This document shows, in pieces, positions 1-60,906 of a DNA stretch of 60,906 nucleotides. The stretch comes from Pirellulales bacterium. GTDB lineage: Bacteria; Planctomycetota; Planctomycetia; Pirellulales; Lacipirellulaceae. The DNA is taken from contig JAKVCC010000021.1 in NCBI GenBank assembly GCA_022448265.1, forward strand, positions 1-60,906. The letters are read 5' to 3'. The position numbers and the translations under genes were made by a program. The first letter of the stretch is position 1. The number at the start of each line of letters is the position of its first letter. The notes beneath the pieces were generated by a model. The model was not told the origin of the DNA. It made no database searches and saw only the letters and a list, made by a program, of their open reading frames with translations.

Positions 1-297
1 GTAGGTTTCGCATAATGTTCCTCGGTGCGCGAAGCGCTGCTAGAGAGAACCGACTGAAAAAAACAATTTGGGGCCCGGCGTGGCGAACCTCCATTATTTG
101 AGTCTGCCAGCACGGTGGGCGCCGGTCAAGCAAAAGCGGGGCCAACCGGCGGTAATTTGTGCTGGGCACCTATCCCTAGGAGTCTCCCTACAGCCGCCAG
201 GTTCACCAACAAGAAAAGAAAAAAAGAAATCGTTCTGTTGACGCAAACTAATTCACAGTAATACTTTGCATCGAACGCAAGGCCGCAATGTCCTTGA
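1..297. other. Left-edge stretch, no gene recognised
   Basis: No open frame here resembles a known protein, and I see no tRNA or clear terminator. It lies downstream of the minus-strand cytochrome gene. An A/G-rich patch near 210-230 is the only compositional oddity. Confidence 0.4.
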
Positions 298-1230
298 TCA
301 CCCCCGATAAGCCTCATGGCAATCGCTACACGACTGCGACACCTTGCCCACAGCGGCCCGAGCGGCGTTGTAATTGACTTCACTGGTGGCCTGGTGCAGT
401 TCGCGACAGGCTTCCCGCAGCACGATCGCAAAACCCAGGTAGGTTGGATCGGTACCATATTCGTAATTTTCGTGACAAATCGCCTGCGCTAGCGCTGCCA
501 GTAACTGGGCATCGTGGACGACCGTCTGGACTTCGCTGCGAAACTGCCTGGCACTGGCCAGCGATGGCGAAACATTCTCTTCCAGGCCTTGCTCCATGCG
601 TTGCATGACCTGAGAAAAATTGGCCAATGAGCCGCCAGCGGGCGGCTTCGCTGGCAACTCGACAGGTTGGCCACGGATCAGGTCATTCAGCACCTGCCTC
701 GCTTTTTTCGCCGCCGCATAGCTTTCATCTGTTCCCGATTCGCACAATTCGCTGGCGAGCAAGCAATGATTTTTTATGAGCGGCGCGCTTTTCTTCCAGC
801 GCACCTCACTGCCATATTCGCTGATCACACCAAACACCACCGCAAGGGTGCTGAAATCGCGCCGGCATTGCAAGTTTCCTCCCCCTTTGAATTGAGCGGG
901 CCTGGCCAGGGATGTGGCAAGCGCAATATTTAGTCGCTTGATCTCGGCCGTCAAGGTCTCGGCCGAGACCAACTCGGACCAAGAGATTGAACTCGTATCT
1001 GAATCGACGACTGGGGGGGGGGACTGGCGACGATCATCCGCCATAGCGGCCCGTGGCGACGGACGTTCGCCAAGTAGGTGCTGGCGAGCGTCGGCAAAGA
1101 ACGCATCCAACACATCTTGGGACCATGCACAGGGTTTGGCCCGCTGCGGAGGATCCTTGGCAAAGGTTGTAACCGTGACCAGCAGGAGCGCAACTAGCAG
1201 AAAACCGTTAGGAAGACGTAGATTGGGCAT
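298..1230 (-). CDS. Exported cytochrome c'-like protein with two related domains, one haem site
   Basis: Predicted periplasmic haem protein of 310 residues. I chose the ATG at 1230 because it opens directly into a signal peptide (residues 1-24, hydrophobic core LLVALLLV, cleavage after TFA); the open frame extends further upstream without protein-like sequence. A CxxCH haem c motif (C301, C304, H305) sits ten residues from the C-terminus, the place used by class II cytochromes c (cytochrome c' four-helix bundles). Residues about 99-187 and 207-310 look like two copies of the same helical unit: both have an acidic-glycine turn (EYGSE; EYGTD) followed by L-x-x-x-C-x-E/L and an AAxxA helix. Only the second keeps CxxCH. 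Electron transfer or ligand binding is inference. It is divergent from the mutase gene. Confidence 0.65.
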   Translation of the reverse strand: MPNLRLPNGFLLVALLLVTVTTFAKDPPQRAKPCAWSQDVLDAFFADARQHLLGERPSPRAAMADDRRQSPPPVVDSDTSSISWSELVSAETLTAEIKRLNIALATSLARPAQFKGGGNLQCRRDFSTLAVVFGVISEYGSEVRWKKSAPLIKNHCLLASELCESGTDESYAAAKKARQVLNDLIRGQPVELPAKPPAGGSLANFSQVMQRMEQGLEENVSPSLASARQFRSEVQTVVHDAQLLAALAQAICHENYEYGTDPTYLGFAIVLREACRELHQATSEVNYNAARAAVGKVSQSCSDCHEAYRG

Positions 1231-1394
1231 CACAGGCTTTGTGTGGGAGTAGGCATGAAACCCCATTATCCTAGACACGGCCCAGCAGGCAAGCGGGGGT
1301 AATATTGTCCAGGTAGAGGGGCTGTTTGCCTTGATGATCGGATAGGTGTAGGTTGTTGCGTTCTCCCCGCATGCGACCAGCGTGTGCAGAAAAA

Positions 1395-1413
1395 CTAGAA
1401 CCCATTTCAAAAC
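1395..1413 (-). repeat. Terminal fragment of the dispersed ~80-bp repeat
   Basis: These 19 bases are identical to the reverse complement of 28410-28428, the right end of the repeat copy near cdsA. The match stops abruptly on the right, 9 bases before the ATG of the mutase gene, so only one end of the element is present. Confidence 0.5.
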
Positions 1414-1421
1414 TGGCAGTC

Positions 1422-3227
1422 ATGTCCTACGACGCTATTTTACTATTGGCCGAAACGGCTATCGCTGAAAAAAAACTTACCCAATCCGCCTACGACAACC
1501 TGCGAATCTGGCTTACCGAGCCCCGCTACGCCGAGTATGCCCCACAAGTTGTGGACCATATCAAAGAAGGCAAATGGCGAGAATTGGACGACGCATTTTG
1601 GACGATCATCCCCTTTGGTACCGGAGGACGTCGTGGTCGCATGTACGACATCGGCAGCAACGCGATCAACGATCGGACGATCGGAGAAAGCGCGCAGGGA
1701 CTAGCCAACTATGTGAAGGACTCGCTGGGCGATGACGCCCGTTTATCGTGCGCGATTGCCTACGACACGCGCCACCGGTCCGAGCACTTTGCGCGTCTTT
1801 GCGCCGAGGTAATGGTTGCCGCCGGGTTCCAAGTATATTTTCTACAGGGCCATCGTAGCACACCGGAACTCTCGTTCACTGTGCGGCACCATCAGTGCAG
1901 CTGCGGCATCATGGTCACGGCAAGTCACAATCCGCCATGCGACAACGCCGTCAAGGCCTACTGGTCAACCGGCGGCCAACTGCGGCCGCCACACGACAAG
2001 CACACAATCGATAAGGTCATGTCGGTTGATGCAATCCAGCGCACTCCTTTCGACGAGGCCGTAGCGGCGGGATGCATCGTCATGTGCCAGGAGGAAATGG
2101 ACGCGCGATTTGTCGACGCGGTTCTAAATCTGCAGACACCTGGGCCCCGGGATCTGCACGTCATTTATTCTCCCCTACACGGAGTTGGGACTACTGCCGT
2201 TTGCCCCGTACTCGACAAGGCTGGGTTTAATCAGGTAGAAGTGTTTGCCGCGCATGCCGCACCCGACGGTGATTTCCCCAATGTGCCAGACCACGTTTCT
2301 AACCCGGAAAATCCGGCCGTTTTTGATGCCATTGCAGATCGCGCCCAAGCGGTCGGCGCTGATCTAGCCCTGGCGACTGATCCGGATTGCGATCGTATTG
2401 GCTGCTCCGCGCCCTTAACTACCGGCGAGGGGAGCGCGTGGCACACCCTTTCCGGCAACCAGATTGGGTCCTTGCTGGCCGACTACGTATTGGACTCGCG
2501 CACAGTGCAAGGATCGTTGTTGCCGACGAACTTTATCGTCATCACGCTCGTCACCACCCAACTAACGCGCCGCATCGCCGACAGCTATGGAGTACGTACG
2601 TTCGGTGATTTGTTGGTTGGTTTCAAGTGGATTGCCGGGGTCATTGATGATGAAGGGCCAGAAGATTTCTTGTACGGCACCGAGGAATCGCATGGCTACC
2701 TGGCAGGGCAGCACGTTCGCGACAAGGACGGCGCGGTAGCTGCACTGCTGCTGTGCGAACTTGCTGCCAAACTCAAGGTGGAAGGCAAGACCCTCCACGA
2801 GCATCTTGACTCACTCTTTTGGCAGCATGGGGCGCACGCAGAGAACACGGTGTCAGTGCAAATGCCAGGGAGTGAGGGGATGACTCGCATGCAGGAGGTA
2901 ATGCAACAGTTTCGGCGAAATCCGCCTACCGAGTTGGCCGGAAGCAGGGTCGTACAGGTGCGCGATTACCTGGAGCAGACCATTCGGTTACCCGACGGCT
3001 CGCTTCAGCCGTTGGCCGGCCCCTGCGGCGACATGGTCATTCTCGACCTGGAGGCGGAAAGTAATTACGTAGCTATTCGACCGAGCGGCACCGAACCAAA
3101 GATCAAGGTTTACATGTTTGCCTACACCCCTCCGGAGCAACTCGCCAATCTCGAAGCGGCCAAAGAGCAACTGGCATTGCGGTTGCAGAAAATGGAAGTC
3201 AGCATGCGGGCCTTCGCTGGAGTGTGA
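1422..3227 (+). CDS. Phosphoglucomutase/phosphomannomutase (alpha-D-phosphohexomutase)
   Basis: Interconverts hexose 1- and 6-phosphates in the cytosol, feeding nucleotide-sugar and storage-polysaccharide synthesis. The 601 residues hold all four superfamily signatures in order: phosphoserine loop TASHNPP (Ser near 168), metal loop DPDCDR (about 320-325), sugar-specificity loop GTEESHGY, and phosphate-binding loop RPSGTEPK (from about 553). Length and the GTEESHGY loop fit the PgcA-like phosphoglucomutase/phosphomannomutase branch rather than GlmM. The ATG at 1422 begins MSYDAILL; upstream codons in frame (TTG at 1353) are not protein-like. Nine bases upstream lies a fragment of the dispersed repeat. 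A second, shorter mutase (GlmM-like) is at 41332-42675. Glucose versus mannose preference cannot be read from sequence alone. Confidence 0.93.
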   Translation: MSYDAILLLAETAIAEKKLTQSAYDNLRIWLTEPRYAEYAPQVVDHIKEGKWRELDDAFWTIIPFGTGGRRGRMYDIGSNAINDRTIGESAQGLANYVKDSLGDDARLSCAIAYDTRHRSEHFARLCAEVMVAAGFQVYFLQGHRSTPELSFTVRHHQCSCGIMVTASHNPPCDNAVKAYWSTGGQLRPPHDKHTIDKVMSVDAIQRTPFDEAVAAGCIVMCQEEMDARFVDAVLNLQTPGPRDLHVIYSPLHGVGTTAVCPVLDKAGFNQVEVFAAHAAPDGDFPNVPDHVSNPENPAVFDAIADRAQAVGADLALATDPDCDRIGCSAPLTTGEGSAWHTLSGNQIGSLLADYVLDSRTVQGSLLPTNFIVITLVTTQLTRRIADSYGVRTFGDLLVGFKWIAGVIDDEGPEDFLYGTEESHGYLAGQHVRDKDGAVAALLLCELAAKLKVEGKTLHEHLDSLFWQHGAHAENTVSVQMPGSEGMTRMQEVMQQFRRNPPTELAGSRVVQVRDYLEQTIRLPDGSLQPLAGPCGDMVILDLEAESNYVAIRPSGTEPKIKVYMFAYTPPEQLANLEAAKEQLALRLQKMEVSMRAFAGV

Positions 3228-3363
3228 GTATTTCCAGGTCGGGCCAGGTCGCCGGCACGGCCAGATTACCAAGCGCACGAAATGGTTTTGGTCGACTGGA
3301 AGCAGAACAGGTTACAAATTCGGGCTGGCCGGCCAAGGCGGGGCGTTCTACGATTCAATTGCC

Positions 3364-4749
3364 ATGGGTGGGCCCGACCAAAAATCCGACGAACAATCCA
3401 CCTCTGCCGACGGGGCTAATCCAAAGACCCAGGCTGAGTTTTTTCTGCGCGCGGGGAAAAAAGTTCGCGCTCAGTTTCCTACCACTCCTGGCGTCTACCT
3501 GTTTCAAGATCAGGCGGGTCGCGTACTCTATGTTGGCAAAGCCAAAAACTTGCGGGCCAGGGCCGGGAGTTACTTTCTAAAGGCGGCGTCCGAAGACCAG
3601 CGCACCACGCGATTGGTGCGTGAGGCCTACGACGTCGATTACTTGGATGCCGATAGTGAGGTCGATGCGATCTTGTTAGAGTCGCGACTGATTAAGGACA
3701 TCCAGCCAAAGTACAACCGCGACCTGCGAGACGACAAGAGCTTTCCTTATTTGCAAATCACAACCCACGAAGATTTCGCCCGCGTCGAAATCACGCGCGA
3801 ACCACGTTCCCGCGGCGTCAAGTTATATGGTCCCTTCACCTCAATCGGCAGCCTCCGCGGCGCCCTGCAGGTCTTGCAGCGGGTGTTCCAGTTTCGCACG
3901 TGCTCCCTAGACATTGACGAACAGGACGAGCGCTGGCGCTGGTTTCGGCCCTGCTTGCTCGCCTCGATCAAGCAATGCACGGCGCCGTGCAACCTGCGAA
4001 TTTCTAAGGAAGAATATCGCCAGGATATCAACCGCCTGAAAAAGTTTCTTGAAGGCAAACGAAAGCCCCTGCTGAAAGAAATGCGAGAGGAAATGCAAAC
4101 CGCCTCGGAAAATTTACGCTACGAACAAGCTGCCCGATTGCGTGACGAGATTCAGATGCTCGAATCGCTCAACGAACGAGGGGATCTGGAAAAACACGCG
4201 CAGCCAGAAGTATTTTACATGGACCCCAAAAAAGGCCTGGCAGGCCTGCAGAAGTTGTTGCACCTTGACACCGCACCGCGCACGATCGAGGGTATGGACA
4301 TCGCCCATCTGGCCGGCGAAGAGACAGTGGCCAGCCTAGTGCAATTTATCGATGGACTGCCCTTCAAACCCGGATATCGCCGGTACCGGATTCGCGAAGT
4401 CGAAGGCGTCGACGACTACGCGAGCATGTTTGAGGCCGTTTCCAGGCGATTTGCCAAGCTGACGAGCGAAGCCGATGTTTTTCCCGACATCCTGCTAATC
4501 GATGGCGGCAAGGGCCAACTAGGGCGGGCGGTGCAGGCCTTCGAGGCCCTAGCGGTCGAACCGCCGCTGATTCTCTCGCTTGCCAAAAAGGAAGAGTTGA
4601 TCTACGTCCACCGGCGTCAGGATCCGCTCAAGCTCAGCCGGCACGCCTACGCCCTGCGCCTGCTGCAATACGTTCGAGACGAGTCGCACCGATTCGCGCA
4701 GAACTACCATCACCTACTGCGCCGCAAACGGACATTAGGGCAAGACTAG
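3364..4749 (+). CDS. uvrC: Excinuclease ABC subunit C, short form without helix-hairpin-helix domain
   Basis: Makes the dual incisions of nucleotide excision repair together with UvrB. The domains present are the GIY-YIG nuclease (GVY at residues 43-45, YVGKAKNL after it) for the 3' cut, a UVR motif region (around 240-280, EEMQTASENLRYEQAARLRD) that docks UvrB, and the RNase H-like domain (MDIAHLAGEETVAS, LIDGGKGQL, RDESHRFA) for the 5' cut. The protein ends about 15 residues after RDESH, at 461 residues; well-studied UvrC proteins are about 600 and carry a tandem helix-hairpin-helix there. The 90 bases past the stop encode no such domain. The start is uncertain: ATG 3364 has no clear Shine-Dalgarno, and the frame stays open upstream. 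Confidence 0.92.
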   Translation: MGGPDQKSDEQSTSADGANPKTQAEFFLRAGKKVRAQFPTTPGVYLFQDQAGRVLYVGKAKNLRARAGSYFLKAASEDQRTTRLVREAYDVDYLDADSEVDAILLESRLIKDIQPKYNRDLRDDKSFPYLQITTHEDFARVEITREPRSRGVKLYGPFTSIGSLRGALQVLQRVFQFRTCSLDIDEQDERWRWFRPCLLASIKQCTAPCNLRISKEEYRQDINRLKKFLEGKRKPLLKEMREEMQTASENLRYEQAARLRDEIQMLESLNERGDLEKHAQPEVFYMDPKKGLAGLQKLLHLDTAPRTIEGMDIAHLAGEETVASLVQFIDGLPFKPGYRRYRIREVEGVDDYASMFEAVSRRFAKLTSEADVFPDILLIDGGKGQLGRAVQAFEALAVEPPLILSLAKKEELIYVHRRQDPLKLSRHAYALRLLQYVRDESHRFAQNYHHLLRRKRTLGQD

Positions 4750-4768
4750 CGGGTCGCAAGGACCCGCT
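4748..4768 (+). terminator. Hairpin overlapping the uvrC stop codon
   Basis: AGCGGGTC and GACCCGCT form a perfect 8-bp stem with a 5-base loop, starting inside the uvrC TAG. There is no T-run after it, so it is either a weak or factor-assisted terminator or an mRNA 3' stabiliser. The loop context GGGTCGCAA-GACCC resembles the small hairpin at 6463-6477. Confidence 0.45.
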
Positions 4769-4838
4769 CCATGGGCAACCCTCTCGCGCCCAATCCCCAA
4801 AGACCGATTTACAGAAAACGATTTCTAGATGTTCGCGC

Positions 4839-4946
4839 TTACTTGTTTTTCTTTTCCCGTTTCAACTTGCGTTTTTCCTTGGGCGTAAGTAGGGCTTTTT
4901 TTTGTTGTTCCCGTTTGCCTTTGTCCTTACTCCCTTTACTGGCCAT
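4839..4946 (-). CDS. 35-residue lysine-rich peptide, function unknown
   Basis: This is a very short but well-formed gene. A Shine-Dalgarno GGAG sits 8 bases before the ATG, and the product is 35 residues of which about 40 percent are lysine, with four arginines (starts MASKGSKDKGKREQQ, ends KLKREKKNK). It lies 45 bases downstream of the cold-shock gene on the same strand, so the two probably share a transcript. Such a basic, helix-prone tail-like peptide could bind RNA or ribosomes, but that is inference and I recognise no family. Confidence 0.6.
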   Translation of the reverse strand: MASKGSKDKGKREQQKKALLTPKEKRKLKREKKNK

Positions 4947-4991
4947 CTCAGTTACTCCGCAAATTGATAGGGGCGATTTTCCGCCACCCGC

Positions 4992-5189
4992 TCAGACAAG
5001 CTGTACGTTTTCTGCCCTGGGGCCCTTGGGACCCTGGCCTTCGTTGTAGGAAACGCGCACGCCCTCTTGGAGTTCATCGTAACTCACACCTTCGAGATCG
5101 GAGGAGTGGAAAAAAATGTCGTTGCTGGTCCCGGTATCTATAAACCCAAAACCCTTGTCCGTTAGTCGCTTAATCGTACCTTCAGCCAT
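4992..5189 (-). CDS. Cold-shock domain protein (CspA family)
   Basis: Small single-strand nucleic-acid-binding protein acting as an RNA chaperone. The 65 residues make a single OB-fold cold-shock domain with RNP1 (KGFGFID, residues about 12-18) and RNP2 (DIFFHSSDL, about 24-32). It ends in a typical GPKGPRAENVQLV tail. The start is supported by an AGAGGAAA Shine-Dalgarno 7 bases upstream of ATG. The gene is followed by a 35-residue basic peptide and is divergent from mraZ across about 500 bases of non-coding DNA, enough for a long cold-regulated 5' leader, although I could not identify a specific cold-shock element. Confidence 0.95.
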   Translation of the reverse strand: MAEGTIKRLTDKGFGFIDTGTSNDIFFHSSDLEGVSYDELQEGVRVSYNEGQGPKGPRAENVQLV

Positions 5190-5693
5190 TTGTCCGTTTC
5201 CTCTAGAAGTGCCCTGCAGCGTTGCCTGTAAACACCGCGTCCAGGCGGCTCCGCTGCAAAGGGGCCATTCTAGCGAATATACACCGCGTATGCGATGGGC
5301 TGTCGTGCGAGTTTGTCAGAAGGGGGCTGCGATGGCCGTTTCGCGCAGCGACTGGGCGCAAATACCGCGCTCGGCGGGCCCCGTTTTTTCGATTGGCCGG
5401 CCGACCCCGACGACCCTAAATTTTCAAATTTTTGACGAAATCACTTGCAGGCTCAGGAACAAACGCTAGAATCTGCTCTATTCATGGGTACTACGCCCAT
5501 TTATGGCCTTATTTCCCCCTATTTCCGGGGAACTAAACCCTACAGAAGATAAGTTCGGGTTTTATAAGTGCCCGTTTTACGCGTGTGGATATCTCAAGAG
5601 CTTTGTTTCTCTGAGAAAGCATTTCTCCGAGCAAGCTCAGCTGCCAAGGAGGGAAGGATGCATTGCTAGGCCTACCGGCCCGCTGAGAAATTT
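5190..5693. other. Divergent csp/mraZ intergenic region
   Basis: About 500 bases without a credible gene; the open frames here overlap real genes in other frames or have no protein-like composition. A short hairpin (ATGGG-N6-CCCAT) lies near 5484-5500. Promoters for both flanking genes must lie here, but none is clear by eye. Confidence 0.4.
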
Positions 5694-6194
5694 ATGGCCA
5701 AACAGTCTCCAGTTTCGAGTGACACGCTCTATCTGGGCGAATGGTCGCGAGCACTGGACGAGCGGTTTCGGCTTTCGCTGCCAACAGAAGTGGCCGAGCA
5801 ACTCACCGGCGACGCGGACCAGTGCGTCCTGGCCAAAGAACGTCCGGGGTGTGTGAGCGTTTGGAACACGCAGGCCTGGGGGGCCTGGCTGGACGACGGA
5901 ATGAGCCTGGTCGCTCAAAAGGTTCACAGCGGCAGGCTTACGCAACGGCTAAGTCAGGTGCAGTTATTGGGACGACTACTCTCCACCCGTCATCGCCGAG
6001 TTCCCGTCGCGGCTCGGGCCAGAGTAGCCATACCAGAAAGCTTTCGGGATTTTCTCGGCGTAGATCCCGGCGGCAAGCTAATGGTCGTGGGCGCGGCAGT
6101 TTGCCTCGAGATTTGGCATCCCGCACGGTGGAGTGAGCACATCGGAGAACGAATACCGGACTTCCGTCAGCTATTCGATGAGTTGGCCGACTGA
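5694..6194 (+). CDS. mraZ: MraZ-family (SpoVT/AbrB-fold) DNA-binding regulator, divergent
   Basis: MraZ is a ring-forming transcription factor that normally heads the division and cell-wall (dcw) cluster. The 166 residues carry the two family half-sites: ALDERFRLSLPTEVAEQL (about 20-37) and AARARVAIPESFRDFLGV (about 106-123), then KLMVVGAAVCLEIWHPARW, which matches the family's second strand set. In canonical MraZ both half-sites contain D-x-x-G-R; here they read DERFR and AARAR, so the glycine is lost in both and the aspartate in the second. No rsmH, ftsI, mur or ftsZ gene follows: the next 380 bases are non-coding and then genes converge. The DNA targets may therefore differ from the usual repeats. 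Confidence 0.8.
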   Translation: MAKQSPVSSDTLYLGEWSRALDERFRLSLPTEVAEQLTGDADQCVLAKERPGCVSVWNTQAWGAWLDDGMSLVAQKVHSGRLTQRLSQVQLLGRLLSTRHRRVPVAARARVAIPESFRDFLGVDPGGKLMVVGAAVCLEIWHPARWSEHIGERIPDFRQLFDELAD

Positions 6195-6377
6195 CGGAAA
6201 AGGCATGCATGGGACCAGGAAAGACCAGCTGCGAAATTACGATAACGAATATGCAACGGCCCCCACGAGGCGATCGCCAATCCAAACCGCTAACACAACA
6301 AGCCACTAGTACCAGGCACCCATACAAACCGTCGGCACAACCGGCGAACTACAATCTGGCTGGCCACAAGCTAGTCC

Positions 6378-6507
6378 GCCATACCCAGTTGACACAATAG
6401 CCTTAATCACCCGTCCGTTGTCACCCGGTTCGGGATGCAAGTCTCACTTAGAAAGGCTATTGGGGTCGCAATGACCCGCGTATCTGTCGACTGGGTATGG
6501 CTTTTTT
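6378..6507 (+). ncRNA. Candidate structured RNA or complex terminator with three helices and a T-run
   Basis: The outer helix pairs 6378-6393 (GCCATACCCAGTTGAC) with 6486-6501 (GTCGACTGGGTATGGC), 16 bp with a single G-T wobble, followed at once by six Ts. Inside, 6395-6404 (CAATAGCCTT) pairs perfectly with 6453-6462, enclosing a CCCG-GTT-CGGG hairpin (6424-6434). Directly beside it is a GGGTC-N5-GACCC hairpin (6463-6477). That makes a closed multi-branch fold of about 124 nt. It lies between convergent mraZ and the DUF1844 gene, 184 bases past the mraZ stop. A TACAAT box at 6350-6355 could be a -10 element, without an obvious -35. I do not recognise it as tmRNA, SRP RNA, 6S or a known riboswitch. 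Confidence 0.5.
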
Positions 6508-6580
6508 ACGCGCCAGCGGGGAGCGGTGCTAGCGCAACGGGGAGCGCCATTGGAATGTAAGAGTGGCCCGGTACAGCACT

Positions 6581-7006
6581 TTAGGGGCCGCTGTCCGCCG
6601 ATTTCTCTTCAGTTCCCTGGGCTACAAATAGCATCCTGAGCTGGTGCAACAAATCAGTGAGTAGCTTTTCCTCACCAGGCTGGAGATTGCCCTTGGTTTT
6701 CGTCTGCAGCATTTCCAGCATATCAATCGCATATCGGGCATGCTCCGGGTTGACAGACACCTGCTGCGTCGCAGGGTGAGGAAACTGGCCCAGAGCGACC
6801 ATCGCTTCGGTGGCAAGCGTTGAAAGCAGCAATTCCAACGAGGCAGGTGGCATTTTCCCGCCGGAAGTGGCCCCATCCCCAGTGGCCTCAGGGCTAGACG
6901 CTGACCCAGATTCGGGCTGCTGCACTTCTTGTTTGAGAGCTTCTTTCTCTGCGGCGACCTGGCTCTTCCAATCGTCGTCGATAAAGATCTTTTTTTCGTC
7001 GTTCAT
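6581..7006 (-). CDS. DUF1844 protein
   Basis: Conserved protein of unknown function, 141 residues, no membrane segment. Residues 1-50 are charged and low-complexity (KKIFIDDDWKSQV, then a Gly/Ser/Ala linker). The DUF1844 core follows: LELLLSTLATEAMVALGQFPHP, then EHARYAIDMLEMLQTKTKGNL and a closing LLxxLLHQLRMLFV helix. The start has a strong GAGGAGG Shine-Dalgarno. It lies 28 bases downstream of pyrG on the same strand and is probably co-transcribed. The role is unknown; the link with pyrG is only positional. Confidence 0.8.
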   Translation of the reverse strand: MNDEKKIFIDDDWKSQVAAEKEALKQEVQQPESGSASSPEATGDGATSGGKMPPASLELLLSTLATEAMVALGQFPHPATQQVSVNPEHARYAIDMLEMLQTKTKGNLQPGEEKLLTDLLHQLRMLFVAQGTEEKSADSGP

Positions 7007-7034
7007 TGAGGCCTCCTCTCCACTTAATCGATGG

Positions 7035-9165
<2,131 letters not shown>

Positions 9166-10569
9166 TTAAGTGCTTCCTGGGGTTCGGGGAAAGGGGATGA
9201 CGTCGCGGATGTTTGTCATGCCGGTAACGAATTGTACCATCCGCTCCAGGCCTAGTCCGAAACCGGAGTGGGGAACCGTTCCAAAACGCCTGAGGTCGAC
9301 ATACCACCGATAGTCATCAGCGTTCAGTCCCTGCTCGGCCATCCGCGCAGTGAGCACCTCGAGCCGGTCTTCGCGCTCGCTGCCGCCGATGATTTCGCCC
9401 ACACGCGGCACCAGTACGTCCATGGCGCGCACAGTTGCACCCCGATCACAAACCGTTTCGTCATTGACTTTCATGTAAAACGGCTTAATCGCAGCCGGAT
9501 AATCATGCAGTATTACCGGCGCCCGAAAATGCTTTTCCGTCAAAAATCGTTCATGCTCAGCATGGAGATCCGCGCCCCAATCGACAGCGAATTCAAACTT
9601 TTCGCTGGACTGCTGCAGGAGATCAATGGCTTCGGTGTAGCTAATCCTATGAAACGGCTTCTCAGCTAGGTTTCGCAAAGTCGTGAGCACCGTGTCGTCG
9701 ATACGGTCTTGAAAGAACTGCAGGTCTTCAGCACAATCGCCCAAGACATCAGCAGCAATGCGCTTGAGAAATTGCTCAGCTAGCTCCATGTTCTGGGGCA
9801 GTCGGTTAAACGCCACCTCAGGTTCAACCATCCAAAACTCGGCAAGATGGCGCGCAGTGTTCGAGTTCTCTGCACGAAATGTCGGACCAAACGTGTAGAT
9901 CTTGCCAAGGGCGGTGGCGTAAATCTCGCCCTCCAATTGTCCCGAGACTGTCAAGTAGGTCGGCCGATCAAAAAAGTCCTGTCCGTAGTCGACCCCGCCC
10001 GCCGGCGTGTTCGGCACACGGGCCGGATCGATTGTCGTGACTCGAAACATCTCGCCGGCGCCTTCGCAATCACTGGCAGTAATGATTGGCGTGTGCACGT
10101 AGAGGAAGTCGTCCTCCTGAAAGAAATCGTGAATCGAACGACAAATGCGATTGCGGACTCGCATCACCGCTCCGATCGTGTTGGTGCGGGGCCGCAGATG
10201 GGCCCATTCCCGCAGCTTTTCTAGGGAGTGTCGCTTTTTTTGTAGGGGGTAAGCCTCGGGATCCGCCCAACCGTGAACCTCTACCTCCGAGGCATGCAAT
10301 TCGGTAGTCTGCCCCCGGCCGCCCGAGGCCTTGATTTGGCCGCTGACTGTCACACTGCAGCCGGCAGTTAAGCGACGGATATCGGACTCGTAATTCTCGA
10401 GTTCCGCGTCGGCGATAACCTGAATATTGGCCAGGCAACTGCCGTCGTTGAGTTCCAGGAAACTAAAACCACCCTTGGAGTCGCGGCGCGTGCGAATCCA
10501 ACCCTCCACTATGGCCTGCTTGCCAATGGATTCCACTTCGCGCGCTCGCTTAACGGAAGTTCGTTGCAT
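9166..10569 (-). CDS. asnS: Asparaginyl-tRNA synthetase
   Basis: Charges tRNA-Asn with asparagine; class IIb synthetase, cytosolic. The 467 residues match the family length. An N-terminal OB-fold anticodon-binding domain (about 10-110, [17 protein letters not shown]) precedes the catalytic core with the [14 protein letters not shown] and [21 protein letters not shown] stretches typical of AsnS, motif 2 [22 protein letters not shown], and motif 3 [15 protein letters not shown] before PRTPGS. The EFWMVEPE stretch supports AsnS rather than AspS. The presence of AsnS suggests direct Asn charging. It lies 19 bases downstream of the Nramp-like gene; trxB, this transporter and asnS probably form one transcript ending at 9132-9161. 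Confidence 0.96.
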
Positions 10570-10588
10570 AACTAATATCGACCGCTTC

Positions 10589-12319
10589 CTAAGCGGGCTT
10601 TTCCCTCCACTTAAAACCTACCAGCACCAGGCAAAAGTAGATCGCCCCCATACCCAATACGACTTTGCCCGCAAGCTCCGCCGTCGTACTACCCGTATTT
10701 GTAACTTTGTCATAAAGGGCCGTGCCGGCCGCGATCAAGGCGCCCACGACAGAGATCCCCATTAGCAAATTCCAAATCCATCGCCTCGCGCCTTGCGGAA
10801 GGTCGGCGCCCATCACTGCAGAACTGTTCAGCAACATAAAAAACGTGATGTAGGCGATCGGCAACAGCATCATCCCAAAACTGGATGCAAGTATTGCCAG
10901 CCACAGCTTTGCTTGGTCGTCCCAGATCATGGGCCAGAGCGCGCCAGCTGCCCCCGCCAGTAGGCAACCCGCCACAAAAACGGCCCCCTGAGGCGAACGG
11001 CCGACTACCTCGGAAACGGCAAAGCCGTTAATCAACATCAGAATAATAATCGTCGAGAATCCCATCCCAAACACACCCAGACCAAACACCCATTTGGCCC
11101 GATCGGCGCCCAGCAGAGGCGCCAAGGCCGTGGAGAGCTTGAAGGCGGTGCGCCGGACCAGCGACGAAGCAATTTGCTTCTCTTCGGGAGGCAGCGCGGC
11201 CATCTCCGCAATTGCCACCTTTTGTTCAGCCTCAGAGAGCGCCGCCAGGCTGGTTCCCTTCAGATCCGGACGGACTCTTGCTAGTAGGGTGTCAGGCATG
11301 GAGCCCACGAAAACGGGACTCGTCTGAAATTGAATTGGATCGTTGCTCAGCAGCGCATCGTCCGCCTTGCCGTGGAAGGCATGGCCGGCCGCGATCACCA
11401 CACAACTTGTCACTAGCACGTAGGGAATCGCCATACCCAGGCCCAAGTCGAACCGGGCCAGACCACGAAACGTTCGGTCCCAGCCCCGCTGAAGCAACGA
11501 ATAAGGCATGAGAAACGTCATGTTGATGCCCACCGCCGTGGCGGCAGCGCCAATCATCACCGCACGCTGCTCCAGCACTAGTCTCTGCTGCCAAAAATCG
11601 CGGGCGTGGTCCGAAAGCCCGCCCAGGAGCGTTTGCATGCCCCCCGCAGCTTGAGTCCATTGACTGAAATCGGGGACGAACCCGACAAGAATCTGCCCCC
11701 AATCAAGGACGCCCTGACTGCTCAAGTAAATGACCACACCAAAGAAACACAGCACGATCATCCCGATCAGGGCCTTGAGAATCCAGTCGAATATTTTTGC
11801 GGCCAGACCTCCCTTCAAATTGAAATACAGCACGCCGATGGCCAAAAGCAAGAGTCCAAACGATACGGCCAGCTTCATACTGGTCGCATCCCCCAAACCG
11901 CCGGGCACGAGCGTCAAGTCGAGCGCTTCGTAGCACAAGCTGAATTGGGGCATGCACCAGATAATATTGGCCATACATGTCGCAATCAGCCACCCCCATC
12001 CCAGCACGGGATTGATGTGCCGATTGATCAAGCCGAAGGGGCGCTCGCCCGTGGTCAGCGTGACGTAGCTAATGGCCGACAACATGACCACGCCCATCAA
12101 AATGGCCGCCAACTGAAGCCACAGCAGGCTTGGCCCTCCCAAGATGCCAAGAAACAATGCGCCCGCCAGCGAACCACTGCCCAACGTGATAGCGCTCTGT
12201 AAAAAGCCGGGGCCTGACAATCGAAAGCAGCAGCCCAGCGCCGCCAATGGCCCGGTGGCCTGGGCCTGCTGTAGCAATTGCCGATCCCGCTGCACGCCCA
12301 AATCGCTGGATTCCACCAT
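10589..12319 (-). CDS. Nramp-related membrane transporter lacking the canonical metal motif
   Basis: Polytopic inner-membrane protein, 576 residues with about 11-12 hydrophobic segments and a soluble loop (about 320-400) rich in Ala, Glu and Leu. It resembles the Nramp/MntH fold: the first segment reads [18 protein letters not shown] where Nramp has a D-P-G-N helix break, and a later segment reads [14 protein letters not shown] where Nramp has A-x-x-M-P-H. The metal ligands Asp and Asn of DPGN are therefore replaced by Gly and Phe, while the methionine-proline of the second motif is kept. Substrate is unknown; manganese or iron transport cannot be assumed. ATG 12319 gives MVESSDLG. It sits 25 bases after trxB and 19 before asnS. 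Confidence 0.72.
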
Positions 12320-12344
12320 AATTGCGCGCCCTCTACGCCCCCAA

Positions 12345-13400
12345 TTACAATCCCTGGGATGCCAACCAGCGCTCCGCGTCCAGCGCTGCCATGCAACCGG
12401 TACCCGCGGCGGTCACGGCCTGCCGGTAGTAGTCGTCGGCCACGTCACCTGCGGCGAAGACACCTTCAACGCTCGTATTGGTGCGAAAAGGAACCGTCCA
12501 CCGGACGTATTTTTTCTCGGTCATCTCCAGTTTGCCGGCCAGAAAGTCTGTATTCGGCGTGTGGCCAATCGCCATAAAAGCACCTGTGGCTTCCACAACC
12601 CGGCTGCCGCCATCGGTACTCGACTTAAGTCGAACGCCGGTAACTCCGTCGGTGTCGGTGCCCAAAATCTCATCAACTTGAGTATTCCACTGGATGTCGA
12701 TCTTTGGGTTATCGATCGCCCGCTGTGCCATGATCTTCGAAGCGCGGAGTTCATCCCGGCGATGCACCAAGTAAACCGTGCTGGCAAATTTGGACAGGAA
12801 GTCGGCTTCTTCCACAGCCGAATCCCCGCCACCGACAACAACCAATGGCTTGTCACGGAATCGGGGCAGCGCACCATCGCATACCGCACAGGCGCTTACA
12901 CCAGCGTTTTTGTATTTTTCTTCGGACGGCAAGCCCAAGTAATTAGCACGTGCGCCGGTCGCGACGATGACACACATGGCTTCTACGTTTGAGCCGCTAC
13001 CCGACTTGAGTTGGAAGGGGCGCGATCCAAAATCCACGTCAACAATATCCTCAGTCACTATTCTTGCGCCGAAATTGGTGGCTTGTTGACGCATCAAATG
13101 CATGAGTTCTGGGCCAGAACAACCTTCTTTCTGATGCAGATCAACCATCCAGTGATGTTCGGCTGGAAGCGAGGAACGGAGGTAATCGCTCAAGTCACCT
13201 GATGGGAAGCCGGGGTAGTTTTCGACTTCAGTTGTCAGCGCAAGTTGCCCCAAAGGCAGGGTCCCTTGAAGACGATTATCCTCAGTGACTGCCCCCTCAT
13301 AGACCAGTGGATTAAGACTTGCGCGAGCCGCATAAATAGCAGCCGCCCAACCCGCTGGGCCACTTCCTACAATGACTACATGTTCCGACACCGGGTCCAT
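12345..13400 (-). CDS. trxB: Thioredoxin reductase
   Basis: NADPH-dependent flavoprotein that reduces thioredoxin. The FAD fold starts at [19 protein letters not shown] (GxGxxG, about residues 10-28). The redox site is CAVCDGA, the C-x-x-C-D pattern of the low-molecular-weight class, inside the NADPH domain, which also has [44 protein letters not shown] stretch closes the FAD site. At 351 residues it is slightly longer than E. coli TrxB (321); the addition includes a segment after PSGDLSDYL. It is the first gene of the trxB-transporter-asnS group and is divergent from cstA. Confidence 0.95.
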
Positions 13401-13851
13401 CCTTTCGCAGTGGTTGAGCCGTTTGGCGGGCGAACGTCCTTGGTCACATGCTCACGTGCCAGGCACAAACTTCGGGTAGTGGCGTGATTATAGGGGGCAA
13501 AGCAGGTGACGTAAACCAACCTGGAACAGTGCCTCATGAATATGAGCTGCAGGCATCATTTTGAGCAAGGCGAGGAGATGACGAGCACCTGTGTCATGGA
13601 CCGTTGGCGATTGGACATTCTCCCGCGGTCACCATTGGTCTAAAATAACCAACGACGAAAATACGCCTGAAAGCCAAGTTGGTGCGGCAACAACCTAGCT
13701 ACTTTGCTGCGCTCAAAATGCGCCAGTCCGTAATTTGTCGGACGCTGTTTGGTGTTTTTCAGACGCCGGGCTGCCGCCAGCCGGTTTGGTCGGTTTAAGA
13801 CAAGTGATATGATGCACTACCCGGGGATCGTCTTGAAATCCATCGATCCCC
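13401..13851. other. Divergent trxB/cstA intergenic region
   Basis: About 450 bases without a gene. It contains small hairpins (CTCAT-N4-ATGAG near 13535-13550; GTCCG-N8-CGGAC near 13725-13742) and a candidate cstA promoter, listed separately. Confidence 0.4.
13786..13813 (+). promoter_or_regulatory. Possible sigma-70-like promoter of cstA
   Basis: TTGGTC (13786-13791) and TATGAT (13808-13813) are separated by 16 bases; the -10 matches consensus in five of six positions, the -35 only in three. It lies 39 bases before the cstA ATG. Confidence 0.3.
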
Positions 13852-15831
13852 ATGGCCGCGTCCTTAATGTTCTGGAATCCCTTCGCCATGCTTACGCTGC
13901 TCATTGCCATCGGCTCTTTTGTGGGATTCATCGTAGCCTACAACACTTATGGCCGTTGGCTGGCGCAAAAAATATTTGACATCGATCCAGAGGCAGAGGT
14001 CCCCAGTCGGCAACTGCGTGACGACGTCGATTTCGTACCGACCCGCAAGGAGGTAATCTTCGGCCATCACTTTACCAGCATCGCCGGCACCGGGCCAATC
14101 GTGGGGCCGGCCATCGCTGTCTTCTGGGGATGGCTTCCAGCCCTGCTCTGGGTGGTGTTCGGTTCGATCTTCATTGGCGCGGTGCACGATTTTGGGGCGC
14201 TAGTGGTGAGCCTACGAAACCGAGGTCAAACCGTGGGCGAAATCGCGGGCCGCATAATTGCGCCGCGTGCCAAGGTGCTATTTTTGCTGGTCCTGTTTTT
14301 TGCGCTGACGGTGGTGCTGGCGATCTTTGGCTTGGTCATCGCCTCAATTTTCAACCTTTATCCGGAGTCCGTCTTGTCGGTGTGGTTGGCGATGCCACTG
14401 GCAGTGGCTGTCGGATTTTGGGTCTACCGGGGCGGTGGCAGTTTGCTCCTTCCTTCGGTGATCGCGCTGCTCCTGCTCTATGCTGCGATCTACATCGGTG
14501 CGGAATATGTTCCGCTGGTGATTCCCGCGGCCTGGTGCAATGCGATGGGAGAAACTCTCGGGTTAGGTAAGGAAGCGCTCAACCCGATTGTTGTCTGGAC
14601 GACAATTTTGTTTGGCTATTGTTTCGTCGCGTCGGTGCTTCCGGTGTGGGTACTCCTGCAGCCGAGGGACTTTATCAATAGCCAGCAGTTGATTGTTGCA
14701 TTGGGTCTGTTGGTCTTGTCGATCGGAGTAGCGGGGGCGACAGGCCAGGTAGATCTGGCCGCCAGCGCGCCCGCAGTGGTCCCCGCCGCAAATCGTCCCC
14801 TGGATGCTCCGCCGATTTGGCCCTTCTTGTTCATCACGATTGCCTGCGGAGCAATTAGCGGATTTCACTGCTTGGTCTCCAGCGGCACAACGAGTAAGCA
14901 ATTGGCAAACGAGGGCCACGCCCAATACGTGGCCTTTGGCTCGATGCTCATGGAAGGCGCATTGGCGGTTATCGTTATTCTGGCATGCTGTGCGGGAATT
15001 GGCATGGGACTCTTTGAACGGCGGTTGGTGAATGCCGCCCCGGACGGCTGGATCCGCCCCTACGAGTATGTGCAGCAGCACACTGGCGGCACTCCGCTGA
15101 CTGGGCGTGATGCCTGGCGCAATAAGTACGACCAAAGCCAGGGCTGGAAGAAATTTCGGCTGGGCGAAAAAGTAGGTTCGTTCGTCGATGGAGGCGCCAA
15201 TTTCCTGACGGTCCTGGGATTGCCGCTGAAGTTTGCAGTCGCGGCAATCGCCGTTTTAGTGGCCTGCTTTGCCGCGACGACTCTCGATACGGCTACCCGT
15301 TTGCAACGATACGTCGTCCAGGAATTGGCCTCCACGCTATACATCCGGCCACTCACAAACAAATATGCCGCGACGCTATTGGCCGTTAGCCTGGCGCTAG
15401 CACTCGCCATGATGCGAGGGCCGGACCCCGCGCCTGGTCAGCTTGCTCCCCATGGAACGGGCGGACAGTATCTCTGGCCCTTGTTTGGCGCAACCAATCA
15501 ATTGCTGGCAGGCATCGCTTTTCTGGTCACGGCATTTTATCTCCATCGTCGTAACAAACCGATTTGGTTTATCTTGATACCCATGTTGCTGATGATTGGG
15601 ATGCCCGTTTGGGCCATGGGTTGGCAGATGTTCAACCCGGAGAGCGGCTGGTGGCCACAGCAAAATTATTTGCTCGGGACTATTGGCGGAGCGGTCGTCT
15701 TCCTGCAGCTATGGATGGTGGCGGAAGCAATCCTTGCCTGGCCGCGCGCGAAGGGAGTCCTCGAAGAGGAGTTGCCGCCGCTGTCAACGCATGGGCACGA
15801 CCCACAAGTGGCGAGCGGTCGATCTTGTTAG
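13852..15831 (+). CDS. cstA: Carbon starvation protein CstA family transporter
   Basis: Inner-membrane transporter of 659 residues with at least 14 hydrophobic segments. CstA relatives in enterobacteria import pyruvate or peptides during carbon limitation. The N-terminal CstA domain shows the family's best-conserved stretch, FGHHFTSIAGTGPIVGPAIA (about 70-90), then FGSIFIGAVHDFGAL; the middle GFHCLVSSGTTSKQL and the late FAATTLDTATRLQRYVVQEL also fit the family. The start MAASLMFWNPF at 13852 is the first ATG of the frame. It stands alone: no CstR or two-component regulator is adjacent. Substrate here is inference from family. Confidence 0.93.
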   Translation: MAASLMFWNPFAMLTLLIAIGSFVGFIVAYNTYGRWLAQKIFDIDPEAEVPSRQLRDDVDFVPTRKEVIFGHHFTSIAGTGPIVGPAIAVFWGWLPALLWVVFGSIFIGAVHDFGALVVSLRNRGQTVGEIAGRIIAPRAKVLFLLVLFFALTVVLAIFGLVIASIFNLYPESVLSVWLAMPLAVAVGFWVYRGGGSLLLPSVIALLLLYAAIYIGAEYVPLVIPAAWCNAMGETLGLGKEALNPIVVWTTILFGYCFVASVLPVWVLLQPRDFINSQQLIVALGLLVLSIGVAGATGQVDLAASAPAVVPAANRPLDAPPIWPFLFITIACGAISGFHCLVSSGTTSKQLANEGHAQYVAFGSMLMEGALAVIVILACCAGIGMGLFERRLVNAAPDGWIRPYEYVQQHTGGTPLTGRDAWRNKYDQSQGWKKFRLGEKVGSFVDGGANFLTVLGLPLKFAVAAIAVLVACFAATTLDTATRLQRYVVQELASTLYIRPLTNKYAATLLAVSLALALAMMRGPDPAPGQLAPHGTGGQYLWPLFGATNQLLAGIAFLVTAFYLHRRNKPIWFILIPMLLMIGMPVWAMGWQMFNPESGWWPQQNYLLGTIGGAVVFLQLWMVAEAILAWPRAKGVLEEELPPLSTHGHDPQVASGRSC

Positions 15832-15903
15832 GGGCCGGACAGTGGCCTAACGCAAGCATCCGCAGATCGTGGTCAGCGAGCAGAACCCGCTGCTCCCCAT
15901 TTT

Positions 15904-15942
15904 CCTACAGAACACCTTTCCTACAGACCACGCTGCCTACAG
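15904..15942. repeat. Three direct CCTACAG repeats at a 16-bp period
   Basis: CCTACAG occurs at 15904-15910, 15920-15926 and 15936-15942, each exactly 16 bases apart, between the convergent cstA and zinc-ribbon genes. The flanking bases within the units differ, so it is a spaced motif array rather than a perfect tandem repeat. Confidence 0.6.
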
Positions 15943-15999
15943 CTCCCGCTTTCTGGATCTGAAATCTTCCCGTAATCGCCAGGCCTCTAGCTGTCGCCC

Positions 16000-16350
16000 C
16001 TAACGCTGAGGCATATACTGGCTGCATTTCGGACAACGGGCAAACCACATGGGGACCTTCTCGCCGCAGACACATTTTACGTGATGCTGAATCACGGACG
16101 AGCCAAGCAGACTCCCGCTACCGGTTGGATCAGGGCCATCGTGATGGTCGTCCAACACAGAGGCGACAGCTCCGCCATGTTCTTCCACCGCAGCCTGATA
16201 GGCTGCCCTCGATAGTTTGTCGGAAGATACTGCGTCTGGAACTAGTACTTTCACCTGATCTTTGCAGTAGGGGCACAAGCCTTTTTTTCCAGCATATTTG
16301 TCTTTTACTTTGAATTCATGTCCATTCGGGCACTTGACTGAAATTCCCAT
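16000..16350 (-). CDS. Small protein with two zinc-ribbon-like motifs, function unknown
   Basis: A 116-residue soluble protein. The N-terminal cluster is CPNGHEF then CPYCK (residues about 7-30), and the C-terminal cluster is CVCGEKVPMW then CPKC (about 94-112), so each end could bind one zinc. The middle (about 38-90) is acidic and histidine-containing (LDDHHDGPDP). I chose the ATG at 16350 (MGISVKCPNGHEF) over an in-frame GTG four codons earlier because the conserved region begins there. Such double-ribbon proteins often bind nucleic acid or protein partners, but no function can be assigned. It stands alone, convergent with cstA. Confidence 0.65.
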   Translation of the reverse strand: MGISVKCPNGHEFKVKDKYAGKKGLCPYCKDQVKVLVPDAVSSDKLSRAAYQAAVEEHGGAVASVLDDHHDGPDPTGSGSLLGSSVIQHHVKCVCGEKVPMWFARCPKCSQYMPQR

Positions 16351-16724
16351 AACAGGCCCCACACTTTGAGAAAGCCAAATCAGTAACGGCGCCTCTACGA
16401 TTGCCCATGAGAAGATACCTATCAGAAGATATCAGCCGGAAATTACTAATTGGAATAAGCCGGCCGAAAGATACCAGTCGCAAGGAAGTCGTCGTAGACT
16501 CGCTGAACAAAGCCGCCTCTGAGGCCATTATCTCAGCGAAAGACTGCCCGTGTCAATCAACTGGAAAATGCGGCTTGTAACACGGAAAAATGGGGAGGCC
16601 TGCCAGATCCAGCACTGCCCCTAACCGGCACTTCTTACCAACTCTGTGCTACTAGTCCGGAATTTCTGTTGAGACGAAAGCTTACTCTCGCAGCGGTTCC
16701 CTGCCTGAAAAAATCCCCAGCGCG
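16351..16724. other. Intergenic region downstream of fliM
   Basis: About 370 bases without a gene. AGAAGATA occurs at 16410-16417 and 16424-16431 (14-bp period) just upstream of the zinc-ribbon gene; otherwise nothing is recognised. Confidence 0.35.
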
Positions 16725-17777
16725 TCAGGAGGCTTCGGGGTGCAAAGCAGTCGCTGGCGCCGGTTTTTTGGTCGCTGGGAAGTGCTGATCATCCAGCGTT
16801 GCCATCACTTCGATTGCTTTGCGGCCTTTGAAATTTCCGGGACGAGCATGAAACTTGGGGCGGCCTTCAATCGAAACCACTAATGGCTCGTCGATGTCCT
16901 TTTCACTGGCAATGATGTCGCCAACTCGCAAGTTGATCAGGTCGGCCGTGGCAATGCTCGTTTGCGCCAACTCAACCACCATCTCGACCGGAGCCGTGGC
17001 GATTTCCTGAGTCACCATTTCGATGGATTCGGATGTCGATGGGCGTTTGCTGTAACTGACCCAACTATTGGAATCCATTTTGCAACCGATGCGCTTAATG
17101 GCATTGAATGGAATGCACAGGTTGACCATGCCCCGCGTTCCGCCGACGGCAAGTTCAAAGCTAACAAGAATCACGACTTCGTTGGCAGGAATGATCTGCA
17201 CCAGCTGAGGATTGCTTTCGACGCGATCAACGGCCAACTCAAGCTCCATGACATTCTTCCAGGAGCGTCTCATTTCTTTGAGAAACAATCCGGTAATCCG
17301 AGATGCCAGGTGAAGTTCAATTTCCGTCAACGGTCGCCGCGCAGGAGCTTCTCCAGATATGCTGCCTCCCAGTAGGCGGTCGATAATCGGGAAGAGAATC
17401 GACGGATTGATGTCAAGAATCAGTTGCTCTTCCAAGGGCTTGGCGCTGATGAGGTTGAAGCACGTAGGATTCTCCAGGCTGAAAACAAACTCACTGTAGG
17501 TGAGCTGGTCGACGCTGGTGAGCTTGACCTCGACAATCGTGCGTAGCAATTCCGAGAGGGCCTCTCCAAAATTCTTTCCAAATCCTTCGTGCATGGTCTG
17601 CAAAGCACGTATTTGCTCTTCGCTGACCCGCTCCGGACGTTTGAAGTCGTAAACGTCAATTTTTTCCTGCGTTCGCACGGGAACCGGAGAATCCGGACGT
17701 CCTTCCACCTCGGCCTCGGTATCCATCGCGGCAAGCAGATTCTCGACTTCTGCCTGGCTTAAGACATCGCCATCCAT
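16725..17777 (-). CDS. fliM: Flagellar motor switch protein FliM
   Basis: Component of the flagellar C-ring that binds phospho-CheY and sets rotation direction. The 350 residues start with the CheY-binding peptide (DVLSQAEVENLLAAM; canonical L-S-Q-x-E-I-D-x-L-L). The middle CheC-like domain (about 60-230) has FSLENPTCFNLISAKPLEEQLILDINPSILFPIIDRLLGG, and a SpoA/FliN-like domain closes it (LRVGDIIASEKDIDEPLVVSIEGRPKFHARPG). ATG 17777 has GGAG six bases upstream; the frame extends upstream without FliM-like residues. No other flagellar gene is nearby, and a strong hairpin separates it from proA, so it is probably expressed on its own. Confidence 0.95.
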   Translation of the reverse strand: MDGDVLSQAEVENLLAAMDTEAEVEGRPDSPVPVRTQEKIDVYDFKRPERVSEEQIRALQTMHEGFGKNFGEALSELLRTIVEVKLTSVDQLTYSEFVFSLENPTCFNLISAKPLEEQLILDINPSILFPIIDRLLGGSISGEAPARRPLTEIELHLASRITGLFLKEMRRSWKNVMELELAVDRVESNPQLVQIIPANEVVILVSFELAVGGTRGMVNLCIPFNAIKRIGCKMDSNSWVSYSKRPSTSESIEMVTQEIATAPVEMVVELAQTSIATADLINLRVGDIIASEKDIDEPLVVSIEGRPKFHARPGNFKGRKAIEVMATLDDQHFPATKKPAPATALHPEAS

Positions 17778-17820
17778 GATGCACTCCGTTGCGAAGATTT
17801 TCGATTTGAGAATCAAAGAT

Positions 17821-17850
17821 GTGAAAAGCAGGCATGGTCTGCTTTTTCAC
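17821..17850 (-). terminator. Terminator-like hairpin between proA and fliM
   Basis: GTGAAAAGCAG and CTGCTTTTTCAC pair over 11 bp with one bulged base and a 7-base loop; the pairing can extend by two more A-T pairs on each side. It lies 24 bases past the proA stop on the minus strand. The T-rich arm is part of the stem rather than after it. Confidence 0.55.
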
Positions 17851-17874
17851 ATTTGCAAGTTTAAGCCTTGGGTC

Positions 17875-19155
17875 TCAGTTGCGAACTTGTCCATCGCCTT
17901 TGACAACGTACTTGTAGCTAGTGAGCTCCTCGATTCCACACGGACCACGGGCGTGGAATTTGTCGGTGCTGATGCCAATCTCAGCGCCAAGGCCGAATTC
18001 CCCTCCATCGTTAAACCGGGTACTCGCATTGATGATCACCGCCGAGCTGTCCACTTCTGCGGCAAACTGTCGCGCGGCATCTTCGTCTTCGGTAACGACC
18101 GCGTCAGTATGTTTTGAACCATAGCGATTGATATGGGCGATAGCCTCGTCGATCGAGCCAACGACGCAAATTGAAAGAATCGGTCCCAGATATTCGGTGC
18201 AGTAATCTTGCTCACTGGCAGCAGTCGCCGATTCGATCAATTCGCATACACGCGGGTCCCCTCGAAGTTCGACGCCCTCGGCCTCAAGCCCGGTTGCCAA
18301 GAGAGGAAGGAACTTGCCAGCCACGTCGGCGTGGACCAACAGGGATTCCGCCGCGTTGCACACCCCCATCCGCTGGCACTTCGAGTTCACCACGATTTCG
18401 GCAGCCTTGTTCAGGTTTGCCGACGCATCGACGTAAACGTGGCAATTGCCCTGGAAATGTTTGATGACCGGCATTTCCGCTTCGGCTGCTACCCGACGGA
18501 TCAGATTTTCTCCACCGCGAGGGATGGCCAGGTCAATGAACTCCGGCAGACGCAGAAAGTGTCCAACTGCTTCGCGGTTGGTGGTCTCCACAAGCTGAAC
18601 TGCCGCTGCGGGCAATCCGGTTTCCCGGGCCGCCGCATGCAGACAGCCAACGATTGCCTGGCTTGAGTGATAGGCCTCCTTGCCGCCGCGAAGGATCACC
18701 GCATTGCTGCCCTTCACACAAATAGCTGCCGCATCTGCCGTCACATTGGGACGCGACTCGTAGACAAAAAACACCACTCCCAAGGGAACACAAACCTTTT
18801 CTATGATGAGACCATTGGGGCGCACGCTGGAACTAAGCAACTTGCCAATCGGATCCTCCAAATCAGCCATCTCTTCCAGGGCCGACGCTATCGCTTCGAT
18901 GCGATGATGTGTCAAGCGTAGTCGGTCGATCTGGGCATCGGTAAGTCCGTAACCAGGGGCCGCCTCCAAATCTTGCAGGTTGGCCGCCTCGATTCCAGCA
19001 ACATTCTCACGCAACAACTCCGCGCACCGTCTCAACCAAGCAATCTTGGCCTGCGGGCTCACACGCACTAGTTCGCTTGCAGCGAGGCTTGCTTGCTGCG
19101 CCACACGGCGGCAGTAGGCGCCCAGGTCGGTGGTGTCGGGGGAAGCGGCGGCCAT
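17875..19155 (-). CDS. proA: Glutamate-5-semialdehyde dehydrogenase (gamma-glutamyl phosphate reductase)
   Basis: Second step of proline synthesis: NADPH-dependent reduction of gamma-glutamyl phosphate. The 426 residues match family length. Visible signatures are [39 protein letters not shown] (cofactor fold), [14 protein letters not shown], and the catalytic cysteine in [13 protein letters not shown]; the family-typical ending [30 protein letters not shown] is intact. Start: ATG 19155. No proB is adjacent, so the pathway genes are scattered, as the layout elsewhere in this window also suggests. Confidence 0.97.
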
Positions 19156-19599
19156 AGCAAATAGGTTAGGTTTCGAGACGGGAAACTCTGTCTAAAGAAC
19201 GGTGACTGCTAACGGCGAGGGCCGCACGGCAATCACTTTAGTATCCTAGAATAGCAGCATGGGGTCAACGTCGCCTGATTGGGGTGCGGGTTTTCGACAC
19301 CGGTGGGCAAACGATAAAACAACCAGTCACTAAGCGCGGTGTTTGAAGTTGGGCAATGGTGATCGGGAATGCATGCTAGCGGCTATTAGCTGTACTTAGC
19401 GTGCGGGCGACCTGCCGAATTCTGAATGGGCAATCAATTCCAGGCCAATCATCACACGCAGTGTGATGGCCCATTTACTGTAGACATCATGATGCCCTGC
19501 ATGATGCACCGAAGCCGCGCCACGGCACCCCCGTTACAGGTTGCAAGTCCGGTCGACCTGCCATGTTCTCAATGATGAGTAAACGACCATTGATTCCAG
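19156..19599. other. Intergenic region between folP and proA
   Basis: About 440 bases with no gene recognised. It contains the CATCACAC inverted repeat (listed separately) and a nearby cluster of CATGATG-type words (19485-19510). Confidence 0.4.
19450..19468. promoter_or_regulatory. Perfect inverted repeat, possible operator
   Basis: CATCACAC-GCA-GTGTGATG is an 8-bp perfect dyad with a 3-base centre, shaped like a dimeric regulator site. It lies about 295 bases upstream of the proA start and downstream of folP. No T-run follows on either strand, so a terminator is unlikely. Confidence 0.35.
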
Positions 19600-20508
19600 T
19601 CACTCTGCGAGCTTGTGTTCGCCGCCGTCAATGCCGCCGCTGGCCTCGAAAGCCAGCAGGGCTTCGCGAAGCGGACGAATGTCGTGTACGCGGAGAATCT
19701 GCACACCTTGAGCCGCGAGCGCAAGGGCCGCACCCACGGTAGCGGCGGTGCGATCCTGGTCCGAATTGCCCAAAATGCGGGCCAAGAAACCCTTACGGGA
19801 GTGGCCCACCAGGATCGGGCAGCCCAGGTCGTGAAATCGACTACAGCGGGCCATGAGCGTCATGTTGTGCTGATGCGTCTTGCCAAAACCAATGCCAGGA
19901 TCGAGGCAAATGCATTCCCCTTCGACGCCCGCCTCTCGCAATTCGTCCCGGCGCCGACTAAGGTAACTGTGAATATCTTCGACCACGTCTTGGTACTGCG
20001 GGTCGTTTTGCATCGTTTGCGGCGTGCCTTGCATGTGCATCGCGCAGACGCCCGCCCGCGAGTCCGCGGCCAACGCAACCATAGCCGGATCGGATCGGAG
20101 GGCACTAATGTCGTTGATTATTTCAGCCCCGACCGACAGCGCCGCACTCGCCACGGCGGACTTGCTTGTGTCGATCGAAATCGGCACCGTCGTTTGCCGG
20201 GCGACGCCCTCCACCACCGGGAGCACACGATCGAGTTCTTCCCCGGCGGCAATCGAAGCCGCGTAGGGACGCGTACTCTCGCCGCCAATGTCCAGGAGAT
20301 CGGCTCCCTCCTCGGCAAGCCTCAAGGCGTGTTCAATGGCCGGGCCACTGGCGAAATACTTTCCGCCGTCAGAAAAACTGTCGGGCGTGACGTTCACGAT
20401 TCCCATCAACAGCGGACGCCGGCCCAGCGACAAAGTCTGCGTGCGCAATTGCCAAGAAGTGGCACGGTGCGGATAGCGCGCGTCAAGCGTAGGAAGTGGA
20501 CCGTTCAT
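19600..20508 (-). CDS. folP: Dihydropteroate synthase
   Basis: Condenses p-aminobenzoate with the pterin pyrophosphate in folate synthesis; the sulfonamide target. The 302 residues form a TIM barrel with all signatures: LMGIVNVTPDSFSDGGKY (about 34-51), DIGGESTRP, the D-T-S-K loop ISIDTSKSAVA, and ILVGHSRKGFL near the C-terminus. ATG 20508 gives MNGPLPTLDARYPHR; there is a roughly 25-residue N-terminal lead before the barrel. It lies about 47 bases downstream of the LptE-like gene on the same strand and may be the last gene of that group. Confidence 0.96.
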   Translation of the reverse strand: MNGPLPTLDARYPHRATSWQLRTQTLSLGRRPLLMGIVNVTPDSFSDGGKYFASGPAIEHALRLAEEGADLLDIGGESTRPYAASIAAGEELDRVLPVVEGVARQTTVPISIDTSKSAVASAALSVGAEIINDISALRSDPAMVALAADSRAGVCAMHMQGTPQTMQNDPQYQDVVEDIHSYLSRRRDELREAGVEGECICLDPGIGFGKTHQHNMTLMARCSRFHDLGCPILVGHSRKGFLARILGNSDQDRTAATVGAALALAAQGVQILRVHDIRPLREALLAFEASGGIDGGEHKLAE

Positions 20509-20555
20509 TGTGGTGAAACTACCATCGGTTCACCTGCAGCTCCAGCCCTCGCCCA

Positions 20556-21116
20556 TCACCAGGGCTCTTCCATCGTCGAAACAATCTGCTGCGCCAGACG
20601 CTGCAAAGCTTGCTGCTGCGCGGTCGCTACCGACTGCCCCGACTCGGCGATAAGCGTCGAGGTATTGCCCATGGGAAGGAAATCCGGCGACATAGAAAAA
20701 CTTCTCGGAGGTCGAATCGGTTCGCGGCGCCGATTGAGCCAGGTTATCTCGGTACGCATGTTCATTTCCGCGGCGCGGGGGTCGTCGTTCTGATTTTCGA
20801 TGGTGACTCGCTTGGTAGCGGCCAGCAATCGGACAGAAAGAATACTATCGGCTTCGGGCGTGCCGACGACCTTGAATGGGGTGGTGAGCTCAATCTCTTT
20901 GACCACGACCTCGGTCAACCGCTCGCCCAAATCTCGGCGAAAACTGTCAGACTCGATCATCGGAACATATACGGTCGTGACGTCGGGAGCGTAGAGCGTG
21001 CGTGCACCCACATGATAGGAAGCACAGCCGACGATCATTCCCAAGACAAGTACAACACTGCTTAGAGAGAGTGCCTGCCAGCATACCTCAGCGGCGAATC
21101 GTCTTTGAATCGACAT
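20556..21116 (-). CDS. LptE-like outer-membrane lipoprotein
   Basis: LptE plugs the LptD barrel that inserts lipopolysaccharide into the outer membrane. The 186-residue product has a lipoprotein signal (hydrophobic SLSSVVLVLGMIVG followed by Cys, residue about 31), then the LptE/LptE-like pattern: a YAPDVTTVYVPMIESDSFRRDLGERLTEVVVKEIE segment, a strand ADSILSVRLLAATKRV, and ITWLNRRREPIRPPRSF. The start at 21116 lies inside the end of the upstream BamD-like gene (29-base overlap), which suggests translational coupling; an in-frame extension further upstream is not protein-like. Assignment is by pattern, not by strong identity. Confidence 0.7.
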   Translation of the reverse strand: MSIQRRFAAEVCWQALSLSSVVLVLGMIVGCASYHVGARTLYAPDVTTVYVPMIESDSFRRDLGERLTEVVVKEIELTTPFKVVGTPEADSILSVRLLAATKRVTIENQNDDPRAAEMNMRTEITWLNRRREPIRPPRSFSMSPDFLPMGNTSTLIAESGQSVATAQQQALQRLAQQIVSTMEEPW

Positions 21117-22482
21117 TCGAACTCTCTTTGTCCGGCTGAGTGGCAATACGAGTTGCGCTTTCGGAGCCCAGTAAAGGCACCTGACCGATGGCTTGGCGTT
21201 CGGCGTTTTCTGGAAACACATCGACCAACCATTTCAACTTGGTTGCCGGCTTGTCGGGCTCCCCACCAATTTCGCGATAGCGGGCCAGGGCCTGTTGCGC
21301 CAGGGGCGTGTCTGGGAATTCCCGCGCGATCTTGGCGTAATAAAACTTGGCACTGCGGTAGTACTCCGTATCGTCGTAGTACTTCGCAATTTTCATGTCG
21401 CGCTCGGCAAGATTGCGATTGAGCGTTCCGCGGATATCAGCCTGTCGCTGCCGCTCTTCCGCACTGAGTTCACCAGCAAAATGGACCCGCAATTGTTTGG
21501 CAAGTTTTTTCGCCTCTTCCAGAGGACTCCCGTCATAGTCAGGTCCTTGGTACTTGCGTAGCTTGCACTGCAGTCCGAGCACATGGGCTTCGTACTGATG
21601 TTCGCTGCGAGGATATTCACTGCGGATCAATTTGTACTGATAATCTGCGTCATTGTAACGGCCCCGCAGAAAATAGGAGTTGGCGGTTGCCATAATCGCG
21701 TCGTCTGCCATCGGCCCTGTCGGGTCGTTGAGACGAATGTTTTCGTAAATCTTGAGCGCCTGGCCCAGGGTGTCAAACATGGGGCGCGTATCGTCAATGA
21801 GATTTGGCGTTACGGGCCAATGAGGCCGGTGTTGATGATGGGCTTCCCAGTAACGCGCAATGGCGAACTGCCGTTTGACGATCTTGTCCAAGTGAGGCGA
21901 ATTGGGATATTTCTCTAGCAACTTCTCATAGGCGCCAATCGCGGCCGGGTAGTCATCTGCAAAGAAGTTACATTCGCCCAAGAAGAAGCGTGCATCCTGT
22001 TCGAGCACCGAATCAGGCCATCGGGCAATCGTCTGCTTAAATTTTTTGGCGGCTTCGCCATACTGCTCGCGGCGAAACCAGTCTTCGCCTTGCGCATAGC
22101 TTTGCTCGGCCAGCCGTTGGTCCAGCCCCATGCCAACTCGGCTTTTCAGCTCGGCCACCGATTGGGAAAATTGCACATCTTTTAGCAGGCCCTGATCAGA
22201 TTTTTCTTCGCGTATTGCTTTGGCAACCTGGGTCTTGATGGGCCGGCCTTCCTGATCGTAATAGCCGGGCGCCCCGGCAACCTGAAATCCTTCGTGTGGC
22301 ACGAACTTCGCTTCGGATTTGTTCTTTTTCCACCAGGCAGCCGAGCCGACCGGCTCGCGCGCGCCGGCCAGAGTAGGCCATTCCCAGGTGGCCGGATTGA
22401 AGTTGACCGTCGCGCAACCACTGGTCCACAGCAGGGTGGCCGCCCCGCAGGCCATAAACAGTTTGCACATGCCGTAATGCAT
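21088..22482 (-). CDS. BamD-like lipoprotein with tetratricopeptide repeats
   Basis: Probable outer-membrane-anchored scaffold. The 464 residues open with a lipoprotein signal ending T-S-G-C (about residue 23). A tryptophan-rich linker follows, then TPR-type helices: YAQGEDWFRREQYGEAAKKFKQTIARWPDS, ARFFLGECNFFADDYPAAIGAYEKLLEKYPNSP, and later YFLRGRYNDADYQYKLIRSEYPRSE and SAKFYYAKIAREFPDTPLAQQA. This spacing of F-x-x-x-x-x-x-Y-P-x-S/T matches BamD/YfiO, which is shorter (about 245), so this has a large middle insertion and a C-terminal tail. The start is uncertain between ATG 22482 and ATG 22470. It overlaps the LptE-like gene. Confidence 0.7.
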   Translation of the reverse strand: MHYGMCKLFMACGAATLLWTSGCATVNFNPATWEWPTLAGAREPVGSAAWWKKNKSEAKFVPHEGFQVAGAPGYYDQEGRPIKTQVAKAIREEKSDQGLLKDVQFSQSVAELKSRVGMGLDQRLAEQSYAQGEDWFRREQYGEAAKKFKQTIARWPDSVLEQDARFFLGECNFFADDYPAAIGAYEKLLEKYPNSPHLDKIVKRQFAIARYWEAHHQHRPHWPVTPNLIDDTRPMFDTLGQALKIYENIRLNDPTGPMADDAIMATANSYFLRGRYNDADYQYKLIRSEYPRSEHQYEAHVLGLQCKLRKYQGPDYDGSPLEEAKKLAKQLRVHFAGELSAEERQRQADIRGTLNRNLAERDMKIAKYYDDTEYYRSAKFYYAKIAREFPDTPLAQQALARYREIGGEPDKPATKLKWLVDVFPENAERQAIGQVPLLGSESATRIATQPDKESSNVDSKTIRR

Positions 22483-22861
22483 GACTGACCGTAAAGATGA
22501 GCAAAAAGGAAATCCGCGCGAACCTTGGCACACTGGCGGCGCCCAGGCGGCATGACGGTACAAAGCAATCGGCGGGGAAGCAAGACCAGCCACAGTCTGT
22601 GCTAGCAAGGAAGGAGCAGGGAACCACAGAGGATGAGAGAAACGTGGAATTTGCGGTGCACTGGCCACGACGGAGCAGTCAGGGCGCTCGCGGCGTAGAC
22701 TTGGCTCTCCGTCTCGCCGACCCGCAACGGATGGGCCAAATCCTGGATACCAGATCCTAAATCGCCAAATCTCAGATCGCCGCATCAAGATCGCCAATCC
22801 CAGTTCGTCAAAGCCAGCTCGTACCTGCTAGCTCCTGGCCCCTAGGTGCTTTCTCCTGCCC
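22483..22861. other. Intergenic region upstream of the BamD-like gene
   Basis: About 380 bases; the open frame upstream of the BamD-like start is not protein-like. Three ATCGCC words spaced 14-15 bases apart occur near 22761-22796 in an otherwise featureless stretch. Confidence 0.35.
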
Positions 22862-24160
22862 CTACGCGCTCTCCCGCTCTCCATCCCTCAGACGCTCGAT
22901 GCGCACTCGATCAATGCAGCGTTTGGAAGCTCCCAACACACGGATCCGCACCCGATCCTGCCAGACTAGCGCCTCGCCGGAGAGCGGCACACGGCCAAGC
23001 TCCGTAAACACGAAACCACCGATGGTATCGAATTCACCATCTTCGGGTAGGGTCAACTTCATCGTCTCATTGATTTCATCGATGTGCGTACGACCTAGAG
23101 CTTCGCACGTATCTTCATCGACGCGCTCAATCTCTTGGGCCACTTCTGCGTCGTATTCGTCAACAATTTCTCCGACGATCTCTTCCAAAATGTCTTCAAT
23201 CGTCACGAGGCCAGAGACACCGCCGTACTCGTCAAGAACCAGAGCAATATGCGTATGAACCTGTTGAAACATCTGCAACAGCTCATCCAGTGGCTTGGTT
23301 TCTGGAACAAATAGCGGCTTGCGCAGCAGGTCGCGGATGGGAGTCCGAGAGGCAGGATCGCCTGTCGCAAGTTCCGGTAATAGATCTTTGCTATAGAGCA
23401 CACCGACGATGTCGTCGCGGGTCTTGTCGAACATGGGAATCCGAGTGTGGCCAGCTTCAATTACGTCGGCAACGATGTCTTCCCAAGGCATATCGACCGG
23501 AACCATATGCATGTCTGTGCGGGGGGTCATGATTCGTGAAACATCGTCATCGCCGAGTTCGATCACGCCCTCGATCATTTCTCTGGCATCTTCTTCCAGC
23601 AAACCCTCACGATGTCCTCCGGTAACGATGGCCCGTATTTCCTCTTCAATAGTTTCTTCATCCACACTCTTTGGGGTGCGTCCCGCAAGTCGATGGAATA
23701 CCGTATCGACTAATTTGGCCCCCAAAATCAAAGGCGCGGCAATCCCGCCCACAACCCGGCACCAGGGCCAAGCGTAGTACAGAAATCCGGCGGCAATCAC
23801 CCGCGAGGCCGCCCAGGGAATCCAAGTGGTAACCATCGCCAGAACCAGTCCCAGACAAACTGCGGCAAGTACAACCGGCGACCAGCCGTCGCCCGAACTC
23901 AACTGCCACTGCTGTTGCACCCAGAGAAACCCAGAAAGCACTGCCAGGGCAGTTGGCAAAAGGGCCAACATCTCAATCCCTAATGCGGTCGTCTCGTGCA
24001 GACGAAGCACTTGGCTAAATCGCTCCGGTTGCCCTCTGCGCCGGCAGATGTCTTCCATATCGCGGCGGGAAAATTCGCGAAGCGCACGCACGGCGAGGCT
24101 GGCAAAACCTGTCGCGGCAAAGGCAAACAGGCTTGTGCAGAATAATTGCGTCGCGTTCAA
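22862..24160 (-). CDS. CorC/HlyC-type membrane protein (CNNM-like domain, CBS pair, CorC domain)
   Basis: Family members are linked to magnesium or cobalt export and membrane integrity. The 432 residues contain an N-terminal membrane part (about 1-160, three to four hydrophobic segments), a CBS pair (about 205-330, with IMTPRTDMHMVPVDMPWEDIV and HIALVLDEYGGVSGLVTIEDILEEIVGEI), and a C-terminal transporter-associated CorC_HlyC domain (FDTIGGFVFTELGRVPLSGE). The start is TTG at 24160, preceded by AGGAGAGGA about 10 bases upstream; no ATG lies closer to the conserved start. It is the last gene of the phoH-HD-ybeY-corC run, an order seen widely in bacteria. Confidence 0.9.
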   Translation of the reverse strand: MNATQLFCTSLFAFAATGFASLAVRALREFSRRDMEDICRRRGQPERFSQVLRLHETTALGIEMLALLPTALAVLSGFLWVQQQWQLSSGDGWSPVVLAAVCLGLVLAMVTTWIPWAASRVIAAGFLYYAWPWCRVVGGIAAPLILGAKLVDTVFHRLAGRTPKSVDEETIEEEIRAIVTGGHREGLLEEDAREMIEGVIELGDDDVSRIMTPRTDMHMVPVDMPWEDIVADVIEAGHTRIPMFDKTRDDIVGVLYSKDLLPELATGDPASRTPIRDLLRKPLFVPETKPLDELLQMFQQVHTHIALVLDEYGGVSGLVTIEDILEEIVGEIVDEYDAEVAQEIERVDEDTCEALGRTHIDEINETMKLTLPEDGEFDTIGGFVFTELGRVPLSGEALVWQDRVRIRVLGASKRCIDRVRIERLRDGERESA

Positions 24161-24283
24161 GATTTAAATTCCTCTCCTGGTGTTTTTTGGGACCCGCCGC
24201 GGCAACCGCATTTATCGATTACACACCATTCCTATCCTAATCCAAATCTTTCCATGAGTAAGAGTCGCGCCGCCGGAACCCGG

Positions 24284-24847
24284 TCATGGTCGCTCCTCGA
24301 TAGGATCGAGCCAGCGCGCCGTGTCTTTGGGCAAGGCAATGTCCAGCTTGTGAAGTTGCGCTAATTCAGCCGCGACCATGCTTGCCCTATCCACCGGATC
24401 TTGGTCACGATATCCCACCAAATGCAAGCACCCGTGAATTACGTACAGAAGCAACTCGTCCTCCCCCGGCCAGCCACATAGGGCCGCCTGGGCGGCGGCG
24501 GTGTGGCCACTGACGACCACCTCGCCTTCCAAATAGGGACAACGGTCTTCCAGTAGAAAACTCAATACGTCGGTCGGATAGTCGTGCTCGAGAAACTGGC
24601 GATTGAGCTGTTGGATCATCGTGTCATCGACCACAGCAATACTGATCATTCCATCCGTATAGCTCGAGTCAGCAAGCACCGAACGCGCGACCGACTGCAG
24701 CCGCTCCTCTTGCACCTGGAGTACCGACTGCTCATTCACCACGAGAATGCCAAGCGGATTTTCCGCAGGCATCGGAGTGGCCTTCGGATCACGGCACGAA
24801 GACTCTTGGACGGCCGGATTTTCTTGGCTTTTGTTGATTTGGTTCAT
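24284..24847 (-). CDS. ybeY: Endoribonuclease YbeY, third metal ligand altered
   Basis: YbeY is a metal-dependent RNase for 16S rRNA 3'-end maturation and ribosome quality control. The 187 residues include an N-terminal lead of about 30, then the family core with DYPTDVLSFLL (about 89-99) and GEVVVSGHTA. The metal motif normally reads H-G-x-L-H-L-x-G-Y-D-H; here it is HGCLHLVGYRD, so H138 and H142 are kept but the third ligand His is Asp148 and the preceding Asp is Arg. Asp can still bind zinc, so activity is plausible. It lies 27 bases after the HD-domain gene and 123 before the CorC-like gene. Confidence 0.88.
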   Translation of the reverse strand: MNQINKSQENPAVQESSCRDPKATPMPAENPLGILVVNEQSVLQVQEERLQSVARSVLADSSYTDGMISIAVVDDTMIQQLNRQFLEHDYPTDVLSFLLEDRCPYLEGEVVVSGHTAAAQAALCGWPGEDELLLYVIHGCLHLVGYRDQDPVDRASMVAAELAQLHKLDIALPKDTARWLDPIEERP

Positions 24848-24874
24848 TCTTTGGCTGGTAACTCAACTGCAACG

Positions 24875-27157
24875 TTACGCGGTTTCCTGCCCAGGGTACT
24901 TTACGCGACCATGGTAGACCGCCGTCAGCGATTTTACCAAACTTTCGCCAATCTTGCGCACCTCTTCAAGCGTCAACCCACATTCGTCAAATTGACCGTC
25001 CAACAGCCGCTTACTGGAAATCTCCTCGACAATATTCTCGATCCGGGCCGGCGTCGGTTCCTTGAGCGCCCGGCTGGCTGACTCCACGGCGTCTGCCATC
25101 ATCAATATGCCCGCCTCTTTGGTTTGCGGCTTGGGGCCGGGGTAGCGGAACGAACTTTCGTCCACCTCAGCACTCTCGGGATCTTGGTCGTGCTGCTGAC
25201 TGGCCTGACGATAGAAGTACTCGACCAGCGTTGTGCCATGATGCTGCTGGATAAAGTCGATGATCGGTTCCGGTAATTTATTCTGGCGCGCCAAGTCAGC
25301 GCCGTCTTTTACATGGGCGATGATCACCAGCGTACTCATGGCAGGAACCAGAGAATCGTGCCGATTGTCGCCCTGACCTTGGTTTTCGACAAAATACCCA
25401 GGCTTCAGCATCTTGCCAATGTCATGAAAATAAGCACCCACACGCACCAGAAGCCCTCGTGCACCGATCGACTCGGCTGCTGCTTCAGCGAGCGACGCAA
25501 CCGTGATCGAGTGGTTGTAAGTCCCTGGCGCGCGCCGAATCAACTCCTGCAGCAGCGGCTTCGCAGGGTCACCGAGCTCGATCAGACTCAAGTCAGTCTG
25601 GACTTCAAAAACACGTTCCACGGACGGCAGCAGCACGGTCATCAAAGAGCCGGCAATGATCGACCACACTGCAAGCATGAATCCGTTTTGCAACAGCAGT
25701 GTCCAAGGCTGGCCGTAAAGGGTGCCCACACCAATCGTGGTCAACAGCGCAACACAAGCGGCAACGAACCCGACGGCAAGCAGCTTGCCGCGAGTCCGGA
25801 CTTGCTTCAGCACAAGTACGGTACCTGAAACGGTCGCCATCAGAACTAGCGCTTGCGCCATATCATGACCGACCGAAATGACGAGTACCAGCGTAACACA
25901 GGCCGACAACAAGAGGGCCAGTTCCTGTTGATAGGCAATCGCCAGGGTCATCGCCAGCAATAACAAGGGTATCAGGTCGGTGCCCCAAGAATATTGGCTG
26001 GAAATGCGGGCCAAGACCACCGTGAGAAACACCAATGTCAACAGCGAGACAAAGCGGAACAATTCCTGCAAGACCCTCGGCTCACGCAAGTGGATATAAA
26101 ATCCACAGAGTGTATACAGGGCCACAAACATGCCAAAGACGGCCAGCGTTCGGCGTATACGCATTCCCACATCCCGTTGGGAGATCCTGGCATTATGCTC
26201 CAGCCGCAGAAGAATCAGATCCTCAATCTCCAGTGGATGGCCGGCTTTGACTAACGTGTCTTCACCGGCAAGGTAGGTCCGGGTTTCTTCGGGCGTTGCG
26301 ATGGCCGCCTCGTCCTGAGCCTCGCGTGTGGCCTGCAGGTCCAGCGACAACGTCGTCTTCAAGCGCGGTCGCAACCAGGCAAAGACCCGCTGAGCAAGCT
26401 CTGCGGACGCGAGCTTTTCCTTGAGCACGTTTTGGAGCTGATCGGCCGCATCTTCGACGCGAACCTCTGCAACGTCGCGCTTCGCGGGAGGGCCAAAGGC
26501 AGCGCCCGTAACATCTCGCACCCTCACGAATATTTCTTCGAAATTCACATTTTCGTGTTCGGCAGGAAGTGATTCAAGCAGGCCCCATTGTTCGTAAGGC
26601 GCCATGACTGCCGCAATCTGCTCATCAAAAACTTCCAACGCATTCTCTTTGGAAAACGCTTCATGAAAACGGTCCAGTTGTTCCTGACGTTCCTCGGGAG
26701 TCGGATCGGGCGTGCCCTCGGCAAGACGCGGTTCAAACTCTTTCCACAATTGAGCATGGTCGTCGTCAAGTGTCTCGGCTGTAAGCAATCGACTGATTTC
26801 GCTGCGAAGCTTTGCGCGCAACTGGATGAGTTGTTCGGGATCCTGATTGTAAATGGCCTTTGTCAAACGGCGAGCCCGGTTACGCGCCTCCTCCGTCGCT
26901 TTTTCGTCAATCTGCTCGAAGTCTAGACTGGCGACGACGTCGCGTTGAGGAATCGCTCCCAACTGGTAATTGAAGGGCGGTTCCCAGCCTCGCGTGAAAA
27001 CCCACAAGAAAACAGCGACGAAGGCACAAAGGGCTAAGCGTACCAGCACGCTGCCGCGCTGAAGCTGGCTGAGAAGTTTGCCCCAAGCGCCCGGAGGCAG
27101 TTCGACAGAAGCAACCCGTTGTTGCCGCGTCCGTTTTTGATTGCCGTTGTTAGACAT
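24875..27157 (-). CDS. HD-domain membrane protein, 7TM-HD (PgpH-like)
   Basis: Family members such as PgpH hydrolyse the second messenger c-di-AMP; whether this one does is inference. The 760 residues have a short cytosolic N-terminus, one transmembrane segment (LVRLALCAFVAVFLWVF, about 37-53), a large extracytoplasmic 7TMR-HDED domain (about 60-350), a cluster of about six to seven membrane segments, and a cytosolic HD domain with HSITVASLAEAAAESIG, FHDIGKM (about 575) and a distal HHGTTLVEYFY. I chose ATG 27157 (MSNNGNQKRTRQQR) because the membrane topology starts there; no Shine-Dalgarno is visible. It lies between phoH and ybeY. Confidence 0.9.
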   Translation of the reverse strand: MSNNGNQKRTRQQRVASVELPPGAWGKLLSQLQRGSVLVRLALCAFVAVFLWVFTRGWEPPFNYQLGAIPQRDVVASLDFEQIDEKATEEARNRARRLTKAIYNQDPEQLIQLRAKLRSEISRLLTAETLDDDHAQLWKEFEPRLAEGTPDPTPEERQEQLDRFHEAFSKENALEVFDEQIAAVMAPYEQWGLLESLPAEHENVNFEEIFVRVRDVTGAAFGPPAKRDVAEVRVEDAADQLQNVLKEKLASAELAQRVFAWLRPRLKTTLSLDLQATREAQDEAAIATPEETRTYLAGEDTLVKAGHPLEIEDLILLRLEHNARISQRDVGMRIRRTLAVFGMFVALYTLCGFYIHLREPRVLQELFRFVSLLTLVFLTVVLARISSQYSWGTDLIPLLLLAMTLAIAYQQELALLLSACVTLVLVISVGHDMAQALVLMATVSGTVLVLKQVRTRGKLLAVGFVAACVALLTTIGVGTLYGQPWTLLLQNGFMLAVWSIIAGSLMTVLLPSVERVFEVQTDLSLIELGDPAKPLLQELIRRAPGTYNHSITVASLAEAAAESIGARGLLVRVGAYFHDIGKMLKPGYFVENQGQGDNRHDSLVPAMSTLVIIAHVKDGADLARQNKLPEPIIDFIQQHHGTTLVEYFYRQASQQHDQDPESAEVDESSFRYPGPKPQTKEAGILMMADAVESASRALKEPTPARIENIVEEISSKRLLDGQFDECGLTLEEVRKIGESLVKSLTAVYHGRVKYPGQETA

Positions 27158-27218
27158 GGGGAGGAAGTCGCGGATGGTGAGTGGTACTTTATTTGCGAGC
27201 CAAAGTCGGGGCCCATAT

Positions 27219-28160
27219 TCACTTCTTCTTTTTTGGAACTTCGTAGGCGCGCACAACATCCTGCACCAGACGATGTCGCACAATGTCGGACCCGGTGAGT
27301 TGCACCCTGGCAAAACCGTCAATGCTACGCAGTCGCGACAAGGCGTCGATCAGGCCACTCTTGGTATGGGGGGGCAAATCTGATTGAGACGTATCACCCG
27401 AGACAACTACTCGAGACCCCTCGCCCATGCGGGTGAGAAACATCTTCATTTGAGATACGGTGGTGTTCTGCGCTTCGTCCAAAATAATAAAGGCCTTATT
27501 GAGTGTCCGCCCCCGCATATAGGCCAACGGTACGACTTCGATCACGTCCTCGCTCATCCAGCGCTGCATCTGATCGTAATCCATCATCTCCCTTAGTGCG
27601 TCAAACAGTGGCCTCAAATAGGGGTTAATCTTTGCCTGCATGTCGCCGGGAAGGTAGCCCAGGCTTTCGCCCGCTTCCACGGCTGGGCGGACCAACACTA
27701 TTTTACGAATACTTTCCGCCCTCAAAGCTTCGACCGCAGTCGCCACGGCAAGATAAGTCTTGCCCGTTCCGGCCGGGCCGATACAGAACACCAATGCATG
27801 GGCACGAATTGCCGCGACGTATTCCGCCTGGCCTTCGGTTCGCGGATGGATCGACTGGCCGCCTCGCACTCCGATCGGCTCGGTATGCGGCGTTTGTTCT
27901 CCGTTGGTTACCCGTCTGATGACTTGGGAGACTTGATCCGCGTCCAGCGCGCCAATTCGACCCAATCGCGAGCGCAATTCCTCCAACACGGCCGTAGCCT
28001 GTATGACGTCCTGTTCATCACCTTGCACGAAAATATTTCCGTCGCGAGTCGAGATATTCGCCGGAATCGTGCGACGAATCTGCTTGAGATGCTGGTCCTT
28101 GGGACCCAAGAGGAGTACCAGGTTTTCGGCAGTGCCGACCGAGATAGTGGATTCAATCAT
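27219..28160 (-). CDS. PhoH-like ATPase
   Basis: Cytosolic P-loop ATPase of the PhoH (PhoL) type, linked in other bacteria to RNA metabolism and stress. The 313 residues have an N-terminal KH-like region (about 15-75, LLGPKDQHLKQIRRTI), then the ATPase: Walker A GPAGTGKT (about 130-137), LVRPAVEAGESLGYLPGD, and Walker B FIILDEAQN followed by TVSQMKMFLTRMGEGSR and SGDTSQSDLP. The last residues are PKKKK. Start: ATG 28160; an in-frame upstream extension is not conserved-looking. It heads the phoH-HD-ybeY-corC run, supporting a role in RNA maturation with YbeY. A copy of the dispersed repeat lies upstream. Confidence 0.92.
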   Translation of the reverse strand: MIESTISVGTAENLVLLLGPKDQHLKQIRRTIPANISTRDGNIFVQGDEQDVIQATAVLEELRSRLGRIGALDADQVSQVIRRVTNGEQTPHTEPIGVRGGQSIHPRTEGQAEYVAAIRAHALVFCIGPAGTGKTYLAVATAVEALRAESIRKIVLVRPAVEAGESLGYLPGDMQAKINPYLRPLFDALREMMDYDQMQRWMSEDVIEVVPLAYMRGRTLNKAFIILDEAQNTTVSQMKMFLTRMGEGSRVVVSGDTSQSDLPPHTKSGLIDALSRLRSIDGFARVQLTGSDIVRHRLVQDVVRAYEVPKKKK

Positions 28161-28346
28161 GGAGCAGGCAGCCGCACACTGGCGGATGCCATTAAAAATG
28201 TAGGCGCTAACCCCTCCCAACTATACCTATTCGTACCATCGCTGAAACAGACGGACCGGTAAAGGATGCCGTAAATGGTTATTGCCGAACGGGTTGTATG
28301 GGTTTTATTAATCGTGCGGCCCAATGGCACTGAAGACGATTCCACT

Positions 28347-28426
28347 GAAAACTAGTTTCAAATCCTGTTTTGCCGACTTTATTCTCGGGGATCTTGCCGC
28401 CGGCTAATGGTTTTGAAATGGGTTCT
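28347..28426 (+). repeat. Dispersed ~80-bp intergenic repeat, copy A
   Basis: It aligns without gaps over 80 positions to 31539-31618 (about 70 percent identical by my count), sharing an exact 15-base core GGGATCTTGCCGCCG. The ends are imperfect inverted repeats (ACTAGTTTCAAA at left; TTTGAAATGGGTTCT at right). Copy A ends one base after the cdsA stop codon (its last two bases overlap the cdsA 3' end). Confidence 0.6.
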
Positions 28427-29306
28427 AGGGACCTACCAGACCGCCGGCCCAGCAAAAATACGCCACGGGGGCGGCGAACAGGAGCGAATCTAACATGTCC
28501 AGGACCCCACCCAACCCAGGTAACCAGCGACTGGAATCCTTAACTCCCGCATCCCGCTTGAGCATCGATTCGGCCAGATCGCCAGACAACCCGGCGAATC
28601 CTACTAACAAACAATAGAGGGCGACACGGGCCAGCGACTGGTCAATCCCCAGATGGCCGAATACCAGCCATAGCACGAGCGACGCAACCACCACGGCAGC
28701 CGCCAGCCCATAGATGGCCCCCTCCCAAGTTTTTCCTGGGCTCAGCTCAGGGGCAAGCTTACGTTTGCCAATCCAATTGCCAAAAACATACTGGGCCGAA
28801 TCACTAAGCTTGACCGTGCCAAGCATCGAAACCAGCGCTGCCAGTCCCCACGGATCCGAATGGACCAAACGCAACTGGACAACGAAGCCCAACAGGCCAC
28901 CGATGTACAGGATAGATAACGCCGCACAAGCTAGGTTCGCAATCGCCTGGCCCGGTTGCCGGTAGCGCCGCACTTCGGCCAAGATGGCCACCATCAGTCC
29001 GGCGGCCATGCCGCCTGCAAACCAGGCGAGTTTTCCACTGGTAAATCGGGCCGACTCGGCCGCCCAAACTAGGGGTGCGCAAGCGCCCAACACGGGCAGG
29101 AGCGTTCCCAAATGGGTAGCCCAGACGATCGGCTGGCGCCCCGCGGCGCGGAACATGACCAACATCTCGTGGGTTGCCATCCCACAGAGCAAGAGCGCCA
29201 GTGGCGCGAGCCAGATTCCTTCCCGCGCAGCATGCGCATCGGCCCAGCAAAAGGCCGACAGCAGCCCAATTATAAGTGTGCCATAGATAAGTCGGGGGCG
29301 AAGCAC
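28425..29306 (-). CDS. cdsA: Phosphatidate cytidylyltransferase
   Basis: Makes CDP-diacylglycerol from CTP and phosphatidic acid in the inner membrane, the precursor of phospholipids. The 293 residues have about eight hydrophobic segments and the C-terminal family signature: SPGKTWEGAIYG, GDLAESMLKRDAGVKDSS, and PGLGGVLDMLDS (263-274). The last block normally reads P-G-H-G-G-x-x-D-R; here His is Leu265 and Arg is Met271, while the aspartates are kept. It lies 35 bases after uppS; purA-uppS-cdsA looks like one transcript. CTP would come from PyrG, encoded in this window. Confidence 0.92.
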   Translation of the reverse strand: MLRPRLIYGTLIIGLLSAFCWADAHAAREGIWLAPLALLLCGMATHEMLVMFRAAGRQPIVWATHLGTLLPVLGACAPLVWAAESARFTSGKLAWFAGGMAAGLMVAILAEVRRYRQPGQAIANLACAALSILYIGGLLGFVVQLRLVHSDPWGLAALVSMLGTVKLSDSAQYVFGNWIGKRKLAPELSPGKTWEGAIYGLAAAVVVASLVLWLVFGHLGIDQSLARVALYCLLVGFAGLSGDLAESMLKRDAGVKDSSRWLPGLGGVLDMLDSLLFAAPVAYFCWAGGLVGP

Positions 29307-29341
29307 CGGTCGCAGCAGCCATCTAGAGGTGAGAGGTCGGA

Positions 29342-30091
29342 TTAATCGGCTAAGCCGCCAAATTTTCGGTTTCTTCCAGCAAAGTCGATGATCGCTTCAT
29401 ACAGTACCCCAACATCAAACTCGGGCCAGCACTTCTCCGTGACCCAGATCTCGGCATAGCTAATCTGCCAAAGTAAAAAATTACTAATCCGCATCTCTCC
29501 CGCAGTGCGCACCAGCAGATCTGGATCGTCCTGGCCAGCACTGTACAGGTGCGCGGATATGGCTTGTTCGTCAATGGCATCAACGCTAAGCGATCCCTCG
29601 GCAACTTTCCGGGAAATCGCCTGGACGGCGTCGACGAGCTCCGCACGCCCCCCGTAATTGATGGCCAGATTCAGACACATGCCATCGTTGGCAGCACTCA
29701 GTTCGACCGTTTTGTCGAGTTCTCTCAAAACCTCGTCGGGAATATTTGTGCGGCGGCCCAACGTGCGCACCCGCAAGTTGTTGTCCAAAATCGTCTTCCG
29801 CTCCTCGATCAAGTATTGCTCAAGCAGATGCATCAGAAAATCAATCTCTTGCTGCGGCCGCTTCCAGTTCTCGCTCGAGAGGCAATAAAGGGTCAATTGG
29901 TCCATGCCGATACTGGCACACTGTTCCGTGATCCGACGTACGGTTTCCGCACCGCACCGATGGCCTTCAATGCGAGGCAAATCTTGGCGCTCAGCCCAGC
30001 GTCCGTTGCCGTCCATAATAATAGCGATGTGGCGCGGCCACCGCTCGCGCGGGACATCAAGAAGCTGCGGAGGAATTGGGGCGTGGGCCAT
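29342..30091 (-). CDS. uppS: Isoprenyl (undecaprenyl) diphosphate synthase
   Basis: Cis-prenyltransferase making the C55 lipid carrier for cell-envelope polymers. The 249 residues match the family: HIAIIMDGNGRWAE (catalytic Asp, about 27-40), GHRCGAETVRRI, YCLSSENWKRP, and the closing signature RTAGEMRISNFLLWQISYAEIWVTEKCWPEF. The usual R-T-S/G-G-E-x-R in that block is R-T-A-G-E-M-R. ATG 30091 gives MAHAPIPPQLL, 10 bases after the purA stop; the longer open frame would overlap purA. Chain length is inferred from family. Confidence 0.94.
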   Translation of the reverse strand: MAHAPIPPQLLDVPRERWPRHIAIIMDGNGRWAERQDLPRIEGHRCGAETVRRITEQCASIGMDQLTLYCLSSENWKRPQQEIDFLMHLLEQYLIEERKTILDNNLRVRTLGRRTNIPDEVLRELDKTVELSAANDGMCLNLAINYGGRAELVDAVQAISRKVAEGSLSVDAIDEQAISAHLYSAGQDDPDLLVRTAGEMRISNFLLWQISYAEIWVTEKCWPEFDVGVLYEAIIDFAGRNRKFGGLAD

Positions 30092-30101
30092 GAAAAGCTC
30101 G

Positions 30102-31391
30102 TCAGCGCACTGCAATCGTTTGGCTCCGTTCCGGACCGACCGACACCATTTCCACCGGCAATCCCACAAGCTCACCAATCCGGCGCACGTAGGCCACCGC
30201 GTTGGCCGGCAGCTCCGACATCGACCGCGCGGAAGAGATATCTTCCTGCCAGCCAGGGAGTGTTTCGTACTGCGGCTCCACCCGCCTCAAATCATCGACG
30301 TGACTGGGAAATCGTTTCGACTCTTGGCCGTCCAGGAGGTACCCCCTGCAGATACGCAATTCGTCCAGACCGCTCAGCACATCCAGCAGCATTACGCAGA
30401 TCGAATCCACACCGCTTAGTCGCGATGTGTAACGGACGGCCACGGCATCGAGCCAGCCGCACCGGCGCGGCCGCTTGGTGACGGTGCCATATTCATTTCC
30501 TTGATCGCGAATCCGCTGACCAATTGCATTGTCTTGCTCCGTTGGAAACGGCCCGCCTCCCACGCGCGATGTATAAGCTTTGACGATGCCAATGACCTTG
30601 TTGATGTGCTGCGCCGGAACCCCTGAGCCATTCGAGATGCCAACCCCCGAGCTATTGCTGCTGGTTACAAAGGGGTACGTGCCATGATCCACATCAAGGA
30701 GCGCTCCCTGGGCGCCCTCAAACAGCAAACGCTTTTCTGCCTCCGCCGCTGAGAGTAAAAACTCAGTCGTATCAGCCACATAGGGTTCTAGACGCTCGGC
30801 AAATTCCCGATACTGCTTAAAAATAGATGCTGCATCCAACGGCTCAAAATCAGCTTCGTCCACACCGGCCTGGAGGAGGGCATTTTTTACGCGAACGTTG
30901 TGTTCGACCTGGTGGCGAAAAGTATCGCGGTACATATCTCCCAGACGAATCGCGTAAGAGCGGCCAACCTTATCTCGATAGCACGGACCAATGCCACGTC
31001 CTGTCGTACCGATATTTTCACCGTCGGACGTACTTTTGTCGAGGACTCGATCTTCAGCAAAGTGCCATGGACAAATCACATGGACACGATCGCTTATCTT
31101 CAGATTGTCGTAATCTTGCACATTGCGGGCGGCTAGTTCGTCCAATTCGGCAATTACTTTTTCGGGATACAAGACCACGCCGCCTGTGATCACACAGGTA
31201 ACCCCAGGCGTAAGAACTCCGCTGGGCAGCAGCGACAGTTTGTAGGTCTGATCGTCGACAACGACTGTATGCCCGGCATTCGCGCCTCCCTGATAACGCA
31301 CGACGATGTCGTGCTGCTGTGTTAACAGGTCAACAATCTTACCCTTGGCTTCATCGCCCCATTGCAATCCAATGACACACGTCCCGGGCAC
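30102..31391 (-). CDS. purA: Adenylosuccinate synthetase
   Basis: First committed step from IMP to AMP, GTP-dependent, cytosolic. The 429 residues match the family. The N-terminal P-loop reads IGLQWGDEAKGKIVD (usual GDEGKGK; one Gly is Ala), then GGANAGHTV, GTTGRGIGPCYRDKVGR, and FEGAQGALLDVDHGTYPFVTSSN with the later GEYGTVTKRPRRCGWLD-type stretch. The start is GTG at 31391, supported by GAGGAG six bases upstream. It is first in purA-uppS-cdsA and divergent from the DUF456 gene across 428 bases. Confidence 0.96.
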   Translation of the reverse strand: MPGTCVIGLQWGDEAKGKIVDLLTQQHDIVVRYQGGANAGHTVVVDDQTYKLSLLPSGVLTPGVTCVITGGVVLYPEKVIAELDELAARNVQDYDNLKISDRVHVICPWHFAEDRVLDKSTSDGENIGTTGRGIGPCYRDKVGRSYAIRLGDMYRDTFRHQVEHNVRVKNALLQAGVDEADFEPLDAASIFKQYREFAERLEPYVADTTEFLLSAAEAEKRLLFEGAQGALLDVDHGTYPFVTSSNSSGVGISNGSGVPAQHINKVIGIVKAYTSRVGGGPFPTEQDNAIGQRIRDQGNEYGTVTKRPRRCGWLDAVAVRYTSRLSGVDSICVMLLDVLSGLDELRICRGYLLDGQESKRFPSHVDDLRRVEPQYETLPGWQEDISSARSMSELPANAVAYVRRIGELVGLPVEMVSVGPERSQTIAVR

Positions 31392-31819
31392 ACGCTGCTC
31401 CTCAGATATTTGCTAGTTGGGATTTCCAGAGTCGGCTGGCACCGGCCTGGACACAAACGCCCCATTGTAGCCGAACGAGCGTCTAAGAAAACGGGGCGCG
31501 AAACCTAGATGGTGGGTCCGTTTGCCTCAACAAGAGACGAAAACCGGTTTCAAGACCTAATTTAGGGATATAATTTTCCGGGATCTTGCCGCCGAATGAC
31601 AATTTCGAAACGGGTCCCATTGACGCCTACGCTTCTACGGACCCCGTGCCACCGCTATAACTCGCTGCCTCCAGCAGGCCACCGGCGGAGACGTTGTGTA
31701 GGGCAAATAAGAAATGGGGGCTGGCATGCTACGATGAAAAAGGGGCCAAACCCCCTGATTGGCAGGCGCAGACGCTGGTTTGCCCCCGTTTCCCGAAGTG
31801 CCACAATACGGCTTTTTTC
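31392..31819. other. Divergent purA/DUF456 intergenic region
   Basis: About 430 bases without a gene. It holds repeat copy B (31539-31618) and a possible long hairpin, GGGGCCAAACC (31742-31752) with GGTTTGCCCCC (31777-31787), pairing in 10 of 11 positions just upstream of the DUF456 start. Confidence 0.45.
31539..31618 (+). repeat. Dispersed ~80-bp intergenic repeat, copy B
   Basis: It has the same length and register as copy A (28347-28426), with the shared 15-base core. Its ends are ACCGGTTTCAAGACC and TTTCGAAACGGGT, an imperfect inverted pair. Confidence 0.6.
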
Positions 31820-32365
31820 ATGGACCATCTATTGTTTTACACGGCTTTGGTAGCCCTACTTGCCGCGCTAGCCGCGGGGTGGGCACTGACGTTGATGGGA
31901 TTGCCGGGCAACTGGCTGATCGTCGCGACGGCGGCACTTTATGCCTGGCTAGCGCCGACAGGCGGCATCACGCAAATTGCCTGGCCCACTGTACTGGCAA
32001 CCGCAGCCCTGGCCACAGTCGGCGAACTGGTGGAACTAGCTGCCGGTGTTTGGGGGGCGCGTCGCGCGGGTGGGAGTCGCCGCGCCGCGATTTTTTCGCT
32101 TGTCGGATCCCTCGGAGGCACCCTGGCGGGCGCGGCGCTGGGCATTCCCATCCCCGTTGTGGGCTCGGCGATCGCTGCCGTGCTGGGAGGCGCTTGCGGA
32201 GCGCTGGCCGGAGCCGCCTTTGCCGAACACACTTTGGGTGAGGCGGCGGGACACTCCATGCGGGTCGGCCATGCCGCGTTTTGGGGTCGGCTGCTCGGCA
32301 CTGGGTTTAAGTCAATCGTGGCATCACTCTTGGCAGTCATCGTCCTGGGCGCACTGGTGTCCTGA
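31820..32365 (+). CDS. DUF456 membrane protein
   Basis: Small inner-membrane protein of unknown function, 181 residues and very rich in Gly and Ala. It has about four to five hydrophobic segments. The pattern fits DUF456: an N-terminal ALTLMGLPGNWLIVATAALYAW block, then GARRAGGSRRAAIFSLVGSLGGTLAGAALGIPIPVVG and GAFAGAAFAEHTLGE-like glycine-zipper helices. ATG 31820 starts MDHLLFYTALVALL; no clear Shine-Dalgarno precedes it, but the open frame upstream (from 31694) is not membrane-like. It stands alone between purA and the minus-strand trmH-like gene. Confidence 0.8.
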   Translation: MDHLLFYTALVALLAALAAGWALTLMGLPGNWLIVATAALYAWLAPTGGITQIAWPTVLATAALATVGELVELAAGVWGARRAGGSRRAAIFSLVGSLGGTLAGAALGIPIPVVGSAIAAVLGGACGALAGAAFAEHTLGEAAGHSMRVGHAAFWGRLLGTGFKSIVASLLAVIVLGALVS

Positions 32366-32457
32366 GTCGGGCTGGCGCGGGGGGGCGCATCTGTCGCCGT
32401 GGGAATGCAAAATGCCGCTTAGTATGCCTAGCCCGCGCAAATGTCGCCAATCAACCC

Positions 32458-32952
32458 TTACCCGTCCGGGTATTGCCGGCAGTATTCATAAAGAGTTATG
32501 GCTGTCGCCGTTGCAACGTTGTAACTGTAAGGCATACCCCATACAGGTAGTTCGATGACCTCGTCTAGCAGTGCAAGCTGTTCAGGGAGTAGCCCGGTGC
32601 GTTCGTTACCAACCACTAAGGCCGTGCGGCGCTGGAATTCATAAACATGGATGTCGATCGAGCCGGTGGACTGCTCCAAGCCAACTAGACGATAGCCCGC
32701 CTGGCGAAGGTCACCCAGCACCGGCGCTAACGATCGGTGCGTTTCGATCTGCAGGCAGTCAGCACTTTCGCGGGCAATGCGCAGATCGAGCTTGGGCGAG
32801 CCGGTGCCAATGAGCCTTTGCAAGCCGCAACACCCGGCAGCGCGAGCGATTCGCGAAAAATTGACATTGCTCCGCAACGGTGCGCAAACGACAACCAGTT
32901 CGCGAGGACGGTCCAGTGCACGAGCCGGTTTGTGTCGTTGGTGTTCGAACAT
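32458..32952 (-). CDS. SPOUT-class RNA 2'-O-methyltransferase (TrmH/SpoU family)
   Basis: Methylates a ribose in tRNA or rRNA with S-adenosylmethionine. The 164 residues form just the trefoil-knot catalytic domain with the three SpoU motifs: NVNFSRIARAAGCCG (about 28-42), ALVVGNERTGL, and LPVWGMPYSYNVATATAITLYEY. Motif 3 carries YSYN where S-L-N is more usual. No separate RNA-binding domain is present. ATG 32952 is 13 bases after the M20 hydrolase stop; the longer frame would overlap that gene. The substrate nucleotide cannot be told. Confidence 0.88.
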   Translation of the reverse strand: MFEHQRHKPARALDRPRELVVVCAPLRSNVNFSRIARAAGCCGLQRLIGTGSPKLDLRIARESADCLQIETHRSLAPVLGDLRQAGYRLVGLEQSTGSIDIHVYEFQRRTALVVGNERTGLLPEQLALLDEVIELPVWGMPYSYNVATATAITLYEYCRQYPDG

Positions 32953-32965
32953 TACGTTTTTGTTT

Positions 32966-34393
32966 TCACGGGTCGGCAGGCCGTAGCAATTCAAGGGCTG
33001 CCGCAACGAGCGTCGTGATTCCGGTCCTGAGGGTCGGCGCCGGATCGGGGTAAAACTTGGGCGAATGGAGCGAAGGCGGGTCGGTACCGGCTCGCTGAAA
33101 AGCCTCCAGACGCGCCGCACTGATCGCGCCCAATTTGAACATCACGATGGGCACTCCTTCCTCGCCAATGCGACCAAAATCTTCGCCACCCATCGACGGC
33201 TCAACCTCCGCCACGTTTTCATCGCCCAACACCTGGACCAGCACTGGCACCAGACGGGCCACCAGATCCGGATCGTTGTACAAGGCCGGCGTGCCCTCGC
33301 TGACAAGGATCTCCGGCGGCGGAGCATCCGCACTCGCAGCGGCCGCTTGGGCCTTGCGGCGGATGGCAGCAATAAGATGTTTGCGTACCTTGGGACTGTA
33401 GCTGCGAACGGTGAGCTGCAACTCGCACGTGTCGCCGATTATGTTGTGCTTGGTGCCGCCATGAATCGAACCCACCGTGATCACGGCGGGATCGATGGGG
33501 GCAATTTCGCGACTCACGATCGATTGCAAGTCGACGACCAACTGGGCCGCCACCACAACCGGATCGACTGTAGCCTGGGGATAGGCCCCGTGCCCGCCCC
33601 GGCCACGAACAGTAATATCCACACTGTCGACATTAGCCTGGGCGTAGCCTGCACGGTAACCCACATGGCCCACGGGGGTATCGGCCGCGACATGCAAAGC
33701 TAACGCAAAATCGGGCCGAGGAAAACGCACCAATAGACCGTCGGCGATCATGGCCTTAGCGCCCGCGCCACGTTCCTCCGCAGGCTGAAAAATTGCCACC
33801 AGCGTACCTTGCCACTGAGAACGATGGCTGGCCAAATAACTCACTGCGCCGACCACATTGGTCATATGCACATCGTGTCCGCACGCATGCATCACGCCCA
33901 CGGTGGCGCCACGCGGGTTCCGCACTTTTACCTGCGACGCGTAGTCAAGGCCCGTGTCTTCGGCGACAGGCAAGGCGTCCATGTCAGCCCGCAGGAGCAG
34001 GGTTGGACCCGCGCCATTTTTTAGCACTGCCACAACGCCGTGCCCACCCACCTCCGTGGTTACACGAAGTCCCAGTTCCTGCATCTGTTCCGCCATGCGG
34101 CCTGAGGTCTGATCCTCCTCATACGATAATTCGGGCGCCTGATGGAGACTCTTGTAGAGCTGAGTAAGTTGTGGCAGTTGGTTCTCCATCCATTCCTTCG
34201 GCCATTCCTTAGAAATTTCTGCAGCGAGACCACCATGCGTCAGGATTTCGGAGCCCGCAACGAGTAACACTATAACACCCACCCAGGCCATTCTTGCCAC
34301 TGCTCGGACCCACCCAGAAAAAAAGAAGGCAGAAAAATAATTTGTCCCAGACTTGGACAAATACGAACACCCTGCTAGATTTTCCGAGTACAT
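32966..34393 (-). CDS. Exported M20-family amidohydrolase/carboxypeptidase
   Basis: Zinc peptidase-family hydrolase that removes an acyl or aminoacyl group. 475 residues from ATG 34393; an alternative ATG at 34291 gives a cleaner signal peptide (MAWVGVIVLLVAGSEI, then LAAE). Metal and catalytic landmarks are ADMDALPV, HACGHDVHM, QPAEERGAGAKAMI, and a C-terminal MGGEDFG; a dimerisation domain with GRGGHGAYP lies between. The order fits the IAA-amino acid hydrolase/hippurate hydrolase subgroup. It lies 13 bases upstream of the trmH-like gene. A hairpin with T-run on the opposite strand lies just before its start (34413-34451). The physiological substrate is unknown. Confidence 0.9.
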   Translation of the reverse strand: MYSENLAGCSYLSKSGTNYFSAFFFSGWVRAVARMAWVGVIVLLVAGSEILTHGGLAAEISKEWPKEWMENQLPQLTQLYKSLHQAPELSYEEDQTSGRMAEQMQELGLRVTTEVGGHGVVAVLKNGAGPTLLLRADMDALPVAEDTGLDYASQVKVRNPRGATVGVMHACGHDVHMTNVVGAVSYLASHRSQWQGTLVAIFQPAEERGAGAKAMIADGLLVRFPRPDFALALHVAADTPVGHVGYRAGYAQANVDSVDITVRGRGGHGAYPQATVDPVVVAAQLVVDLQSIVSREIAPIDPAVITVGSIHGGTKHNIIGDTCELQLTVRSYSPKVRKHLIAAIRRKAQAAAASADAPPPEILVSEGTPALYNDPDLVARLVPVLVQVLGDENVAEVEPSMGGEDFGRIGEEGVPIVMFKLGAISAARLEAFQRAGTDPPSLHSPKFYPDPAPTLRTGITTLVAAALELLRPADP

Positions 34394-34412
34394 TTGTTCG
34401 CTCTCATTATTA

Positions 34413-34451
34413 AGTCGTTTCGATAGTCATTCGTTCGAAACGGCTTTTTTT
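34413..34451 (+). terminator. Plus-strand terminator-like hairpin without a plus-strand gene
   Basis: AGTCGTTTCGA and TCGAAACGGCT pair in 11 positions (one G-T) with an 11-base loop, followed by seven Ts on the plus strand. The nearest upstream plus-strand gene ends 2 kb away, so it may end an antisense or readthrough transcript. The TTTCGAAACGG core resembles the ends of the dispersed repeat. Confidence 0.5.
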
Positions 34452-34662
34452 GCGCGCCGCTACCAAGCCGTAGCTAATTGGCGAGGGGGCCCATTGTAGC
34501 AGGACTCTCCCAGACGCTAAATCTCCCATCGAAATGCAGAGCAACAATTACGGGCGATGGTTGTCTGAAAATCACGGAAGACCTTGGCCGGCCCTGGGTG
34601 GACATGCCTTCGTTTCGTCGAGGCTGCGGGACTTGTGGCAGAATCAGAGTGGGAAGTTCGGG

Positions 34663-35277
34663 CTAGTCGTCCCACTCCCCCTGCGACGCGATGCAGACCA
34701 ACTTGGGCACCACGGCCCGCATGGCTCGTCCGCGATGGCTCAGGGCACGCTTGACATGCAGCCCCAATTGGCCAAACGTGGCATGGTACTCGACGACTTC
34801 GAATAGTGGGTCATAGCCGAATCCGTTGGAGCCCGATCCTTCGCTGCGGATGCGTCCTCCGCAAACTCCTGAACTTTCGGCGCGCACAGTTCCCGAAGGG
34901 TCGGCAACCGACACATGGCAGTAGTAGCGCGCCCCACGTTTGTTGCCGGGAATTGCTTCCAGTTCGGCAAGCAGTTTGGCGTTATTGTCTGCGTCAGATG
35001 CATCCTGGCCGGCATATCGGGCCGAGTAGATACCTGGTGCTCCCTGCAAGGCGTGTACTTCAAGTCCACTATCATCAGCCAACACCCACCGACCCAAGTG
35101 CTTCGCCTGTTGCGACGCTTTGCGCCGCGCGTTATCTGCAAAGGTCGCGCCGTCTTCGACCACCTCGATTGAAGTAGAAAACTCTTGCAACGTCTTCACG
35201 AGAAAACCGTGAGGGGCAAGCAGTTCCGTCAGTTCCCGCCCTTTGGCAAGATTTGTAGTGCCAATGACCAGGAGCAT
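34663..35277 (-). CDS. rdgB: RdgB/HAM1-type XTP/dITP diphosphatase
   Basis: House-cleaning enzyme that hydrolyses inosine and xanthosine triphosphates to monophosphates. The 204 residues show the N-terminal T-x-N-x-x-K triad in TTNLAKGRELTELL, ADDSGLEVHALQGAPGIYSARYAG, SNGFGYDPLF, and ALSHRGRAM near the C-terminus. One insertion, SSGVCGGRIRSEGSGSNG, is typical of the family's variable loop. ATG 35277 has an AAGGA 4-5 bases before it; the frame extends 13 codons upstream. It follows the SPOR-like exported protein gene by 41 bases. Confidence 0.95.
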   Translation of the reverse strand: MLLVIGTTNLAKGRELTELLAPHGFLVKTLQEFSTSIEVVEDGATFADNARRKASQQAKHLGRWVLADDSGLEVHALQGAPGIYSARYAGQDASDADNNAKLLAELEAIPGNKRGARYYCHVSVADPSGTVRAESSGVCGGRIRSEGSGSNGFGYDPLFEVVEYHATFGQLGLHVKRALSHRGRAMRAVVPKLVCIASQGEWDD

Positions 35278-35318
35278 TGGATCCTTGCAGCTAATTCTGC
35301 GCCGCCAATTCTGCACAG

Positions 35319-36527
35319 TTAATTTCGAACATAGGCAGAACTAATCGATTGGCGTGGCACGCGTACGGGGGTGGGGTCGATGTCGAATGGAAGGCCGACA
35401 AAGCGCTTGGGATGGAAACCCTTGCTGACATTTCCTGTGGCACTGCCCAAGAGTTTCTGGAACTTTGCCTTTTGTTGTTGTTCTACCATCAGATCCTGCT
35501 CGGCAGGGCGATTAAAAATGTTTTGGGGTGATCTCGCACCAAACGTGTCGAAAATCGTTTTGGCATCGGGGTGCTTGAGTTGGATCTGCCCGTTCGGCTG
35601 CGCAACGCCCTCCCGAAACGACCCCACCGTAACATAGCTCTCGTAGCGATCGTGAAACTCGTAGGCTTCCCAACCTTTTTTCCGCAGCGCGCTGGTCAAG
35701 AAGTGCGCATTGTCAGCGGCGGTGACCAAAGCATGTGACACCTTGTCGATCTTGCCTTTCTGTCCGTCTTCATTCGCTGCCTTCAGGGAAACTCTCCCCT
35801 TAAATGTTGCTACCCGCATGGAAAAGTTGCCTGGGCATTTCATCAGGGAATACTTCACGCTTTCGTTCCATTTTGCAACCTCCCGGTCGACTCCCTGGGC
35901 CATGAAATATTCCTTGGGGAGCAACGGATTTTTTGTGAGAAAGGCGTGGCCCAGCGGCCCTTTTTTTTGGGATGTCCCGATTTTTTTATGGATAAGATTG
36001 TGAAACTTACGCACCGCGGCCAGACTTTGGCTGGTTGACTTTCCCTGTTGGGGCGAAAGCGATTGCGGACTCAGATGCTTGATGCGTTTGAGCGCATCTT
36101 GCGCTCCTTTGTCGCCCAGCGACGGAAAGTCTCCCACCAAAACAGCATGTTGCACTACCTGATCGCCGCGCTGATAGCGGCGCTTAACCCGTCCACCGTA
36201 ATTGTCGATGCCTCGTCCAGGGTTGGCGTCGTCCATCTGGAAGGTCATGCCGAAATAGCAGGCAGGCATCTTATGCCTGGAGCGGAGCTCATGAACCAGC
36301 TTTCGCGCTTCCTTTTCGCCAGACGGGCCCGAATAAGAAGCTGCCATCACCAGCCAGGGGCCCCGGTCTGCGGTCAGCGCATAGTCATCAGTGGGACTTG
36401 TTTGCGTTTTCTGGCCCGAGAGAAGCGCCTGCCAATTCGCGCCAGCCCCTCGCGTCTGCGGCCCAAGACCCGGGCCACATAGGAGCGTAAATCCAAAAAC
36501 CAACAAGGCCGGCAACCAGCGCAACAT
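35319..36527 (-). CDS. Exported protein with SPOR-like segments, function unknown
   Basis: A 402-residue protein with a signal peptide (MLRWLPALLVFGFTLLCG, cleavage near GLGPQ). Two parts look SPOR-like: PWLVMAASYSGPSGEKEARKLVHELR (about 57-82) and a later segment with HALVTAADNAHFLTSALRKKGWEAYEFHDRYESYVTVGSF (about 265-305); SPOR domains bind denuded peptidoglycan glycans and have this alternation of a V-x-x-A/GSF strand and an amphipathic A-x-x-L-x-x-x-L helix. The middle is basic and the C-terminal 100 residues are unremarkable. The function is not known. It precedes rdgB. The SPOR link is a visual match only. Confidence 0.55.
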   Translation of the reverse strand: MLRWLPALLVFGFTLLCGPGLGPQTRGAGANWQALLSGQKTQTSPTDDYALTADRGPWLVMAASYSGPSGEKEARKLVHELRSRHKMPACYFGMTFQMDDANPGRGIDNYGGRVKRRYQRGDQVVQHAVLVGDFPSLGDKGAQDALKRIKHLSPQSLSPQQGKSTSQSLAAVRKFHNLIHKKIGTSQKKGPLGHAFLTKNPLLPKEYFMAQGVDREVAKWNESVKYSLMKCPGNFSMRVATFKGRVSLKAANEDGQKGKIDKVSHALVTAADNAHFLTSALRKKGWEAYEFHDRYESYVTVGSFREGVAQPNGQIQLKHPDAKTIFDTFGARSPQNIFNRPAEQDLMVEQQQKAKFQKLLGSATGNVSKGFHPKRFVGLPFDIDPTPVRVPRQSISSAYVRN

Positions 36528-36755
36528 GGCAAATAATTCTCTGCGAAGCAGGGGAAGCTGTTAGATCTGTTTTATTGCGAAAGAAAACTAGCAAACCGGC
36601 TCACCCATCACCAGAGAGATCTGCAGACAACTTGCCGCCGCGACAATACAATGTGGACCGGTCCCGATCAGCGCCCCGCACACCTTGCCAAAACGTCTGC
36701 CTCGAAAATCGGTGATAGCACCAGCCGTCGGCAAGCGAAATACCGCGGCCGACAG

Positions 36756-38039
36756 CTAAATCCCACCGCCAATCTGCTCCTTTCCAACCCATTTCTGCAA
36801 GACCGAAGGCACCACCACAGTACCGTCGGCCTGCTGGCAGTTCTCTAATATGGCGAGAATTGCTCGACTGATCGCCACGGCTGTGCCATTGAGCGTATGC
36901 ACGAAATGTGTCCCTTTTTCACCTTTCGTTTTGTAGCGAATGTTCAGTCGACGCGACTGGTAGTCGGTGCAGTTGCTGGCACTGGTGACTTCGCCGTATT
37001 CGCCGTTGTCGCCGCGGCCGGGCATCCAGGCCTCCAGATCAAACTTGCGGTAGGCAGGGCCGCCCAGGTCGCCCGTGGCGATATCGATGACCCGATAGGG
37101 AATACCCAGGCCATCGAAAATACGGCACTCCAAATCGCAGAAAGAATTGTGCATCTGCTCACTCTGATCGGGCCGAGTAAAGGCAAACATTTCCACCTTG
37201 GTGAATTGATGCACCCGATACAGACCACGGGAAGTCCTTCCCGCTGCGCCCGCCTCAGTGCGAAAGCAGTGGCTAATCCCGCACAGCGTGAGCGGCAAGT
37301 CGTCCTCATCGATAACTTGGCCCGAGTAAAGACCACCCAACGTGATTTCCGCCGTCGCGACCAGATTGAGGTCGGAGTTTTCAATGCTATAAATTTGTGT
37401 TTCGGGACCGCGCGGAATAAAGCCGACACCCTGCAAGATTTCGCCGCGTGCCAAGTCGGGGGTAATCAATGGCACGAAGCCTTCGCCCATCAAGAGCTCC
37501 AACGCGTATTGTTGTAGCGCCAGCTCCAAAAGGACGGCTTCATTCTTGAGAAAGTAAAATCCATTGCCGGCGGTCCGGGCGCCACCTTCAAAATCGATGA
37601 GGTCATGTTGCTCAGCCAGTTCAACATGGTCCAGCACGGGGAAGCCTAGAGAACGCGCATCGTGTTCGCCCCGGCGCAACTCGCGACTGTGCGCTTCGCT
37701 GCCGACAGGCGATTCGGGATGCGTGAGATTTGGCATCGAACGATAAATAGCGCCTGCCTCGGCGGCAATACAGTCCATCGCTGCCTGTTTTTCGTCCTTC
37801 TGCTCGCGGAGCTGTCGCCCTTCTTTCTTGCGCTCTTTGCGCTCGGCATCGTCCTGCGTCTTGCCAATCGACTTGCTAACCAAGTTAGCCTGGCGAGAAA
37901 GTTCTTCGATCTCCTGCTGCAGGGCGCGGCGCTGACTTTCTAATTCAACATAGCGTCCCACATTGACTTTGACGCCTCGATTGTCGCAATTCTTTTGCAC
38001 GAGGTCGGTATTTTCGAGGATGTTTTTTTTGTCGAGCAT
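36756..38039 (-). CDS. serS: Seryl-tRNA synthetase
   Basis: Charges tRNA-Ser (and tRNA-Sec where present). The 427 residues begin with the long coiled-coil arm typical of SerRS (about 30-105, QRRALQQEIEELSRQANLVSKSI and KERKKEGRQLREQKDEKQAAMD). The class II core follows: motif 2 HCFRTEAGAAGRTSRGLYRVHQFTKVEMF, the EVTSASNCTDYQSRRLNIRY block and motif 3 LNGTAVAISRAILAILEN. ATG 38039 gives MLDKKNILEN; no strong Shine-Dalgarno. It lies 107 bases after the dipeptidase gene on the same strand. Confidence 0.97.
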   Translation of the reverse strand: MLDKKNILENTDLVQKNCDNRGVKVNVGRYVELESQRRALQQEIEELSRQANLVSKSIGKTQDDAERKERKKEGRQLREQKDEKQAAMDCIAAEAGAIYRSMPNLTHPESPVGSEAHSRELRRGEHDARSLGFPVLDHVELAEQHDLIDFEGGARTAGNGFYFLKNEAVLLELALQQYALELLMGEGFVPLITPDLARGEILQGVGFIPRGPETQIYSIENSDLNLVATAEITLGGLYSGQVIDEDDLPLTLCGISHCFRTEAGAAGRTSRGLYRVHQFTKVEMFAFTRPDQSEQMHNSFCDLECRIFDGLGIPYRVIDIATGDLGGPAYRKFDLEAWMPGRGDNGEYGEVTSASNCTDYQSRRLNIRYKTKGEKGTHFVHTLNGTAVAISRAILAILENCQQADGTVVVPSVLQKWVGKEQIGGGI

Positions 38040-38146
38040 TTTGTAGTCGTGGTCAAAGGCTAGGATTTTCGAACGACGGTATCACAGGAGTATGAATCAG
38101 AAAAGGAGGACGTCAAAGATTACAGGTTCTGTTTGGTAGTTACTGT

Positions 38147-39583
38147 TTACTGTTTGGTAGCCGCAAGGCTATGCCAGAGCGCAGCGCTTGCGCGGATGCC
38201 TCGATGAAAATCAGCCAGCGAAAACTTTTCGTTGGGCGCGTGTAGGTTATCATCGTTTTGCCCCCAACCCAACAGCAAGACTTCGGCCCCCAGTTCTTCG
38301 GCGAACGTATTAACAATGGGAATAGAGCCTCCCTCGCGAATGAATACCGGTCGCGTGCCAAAACCAATTTCAATCGCATCGGCGGCAGCTTTCAGGTAGT
38401 GGCTATCGATGGGCATGGCAATGCCCGGAGCGCCGTGAAAATCGACAAGTTCCATAGCGACACCTTGAGGAATGAGCGGCTTGAGAAAAGTGCGCAAACC
38501 CGCGGTAATCTTTTTTGGATCCTGATCAGGCACGAGGCGAAAACTGAATTTTGCGCTCGCTCGGGCGGGCAGGATAGTCTTGGCGCCCTCGCCCTGGTAG
38601 CCGCTCCAAATTCCGTTGATATCAAACGATGGACGGGCCCAGCGCCGCTCGAGCGTGCTGAAACCAGATTCTCCGGCAAGTCCTTTCACGCCAAGTTCGT
38701 CCTGAAATGCCTGCTCGTCGAACGGAAGCGATCGGAACTCGTCTCGCTCACGATCGCCAAGGGGCACGACATCCTCATAGAATCCAGGAAGTTGGATGCG
38801 GCCCTGGTCGTCGAGGACGGCTGCCAGAATTTGGCTGAGTACCACGGCCGGATTGACCACCGCACCGCCAAAAACTCCCGAATGCAAGTCTTGGCTGGGC
38901 CCTTGCAAATGAAGTTCATAGTAAGCAATGCCGCGCAGGCCGTAGGTGATCGCCGGCACACCGCGAGCAAACTGCGCCGTATCGCTAATGACCACACAGT
39001 CACATGCGAGCTTTTCTCGGTTATTGCCGAGAAAGTGTTCCAAATGCTCACTACCGACTTCTTCCTCGCCCTCAATAAGCAGCTTGACTTGGAGAGGCAG
39101 TGTTTCATTTGCTGCCAGCCATGCCTGCACGCTCTTAATATGCGTGAGCATCTGCCCTTTGTCGTCGGTAGCTCCCCGAGCATAAAGGTTGCCGTCGCGC
39201 ACAGTCGGCTCGAAAGGAGGGCTTGTCCATTCATCCAACGGATCGGGAGGCTGGACGTCGTAGTGCCCGTAGACAAGTGCCACCGGTGCCCCAGGGACGG
39301 GGCGCGTCTCGGCATAGACGATCGGGTGTCCGGGAGTTTCGATCAATTGCGCGGGCAAACCCATGGCTCCCAGGTGTTCCACCAGCCACTGGGCAGCACG
39401 CCGCACGTCGGGGGTAGAGCGTGAATCCGCGCTCACGCTGGGAATCCGCAGCAGTTCGACCAGATCGGCCTCGAATTGAGGACCAAGCTGGTCCACGCAT
39501 CGGAAAACGTCGTTGAGGGCGGGTATTGTCAAGGCAGTCGGTAGGCAATTCGCCTCGCAATGGGGTAGGCTATCAGGAGGCAT
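38147..39583 (-). CDS. M20-family dipeptidase (CNDP-like)
   Basis: Cytosolic zinc dipeptidase of about 478 residues. Metal and catalytic landmarks: VYGHYDVQPPDPLDEW (about 92-107), YARGATDDKGQMLTHI, LIEGEEEVGSEHLE, DTAQFARGVPAITYGLRG, and the late REGGSIPIVNTFAEELGAEVLLLGWGQNDDNLHAPNEKFSL. The long dimerisation domain contains the GPSQDLHSGVFGG stretch typical of this subgroup rather than of IAA hydrolases. ATG 39583 has GGAGG only two bases before it, tight for initiation, and an internal TTG start near LTIPALNDV is possible. The frame is followed by serS. Confidence 0.93.
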   Translation of the reverse strand: MPPDSLPHCEANCLPTALTIPALNDVFRCVDQLGPQFEADLVELLRIPSVSADSRSTPDVRRAAQWLVEHLGAMGLPAQLIETPGHPIVYAETRPVPGAPVALVYGHYDVQPPDPLDEWTSPPFEPTVRDGNLYARGATDDKGQMLTHIKSVQAWLAANETLPLQVKLLIEGEEEVGSEHLEHFLGNNREKLACDCVVISDTAQFARGVPAITYGLRGIAYYELHLQGPSQDLHSGVFGGAVVNPAVVLSQILAAVLDDQGRIQLPGFYEDVVPLGDRERDEFRSLPFDEQAFQDELGVKGLAGESGFSTLERRWARPSFDINGIWSGYQGEGAKTILPARASAKFSFRLVPDQDPKKITAGLRTFLKPLIPQGVAMELVDFHGAPGIAMPIDSHYLKAAADAIEIGFGTRPVFIREGGSIPIVNTFAEELGAEVLLLGWGQNDDNLHAPNEKFSLADFHRGIRASAALWHSLAATKQ

Positions 39584-39675
39584 TTCCTCCTAGAGCAGGC
39601 GTTTAATATAATGTGCGGAAACCGTTTGCACCACCTGGGACAATGGCCTCTCGTTTGCAGGGAAAGGCACACAGG

Positions 39676-40014
39676 ATGACTGACTTTGAAGATCCGGGCC
39701 AAGAAGGCACCATAACAATCGCCCCACAGAAAGAGCGTCAGGCCAATCGACAGCCTCGCTACAACGTGCTCATCTGGGACAGCAACGACCACACGTTCGA
39801 CTATGTGGAAAAGATGCTTCGCGAATTGTTTGGCCATACTAAAGAACATTGCGAAGTCATTGCAAAGCAAGTTGATCAGGAAGGTCGTGCCGTCGTGCTG
39901 ACCACCACCAAGGAGCACGCCGAACTGAAGCGGGATCAAATCCACGCTTATGGCAAAGACTATCTGCAAGGGAGTAAGGGATCGATGTGGAGTACGATCG
40001 AGGCGACCGAATGA
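39676..40014 (+). CDS. clpS: ClpS-like adaptor with altered N-degron pocket
   Basis: ClpS hands N-degron substrates to ClpA or ClpC. The 112-residue product has a ClpS core from residue 29: RYNVLIWDSNDHTFDYVEKMLRELFG, then EVIAKQVDQEGRAVVLTTTKEHAELKRDQIHAYGKD. In E. coli ClpS the pocket is built by N34, D35, D36 and H66 (VNDDYTPM; AVHYQG). Aligned by eye, these positions here are Ser36, Asn37, Asp38 and Asp67, so only one Asp is conserved and the His is Asp. ATG 39676 has GGAAAGG eight bases upstream; earlier in-frame starts lack it. The stop overlaps the mtaB start (ATGA). Substrate recognition may differ from classical ClpS. Confidence 0.85.
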   Translation: MTDFEDPGQEGTITIAPQKERQANRQPRYNVLIWDSNDHTFDYVEKMLRELFGHTKEHCEVIAKQVDQEGRAVVLTTTKEHAELKRDQIHAYGKDYLQGSKGSMWSTIEATE

Positions 40015-41279
40015 AGCTCAAGACCGTTACCCTCGGTTGCAAAGTCAATCAGTACGAGACCGAGTACCTCCGCGAAGGTCTGCTGGGTATCGGCTACGAA
40101 GACGCAGCCGCCGAGCAACCGGCTGAGTTGTGCGTGGTCAATACCTGCACGGTTACATCCGAGGGCGATTCCAAGAGTCGGCAGGTAATTCGGCGGCTGG
40201 CGCGGGAAAACCCGGCCAGTAAAATTGTCGTGATGGGGTGCTATGCCACGCGGGCGCCCGACGAAGTCGCAGCCCTCCCCAACGTGACTGAGGTGCTGAC
40301 CGACAAACGTGAGCTGCCCGATCTACTAGGCCGTTTTGGCGTCACCGACGTACCCACCGGAATTTCGGGATTTGGCCGCAGGCACCGGGCCTACGTGAAA
40401 GTTCAAGATGGGTGTTTGCTGCGCTGCAGTTTCTGTATCATTCCCCACGTGCGGCCCCAACTAACAAGCCGGCCTGCGGCGCACATCTTGGACGAAGTCC
40501 GCCGACTGGTCGACAACGGCTATCGAGAAGTGGTACTCACGGGCATTCATCTGGGCCACTACGGAGTCGACGGGAATCGCAACTTGCCAAAATCCAAGTG
40601 GACACGCCTTTCTCATTTAGTAGCGGCCATCGCCAGGCTGCCGGGCGACTTTCGGATTCGACTGTCCAGTATCGAAGCAACGGAAGTCACCCGCGAATTG
40701 ATTGCCGTGATGCGAGACCATGGCGACAAAGTGTGTCCCCATTTGCACATATCCATGCAAAGCGGCAGCGATAGCGTGCTCCGCCGAATGCGGCGTCGTT
40801 GGGGCAGCCGCCGGTTTGTCGATCGCTGTGCGCTATTTTCCGAGAGCCTTGAGCGGCCGGCGATTACAACGGACATCATTGTCGGATTTCCCGGGGAAAC
40901 CGACCAGGAATTTTCCGAGACGTGCGACGCGGCGAAGGAAGTTGGTTTTTCGAAAATTCACATTTTTCCCTTCAGTGCCCGCCGCGGTACGCCGGCAGCC
41001 GATTTTCCAGGCCAGTTGCCCAAAAAGATCAAGCAAGAACGGAGCCGCGCGCTGGGGGTCGTGGAAGAAGAACTGCAGAGTCGCTATTTTTCCAGCCTGA
41101 GTGGCGCACGGCTGCAGGTGCTGGTGGAATCCGCTTTGCCAGATCAACCGGGGCTGGCGATTGGTACGTCTTGCCGCTATGCACCGGTTGTGGTCCCCAA
41201 TGACGGGCAGGCGCTCGGAGCTTTTGTCATGGTGACCGCCGGACAGGTAAGCGCTCGCCGGATTAATGCAGTCTGTTGA
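40011..41279 (+). CDS. mtaB: tRNA methylthiotransferase MtaB (radical SAM)
   Basis: Adds the 2-methylthio group to N6-threonylcarbamoyladenosine at tRNA position 37. The 422 residues have three N-terminal Fe-S cysteines (GCKVNQYE, VNTCTVT, GCYATR; about 10, 44 and 80), the radical SAM cluster CLLRCSFC (C-x-x-x-C-x-x-C, about 140-147), ISMQSGSDSVLRRMRRRW, and a C-terminal TRAM-like RNA-binding region. The CTVT and GHYG motifs favour MtaB over MiaB. Its ATG overlaps the clpS stop as ATGA, so it is likely translated by coupling. Confidence 0.93.
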   Translation: MKLKTVTLGCKVNQYETEYLREGLLGIGYEDAAAEQPAELCVVNTCTVTSEGDSKSRQVIRRLARENPASKIVVMGCYATRAPDEVAALPNVTEVLTDKRELPDLLGRFGVTDVPTGISGFGRRHRAYVKVQDGCLLRCSFCIIPHVRPQLTSRPAAHILDEVRRLVDNGYREVVLTGIHLGHYGVDGNRNLPKSKWTRLSHLVAAIARLPGDFRIRLSSIEATEVTRELIAVMRDHGDKVCPHLHISMQSGSDSVLRRMRRRWGSRRFVDRCALFSESLERPAITTDIIVGFPGETDQEFSETCDAAKEVGFSKIHIFPFSARRGTPAADFPGQLPKKIKQERSRALGVVEEELQSRYFSSLSGARLQVLVESALPDQPGLAIGTSCRYAPVVVPNDGQALGAFVMVTAGQVSARRINAVC

Positions 41280-41331
41280 CCGCGGCCCCATTCCTTGGAC
41301 GCTTGCCCTCGCAGCCACAGGCCATCCGCAA

Positions 41332-42675
41332 TTATAGAGCCGACAGAACGCCGGCTGCTTCAGCGCAAAGACACCTAGCATCCTTGGCCGTTTTTGCTTC
41401 GGCCACCATGCGTACAATGGGCTCGGTATTGCTCGCCCGCACCAGGATCCATTTGTCGGGCCAATCGAGGCGCAAGCCATCGAGGTGATCCGCCGTCGCG
41501 TCGGCATAAGACGTCGCCAGCGCCGCAACTGCGGCCGGCACTTGCTCCGCTGGAAGATCGACCTTGGTCTTATGAATGGTGTAGCCGGGCACCTCATCCG
41601 CCAGCGAACTGACGGGAGCCTCGCGCGCGGCCATGGCATCCAGCAGCAAGGCCATGCCGACAAAACTGTCGCGTACCTGACCAACGCGCGGATCGATAAC
41701 GCCTCCGTTGCCCTCCCCGCCCAGGACCGCTCCTTCGGTTAACATCAAATCGACCACATTGGCCTCGCCAACCTTACTACGAAAATAGGGCACCCCGTAC
41801 TTCTCGGCCAAGTCCTGCGTCATCCGACTCGTCGAGCAATTCGTGACCACCGGGCCAGGCCGATGACGCAATACGTGATCGGCACACAGCGCAAGGGTAT
41901 ATTCTTCTCCTAAATACCGGCCCGTTTCGTCAATCACCGCCAAACGATCAGCGTCGGGATCCTGGCAGAAGCCAATGTCGATATTGGCAGCCGGGACAAG
42001 CGGCAACACGGCAGCCAGATTCTCTTCAGTGGGTTCGGGCGGATGACCAAACTGACCATCCGCTTCTCCACCAAGCAAATTAACTGTGCAGCCAAGCTCC
42101 TGCAAAAGGGCTACACCCAGCAGCCCCCCCGCGCCATGATTGGAGTCAATCAATGTGCGAAAGCCGCGCTGCCGAATCCGCGCGACATCGCAAATCTCCG
42201 CCACCAGCGCCAGATGCGCAGTCACGGTATCCTCGATCTGGTGGCAAGCGCCAAGTTGGTCGTGCGGTTGCCACTGAGGCGAGCCGGCCCGATACCGGTC
42301 CAAGACCTCCTGACCAGCAGCGGCAGGAAGCACGCGGCCCGAGCGATCCAACAGTTTCAGTCCATTGTAAGGGGCCGGATTATGACTGGCCGAAATCTGA
42401 ATACCGCCTGCCGCGGCCAAATGCCGCACGAGCACGCCCGTGGTGGGCGTTGCAGCCAAGTCGGCATCCAGGCAGGTTCGCCCAGCGGCCATCAGCGCCG
42501 CCTTCACTGCTGCCGCGACCATCAGGCCCGTGCCGCGGCCGTCGCGCGTGATAACAACCGGGCCCGCCGGCAACGACTCGACAAAAGCCGCAACATACCG
42601 GCTGACAATTTCCGGCGTGAGCGACAAGCCGACAATACCCCGCAAGCCGGAAACGCTAATAATCGGTTCATGCAT
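41332..42675 (-). CDS. glmM: Phosphoglucosamine mutase (GlmM-like phosphohexomutase)
   Basis: Probable conversion of glucosamine-6-P to glucosamine-1-P for UDP-GlcNAc, complementing GlmS at 53751. The 447 residues match GlmM length. Signatures: phosphoserine loop SASHNPAPYNG (about 98-108), metal loop CQDPDADRLA, sugar loop GEGNGGVI, and phosphate loop RASNTEPIVRMV. The GEGNGG loop is seen in GlmM and some phosphomannomutases, so substrate is not certain. ATG 42675 gives MHEPIISVSGLRG; the longer frame upstream is not conserved. The gene ends 53 bases from mtaB (convergent) and is divergent from apbE across 135 bases. Confidence 0.85.
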   Translation of the reverse strand: MHEPIISVSGLRGIVGLSLTPEIVSRYVAAFVESLPAGPVVITRDGRGTGLMVAAAVKAALMAAGRTCLDADLAATPTTGVLVRHLAAAGGIQISASHNPAPYNGLKLLDRSGRVLPAAAGQEVLDRYRAGSPQWQPHDQLGACHQIEDTVTAHLALVAEICDVARIRQRGFRTLIDSNHGAGGLLGVALLQELGCTVNLLGGEADGQFGHPPEPTEENLAAVLPLVPAANIDIGFCQDPDADRLAVIDETGRYLGEEYTLALCADHVLRHRPGPVVTNCSTSRMTQDLAEKYGVPYFRSKVGEANVVDLMLTEGAVLGGEGNGGVIDPRVGQVRDSFVGMALLLDAMAAREAPVSSLADEVPGYTIHKTKVDLPAEQVPAAVAALATSYADATADHLDGLRLDWPDKWILVRASNTEPIVRMVAEAKTAKDARCLCAEAAGVLSAL

Positions 42676-42810
42676 GGGGGGAATCGTACCAGGAATGGCT
42701 GGCAGCTCAAACGGTGAACCCATGGGCAAAGGCACACACGGAGCAGTGGGTGCGACGGTCACTCCTTGTTCAACACTCGATATTCGACCCCTTTGTGCAA
42801 TAATAGGCTC

Positions 42811-43902
42811 ATGGCTGTGCCCGACGAACATTCCCGGCGCGATTTTCTACAAGGCAAGGCCGCTGCGCACACGCTGGTCGATAAGGCCCGGGCTTGGGTG
42901 GATGCGAAATCGGAACTCTTGAGTGTGGAACTGGACGCTCCTTCGGTCCTGCATGTGCGGATCTGCCGACAAGCCATGGCCTGTCAGTTTGCCTTGCAGT
43001 TTCACGAAGCCGATCGAGAGGCGCCGGCAGCCGCTATGGTAGCCCTGGATCTCATAGAACAGCTTGAATCGCAATTGACCGTTTATCGCGACCTGAGCGA
43101 TGTGATCGAAATCAACCGCACAGCCTCCACGCAAGCCGTAAAGGTCGAGTCCGGTCTTTTTCGTCTATTGGAATTAGCCACGCGGCTCAACCGCGAGACC
43201 GAACGCGCATTCGATATTACCAGCCACCCACTTTCCCAAGTTTGGGGTTTCTTGCGGCGCGCAGGACAGTTGCCTCACCAAGCAGATATTGACGAGGCCC
43301 TCCTTAAGGTCGGCGGTGAAAAAGTACAGCTCGACCCGCACAAACAGACGATTCAATATCTGCAAGACGGAGTACAGATCAATTTCAACGCAATTGGCAA
43401 GGGCTACGCGCTTGATCGCGCGGCGGAGCAACTCGATTCCCAAGGCCTCCGCGATTATCTCTGGCATGCGGGCGGTAGTAGCGTACTTGCCCGCGGAGCC
43501 AATCGGGCTGATGACCGTGGAGCTTGGACGGTGGGGCTCTGCCATCCAGATGAGCCCGGACAGCATATTGCAGAATTCCATTTGAGAAATCAGGGGCTTG
43601 CCACGGCGGGGGGGGCGAGTCAGTTCTTTCAGCACGAAGGCCGCCGGCTGAGCCACGTCATCGATCCACGCACTGGCTGGCCTGCCGAAGGTGTACTGAG
43701 CGCCACCGTATTGGCCCCCTCCGCCGCAGAAGCCGACGCACTCGCTACCGCTTTTTTTGTCATGGGTAGCGCTGCCGTGGCGGATTACTGCGACTTGCAC
43801 CCCAAGATTGGGGCCGTTCTGGTCTGCCCTGGCGAACAGTCCAGCCGCATTTCCGTTCACGCATTTGGATTGACGGGCGACTCCTGGACACCGGTGGGCT
43901 GA
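42811..43902 (+). CDS. apbE: FAD:protein FMN transferase (ApbE family)
   Basis: Transfers FMN covalently to a Thr/Ser of target flavoproteins such as NqrB/NqrC or RnfG. The 363 residues show IDEALLKVG, INFNAIGKGYALDRAAEQL, SHVIDPRTGWPAEGVLSATVLAP and DALATAFFVMG, typical of the family. Near the FMN site, the block usually T-S-G-D-Y/H is TAGGASQFF, so a usual acidic residue is missing. The N-terminus reads HSRRDFL, like a twin-arginine leader, but the following residues are not hydrophobic, so Tat export is doubtful. The start is the ATG at 42811. Confidence 0.9.
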   Translation: MAVPDEHSRRDFLQGKAAAHTLVDKARAWVDAKSELLSVELDAPSVLHVRICRQAMACQFALQFHEADREAPAAAMVALDLIEQLESQLTVYRDLSDVIEINRTASTQAVKVESGLFRLLELATRLNRETERAFDITSHPLSQVWGFLRRAGQLPHQADIDEALLKVGGEKVQLDPHKQTIQYLQDGVQINFNAIGKGYALDRAAEQLDSQGLRDYLWHAGGSSVLARGANRADDRGAWTVGLCHPDEPGQHIAEFHLRNQGLATAGGASQFFQHEGRRLSHVIDPRTGWPAEGVLSATVLAPSAAEADALATAFFVMGSAAVADYCDLHPKIGAVLVCPGEQSSRISVHAFGLTGDSWTPVG

Positions 43903-43975
43903 TTTCGTCGTAGATTGGCGACACTAGGGGCAATAATCCGATACTAATCTTTTGGGGCCTCCGTCCGAGGCTCCC

Positions 43976-43997
43976 CTTAATCTGAGCTTAATCTGAA
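43976..43997 (+). promoter_or_regulatory. Tandem 11-bp direct repeat upstream of the dedA-like gene
   Basis: CTTAATCTGAG and CTTAATCTGAA lie head-to-tail, 10 of 11 identical, 10 bases before the Shine-Dalgarno GGAGG (44008-44012). An 11-bp direct repeat places both halves on the same DNA face, as in PhoB/OmpR-type response-regulator sites. A GGGGCCTC/GAGGCTCCCC hairpin lies just upstream (43954-43976). Confidence 0.35.
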
Positions 43998-44018
43998 CTG
44001 ATTCACCGGAGGCCCATT

Positions 44019-44723
44019 TTGGTGGAGTTTTTGCTGCAGAGCGGCGGCTATCTTGGCATCATCGTGTTTTTAGTGCTCACCGGCTGCGGTCTTCCGATTC
44101 CTGAAGAGGTACCGATCGTCCTGGCCGGCGTGTTCAGCGCGCAAGGACGCCTGGAGCCAGAGTGGGCCTTCGCCGCCTGCTTGTTGGGCGCGCTGATCGG
44201 AGACAGCGTCATGTATTGGATCGGCCACCGCTTCGGCCATGGCCTGCTGGCCAAGCATCCGAAGCTGGGAAAATTTGTGGGTGCCCAGCGGGAACAACAG
44301 TTCGAACAGGCCATTCAGCGCCACGGATTCAAGGTGATGCTGCTCGCCCGGTTTATGGTAGGCGTTCGAGGCCCCGTCTACCTGGCGGCGGGTGTGGTCC
44401 GCATGCCGTATCGACGTTTTGTGTTTTGCGATCTCACCTGTGCGACGCTGGTTGTGACAACATTCTTTGGTTTGTCTTACCTTTACGGAGAGGAAATCAC
44501 CAACTTGCTCCTCAACGCAGAGAAGACCCTTTCACTGGTTGTGTTGGCAATTACCTTGGGCGCATGGCTGTGGTGGATGCGTCGCCGCCGCACATCTCTG
44601 ATCGAAAAAACAATCAACTCGGAGGCCGAGGAAGGATCTCTTGCTGCCGACGGCACGGGCATCTCCAGGGAAACGACCCCACTGGCACAGACCGATGAAA
44701 AACACACCGAAGACGTGGCTTGA
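44019..44723 (+). CDS. DedA family (VTT domain) membrane protein
   Basis: Inner-membrane protein of 234 residues, in a family linked to lipid flipping and proton-driven undecaprenyl-phosphate recycling. It has the VTT-domain pattern: reentrant segment with GCGLPIPEEVPIVLAGVFSA (about 25-45, acidic residues retained), a second membrane region with GDSVMYWIGHRFGHGLL, and FMVGVRGPVYLAAGVVRMPYRRF with the family's F-x-x-x-R. A charged cytosolic tail follows. The start is TTG 44019 or GTG 44022; both use the GGAGG at 44008-44012. A small membrane gene follows 38 bases later. Confidence 0.88.
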   Translation: MVEFLLQSGGYLGIIVFLVLTGCGLPIPEEVPIVLAGVFSAQGRLEPEWAFAACLLGALIGDSVMYWIGHRFGHGLLAKHPKLGKFVGAQREQQFEQAIQRHGFKVMLLARFMVGVRGPVYLAAGVVRMPYRRFVFCDLTCATLVVTTFFGLSYLYGEEITNLLLNAEKTLSLVVLAITLGAWLWWMRRRRTSLIEKTINSEAEEGSLAADGTGISRETTPLAQTDEKHTEDVA

Positions 44724-44761
44724 ATCCACCGTGCCGCGTCCGCGGGAGGAAAGGGGTTGCC

Positions 44762-45112
44762 ATGACTATTAGAATCTTGGCCCTGTGGACCCTGTCCTTT
44801 ACAGGGCCGATCGCATTAGTAATCGGTGGGCTGAAAGGACCACAGGAGTTCGGCCAGGCGATCTGCGGTGTCGCCGCCTTCTCCTTGGTAGTATTTATTG
44901 TGGCGCCTCGACAGAAAGGGGTGATGGACTGGGTGATGTTCTCTGGAGGAGCCCTCATGCTCGCCACCCCTCTCTCCGTTAGCTTCATCCTCCTTGGCTT
45001 CCCAATCTTTTCTTTCGGCTTCTTGATGGAGCGCCAGCACGCCAAGGCCGAACTCCTTTCCAAGTCTCTGAAATCCGGCGGAGACGGCGCGCAAGATGGC
45101 TCGTCGAAATAA
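44762..45112 (+). CDS. Small membrane protein, function unknown
   Basis: A 116-residue protein with about three hydrophobic segments (residues about 5-22, 30-50 and 60-90) and a soluble Lys/Ser-rich tail ending KSGGDGAQDGSSK. ATG 44762 has a strong GGAGGAAAGGGG upstream; a TTG at 44720 that overlaps the dedA-like stop is less likely. It is probably co-transcribed with the dedA-like gene. I recognise no family. Confidence 0.6.
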   Translation: MTIRILALWTLSFTGPIALVIGGLKGPQEFGQAICGVAAFSLVVFIVAPRQKGVMDWVMFSGGALMLATPLSVSFILLGFPIFSFGFLMERQHAKAELLSKSLKSGGDGAQDGSSK

Positions 45113-45131
45113 AGCTTCTTTATGAATTGGC

Positions 45132-45824
45132 CTATTGCACCTGCGGCAAGCAAAGGCGGGTTCCGTCGGCAAATAAGTCGGGCCGCCAACCGACTCGTTC
45201 GGTCAACCCTTCCCGCTCAATTAAATTAACCACCAGCGCCAAATCAAAGATGTTTCTCAGTTCGCCGTACAGCGGGTAGCGCTCACATAGCGTTTCAAAC
45301 TTGGCGGAAAAGGAATTCGCAAAACATGCATTCCGCTCATCGGATGTCCCGGTGTGAATCCTCTCGCCGCGCGCCGTAAGGAGTTCGTTTTCGCTCAGAA
45401 CTTTGGCCCCCGGACCGCGGATGCAAAAAACGTCCCGCTCCGAATTGGTTTCAACCGGCTCGTAGTGCATCGCGAACCACCAGCGCAAAACGCTCATCAG
45501 GGGCGGTTCGCCGTTCGGCCCCAGCCGGACCATGGCGAGGTAGCTAGTCACGCGTTCCAACCCGTCGACAAGTCCCATGCCAATGAGCTTCATGTGGTAG
45601 TCGGCAAGCAATAGTGTTTTCGCCACGTGAGAATTTGGAGCCATACCAAAAAATTCAACGTCCTGTTTGCCCAGTGTGTCGCGTAAGCGCTGCAGCCACT
45701 CGCCCCGCTCACTTGGCTCGAGCGGCCTAGCCCCTTGTGTCTGTAGAAACGCTTGAGTATCGGCAAGCGCCGCTTCGCTCGGGACAATCGAACACCCGAA
45801 TGCCGACAAGCGTGCGCCCACCAT
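45132..45824 (-). CDS. DUF1598-family protein, short version
   Basis: 230 residues of unknown function matching the C-terminal core of the DUF1598 family known from planctomycetes: DVEFFGMAPNSHVAKTLLLADYHMKLIGMGL (about 56-86), then a WWF-x-M-x-Y strand region, LSENELLTARGERI, and KFETLCERYPLYGELRNIFDLALVVNLI. As I recall, such proteins are usually several hundred residues long with a signal peptide; here neither the N-terminal region nor a signal is present. The start ATG 45824 has GGAG eight bases upstream, so the short form looks deliberate. It is convergent with the small membrane gene and follows the cysteine-rich gene's terminator on the same strand. Confidence 0.7.
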   Translation of the reverse strand: MVGARLSAFGCSIVPSEAALADTQAFLQTQGARPLEPSERGEWLQRLRDTLGKQDVEFFGMAPNSHVAKTLLLADYHMKLIGMGLVDGLERVTSYLAMVRLGPNGEPPLMSVLRWWFAMHYEPVETNSERDVFCIRGPGAKVLSENELLTARGERIHTGTSDERNACFANSFSAKFETLCERYPLYGELRNIFDLALVVNLIEREGLTERVGWRPDLFADGTRLCLPQVQ

Positions 45825-45965
45825 TAGCTTGGCTCCAATTCTGTTCGCAAGGAAACACAGTCTATCACAGACCTGCGGTTCCCCTCCCTGACAGAATTGC
45901 CGCCGATGGACCCATCGGCGTCTAGAGAATGGCCAATTGACTGGCGATTACCGAGCGTGCCAAAA

Positions 45966-46002
45966 AAAACGGCCTCTGGCGAATTCCGCCAGAGGCCGTT
46001 TT
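45966..46002 (-). terminator. Strong rho-independent terminator of the cysteine-rich gene
   Basis: AAAACGGCCTCTGGCG and its exact complement form a 16-bp perfect stem with a 5-base loop. On the minus strand it is followed by a run of Ts (complement of the As at 45962-45969). It begins about 50 bases past the stop at 46050. Confidence 0.9.
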
Positions 46003-46049
46003 GATCATCTATGGGTTTGGAACCTAAAGTCCCACTTACCCTTTCGTTA

Positions 46050-46544
46050 CTAGCCAGCGCAACCGCAACTGGGCTCACAGCTCTCGTCAGCGCAACCACA
46101 GGAAGGCTCGTCTGCACATCCGCAGCTAGCCTCGCAGCAATTGTTAGCAGCGCAACGGGCACGCAACTTGGCCAGCAAACCGCAACGATCCTTCTTGCAG
46201 CAATCGCAGCAGTCGTCTGCGCAACCACAGGAAGGCTCTTCTGCACATCCACAGCTCGGCTCGTCTGCACATCCGCAGCTAGCCTCGCAGCAACTGTTAG
46301 CAGAGACACGGGCACGCAACTTGGCCAGCAAACCGCAACGATCCTTCTTGCAGCAATCGCAGCAATCGTCTGCGCAACCACAGGAAGGCTCTTCTGCACA
46401 TCCACAGCTCGGCTCGTCTGCACATCCGCAGCTAGCCTCAGAGGCGCATCCGAACATGGCGAAGAACGCGTTGGCGTTCGACGCACTGCTCAATGCGACA
46501 GCGACGCTCAAACAAAGCGTCGACAGTACAAGGTGACTTTTCAT
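46050..46544 (-). CDS. Secreted cysteine-rich protein built of 51-residue repeats
   Basis: A 164-residue protein with a signal peptide (core LSTLCLSVAVALSS, cleavage after ANA, residue 26). The mature part has 35 Cys in 138 residues, arranged in an exact 51-residue repeat: the block ASCGCADEPSCGCAEEPSCG starts at 37 and again at 88, and its beginning recurs at 139. Each full unit adds a CCDCCKKDRC cluster and GLLAKLRAR. DNA of the two full units is nearly identical at a 153-bp period, so duplication is recent. ATG 46544 has AAGGAG eight bases upstream, and a strong terminator follows. Metal binding or disulfide-linked surface structure is plausible but unproven. Alternating C-G-C and acidic residues would suit soft-metal ligation. 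Confidence 0.75.
   Translation of the reverse strand: MKSHLVLSTLCLSVAVALSSASNANAFFAMFGCASEASCGCADEPSCGCAEEPSCGCADDCCDCCKKDRCGLLAKLRARVSANSCCEASCGCADEPSCGCAEEPSCGCADDCCDCCKKDRCGLLAKLRARCAANNCCEASCGCADEPSCGCADESCEPSCGCAG
46116..46430. repeat. 153-bp tandem repeat inside the cysteine-rich gene
   Basis: AGCTAGC landmarks at 46124, 46277 and 46430 are spaced exactly 153 bases apart; the two full units differ at only a handful of bases. Confidence 0.85.
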
Positions 46545-47268
46545 TGGGAAGGCTCCTTCTAAGGGGGGGGAAACACTGTTGCTGCTACTGGGAGATGGCG
46601 ATTCGTCCACACAATTTTTATTTTTAGTGCCGGTACGAAACCTCATGTATCCCTGAAACAGCTAACGCTTCATTGGATATGTGGGCTATCGACGACCTAA
46701 GGAGTATACCTTGACGCGTTTCGTCAAATTGCCGGGCCAGCAGACTTGCCGGAGTCCGGGTATTGCGTTCGTAAGGGTTGCGCCGGATTCTGCACGACTT
46801 TTGCGTCAGAGCAGGCCCGAATTTTGGTACACACGCGACGACGGCACGACTGGAACGGCCAGCGGCTTGACGATCTGCAGGCGGCGCCGAGGGCACCCAC
46901 TGATCGGATGTTACCGGTCATTCGGAATCTAATGGCCTTAACTTGGAACGGCGACCTGCGGCCCCCACTTGACCAACCGGCTCCCCACTGCGCCAATAAT
47001 GGTCACAGAACGGATAACAGACCAAACTATCACATGCCCAGCAGGCAGCGTAGCCGACGACAACATGACAGCCAGCGCCGAATGCAGCTACGCTGTTCGC
47101 CCAAACCGATGCGAGGCGCGGCCTGTTGACTATTGTTGATTTTGGAGGCTAATCTCGTAGCCGCGCAATGGAGTGAAGCGGGACTGCCCATTTTATTGAC
47201 ACTCCCAAAGCCAATCACCGGGCAAGCCAATTACTTGGACCGTTTATCGCAGTGATCGATTATTTATT
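46545..47268. other. Long divergent intergenic region
   Basis: About 720 bases with no believable gene; open frames on both strands are not protein-like. A perfect dyad TTGACG-N5-CGTCAA lies at 46711-46727, about 170 bases upstream of the cysteine-rich gene, and could be a regulator site. A TTGACA at 47198-47203 lacks a matching -10. Confidence 0.4.
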
Positions 47269-48474
47269 ATGACGACAACCTTGGACTTCGGAAACGGACT
47301 CTCGTGTGCTCTCGATTCCGAGCGAATTATCCGTGTGCGCGCGGCACCCAGCACGAGCCTTTCGAACACGGAAATCGTCGCTCACCTGCGCGCTGCCCTG
47401 GCCGCACCCATCGGCTACCCTCCCCTAGCCCTGGCGACCGTTCCTGGTGACCGGGTAACGCTGGCGCTGGGCCCGGGACTTCCCTCCTCTCTGGCAATCG
47501 CCGAGGGCGCACTCGCCGCATTACAGGATGCCGGCGTCGAATCCTCGCGAGTTTCGGTCGTCGCGCCGCATGGATTTTCCGAGGAGGCTGCTCTTCGCGA
47601 AGCGCTACCGCGCCTGGGTGTGGCCGAGCAATGTCTTACCATCCACGATCCGGACGACCCCAACTTGACCCAGATGCTGGGCGTGGCAAGGACCGGACAG
47701 GCCATTCGGCTCAACCGTCGTCTTTGTGAAGCCGATCTGGTACTGCCAGTGTGCATGCCCGCGAGGGGCGACGACACTGATTTTGAAAATCTCTTTCCCC
47801 ATTTTTCCGACAGGGCAACTGTCGACCGGCTGGAAGCCCCGCTAATCGAACCCGGCGAATCGGCACGCCAGGAACACCGGCAGGAAATCACTGAGGCGGG
47901 CTGGCTGCTTGGCATCGGCACGGTGGTACAGGTGGTACCCGGGCCCGGAGGTAGCGTCGTGTATTTGCAGGCCGGCGAGTCGGCACAGGTTGGCGCGGAA
48001 TGTGAACAGCGCTACCGCGAAACCTGGTCCTGCACCCCTGCACGGGGGGCCGACCTAGTCATCGCAACATTGGTCGGCGGCCCCGGGGAGCAGACCTGGA
48101 AAAACCTGGGCCGAGCACTGCGGGGTGCCGCTTCTCTACTAAACAAGGACGGATCGATCGCAATTTACTCCACAATCGTTGTACCACCCGGCGAGGCTTT
48201 TGAGGCCCTGGTGGATAACGAAGACTACGATCTGGCCGAGCGCGAAATTGTGCGAGATGGCCGGACTGACGGTTGGTCAGCTTGGCAATTGTGCCGCGCA
48301 CTACGAGACGGACCAGTCTATTTACGAAGTAATCTGCCGGAAAAAATGGTCGAAAGCCTGGGCGTGACGCCGATCACTGGGGATCATGAACTGGACCGTT
48401 TAGTACAGAACCACGACGCTACAGTTGTGCTGGAACAAGCCCAGCACGCACTACCGAGTATCGGCAACCCGTGA
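47269..48474 (+). CDS. LarA-like (DUF2088) protein lacking the usual nickel-pincer motif
   Basis: 401-residue cytosolic protein related to nickel-pincer lactate racemase LarA. Family features: LAIAEGALAALQDAGVESSRVSVVAPHGF (in place of the usual G-x-H-R loop), IHDPDDPNLTQMLGVARTGQAIRLNRRLCEADLVLPV (the H-D-x-x-D region and INR strand). The family block G-x-I-x-P-H-x-x-x-G-F-S-G-G-x-K, which brings catalytic His and Lys, is replaced by CMPARGDDTDFENLFPHFSD with no Gly-Gly-x-Lys. Racemase activity is therefore doubtful. Start: ATG 47269. The ygfZ gene follows after 61 bases and may be co-transcribed. No larB, larC or larE gene is seen. Confidence 0.65.
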   Translation: MTTTLDFGNGLSCALDSERIIRVRAAPSTSLSNTEIVAHLRAALAAPIGYPPLALATVPGDRVTLALGPGLPSSLAIAEGALAALQDAGVESSRVSVVAPHGFSEEAALREALPRLGVAEQCLTIHDPDDPNLTQMLGVARTGQAIRLNRRLCEADLVLPVCMPARGDDTDFENLFPHFSDRATVDRLEAPLIEPGESARQEHRQEITEAGWLLGIGTVVQVVPGPGGSVVYLQAGESAQVGAECEQRYRETWSCTPARGADLVIATLVGGPGEQTWKNLGRALRGAASLLNKDGSIAIYSTIVVPPGEAFEALVDNEDYDLAEREIVRDGRTDGWSAWQLCRALRDGPVYLRSNLPEKMVESLGVTPITGDHELDRLVQNHDATVVLEQAQHALPSIGNP

Positions 48475-48535
48475 TCACCGGGTACGAACGGTTTGAAAAC
48501 ACCTGAGCCCGTTTGATCACTGTTGAGATGGAACC

Positions 48536-49501
48536 ATGCCGCCACCCACTACCCCGCATTTTCGCGAGGACTACGACCAGATGACCTTAGGTTGTGGGCG
48601 CATGGCTCTCGAGGACTGGGAGGTCGTTTCGATCACCGGCCAGGATCGCGCCAAGTTTTTGCACAATATGTGTACCAACGATATCAACCGGCTTTCGTCC
48701 GGAGACGGTTGTGAAGCATTTTGCACCGATGTCAAAGGAAAGATCGTTGCCCACGGGATTGTCGTTGTACTGGAAGACAGCCTCCAATTCGTGGTTACTG
48801 GGGGCGGGGCAGGTCCGCTCCTGGACCACCTCGATCGCTATATCGTGCGGGAAGACGTCGTGCTGCAAAATGCGACCGACGAACACGAGTGGACGTTCAT
48901 CTCAGGTCGCCAATCGGCAGCAGTAGTCGGCCGACTCACCGGGGACGACCTGGCCGCGCCTTCCCTTCCATGGCAAAGCGTAATCTTCTGCCAGCCGAAC
49001 CAAGATGGCTTGGTCGTCCGCGCGGGACTGATTTGGCCGGAAAGCTTTCTGGTGCGCTGCCCGCGCGGCGAGGTCCAGGAATCCTGGCCGGCCGACTGCA
49101 CCTTGGTAGGCGATGACTCGGCTTGGAATGCGCTCCGCATCGAATCGTCACTGCCCCTATTTGGGACCGACTTTAGCAGCGCGCACTTTCCGCAAGAAGT
49201 CGCGCGCGACGATCAGACCATCAGTTTCAACAAGGGATGCTATCTTGGCCAAGAGACGATTGCCCGCATCGATGCCTTGGGGCATGTGAACAGGCAAGTC
49301 ACAACTGTTAGATTTGACAGGGATGCCCAACCGGCGCCGGGCGTCCAACTGTTGAAAGAAGATCAAGTGGTCGGTGAGATCACTTCTGCCTGCTGGTCGC
49401 CCCGCTACGAACGGCCGCTAGCGCTGGCAATGGTCCGGCGCGGGTCCAACAAACCGGGTGATGAACTCCACAGCAACGTCGGCGCGGCCGTAGTCCTGTG
49501 A
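48536..49501 (+). CDS. ygfZ: YgfZ/GcvT-like folate-binding protein
   Basis: YgfZ/IBA57 relatives use tetrahydrofolate and help assemble or repair Fe-S clusters in enzymes such as MiaB-type proteins (MtaB here is of that class). The 321 residues have a GcvT-like fold: ALEDWEVVSITGQDRAKFLHNMCTNDI (about 22-48), then the diagnostic NKGCYLGQETIARIDALGHVNRQV (about 238-261, K-G-C-Y-x-G-Q-E) and a C-terminal barrel. ATG 48536 gives MPPPTTPHF. The folate link with FolP is only thematic. Confidence 0.9.
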   Translation: MPPPTTPHFREDYDQMTLGCGRMALEDWEVVSITGQDRAKFLHNMCTNDINRLSSGDGCEAFCTDVKGKIVAHGIVVVLEDSLQFVVTGGGAGPLLDHLDRYIVREDVVLQNATDEHEWTFISGRQSAAVVGRLTGDDLAAPSLPWQSVIFCQPNQDGLVVRAGLIWPESFLVRCPRGEVQESWPADCTLVGDDSAWNALRIESSLPLFGTDFSSAHFPQEVARDDQTISFNKGCYLGQETIARIDALGHVNRQVTTVRFDRDAQPAPGVQLLKEDQVVGEITSACWSPRYERPLALAMVRRGSNKPGDELHSNVGAAVVL

Positions 49502-49622
49502 TTTGGAATTGCCTTAGCAAGAGCGGTGGACATGGCGAAAAATGCGCAATGCGGGAGTCGCCGACAATCCTCGTGCGGCCACTGTCCACCGGCCACTCAA
49601 ATCGCGAGCGCACACCTTTGCG

Positions 49623-50675
49623 CTACTCATCCAGGGAATTTCGGCGATCGCGATACCGCCTGCTAGCCCGCTTTAGAAGGAAACGGTCTTCTTCGGAAAG
49701 CTTCTCAAAGCTAGTGTGATGCAAACGCTGCAAAATCCCGTCGACTCTGACGTCCTCATTGGCTTCACGCTCGCGCCGCTTTTGATCCAGCACTTCTTGT
49801 TTTTTGTCTTGCAAGTGCTCAACTAGTACAGCCTCGCGGTCATCTTCCAACCATTCGCTCACTAACCATTGCTCGTCGTCGGAATCGAATTCGTCAATGG
49901 CTAGGCCAAGATCATAGCGGCGGCCGACGGTACTCTGCATGCCCCCATAAAGCAGCAAGACCGAAATCACGCTTATCGGAAACCAACTCGGAACAAGGGC
50001 GTTCCCTCCATCATACTTCAGCATCAGAAGGGCCGCAGCAGCAGCCAGCAGGGCACCGAGCAAGGCAATATGCGAGGTCGCCGTAGCCGCCGAATGGCGG
50101 CCCACAATCGGCCACAAAATACCTCGCAACAATTCAGCGCCCGGGCAGGGATCGATGGGCAATAGGCTGGCTAGCAGCAAGCAAGTGTTAATCCAGACCA
50201 TCAACTGGCCCACTAACGTCGCAGTGGTGATCGAGAAGACTACACCCCTAGCTTCGATAGGTGGTGCCAACACATTCAGCAAATGGTAAACGTCGCGGTC
50301 ACCCCGCAGGGCCAAACCACACGCGCTCGCAATCAGCAGGGCCAGAAAAGTCATTGGCCCCACCAAGGCCGCAACCAGATGCGCCGGTGGATCTGCCGGC
50401 AAATGGAGTTGGCTACAACCGCCAAATGGCGCCAATACCACCGTCGACGTGCGTCCTCCCATTCTCGCTGCGGTGATGATTCGCACTAGTTCGTGAAGAG
50501 AGACACTCAGCAACAGTACGAATAGCCCCCACAAGGCCACTCGGGGATGCATGTCTCCGGCATGAACAAGGACGACCACACCAAGCGCGAGCAAAGGAAA
50601 CAACACGTGCAGGCGAACATCGCCACCCCGCCAGCGGCCAACACATAAGCTCCTGTAATTCTCAGCCTGATTCAT
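49623..50675 (-). CDS. M50 (site-2 protease)-like membrane protein, apparently catalytically dead
   Basis: A 350-residue inner-membrane protein with about five to six hydrophobic segments and a charged cytosolic tail from about 255. The M50 fold normally carries H-E-x-x-H and a later L-x-x-P-x-x-P-L-D-G with catalytic Asp. Here they read HELVR (61-65; second His is Arg) and LPIDPCPGAEL (172-182; Asp is Pro178). Both the zinc ligand and the distal Asp are therefore lost. The C-terminal tail ends VDGILQRLHHTSFEKLSEEDRFLLKRASRRYR, a pattern shared with some rhomboid-associated C-terminal domains. ATG 50675 has no strong Shine-Dalgarno. It is divergent from the Nudix gene. Confidence 0.75.
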   Translation of the reverse strand: MNQAENYRSLCVGRWRGGDVRLHVLFPLLALGVVVLVHAGDMHPRVALWGLFVLLLSVSLHELVRIITAARMGGRTSTVVLAPFGGCSQLHLPADPPAHLVAALVGPMTFLALLIASACGLALRGDRDVYHLLNVLAPPIEARGVVFSITTATLVGQLMVWINTCLLLASLLPIDPCPGAELLRGILWPIVGRHSAATATSHIALLGALLAAAAALLMLKYDGGNALVPSWFPISVISVLLLYGGMQSTVGRRYDLGLAIDEFDSDDEQWLVSEWLEDDREAVLVEHLQDKKQEVLDQKRREREANEDVRVDGILQRLHHTSFEKLSEEDRFLLKRASRRYRDRRNSLDE

Positions 50676-50926
50676 GGCAATACACGAGTTCTAACAACGC
50701 CAAACGAACATATCCACTGGCCGCACGATCGCCTGCTCACAGTCCAGCCCGACCGCAATATCGCATGCCCGCGCAAAGTGCTCCACTACCCTGGAGATAG
50801 ACGCAGCAGCCCCTACTCCGCTATCCTAACAACCGCTTGCACTGGCGGCAAACGATGTTTCTTGCCTCCGGTAATCGGGCACTTTTATCCTTTGCCCAAT
50901 TTTATTTTCTATCGTGGAGCAATTCC

Positions 50927-51451
50927 GTGTTAGGCAAATCCCGAACTTTGCTGACAACTGAAAGATTTCACGTTGTCGAGCATGAAATCGCCACTGGCGC
51001 CGGCCGCGAGCCGCTCCGGCGGCAAGTCGTCCAACATCCAGGAGCAGTCACGATTGTGGCGCTACTTTCTGGAGAACGCGTCTGCCTGATTCGCAACGAG
51101 CGCATTGCCGTCCATAAGACCCTCATCGAATTGCCAGCCGGCACCATCGACCAAGGCGAAGCCCCCTCGGTGACGGCAGCCCGCGAATTGCAAGAAGAAA
51201 CTGGCTACAGGGCCAACTCTTGGCGTGAACTTCCGCCGTTTTTCATGTCGCCAGGCATTCTTAACGAACGGATGCACTTGTTTGTCGCCGAAGACCTAAC
51301 ACCAGGGCCTCCAGCGCGCGAAGCCAACGAAAAAATCGAGAACCTCGTTGTCCCGTGGGAGAAAGCCGTAGCGATGGCCCTATGCGGCGAGATCGAAGAT
51401 GCCAAGTCGCTCGCCGGAATCCTCTTGTGGGACCGACTGCGCAGCGCTTAG
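50927..51451 (+). CDS. Nudix hydrolase (ADP-ribose pyrophosphatase-like)
   Basis: Cleaves a nucleoside diphosphate linked to X, with ADP-ribose the likely substrate by family resemblance. The 174-residue product has the Nudix box G-x5-E-x7-R-E-x-x-E-E-x-G as GTIDQGEAPSVTAARELQEETGY (about 68-90) and the downstream PFFMSPGILNERMHLFVAEDL typical of ADP-ribose pyrophosphatases. I chose GTG 50927 (VLGKSRTLL) because GGAG lies seven bases before it; the longer frame from a TTG at 50837 is not protein-like. It is convergent with the RmlD-like gene. Confidence 0.88.
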   Translation: MLGKSRTLLTTERFHVVEHEIATGAGREPLRRQVVQHPGAVTIVALLSGERVCLIRNERIAVHKTLIELPAGTIDQGEAPSVTAARELQEETGYRANSWRELPPFFMSPGILNERMHLFVAEDLTPGPPAREANEKIENLVVPWEKAVAMALCGEIEDAKSLAGILLWDRLRSA

Positions 51452-51482
51452 CCCCGCACGTTGGCAGTGACTACAGTGAGGA

Positions 51483-52517
51483 CTACAGGGGTCCGCGCGG
51501 ATTCTTGCACACTTGCCGGTAGCGGGGATTTTCATACAACACCCGCGACAACAATTCCGGTGTGCCACGCTCTCCGTCGAAATGCCACGCGTCGTGGGTC
51601 GGCACCCAATGCTCATCTAGGGGCCATGGATCAAAAGGTTGGTAGCCAAGTTTGCAGGCCAGCGCCGCCGAATCCATAGCGACGTTTCCGGCTCGCGGCG
51701 GAATAGGACCGGCATTCAAACGGGGGCAACCCACTAGGTGTTGGGGGTCGTAGCCTCCAACTCGATTGACGATCTGCGCGATCTGATAGAGCGACAGGGG
51801 CCGCGGACCACCCGCGTGGTAAACGCCAACCATACGATTGGCCAACACCGATTCGAACACCCGGTTCAAGCAGTCAGTATAGGTTGGCGTTCGCACCTCG
51901 TCGAAGTAGAGAGTCGCCGGCCGATGCTTCCGAAAACGTGATTGGATCCAATCGATAGCTCCTGCGTGCCCGTTGAAGCTGACGCCCATCGGCAACGAAA
52001 TACGCAGCGTGCACGCCTGCGGTCGCCAATCGAGGAGCAAGCGCTCCGCCGCAACCATCGTTTTGCCGTAGACCGACACCGGATCGGGCACATCGTCTTC
52101 CCGATAATCTCGATCGTCCCGGCCGGCAAAGACCAGATCGATCGAGGCATGCACCAATCGGACATCGCTTTCCGCAATAATGGATAGCAGTGTGGTCAGC
52201 CCCTCCACGTTGGTCCGCCAGGCCAAACGAGAATCCAATTCGCAGGCCCGCAAAGCGCAGTTGCCCGCGCAGTTGAGGACCGAACCAAACTGATACCGAT
52301 CAAATAGCCGCGCGAGCTTGCCGCGGTCTTCGGCATTGCAGCTTTCGATGCCAGGCTGCGAAAGCGGCCAGTTGTCTTCCTGACGGATACCTACCACTTG
52401 TCCCGGGTATTTGGCCCCGAAATACGCGAATGCGTTGTACCCGGCGACTCCAGCAATGCCAGTGATGAGCAGCGGCAAGGCGAGGGTGGCCTCATTTTTT
52501 GATCCGATTTCGATCAT
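51483..52517 (-). CDS. RmlD-like NAD-dependent sugar epimerase/reductase (extended SDR)
   Basis: Probable nucleotide-sugar or sugar reductase. The 344 residues have an N-terminal Rossmann motif (LLITGIAGVAGYNAFA, about 17-32, GxxGxxG), an S/D/Y-x-x-x-K site with YGKTM (Y/K around 160), and RmlD-like VLNCAG-type and VYHAGGPRPLSLYQIA stretches. ATG 52517 starts MIEIGSKNE; 30 upstream codons in frame are not conserved-looking. It lies about 108 bases after kdsB on the same strand, consistent with surface-polysaccharide synthesis. Substrate is not certain. Confidence 0.8.
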   Translation of the reverse strand: MIEIGSKNEATLALPLLITGIAGVAGYNAFAYFGAKYPGQVVGIRQEDNWPLSQPGIESCNAEDRGKLARLFDRYQFGSVLNCAGNCALRACELDSRLAWRTNVEGLTTLLSIIAESDVRLVHASIDLVFAGRDDRDYREDDVPDPVSVYGKTMVAAERLLLDWRPQACTLRISLPMGVSFNGHAGAIDWIQSRFRKHRPATLYFDEVRTPTYTDCLNRVFESVLANRMVGVYHAGGPRPLSLYQIAQIVNRVGGYDPQHLVGCPRLNAGPIPPRAGNVAMDSAALACKLGYQPFDPWPLDEHWVPTHDAWHFDGERGTPELLSRVLYENPRYRQVCKNPRGPL

Positions 52518-52625
52518 GGCAAATCGATTGTAGCAGTTGTCGGAAATGGCCAGAATGCGGAACAGCCGGGGCTGACCCCTGATGCCGACGCTGCGCAGCT
52601 CGGCCAAACAAATCTCGCCAAGGCC

Positions 52626-53396
52626 TCAGCCGGCGCGTCGCCGCGCGACGAAGGCTCGGTAGTCGTCAGGCGTGTCGATGCCATGAGTCGGCTCGTCGAT
52701 CGTGGTAACTAGAATGGTTTCGCCCTGCTCGAGGACGCGCAGTTGCTCCAAATTCTCGAGTTGCTCGAAACGACCCGGCGGCATCTTGGCAAGGCCCAGC
52801 AATAGATCACGGCGATAGGCGTAAATGCCGACGTGCTGATAAAACACGGCGGGTGTGGCCTGCAGCACCTGGTCGTCCCAGTCCCGAATGTGGGGAATCG
52901 GGCTTCGACTGAAGTAGAGCGCTTGCCCGTTTGGCGCAAAAACCACTTTGACGCAAGCGGGATCTTCCAGCATCGCGCGGTCGCGAATCGGCGTAGCAAG
53001 CGTCGCCATACCTGCCGCAGGATTCGCCTGAAGCGATTCCACCAACTGGTCGATCGACTGCGGATTGATCTCGGGTTCGTCGCCCTGGAGGTTGACTATG
53101 ATCTGGGCATCCGACTGCGACGCAATTGCCTCCGCAACGCGATCTGTCCCGCTGCGACAATCAGGGCTGGTCATCACCACCACCGCGCCAAAGCGGCGGG
53201 CTTCAGAGGCAATTTTGTCGTCATCGGTGGCGATCAACACTCCGTCGGGAGAACTCGCCTCACAGGCAGCGCTGAAAGTGTGCTCGAGGACCGTTTTTCC
53301 TGTGTCACGGAGCAGCAGTTTCTCGGGCAAACGGGTCGATTGCCGCCGCGCGGGAATGACAAGCACGCATTTGGCAAATCTTGATGGTCCAACCAC
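52626..53396 (-). CDS. kdsB: 3-deoxy-manno-octulosonate cytidylyltransferase
   Basis: Activates Kdo to CMP-Kdo using CTP for the lipopolysaccharide core. The 256 residues show VIPARRQSTRLPEKLLL (nucleotide-binding N-terminus), DDDKIASEARRFGAVVVMTSPDCRSGTDRVAEA, and INLQGDEPEI-type NLQGDEP. The start is GTG 53396 (MVGPSRFAK), as there is no in-frame ATG before the conserved region. It points to a Kdo-containing envelope and supports an LPS role for the LptE-like gene. It is divergent from glmS. Confidence 0.93.
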   Translation of the reverse strand: MVGPSRFAKCVLVIPARRQSTRLPEKLLLRDTGKTVLEHTFSAACEASSPDGVLIATDDDKIASEARRFGAVVVMTSPDCRSGTDRVAEAIASQSDAQIIVNLQGDEPEINPQSIDQLVESLQANPAAGMATLATPIRDRAMLEDPACVKVVFAPNGQALYFSRSPIPHIRDWDDQVLQATPAVFYQHVGIYAYRRDLLLGLAKMPPGRFEQLENLEQLRVLEQGETILVTTIDEPTHGIDTPDDYRAFVARRRAG

Positions 53397-53750
53397 GAGA
53401 ACTTCCGTATTTTATGTGTGCGATTTCGTGTGCGGCCCATGGTGATAATGCAAAACATGGGTCGAATCCAGTTCAATTCGCGCCAGGTGCCCACGTACAA
53501 GAGCCAGTGGGCACTCCGCAAAGACCGATTGTGCTATCGCTTCGCGACAAATCCATCTGCTACAATCCAGGCTGCAATTCTGGTGGGCGCGGTAGTCCCT
53601 ATCGGCTGACTCAGCCCGACTAAGGGTCTGCTAGCAACGGGAACCGGTTGCAAAACCCAATATTTGGCCATCATTCCTGGACGTTTTCCACCGCTTGGCG
53701 GTTGTGAAATAGTTTCTACTTAGTGGGCAGCGAAGGCTCTTGCAAATTAT
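53397..53750. other. Divergent kdsB/glmS intergenic region
   Basis: About 350 bases without a gene, containing repeat copy C (53639-53717) immediately before the glmS start. There is no sign of the glmS ribozyme core seen in Gram-positive bacteria. Confidence 0.4.
53639..53717 (+). repeat. Dispersed ~80-bp intergenic repeat, copy C
   Basis: It aligns to copies A and B in the same register with one base deleted in the core. The left end ACCGGTTGCAAAACC matches B; the right end GGTTGTGAAATAGTTTCT matches A. It is the most diverged copy. Confidence 0.5.
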
Positions 53751-55616
53751 ATGTGTGGCATCGTGGGATATGTGGGAACGGCGGCTGCAGCAGACTACTT
53801 GCTAGATGGACTGCGGCGGCTTGAATACCGGGGCTATGACAGCTCAGGCATCGTGACGCTCGACCAGGGCAATTTGGCCGTGACCAAAACAGCAGGTCGC
53901 GTCGACGATCTGGGGCAGGCCCTCAAGTTCAACTCGCCGGAAGGCTCGATTGGCATTGGCCACACGCGCTGGGCAACCCATGGACCAGCCACCAATGCCA
54001 ATGCCCATCCCCACTTTGGTGGAGACCAAGTGTTGGCACTTGTCCACAACGGTATCATCGAAAACTTCCGCCCCATCAAGAAAAGACTGCTTGAGCGCGG
54101 CTGTGATTTTCAGTCGGATACCGACAGCGAAGTGGTGGCGCAACTTCTTGCCTACGAACTCCAAAACCTGGCGGACAAGTCCACCAGCCCGTTTGATCCT
54201 CATGCGCCGCTGGTCGCGGCCGTGCAAAATAGCTTGGCCCAGTTGCAAGGCACCTATGGCCTGGCCATCGTTTTTCGAGACTGGCCCGACGTTATCGTGG
54301 CAGCTCGCCTGGGAAGCCCCTTGGTAATCGGGGTAGGCAACGACGAAAACTTTATCGCCAGCGATGCGTCGCCTCTGGCTGGGCGAACCGAAAAAATCGT
54401 CTATCTGGCCGACCATGAAGTGGCGGTGGTCAGTTCGGATGCAATTCGCGTCGTGCATCGTGATCAAGGCAACGTGAGTCACGATGTGAACGTACTCGAC
54501 ATCGACGAGACCGACATCGATTTGGGCGGCTACCCGCACTTCATGCTCAAAGAAATATTCGAGCAGCCCGAGACCGCGCGAAACGCCATGCGAGGCAGGC
54601 TCGATAAGGACGCAGCAACAGCCGTCTTTGGCGGACTCAATCTGACGCCCCAACAGTTGCAGTCGGTAAAACGGTTTGTGCTGACCGCTTGCGGAACCAG
54701 TTGGCACGCGTCGCTGGTAGGCGAGCACATGATCGAATCGCTGGCCCGTATTCCAGTAGAAGTGGAATACGCCAGCGAACTACGTTACCGGAATCCGCCT
54801 CTGCAACCGCAAACGCTCCTTTTTGCGCTAACCCAAAGCGGCGAGACGATCGATACCTTGGCGGCCCTGCGCGAAATGAAGCGCAAAGGCCACCCGACCA
54901 TGTCAATTTGCAACGTCGTGGGCAGCACCATTGCCCGGGAAGCGGACGGCGGAATCTACATGTACGCGGGGCCTGAAATTGGCGTCGCCTCGACAAAAGC
55001 TTTTACGGCACAATGTGTGGTGATGTCGCTCCTGGCACTCTATTTTGGTCGGCTCCACCATCTGAGCTTTGAGGCCGGTTTGAAGATCATCAGCGAGCTA
55101 AATCGTCTGCCCGAGTTTATCGAACGCGCGCTATTACAGAACGACCGAGCCCGCCACATCGCTGAAAAGTATGCCGACTGCAACAACTTTCTTTACCTGG
55201 GTCGTCAGTACAACTTTCCGGCAGCCTTGGAGGGTGCGCTCAAGCTCAAAGAAATCAGCTACATCCATGCCGAAGGCTATCCCGCAGCGGAAATGAAGCA
55301 TGGTCCGATTGCCTTGGTCGACCGCGAAACACCCAGCGTCTTTATCGTGCCGCAGAGCGGAGTCTACGATAAAGTTGTGGCCAATGTTGAAGAGATTAAA
55401 GCGAGAAAAGGGCCAGTGATCGCGGTGGTTGATGAAGGCGACCAGCATGTCACCAAACTTGCCGACGACGTGCTCGAGGTACCTACCGTGCCCGACTTCC
55501 TACAGCCCATTGTCACTTCGGTCCCTTTGCAATTGTTGGCGTACCACATTGCTGTACTCCGCGGCTGCGACGTCGACAAGCCCAGAAACTTGGCGAAAAG
55601 TGTGACGGTGGAATAA
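53751..55616 (+). CDS. glmS: Glutamine--fructose-6-phosphate aminotransferase
   Basis: First committed step to UDP-GlcNAc: makes glucosamine-6-P from fructose-6-P and glutamine. The 621 residues begin with the Ntn glutaminase: Cys2 nucleophile in MCGIVGYVG, RLEYRGYDSSG, GHTRWATHGPATNANAHPH. Two SIS sugar-isomerase domains follow (about 290-600; LTACGTSWHASLVGEHMIE, LFALTQSGETIDTLAALREM, EGALKLKEISYIHAEGYPAAEMKHGPIAL) and the family C-terminus KPRNLAKSVTVE. ATG 53751 must be the start, because Cys must be residue 2. It works with the GlmM-like mutase. Confidence 0.98.
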   Translation: MCGIVGYVGTAAAADYLLDGLRRLEYRGYDSSGIVTLDQGNLAVTKTAGRVDDLGQALKFNSPEGSIGIGHTRWATHGPATNANAHPHFGGDQVLALVHNGIIENFRPIKKRLLERGCDFQSDTDSEVVAQLLAYELQNLADKSTSPFDPHAPLVAAVQNSLAQLQGTYGLAIVFRDWPDVIVAARLGSPLVIGVGNDENFIASDASPLAGRTEKIVYLADHEVAVVSSDAIRVVHRDQGNVSHDVNVLDIDETDIDLGGYPHFMLKEIFEQPETARNAMRGRLDKDAATAVFGGLNLTPQQLQSVKRFVLTACGTSWHASLVGEHMIESLARIPVEVEYASELRYRNPPLQPQTLLFALTQSGETIDTLAALREMKRKGHPTMSICNVVGSTIAREADGGIYMYAGPEIGVASTKAFTAQCVVMSLLALYFGRLHHLSFEAGLKIISELNRLPEFIERALLQNDRARHIAEKYADCNNFLYLGRQYNFPAALEGALKLKEISYIHAEGYPAAEMKHGPIALVDRETPSVFIVPQSGVYDKVVANVEEIKARKGPVIAVVDEGDQHVTKLADDVLEVPTVPDFLQPIVTSVPLQLLAYHIAVLRGCDVDKPRNLAKSVTVE

Positions 55617-55696
55617 CCAGATCTGTATTCCGCAATAGGACGCAAATCTCTTTTTGCACCCCCGCAGTGATCCGCACCTCCGTTTCGGCCCGTCCC

Positions 55697-56533
55697 CTAG
55701 TTGACCGATTCAAGTGGCTCCAGATCACCCAGCGATTCACTCCGTACGCCGCCTTGGGCACTACGCTTCTCGCCATCTTTCGCGTTGTGTTTCGCGCCGC
55801 TTTTCAGGTCGCCTTTCGCATCGTCCCGACCAAAGAACATCATGTGCTGCCATGGCAGACCATTGAATTCCCTAGCAAACACAAAATGGTTCCGCGTCAG
55901 CTCTTTCATAATCTGTGTCTTGCTCATTTTGTGAAGCGGCTTGATCGGCACGTCCGGATCTTCCTCCCGATACTCCACAAGCACGATGAGTCCATCTTCA
56001 GAAAGCGACCGGCGCATCGCCCGCAGCATGTGTTCGGGATGGGAGAATTCGTGATAAACGTCAACCAGCAAGATCAGATCGACTCCACCGTCGGGAAGGC
56101 GAGGGTTATGAAACGAACCAAGAATCGGAGTGACATTGCTGATACGCTTCTCTTCCATCCGTTCGCGCAACAAGCTCAGCATCTCCGGCTGGATGTCAAC
56201 GCCCAGAATTCTGCCTTCGGGCCCGACCATTTCGGCCAGTTTCAGGGCATAGAATCCGTTCCCGCAGCCCATGTCGCAAATGGTCATTCCTTTCTCCACG
56301 CCCAAATTCTCTAGCATCAAGGAGCAACGTTCTTCGCGCTCGCGCTCGTTTCGAATTAGCCACTCAGCTCCCGCATAGTGCATGGTCACCGCAATTCGCC
56401 GGCCTTCGTAGAACTCAAGCGCCGGCGGGACGGACGACTTAACAGTTTTGGTTTCCTGGCAGTTCCCGGGGAGTGCAAGAACGCCAGTGGACAACCATAA
56501 GCTTGCGGCCAGGAATCTTCGTGAGCGGGACAT
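55697..56533 (-). CDS. Exported SAM-dependent methyltransferase-fold protein
   Basis: 278 residues from ATG 56533 (or four codons more from ATG 56545). The N-terminus is a signal peptide (RRFLAASLWLSTGVLALPG, then NCQ), followed by a class I methyltransferase fold: motif I CDMGCGNGFYALKLAEMVG (about 86-104), GVDIQPEML, and ILLVDVYHEFSHPEHMLRAMRRSLSEDGLIVLVEY. Secretion of a methyltransferase fold is unusual because SAM is cytosolic. The tail is repetitive and charged (KSGAKHNAKDGEKRSAQGG). Substrate unknown. It is convergent with glmS. Confidence 0.75.
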   Translation of the reverse strand: MSRSRRFLAASLWLSTGVLALPGNCQETKTVKSSVPPALEFYEGRRIAVTMHYAGAEWLIRNEREREERCSLMLENLGVEKGMTICDMGCGNGFYALKLAEMVGPEGRILGVDIQPEMLSLLRERMEEKRISNVTPILGSFHNPRLPDGGVDLILLVDVYHEFSHPEHMLRAMRRSLSEDGLIVLVEYREEDPDVPIKPLHKMSKTQIMKELTRNHFVFAREFNGLPWQHMMFFGRDDAKGDLKSGAKHNAKDGEKRSAQGGVRSESLGDLEPLESVN

Positions 56534-56545
56534 TACAGTTCGCAT

Positions 56546-57051
56546 TTTTGGGGTTCGGAAAGTGTTAAGAGTAGCAATAACCTCTGCCGCCGTCGATCCA
56601 ACCAAACAAAGTCCTATTTCGCTGTGCATCTTCAGGATAGATCGAAAATAGTTTCCCCTTTTCGACGGTAATGGCAAACATAGGGTTTCCATCCTTGCAA
56701 CCCTTTACCCAGCCAGCCGACGGCGTTCGCTTGTCAATTAATTTCGATGGGGCTGATGCCGCGTTCCACTGACATCCGAACACACCGGAACTCTAGAGAT
56801 GCCTTGAATAGAACAACAAGTCTCGAATTACAGTCGCGAGCGATTCTAGCCAATAAGTTTGCGCTGTTGAATGAGAAGCTCGGCCGGTTGAACCACTCGA
56901 CGCGGAAACCGGAACCGCATGGCACAATATTTTGTGGTTGAAGCGCCGGTTCCGCATTCACTCGCCCAACCATCTGCCAATCTGAGACCAGATCAGCTAA
57001 ATTATTACTATCTAAATTTTCAAATCCTTTGCGATCCTATGGAGCTGATTC
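56546..57051. other. Divergent region between the methyltransferase and the TIM-barrel gene
   Basis: About 500 bases; apart from the weak open frame at 56565-56783, nothing recognisable is seen. A/T-rich sequence just before 57040 probably includes the promoter of the plus-strand gene. Confidence 0.35.
56565..56783 (-). CDS. Possible small or fragmentary ORF, weak
   Basis: 72 residues; the C-terminal half (KGCKDGNPMFAITVEKGK, ending DGGRGYCYS) reads like ordinary protein rather than a shadow frame, but I recognise no family and see no clear Shine-Dalgarno. It could be a remnant of a larger gene. It sits in the 500-base gap upstream of the exported methyltransferase. Confidence 0.2.
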   Translation of the reverse strand: MFGCQWNAASAPSKLIDKRTPSAGWVKGCKDGNPMFAITVEKGKLFSIYPEDAQRNRTLFGWIDGGRGYCYS

Positions 57052-58008
57052 ATGAAGGGCAAGCACCAAGTAGTCAATCGTCGCCGATTCGTTTCCGCCG
57101 GAGCCGCTGCGCTGGCTGCTCAACCGCTGGCCTGTTGCAGCACCACCAAGGCAGATCAAACCGACCTTGCGCCGATTATTATGCCCCCGGAAGGCAAGCG
57201 TTTGCTGCTTTCCTGCAAACTGACGATGATCGCTAAGGAGGTCGATGGTAGGAAGTTGTCACTCGCTGAAAGGCTGGGCCTGGCGGCCGAGGCTGGATTC
57301 GACGGAGTTGATCTGGACGATGCCGGGCCTTACACGCCGCAACAAGCGCGGGACGCAGTACGCGAGTCGGGCGTGTTTGTCCACAATGCTATCAACCACA
57401 ATCATTGGAACAAGCGGCTAACCAGCCCCAAGGCCGATGAGCGAGCTGAGGGCGCGGCCAACTTGGAGCACTGCATGCGGGTGTCCCACGCCGCCGGCGG
57501 CTGTGGCGTTCTGGTCGTGATCGGACACAGCGTGGACGGAGAGGCCAAGGTGATCGAGGAGCGCTGCCGCCAAGAGCTCAAAAAACTTCTTCCGCTGTCG
57601 GCAGCACTTGGCCAACCCATTCTGATCGAGAATGTTTGGAACCAAATGTTTTACGACCATGACCGTCCGCCCGAGCAGAGTGCCGAAAGGTTTGTCAACT
57701 TTATCGACAGCTTCGACAGCCCATGGATCGGCCTTTACTACGACATCGGGAACCACTGGAAGTATGGACAACCGGGAGATTGGATTCATCAGCTCGGCCG
57801 GCGATGTGTCAAGCTGGACGTAAAGGGGTTCAGTCGCCAAAAAGACAAGTTCGTCGATATCGGCGAGGGCGACCTGCCGTGGGACCAGGTTCGACTGGCG
57901 CTGGACAAAATTGGATTTGCGGGTTGGGCAACTGCTGAGGTTGAAGGAGGCGGACTGGCAAGGCTAACCGTCGTTCGGAAGCAGATGCAAGAGGTGTTTG
58001 GAATCTAG
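57052..58008 (+). CDS. Tat-exported sugar phosphate isomerase/epimerase-like TIM-barrel protein
   Basis: 318 residues of the xylose isomerase-like/AP endonuclease family 2 fold. The N-terminus has a twin-arginine motif (NRRRFVSAGAAALAAQPLACC, R10-R12 then F13) with Cys28/Cys29, suggesting Tat export and perhaps lipid anchoring. The barrel shows GFDGVDLDD (about 83-91), IENVWNQMFYD, IGLYYDIGNHWKYGQPGDW, KLDVKGF and EGDLPWDQVRLALDKIGFAGWATAEVEGG; the E, D, H, E metal-site pattern of the fold appears kept. ATG 57052 has GGAG seven bases upstream. Planctomycetes encode many such proteins; the substrate is unknown. Confidence 0.85.
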   Translation: MKGKHQVVNRRRFVSAGAAALAAQPLACCSTTKADQTDLAPIIMPPEGKRLLLSCKLTMIAKEVDGRKLSLAERLGLAAEAGFDGVDLDDAGPYTPQQARDAVRESGVFVHNAINHNHWNKRLTSPKADERAEGAANLEHCMRVSHAAGGCGVLVVIGHSVDGEAKVIEERCRQELKKLLPLSAALGQPILIENVWNQMFYDHDRPPEQSAERFVNFIDSFDSPWIGLYYDIGNHWKYGQPGDWIHQLGRRCVKLDVKGFSRQKDKFVDIGEGDLPWDQVRLALDKIGFAGWATAEVEGGGLARLTVVRKQMQEVFGI

Positions 58009-58328
58009 CGGCCTTAGCTGCCGCCCGCCGTTGCCACCATGTCGCCGTGTCAGATTGTTGGCAGATGCGATAATCGCTTGCAACCCAATAGTGAACCATG
58101 AAACTTTTATTTTGCAACAGGCATGGTGAGCCGGCGATTCAATTCCGACTCTCCCACATGTTCCTAGTTGTCGTATTGGTTGCGGTAATCGAGAATCGAC
58201 ACGAGTGGTTCAATCACCTGTGATGGCGGGTTGACACATGGCCACGCCATTTTTTGTATCGACTGCCTGCCGGACGATGGATCAGACGCCCTGTTGGTAG
58301 TTGGCGGGCCGAACCTGAGGCGTAGGTG
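58009..58328. other. Convergent intergenic region
   Basis: About 320 bases. It contains one short open frame (58098-58223, listed separately) and no clear terminator. Confidence 0.35.
58098..58223 (+). CDS. Possible 41-residue peptide, weak
   Basis: It reads MKLLFCNRHGEPAIQFRL, then a hydrophobic stretch SHMFLVVVLVAVIE. The FRLSHMFLVVVLVAV part resembles the basic-plus-hydrophobic start common in small planctomycete membrane proteins, but no Shine-Dalgarno precedes the ATG and no further domain follows. It may be a decayed gene or chance. Confidence 0.2.
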   Translation: MKLLFCNRHGEPAIQFRLSHMFLVVVLVAVIENRHEWFNHL

Positions 58329-59204
58329 CTAGCCACGGGTGCGCAATAAGTTGCCAGACGCTTCGCTCTTGAGTTGGTACATCTTCAGATCTTTCAGTTC
58401 TCCATACGTATTCCAGGTGGCTAGGCCGAACGGGCGAATCGGCTCCTGTGCCCAGTAGATAGAAAAATTGTGTTGCTGGACGTCGACTTCGATGATCTTC
58501 CGGTCGTTCAGCCAAATGCGAATAAAGTCGTCTGTAACTCGCAGCCGCACATCCTGCCACTTCCCATTTTCGAAATCGAATACCCGCGTCGTGTCATTTT
58601 CAGCGGCACTGAACGAATCGATGTTCGACAGGCCGACGAGTTTTCCACCCCAGCCACCGAGAACCAACGTGCAGTGCTGTTCTTTTACCGGAAACGTCAG
58701 CCCACAAAAAAAATCATTTCCCGCAACACGACGACCACGAAAGAAAATCTCGTAATTTGACTTGGGGATTTCGGTGGTAATAGCAATACCGGTTGCCGGT
58801 CGACCACTTTCCAAATGAATCGATCCGTCGCGAACTTCAACCTTGCCATGCTGCTCAAAATCAAACGTGTTGGCAATTCGCCAACCCTTCAGTGTTTTTC
58901 CGTCGAAAATTGCTATCTCTTTGCCCAAATCCAAGGGCCGTTTGGTTACCCTGCGATTCCTTCCAACTTCCGTCTGATTGTCCTTGTCTTCAGCAAAGGA
59001 AACAGGCGTTGCAACGAGAATCCCCACTGCAGCAAACCCAACCAGGCGGCAGCAAATGCGTGTTGATCTCAAGACAAAGACTCTAAGAGGCAGCCACGGG
59101 GCTGCTGCTCGCAAAAATCGCTCTGAATGGACTGTCGGGCGAAGACATGAGACCCCTTCTTTTTTCAGACAGGCCGGGCACCGAAAAATGAATTTGGAGA
59201 GCAT
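58329..59204 (-). CDS. Exported DUF1080 protein (3-keto-disaccharide hydrolase-like)
   Basis: Secreted protein of the DUF1080 jelly-roll family, common in planctomycetes and linked to glycan breakdown. 291 residues from ATG 59204, but the signal peptide (RLVGFAAVGILVATPVSFA) begins around residue 53, so a TTG at 59072 may be the true start. The fold shows IAIFDGKTLKGWRI (about 98-111), the typical DGSIHLESG and TTEIPKSNYEIFFRGR blocks, and FSIYWAQEPIRPFGLATWNTYGELKDLKMYQL. The long, cysteine-containing n-region is unusual if the first ATG is used. Substrate unknown. Confidence 0.75.
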   Translation of the reverse strand: MLSKFIFRCPACLKKEGVSCLRPTVHSERFLRAAAPWLPLRVFVLRSTRICCRLVGFAAVGILVATPVSFAEDKDNQTEVGRNRRVTKRPLDLGKEIAIFDGKTLKGWRIANTFDFEQHGKVEVRDGSIHLESGRPATGIAITTEIPKSNYEIFFRGRRVAGNDFFCGLTFPVKEQHCTLVLGGWGGKLVGLSNIDSFSAAENDTTRVFDFENGKWQDVRLRVTDDFIRIWLNDRKIIEVDVQQHNFSIYWAQEPIRPFGLATWNTYGELKDLKMYQLKSEASGNLLRTRG

Positions 59205-59445
59205 TAATAAGCACGACCTCTGTTTCTTGCAGGACAGTTAGATATACTGCATGGTATTAGTAGATTTATCTATTAACTTCGCATTCCATCATTACACCCC
59301 ATCCACGCACTTCCTGCAAATCTGACTCCGTCGACTTTTCTGAGGGGCGTGCTTTCCGTACTTATAAAATAAACCGTCCGATACTGGGAGATCTACTACC
59401 CAGCGATCACCCGTTGACATAAAGCAAACAATAAAAGGGTTTCAC

Positions 59446-59889
59446 ATGACCAACCGAGATGTTCCGCACGCCTTCACCCTCGTTGGACTGCTGGTCGTGA
59501 TTGCCATCATCGGCGTTTTAGTGCCGGGCTGTTCGGGAGGAGGGCCCGACTATCCACACGCTACCATCAGTGGAATGGTAACAGTGGGCGGCGAACCGAT
59601 CGAACAAGGAACACTTACCTATCACCCTAGCGAATCGGGAATGGGCCGTGGCGCGAGCGTTGACATTGTCAAAGGCAAATTTCAGATAACAGCTATTGCG
59701 ATTGGAAAACACTCCTTTACCTTCTCTGCCTGGGTCGAAACCGGAGAAACAATTCCTGGCCCTTATGGAGGGACAGAGCCAGAACGAGTTAATATTATTC
59801 CTAACAAGCTGCGCACTACAGGCATCACGAGAGAAATCACCGAAAGTGGCACGCAAGATTTTGCAATTGAAAAACAGGTGCGAGATTAA
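59446..59889 (+). CDS. Lipoprotein with carboxypeptidase-regulatory-like domain and pilin-derived leader
   Basis: 147 residues. The leader [19 protein letters not shown] is almost the same as the type IV pilin-like helix [17 protein letters not shown] of the next gene, but Glu5 is Gly14 here and the helix ends in V-P-G-C-S (Cys29), a lipobox-like site with an unusual Pro at -2. The rest (about 40-147) is a small beta-domain: HATISGMVTVGGEPIEQGTLTYHPSE and IAIGKHSFTFSAWVE, as in the beta-sandwich regulatory-like domains of many planctomycete lipoproteins. An AAAAGGG element lies before ATG 59446. It appears to be a leader swap between pilin-like and lipoprotein genes. Function unknown. Confidence 0.7.
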   Translation: MTNRDVPHAFTLVGLLVVIAIIGVLVPGCSGGGPDYPHATISGMVTVGGEPIEQGTLTYHPSESGMGRGASVDIVKGKFQITAIAIGKHSFTFSAWVETGETIPGPYGGTEPERVNIIPNKLRTTGITREITESGTQDFAIEKQVRD

Positions 59890-59980
59890 TCCTGAGACTA
59901 TAAGAGGGGCCTTAATAACATGAGCGGTAATGCAGCACCTACTTTTTAAGTTAACAACTCATACGTTTGCATATAATAAA

Positions 59981-60906
59981 ATGAGAAAAACAAGTAACCG
60001 ATCGCCCTGGAACAAATTGAATCCTTGCGGCTTTACGCTCGTTGAACTTTTGGTGGTGATCGCCATTATTGGCGTCCTAGTTGCCTTACTGCTGCCGGCG
60101 GTGCAAGCCGCTCGCGAGGCGGCACGACGCAGTTCTTGTGCTAATAATCTGAAGCAGATCAGCCTCGGCGCACTTAATTACGAATCCACCTTTGGGACTC
60201 TGCCCAAAGGCACGTTTGCAGAGATAGCTAGTCAGCCGGTTCCGGGGCGTTTGTCTACTGCATGGTTCGACGACTATACCTGGGCCACCTACATCCTGCC
60301 TTATTTGGAGCAAGGCAACGCCGTGCATGCTTTCGATTTCAAGAAGGCGTTTCTTGGCCGGCATCACGAACAGGCGCGAAGGTTCTACGTAGGCATCTAC
60401 GACTGCCCGTCAGACCTCGAACGACAGATCGTCTGTCAGAAAGGTACCCCCGAAACCATCAACGACGATCCCCATAATCGATACTACTACAATTACGTAG
60501 CCAACCTTGGCAACACAGGCTCCGGACAGCCCGTCCGGGCTGATATCGGTTCGGAAACCGTTGTATTTGGTGAGGCGCCCTTCCCGTATGGAATTGCAGT
60601 TCCCCTCGCTCGAATCACCGACGGCACCAGCAATACCTTAATGTTTTCTGAAACCATTAAGAGCAAAGGGCCTCCGGAAGGCCAAAGTCACTATTGGTTT
60701 GGCTCGATGGGAGACACTACCATTGGTCGTGGCGCCCATGGATTCACTGGGCTCCATCCTCCCAATTCACCAGTGAAAGACCTGATTGAGTGGTTTTGCC
60801 CAACCGATGTGGGCATTGTTTGCGAGACAGGTCGGGCCAATCCTAATTTGAGGTCGGGCATCGACGCCAATCTGAACCGCTCGGCCCGCGGTTTCCATCC
60901 GGGTGG
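59981..60906 (+). CDS. DUF1559 protein with pilin-like N-terminus, cut by the window edge
   Basis: The frame is open for 308 codons to the end of the window, so the C-terminus is missing. The N-terminus is a prepilin-type leader: [21 protein letters not shown] (Gly17, then Phe18; Glu22 at +5), followed by [17 protein letters not shown], a stretch diagnostic of the planctomycete DUF1559/SBP_bac_10-like family. The body has [13 protein letters not shown] and ends near FHPGG, a family landmark, so little is missing. These proteins are numerous in Planctomycetota and are thought to be exported by a type II secretion or pilus-like system; their role is unknown. ATG 59981 has no clear Shine-Dalgarno. 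Confidence 0.9.

Follow-up and report, generated by a model that had tools for sequence, protein, structure and literature searches.

A conserved structured RNA behind mraZ in Pirellulales, with candidate CsrA-type sites in many of its members

What is encoded in the short gap between mraZ and a convergent DUF1844 gene in a member of the Pirellulales? The window analysed here was the whole 60,906-nt contig JAKVCC010000021.1 (assembly GCA_022448265.1). A first-pass annotation had placed in this gap a compact multi-helix element of no recognised class, which it read as a stable small RNA, a regulatory 3' element of mraZ or a riboswitch-like fold; conservation and compensatory base changes in relatives had been set in advance as checks. 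The conserved core, the family-wide linkage to mraZ and the CsrA-type hairpin described below all emerge from those relatives and lie beyond that first view of a single sequence.

Place and fold of the element

The location was as first described: mraZ (MraZ, PF02381, 6.2e-11) lies upstream on the same strand at 5694..6194 (+) and the convergent DUF1844 gene (PF08899, 1.2e-24) at 6581..7006 (-). The structured RNA between them extends over 6378..6501 (+), being 124 nt long without its U-run. It is closed by an outer helix P1, formed by 6378..6394 (GCCATACCCAGTTGACA) and 6485..6501 (TGTCGACTGGGTATGGC); its single G-U wobble had been recognised, while the length, initially given as 16 bp, was read here from the sequence as 17 bp. 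The nested inner helix P2 (6395..6404, CAATAGCCTT, with 6453..6462) displayed the perfect 10-bp pairing already noted. Inside it, the small hairpin reported earlier was found at 6410..6434 and is termed P3 or core hairpin (CCCG-U-CCG-UUGUCACC-CGG-UU-CGGG). Its loop UUGUCACC occupies 6418..6425 and is followed by a conserved AUGCAAGUC (6435..6443), which is unpaired in the structure of alignment A1 (see below). The second hairpin, P4, was likewise present at 6463..6477 (GGGTC-GCAAT-GACCC) and its loop, GCAAU in this copy, is devoid of GGA. The six Ts (TTTTTT, 6502..6507) follow P1 at once, as previously stated, so that positions 6485-6507 combine a G+C-rich helix with an immediate U-run, the usual make-up of an intrinsic terminator tail. 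The element was not flagged by a terminator scan restricted to short loops.

Predicted folding of the plus strand (6370-6515) gave -62.6 kcal/mol, against a shuffle mean of -39.6 (sd 3.7; z -6.2), and none of 200 shuffles was equally good. The minus strand (6365-6515) reached z -4.5, again with 0 out of 200 shuffles equally good.

Relatives and distribution

When 59 genomes, including that of the window, were searched at DNA level with the element, 20 others were matched at E < 1e-3, in one place each. The core was best conserved, with 34-47 nt at 91-95 % identity in six genomes of other genera; one core match was exact (37/37 nt, G027) and three further genomes displayed 81-86 %. Eleven of the 20 sequences, selected for a cleanly aligning inner helix, were aligned with MAFFT (alignment A1) and used to build a covariance model, R1, with a match cut-off of E 0.01. 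R1 matched 32 out of 43 genomes of the window's family (Lacipirellulaceae) and 64 out of 296 genomes of the order Pirellulales, always once per matched genome; no match was obtained in the remaining 11 family genomes. All 64 loci were then aligned to R1 (alignment A3), three weak extra matches being omitted (L042, +; L081, -; L059, 475-554, -), and A3 served to build model R2. Among 396 order genomes at least 85 % complete, 115 were matched by R2 at E 0.01, one match per matched genome, and 281 were not. Class-wide, 31 of 248 genomes were matched, every one within the order, and phylum-wide the only match in 244 genomes was the window's own. As search filters were strict, the genome counts of both models are lower bounds. 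The conservation asked for beforehand is thus present at the level of family and order. Across the 64 loci the element measured 104-143 nt. It was also found in Adhaeretor mobilis HG15A2 (L146; Lacipirellulaceae, Pirellulales), in Aeoliella straminimaris (L158) and in many Pirellulales MAGs. A set of 102 distinct homologues, composed of 63 named and 39 further loci, was used for the counts given below.

Loci without an R2 match were considered separately. In 16 out of 30 of them a related long helix with a U-run tail lay behind mraZ and beat all 15 shuffles of its own sequence, against a chance expectation of about two in 30; 13 of the 16 enclosed ANGGA. The 14 other loci displayed no such helix behind mraZ. 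One further locus was too short for this test, and L123 was excluded on account of a reading frame running to the locus end. Positive loci included Planctomicrobium (L203, Planctomycetales) together with L117 and L118, that is two of the five class-level loci tested. On the basis of synteny and shape, and not of a model match, the element is probably not confined to the order Pirellulales.

Selection on structure and strand

The compensatory changes looked for in the helices were also found. In A1, 18 out of 39 pairs varied on both sides; shuffling gave 8.1 +/- 1.8, and none of 500 shuffles reached the observed value. The 18 pairs comprised 11 of the 17 pairs of P1, on both its arms, and three of the ten pairs of P2. 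The core hairpin P3 was mostly invariant and consequently displayed little covariation of its own. In A3, 38 out of 39 pairs varied on both sides, 86.0 % of cells were paired (66.5 % in shuffles) and the covariation score was 0.518, against 0.064-0.088 for slid controls. A3, having been fitted to the model, is biased towards it; A1 was not fitted, although its rows had been picked for clean alignment.

Two asymmetries point to the plus strand as the one carrying the RNA. Outer-helix cells of A3 contained 93 G-U against 10 A-C combinations (202 against 94 for all helices), and at least five Ts among the 10 nt directly following the helix were counted in 91 of the 102 homologues in forward orientation, against 33 of 102 in reverse. 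The helices are under selection as plus-strand RNA, and since the U-run is usual at the end of the RNA, the closing helix P1 doubles as its terminator.

CsrA-type sites in many relatives

In many relatives P4 resembles GGC-ACGGAU-GCC, its loop corresponding to the ANGGAN hexaloop of CsrA-type sites. A hexaloop ANGGAX placed directly on a stem has been described as the high-affinity consensus of CsrA/RsmE, the hcnA site having ACGGAU as its loop (PMC4005645). Two or more ANGGA 3' of the core were found in 48 of the 102 homologues (shuffle mean 3.5, maximum 12 in 200 shuffles), a count that takes the 3' half of the RNA where the anchor motif is absent, and an ANGGAN hexaloop hairpin in 45 (shuffle mean 1.6, maximum six); because the sequences are related and the shuffles ignore relatedness, these counts are not independent events. 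Setting aside the 15 anchorless rows, two or more ANGGA remained in 36 out of 87 homologues. In another 36 of the 102 there was none 3' of the core (15 more being without anchor). Among 64 hairpin-loop motifs of the form ANxyzN within 320 nt behind mraZ, ANGGAN ranked first, being present in 55 of 95 loci, followed by a motif with 18 (median five); some of these hairpins lie outside the RNA, the window is among the 40 loci without one, and L123 was excluded. As judged from these motifs, paired sites of CsrA type are shown for many relatives.

The window's own copy departs from this pattern. It contains no ANGGA and a single GGA (6433), which reaches into P3, and it lacks the several ANGGA/GGA sites, some of them on hairpins, by which CsrA-sequestering RNAs are characterised. 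Within its genus, ANGGA 3' of the core was kept in just three of 13 loci. CsrA binding cannot, for this reason, be the universal function of the RNA.

CsrA itself was detected in all 15 genomes tested, with four to 17 matches each, six of them in the window's genome (G000). This exceeds the one or few copies usually found per genome elsewhere. The best match of the window's genome (L134) has kept L4 and R44, residues with a role in RNA binding.

The conserved core and possible base pairing

GUCACC, in the loop of P3, was found in 76 of the 102 homologues and GCAAG, within the adjoining unpaired stretch, in 79; 67 had both GUCACC and CAAG. By eye, a second GUCACC follows AUGCAAG in many relatives. 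A loop-to-tail pseudoknot between UUGU (loop) and GCAA is possible: 97.7 % of its cells were paired, but two of its four pairs were invariant and none changed on both sides, leaving it without covariation support.

Such a core could act mainly as a base-pairing seed, its GUCACC segments blocking GGUGA-type ribosome sites of mRNAs. These segments resemble the anti-Shine-Dalgarno end of 16S rRNA, and both the preservation of the loop motif and its second copy agree with pairing of this kind, as do single start-proximal matches to GGGTGACAAC, the perfect 10-nt complement of the core loop region (for instance L263 in G000 and L299 in G001). Against it, GGGTGACAAC was matched 94 times in 10 relatives, seven times at the RNA's own locus and 87 times elsewhere, while the reversed control gave 75 matches. 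No recurrent start-codon target was apparent by eye among the 87, and the matches that did recur by eye (L232/L254, L258/L273 and L223/L249) all sit within coding sequence. We regard a seed as the main role of the core as rather unlikely; it can be compatible with the explanation preferred below.

Longer complements were also noticed. L234, L248 (behind recA in G011) and L305 each contain 16-17 nt that are complementary to the core throughout, in stretches that appear to be intergenic. The exact complement of the core hairpin, CCGGGTGACAACGG, is part of a short hairpin in these loci, and by eye those of L248 and L305 lie just 5' of terminator-like hairpins. With E 0.15-0.58 per genome they are near chance, and sponge or target sites are possible readings of them.

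Genomic setting

In 61 of the 64 loci mraZ was found upstream on the same strand as the RNA. The exceptions were L046, in which 37 nt separate the start of the RNA from a contig end, and L051 and L054, both from genus g12. In the genomes of the latter two (G024 and G032), mraZ was undetected genome-wide with either the window's MraZ protein or PF02381, and the RNA was kept beside DUF1844; by eye, a divergent ketosynthase-like gene lies upstream of it. When the search was started from mraZ, 63 out of 80 named loci displayed a plus-strand R2 match 9-274 nt past the stop codon (median 50); this number leaves aside eight weak reverse-strand matches and includes four with E 0.015-0.027. Genomes with mraZ and without any model match included G049, G072 and G051, and neither the RNA nor MraZ was detected in six genomes with a completeness of 95 % or more (G040, G055, G092, G118, G138 and G141). 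Downstream, 37 of the 64 loci had DUF1844, convergent in every case, and in the other 27 it was not found. The classical division cluster is not known from these bacteria. A sigma-70-like promoter was not detected in 5500-7300, where 0.6 would be expected by chance, so its absence says little. Further upstream, at 4992-5189 (-), a 65-aa ORF resembles a cold-shock protein by eye.

This arrangement raises the question of whether the RNA is simply a cis element of mraZ, that is a 3' UTR structure terminating and stabilising its mRNA, perhaps with feedback, and having no independent life. The position directly behind mraZ on the same strand, with gaps down to 9 nt, the U-run terminator and the joint absence of RNA and MraZ from six genomes would all be accounted for. 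A terminator or stabiliser has no need of the conserved loop sequence, however, and the CsrA-type sites would be left unexplained. The two genomes without detectable mraZ also speak against it; as both are about 93 % complete, mraZ could sit in a gap, though not at the locus itself. A cis element in this strict form seems to us improbable, if still worth weighing, and the mraZ 3' element of the first-pass annotation is weakened in its pure form by these two genomes. Among its three options, the stable small RNA fits best as far as sequence comparison can tell.

The third option, a riboswitch-like element with a ligand pocket inside a terminator, would match the conserved internal core closed by a terminator helix. 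The next genes downstream in the window (DUF1844 and the following gene) are on the minus strand, and DUF1844 is convergent wherever it was found, 27 loci being unassigned. Since the RNA has a terminator of its own at its end and DUF1844, where found, lies on the opposite strand, this option is very unlikely. An ordinary bidirectional terminator, for which an inverted repeat with a U-run between convergent genes would speak, is barely credible given the conserved interior sequence and helices, which already disfavour it, and a U-run that is mostly one-sided.

Comparison with known RNAs

The statement that no known class could be recognised was borne out as far as Rfam 15 goes, which gave no match in the window at gathering score, and none at the RNA in 12 loci with E up to 5. 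The only match there, to Acido-Lenti-1, was located about 870 nt from the RNA in L017 (2442-2486, 39.6 bits).

A MITE or other repeat was rejected: the window's genome contains a single full copy, its other matches being 14-24 nt long, and each matched genome gave one match at E 0.01. 6S RNA (RF00013) was likewise rejected. It shares a long closed fold with the element but is found at other places: three out of ten genomes matched 6S, each time elsewhere, and none of these was the window's genome. Matches in G446 and G495 were over the cut-off and that in G036 just below (L129, L130, L131); they belong to two class-level planctomycetes and to one genome of the order (G036). A published account reports 6S to be absent from some Pirellulales (PMC5673643).

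One close likeness is to CsrB/CsrC and RsmX/Y/Z. Many members share with them the ANGGAN hexaloop hairpin with a further GGA site and a terminator of their own, and CsrA is present in every genome tested. The members differ in having mostly at most two ANGGA 3' of the core, a single compact closed fold and a conserved core that is not of GGA type; from the window's copy ANGGA is wholly absent. McaS and GadY are base-pairing RNAs reported to bind CsrA (PMC7652899). By description and not by sequence, they suggest a possible double role, with GGA sites next to a conserved loop segment, although base pairing is without support for the mraZ-linked RNA. UpsM of Rhodobacter sphaeroides is also terminator-ended and tied to mraZ, but its source is the 5' leader that precedes this gene, whereas the planctomycete RNA lies behind it; UpsM is described as exclusive to Rhodobacteraceae (PMC5089854). 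The Rhodopirellula-1 motif is a candidate RNA listed for Planctomycetes and, unlike the present one, also for Proteobacteria, in a table row without Rfam number, whose description served as the only basis of comparison (PMC2864571). The element is a real RNA family, conserved in many Pirellulales and without Rfam counterpart, Rhodopirellula-1 having been compared by description only.

Among the best-ranked titles and abstracts of the open-licence literature, no report of an RNA behind mraZ in planctomycetes was found.

Proposed function

The explanation that we favour, at even confidence, is a conserved small RNA with a regulatory role, which would ancestrally have bound CsrA and whose core would make a second contact; this is inferred from sequence and its comparison. 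The RNA would accumulate as a stable, trans-acting transcript from the plus strand behind mraZ, being either derived from the mraZ mRNA or initiated at a separate promoter. Its pair of GGA sites would dock a CsrA dimer and withhold CsrA from mRNAs, an action like that of CsrB, RsmZ or McaS, although another protein could read the same ANGGAN loop. The GUCACC/AUGCAAGUC core would provide the second contact, a more universal one, whose partner would be an RNA or a protein. Since the window's copy is without an ANGGA site, this core contact is the only one that can remain in its organism.

For the group as a whole we tentatively picture, with confidence somewhat short of even, an ancient small RNA of Planctomycetia behind mraZ, acting as a CsrA antagonist amid many CsrA paralogues. 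The window's genus would have mostly shed the CsrA sites and kept a separate function of the core. A well-supported and testable RNA family is thereby added to a group for which almost no small-RNA literature was found. It is linked to mraZ in planctomycetes, and it offers a candidate partner RNA for their many CsrA copies.
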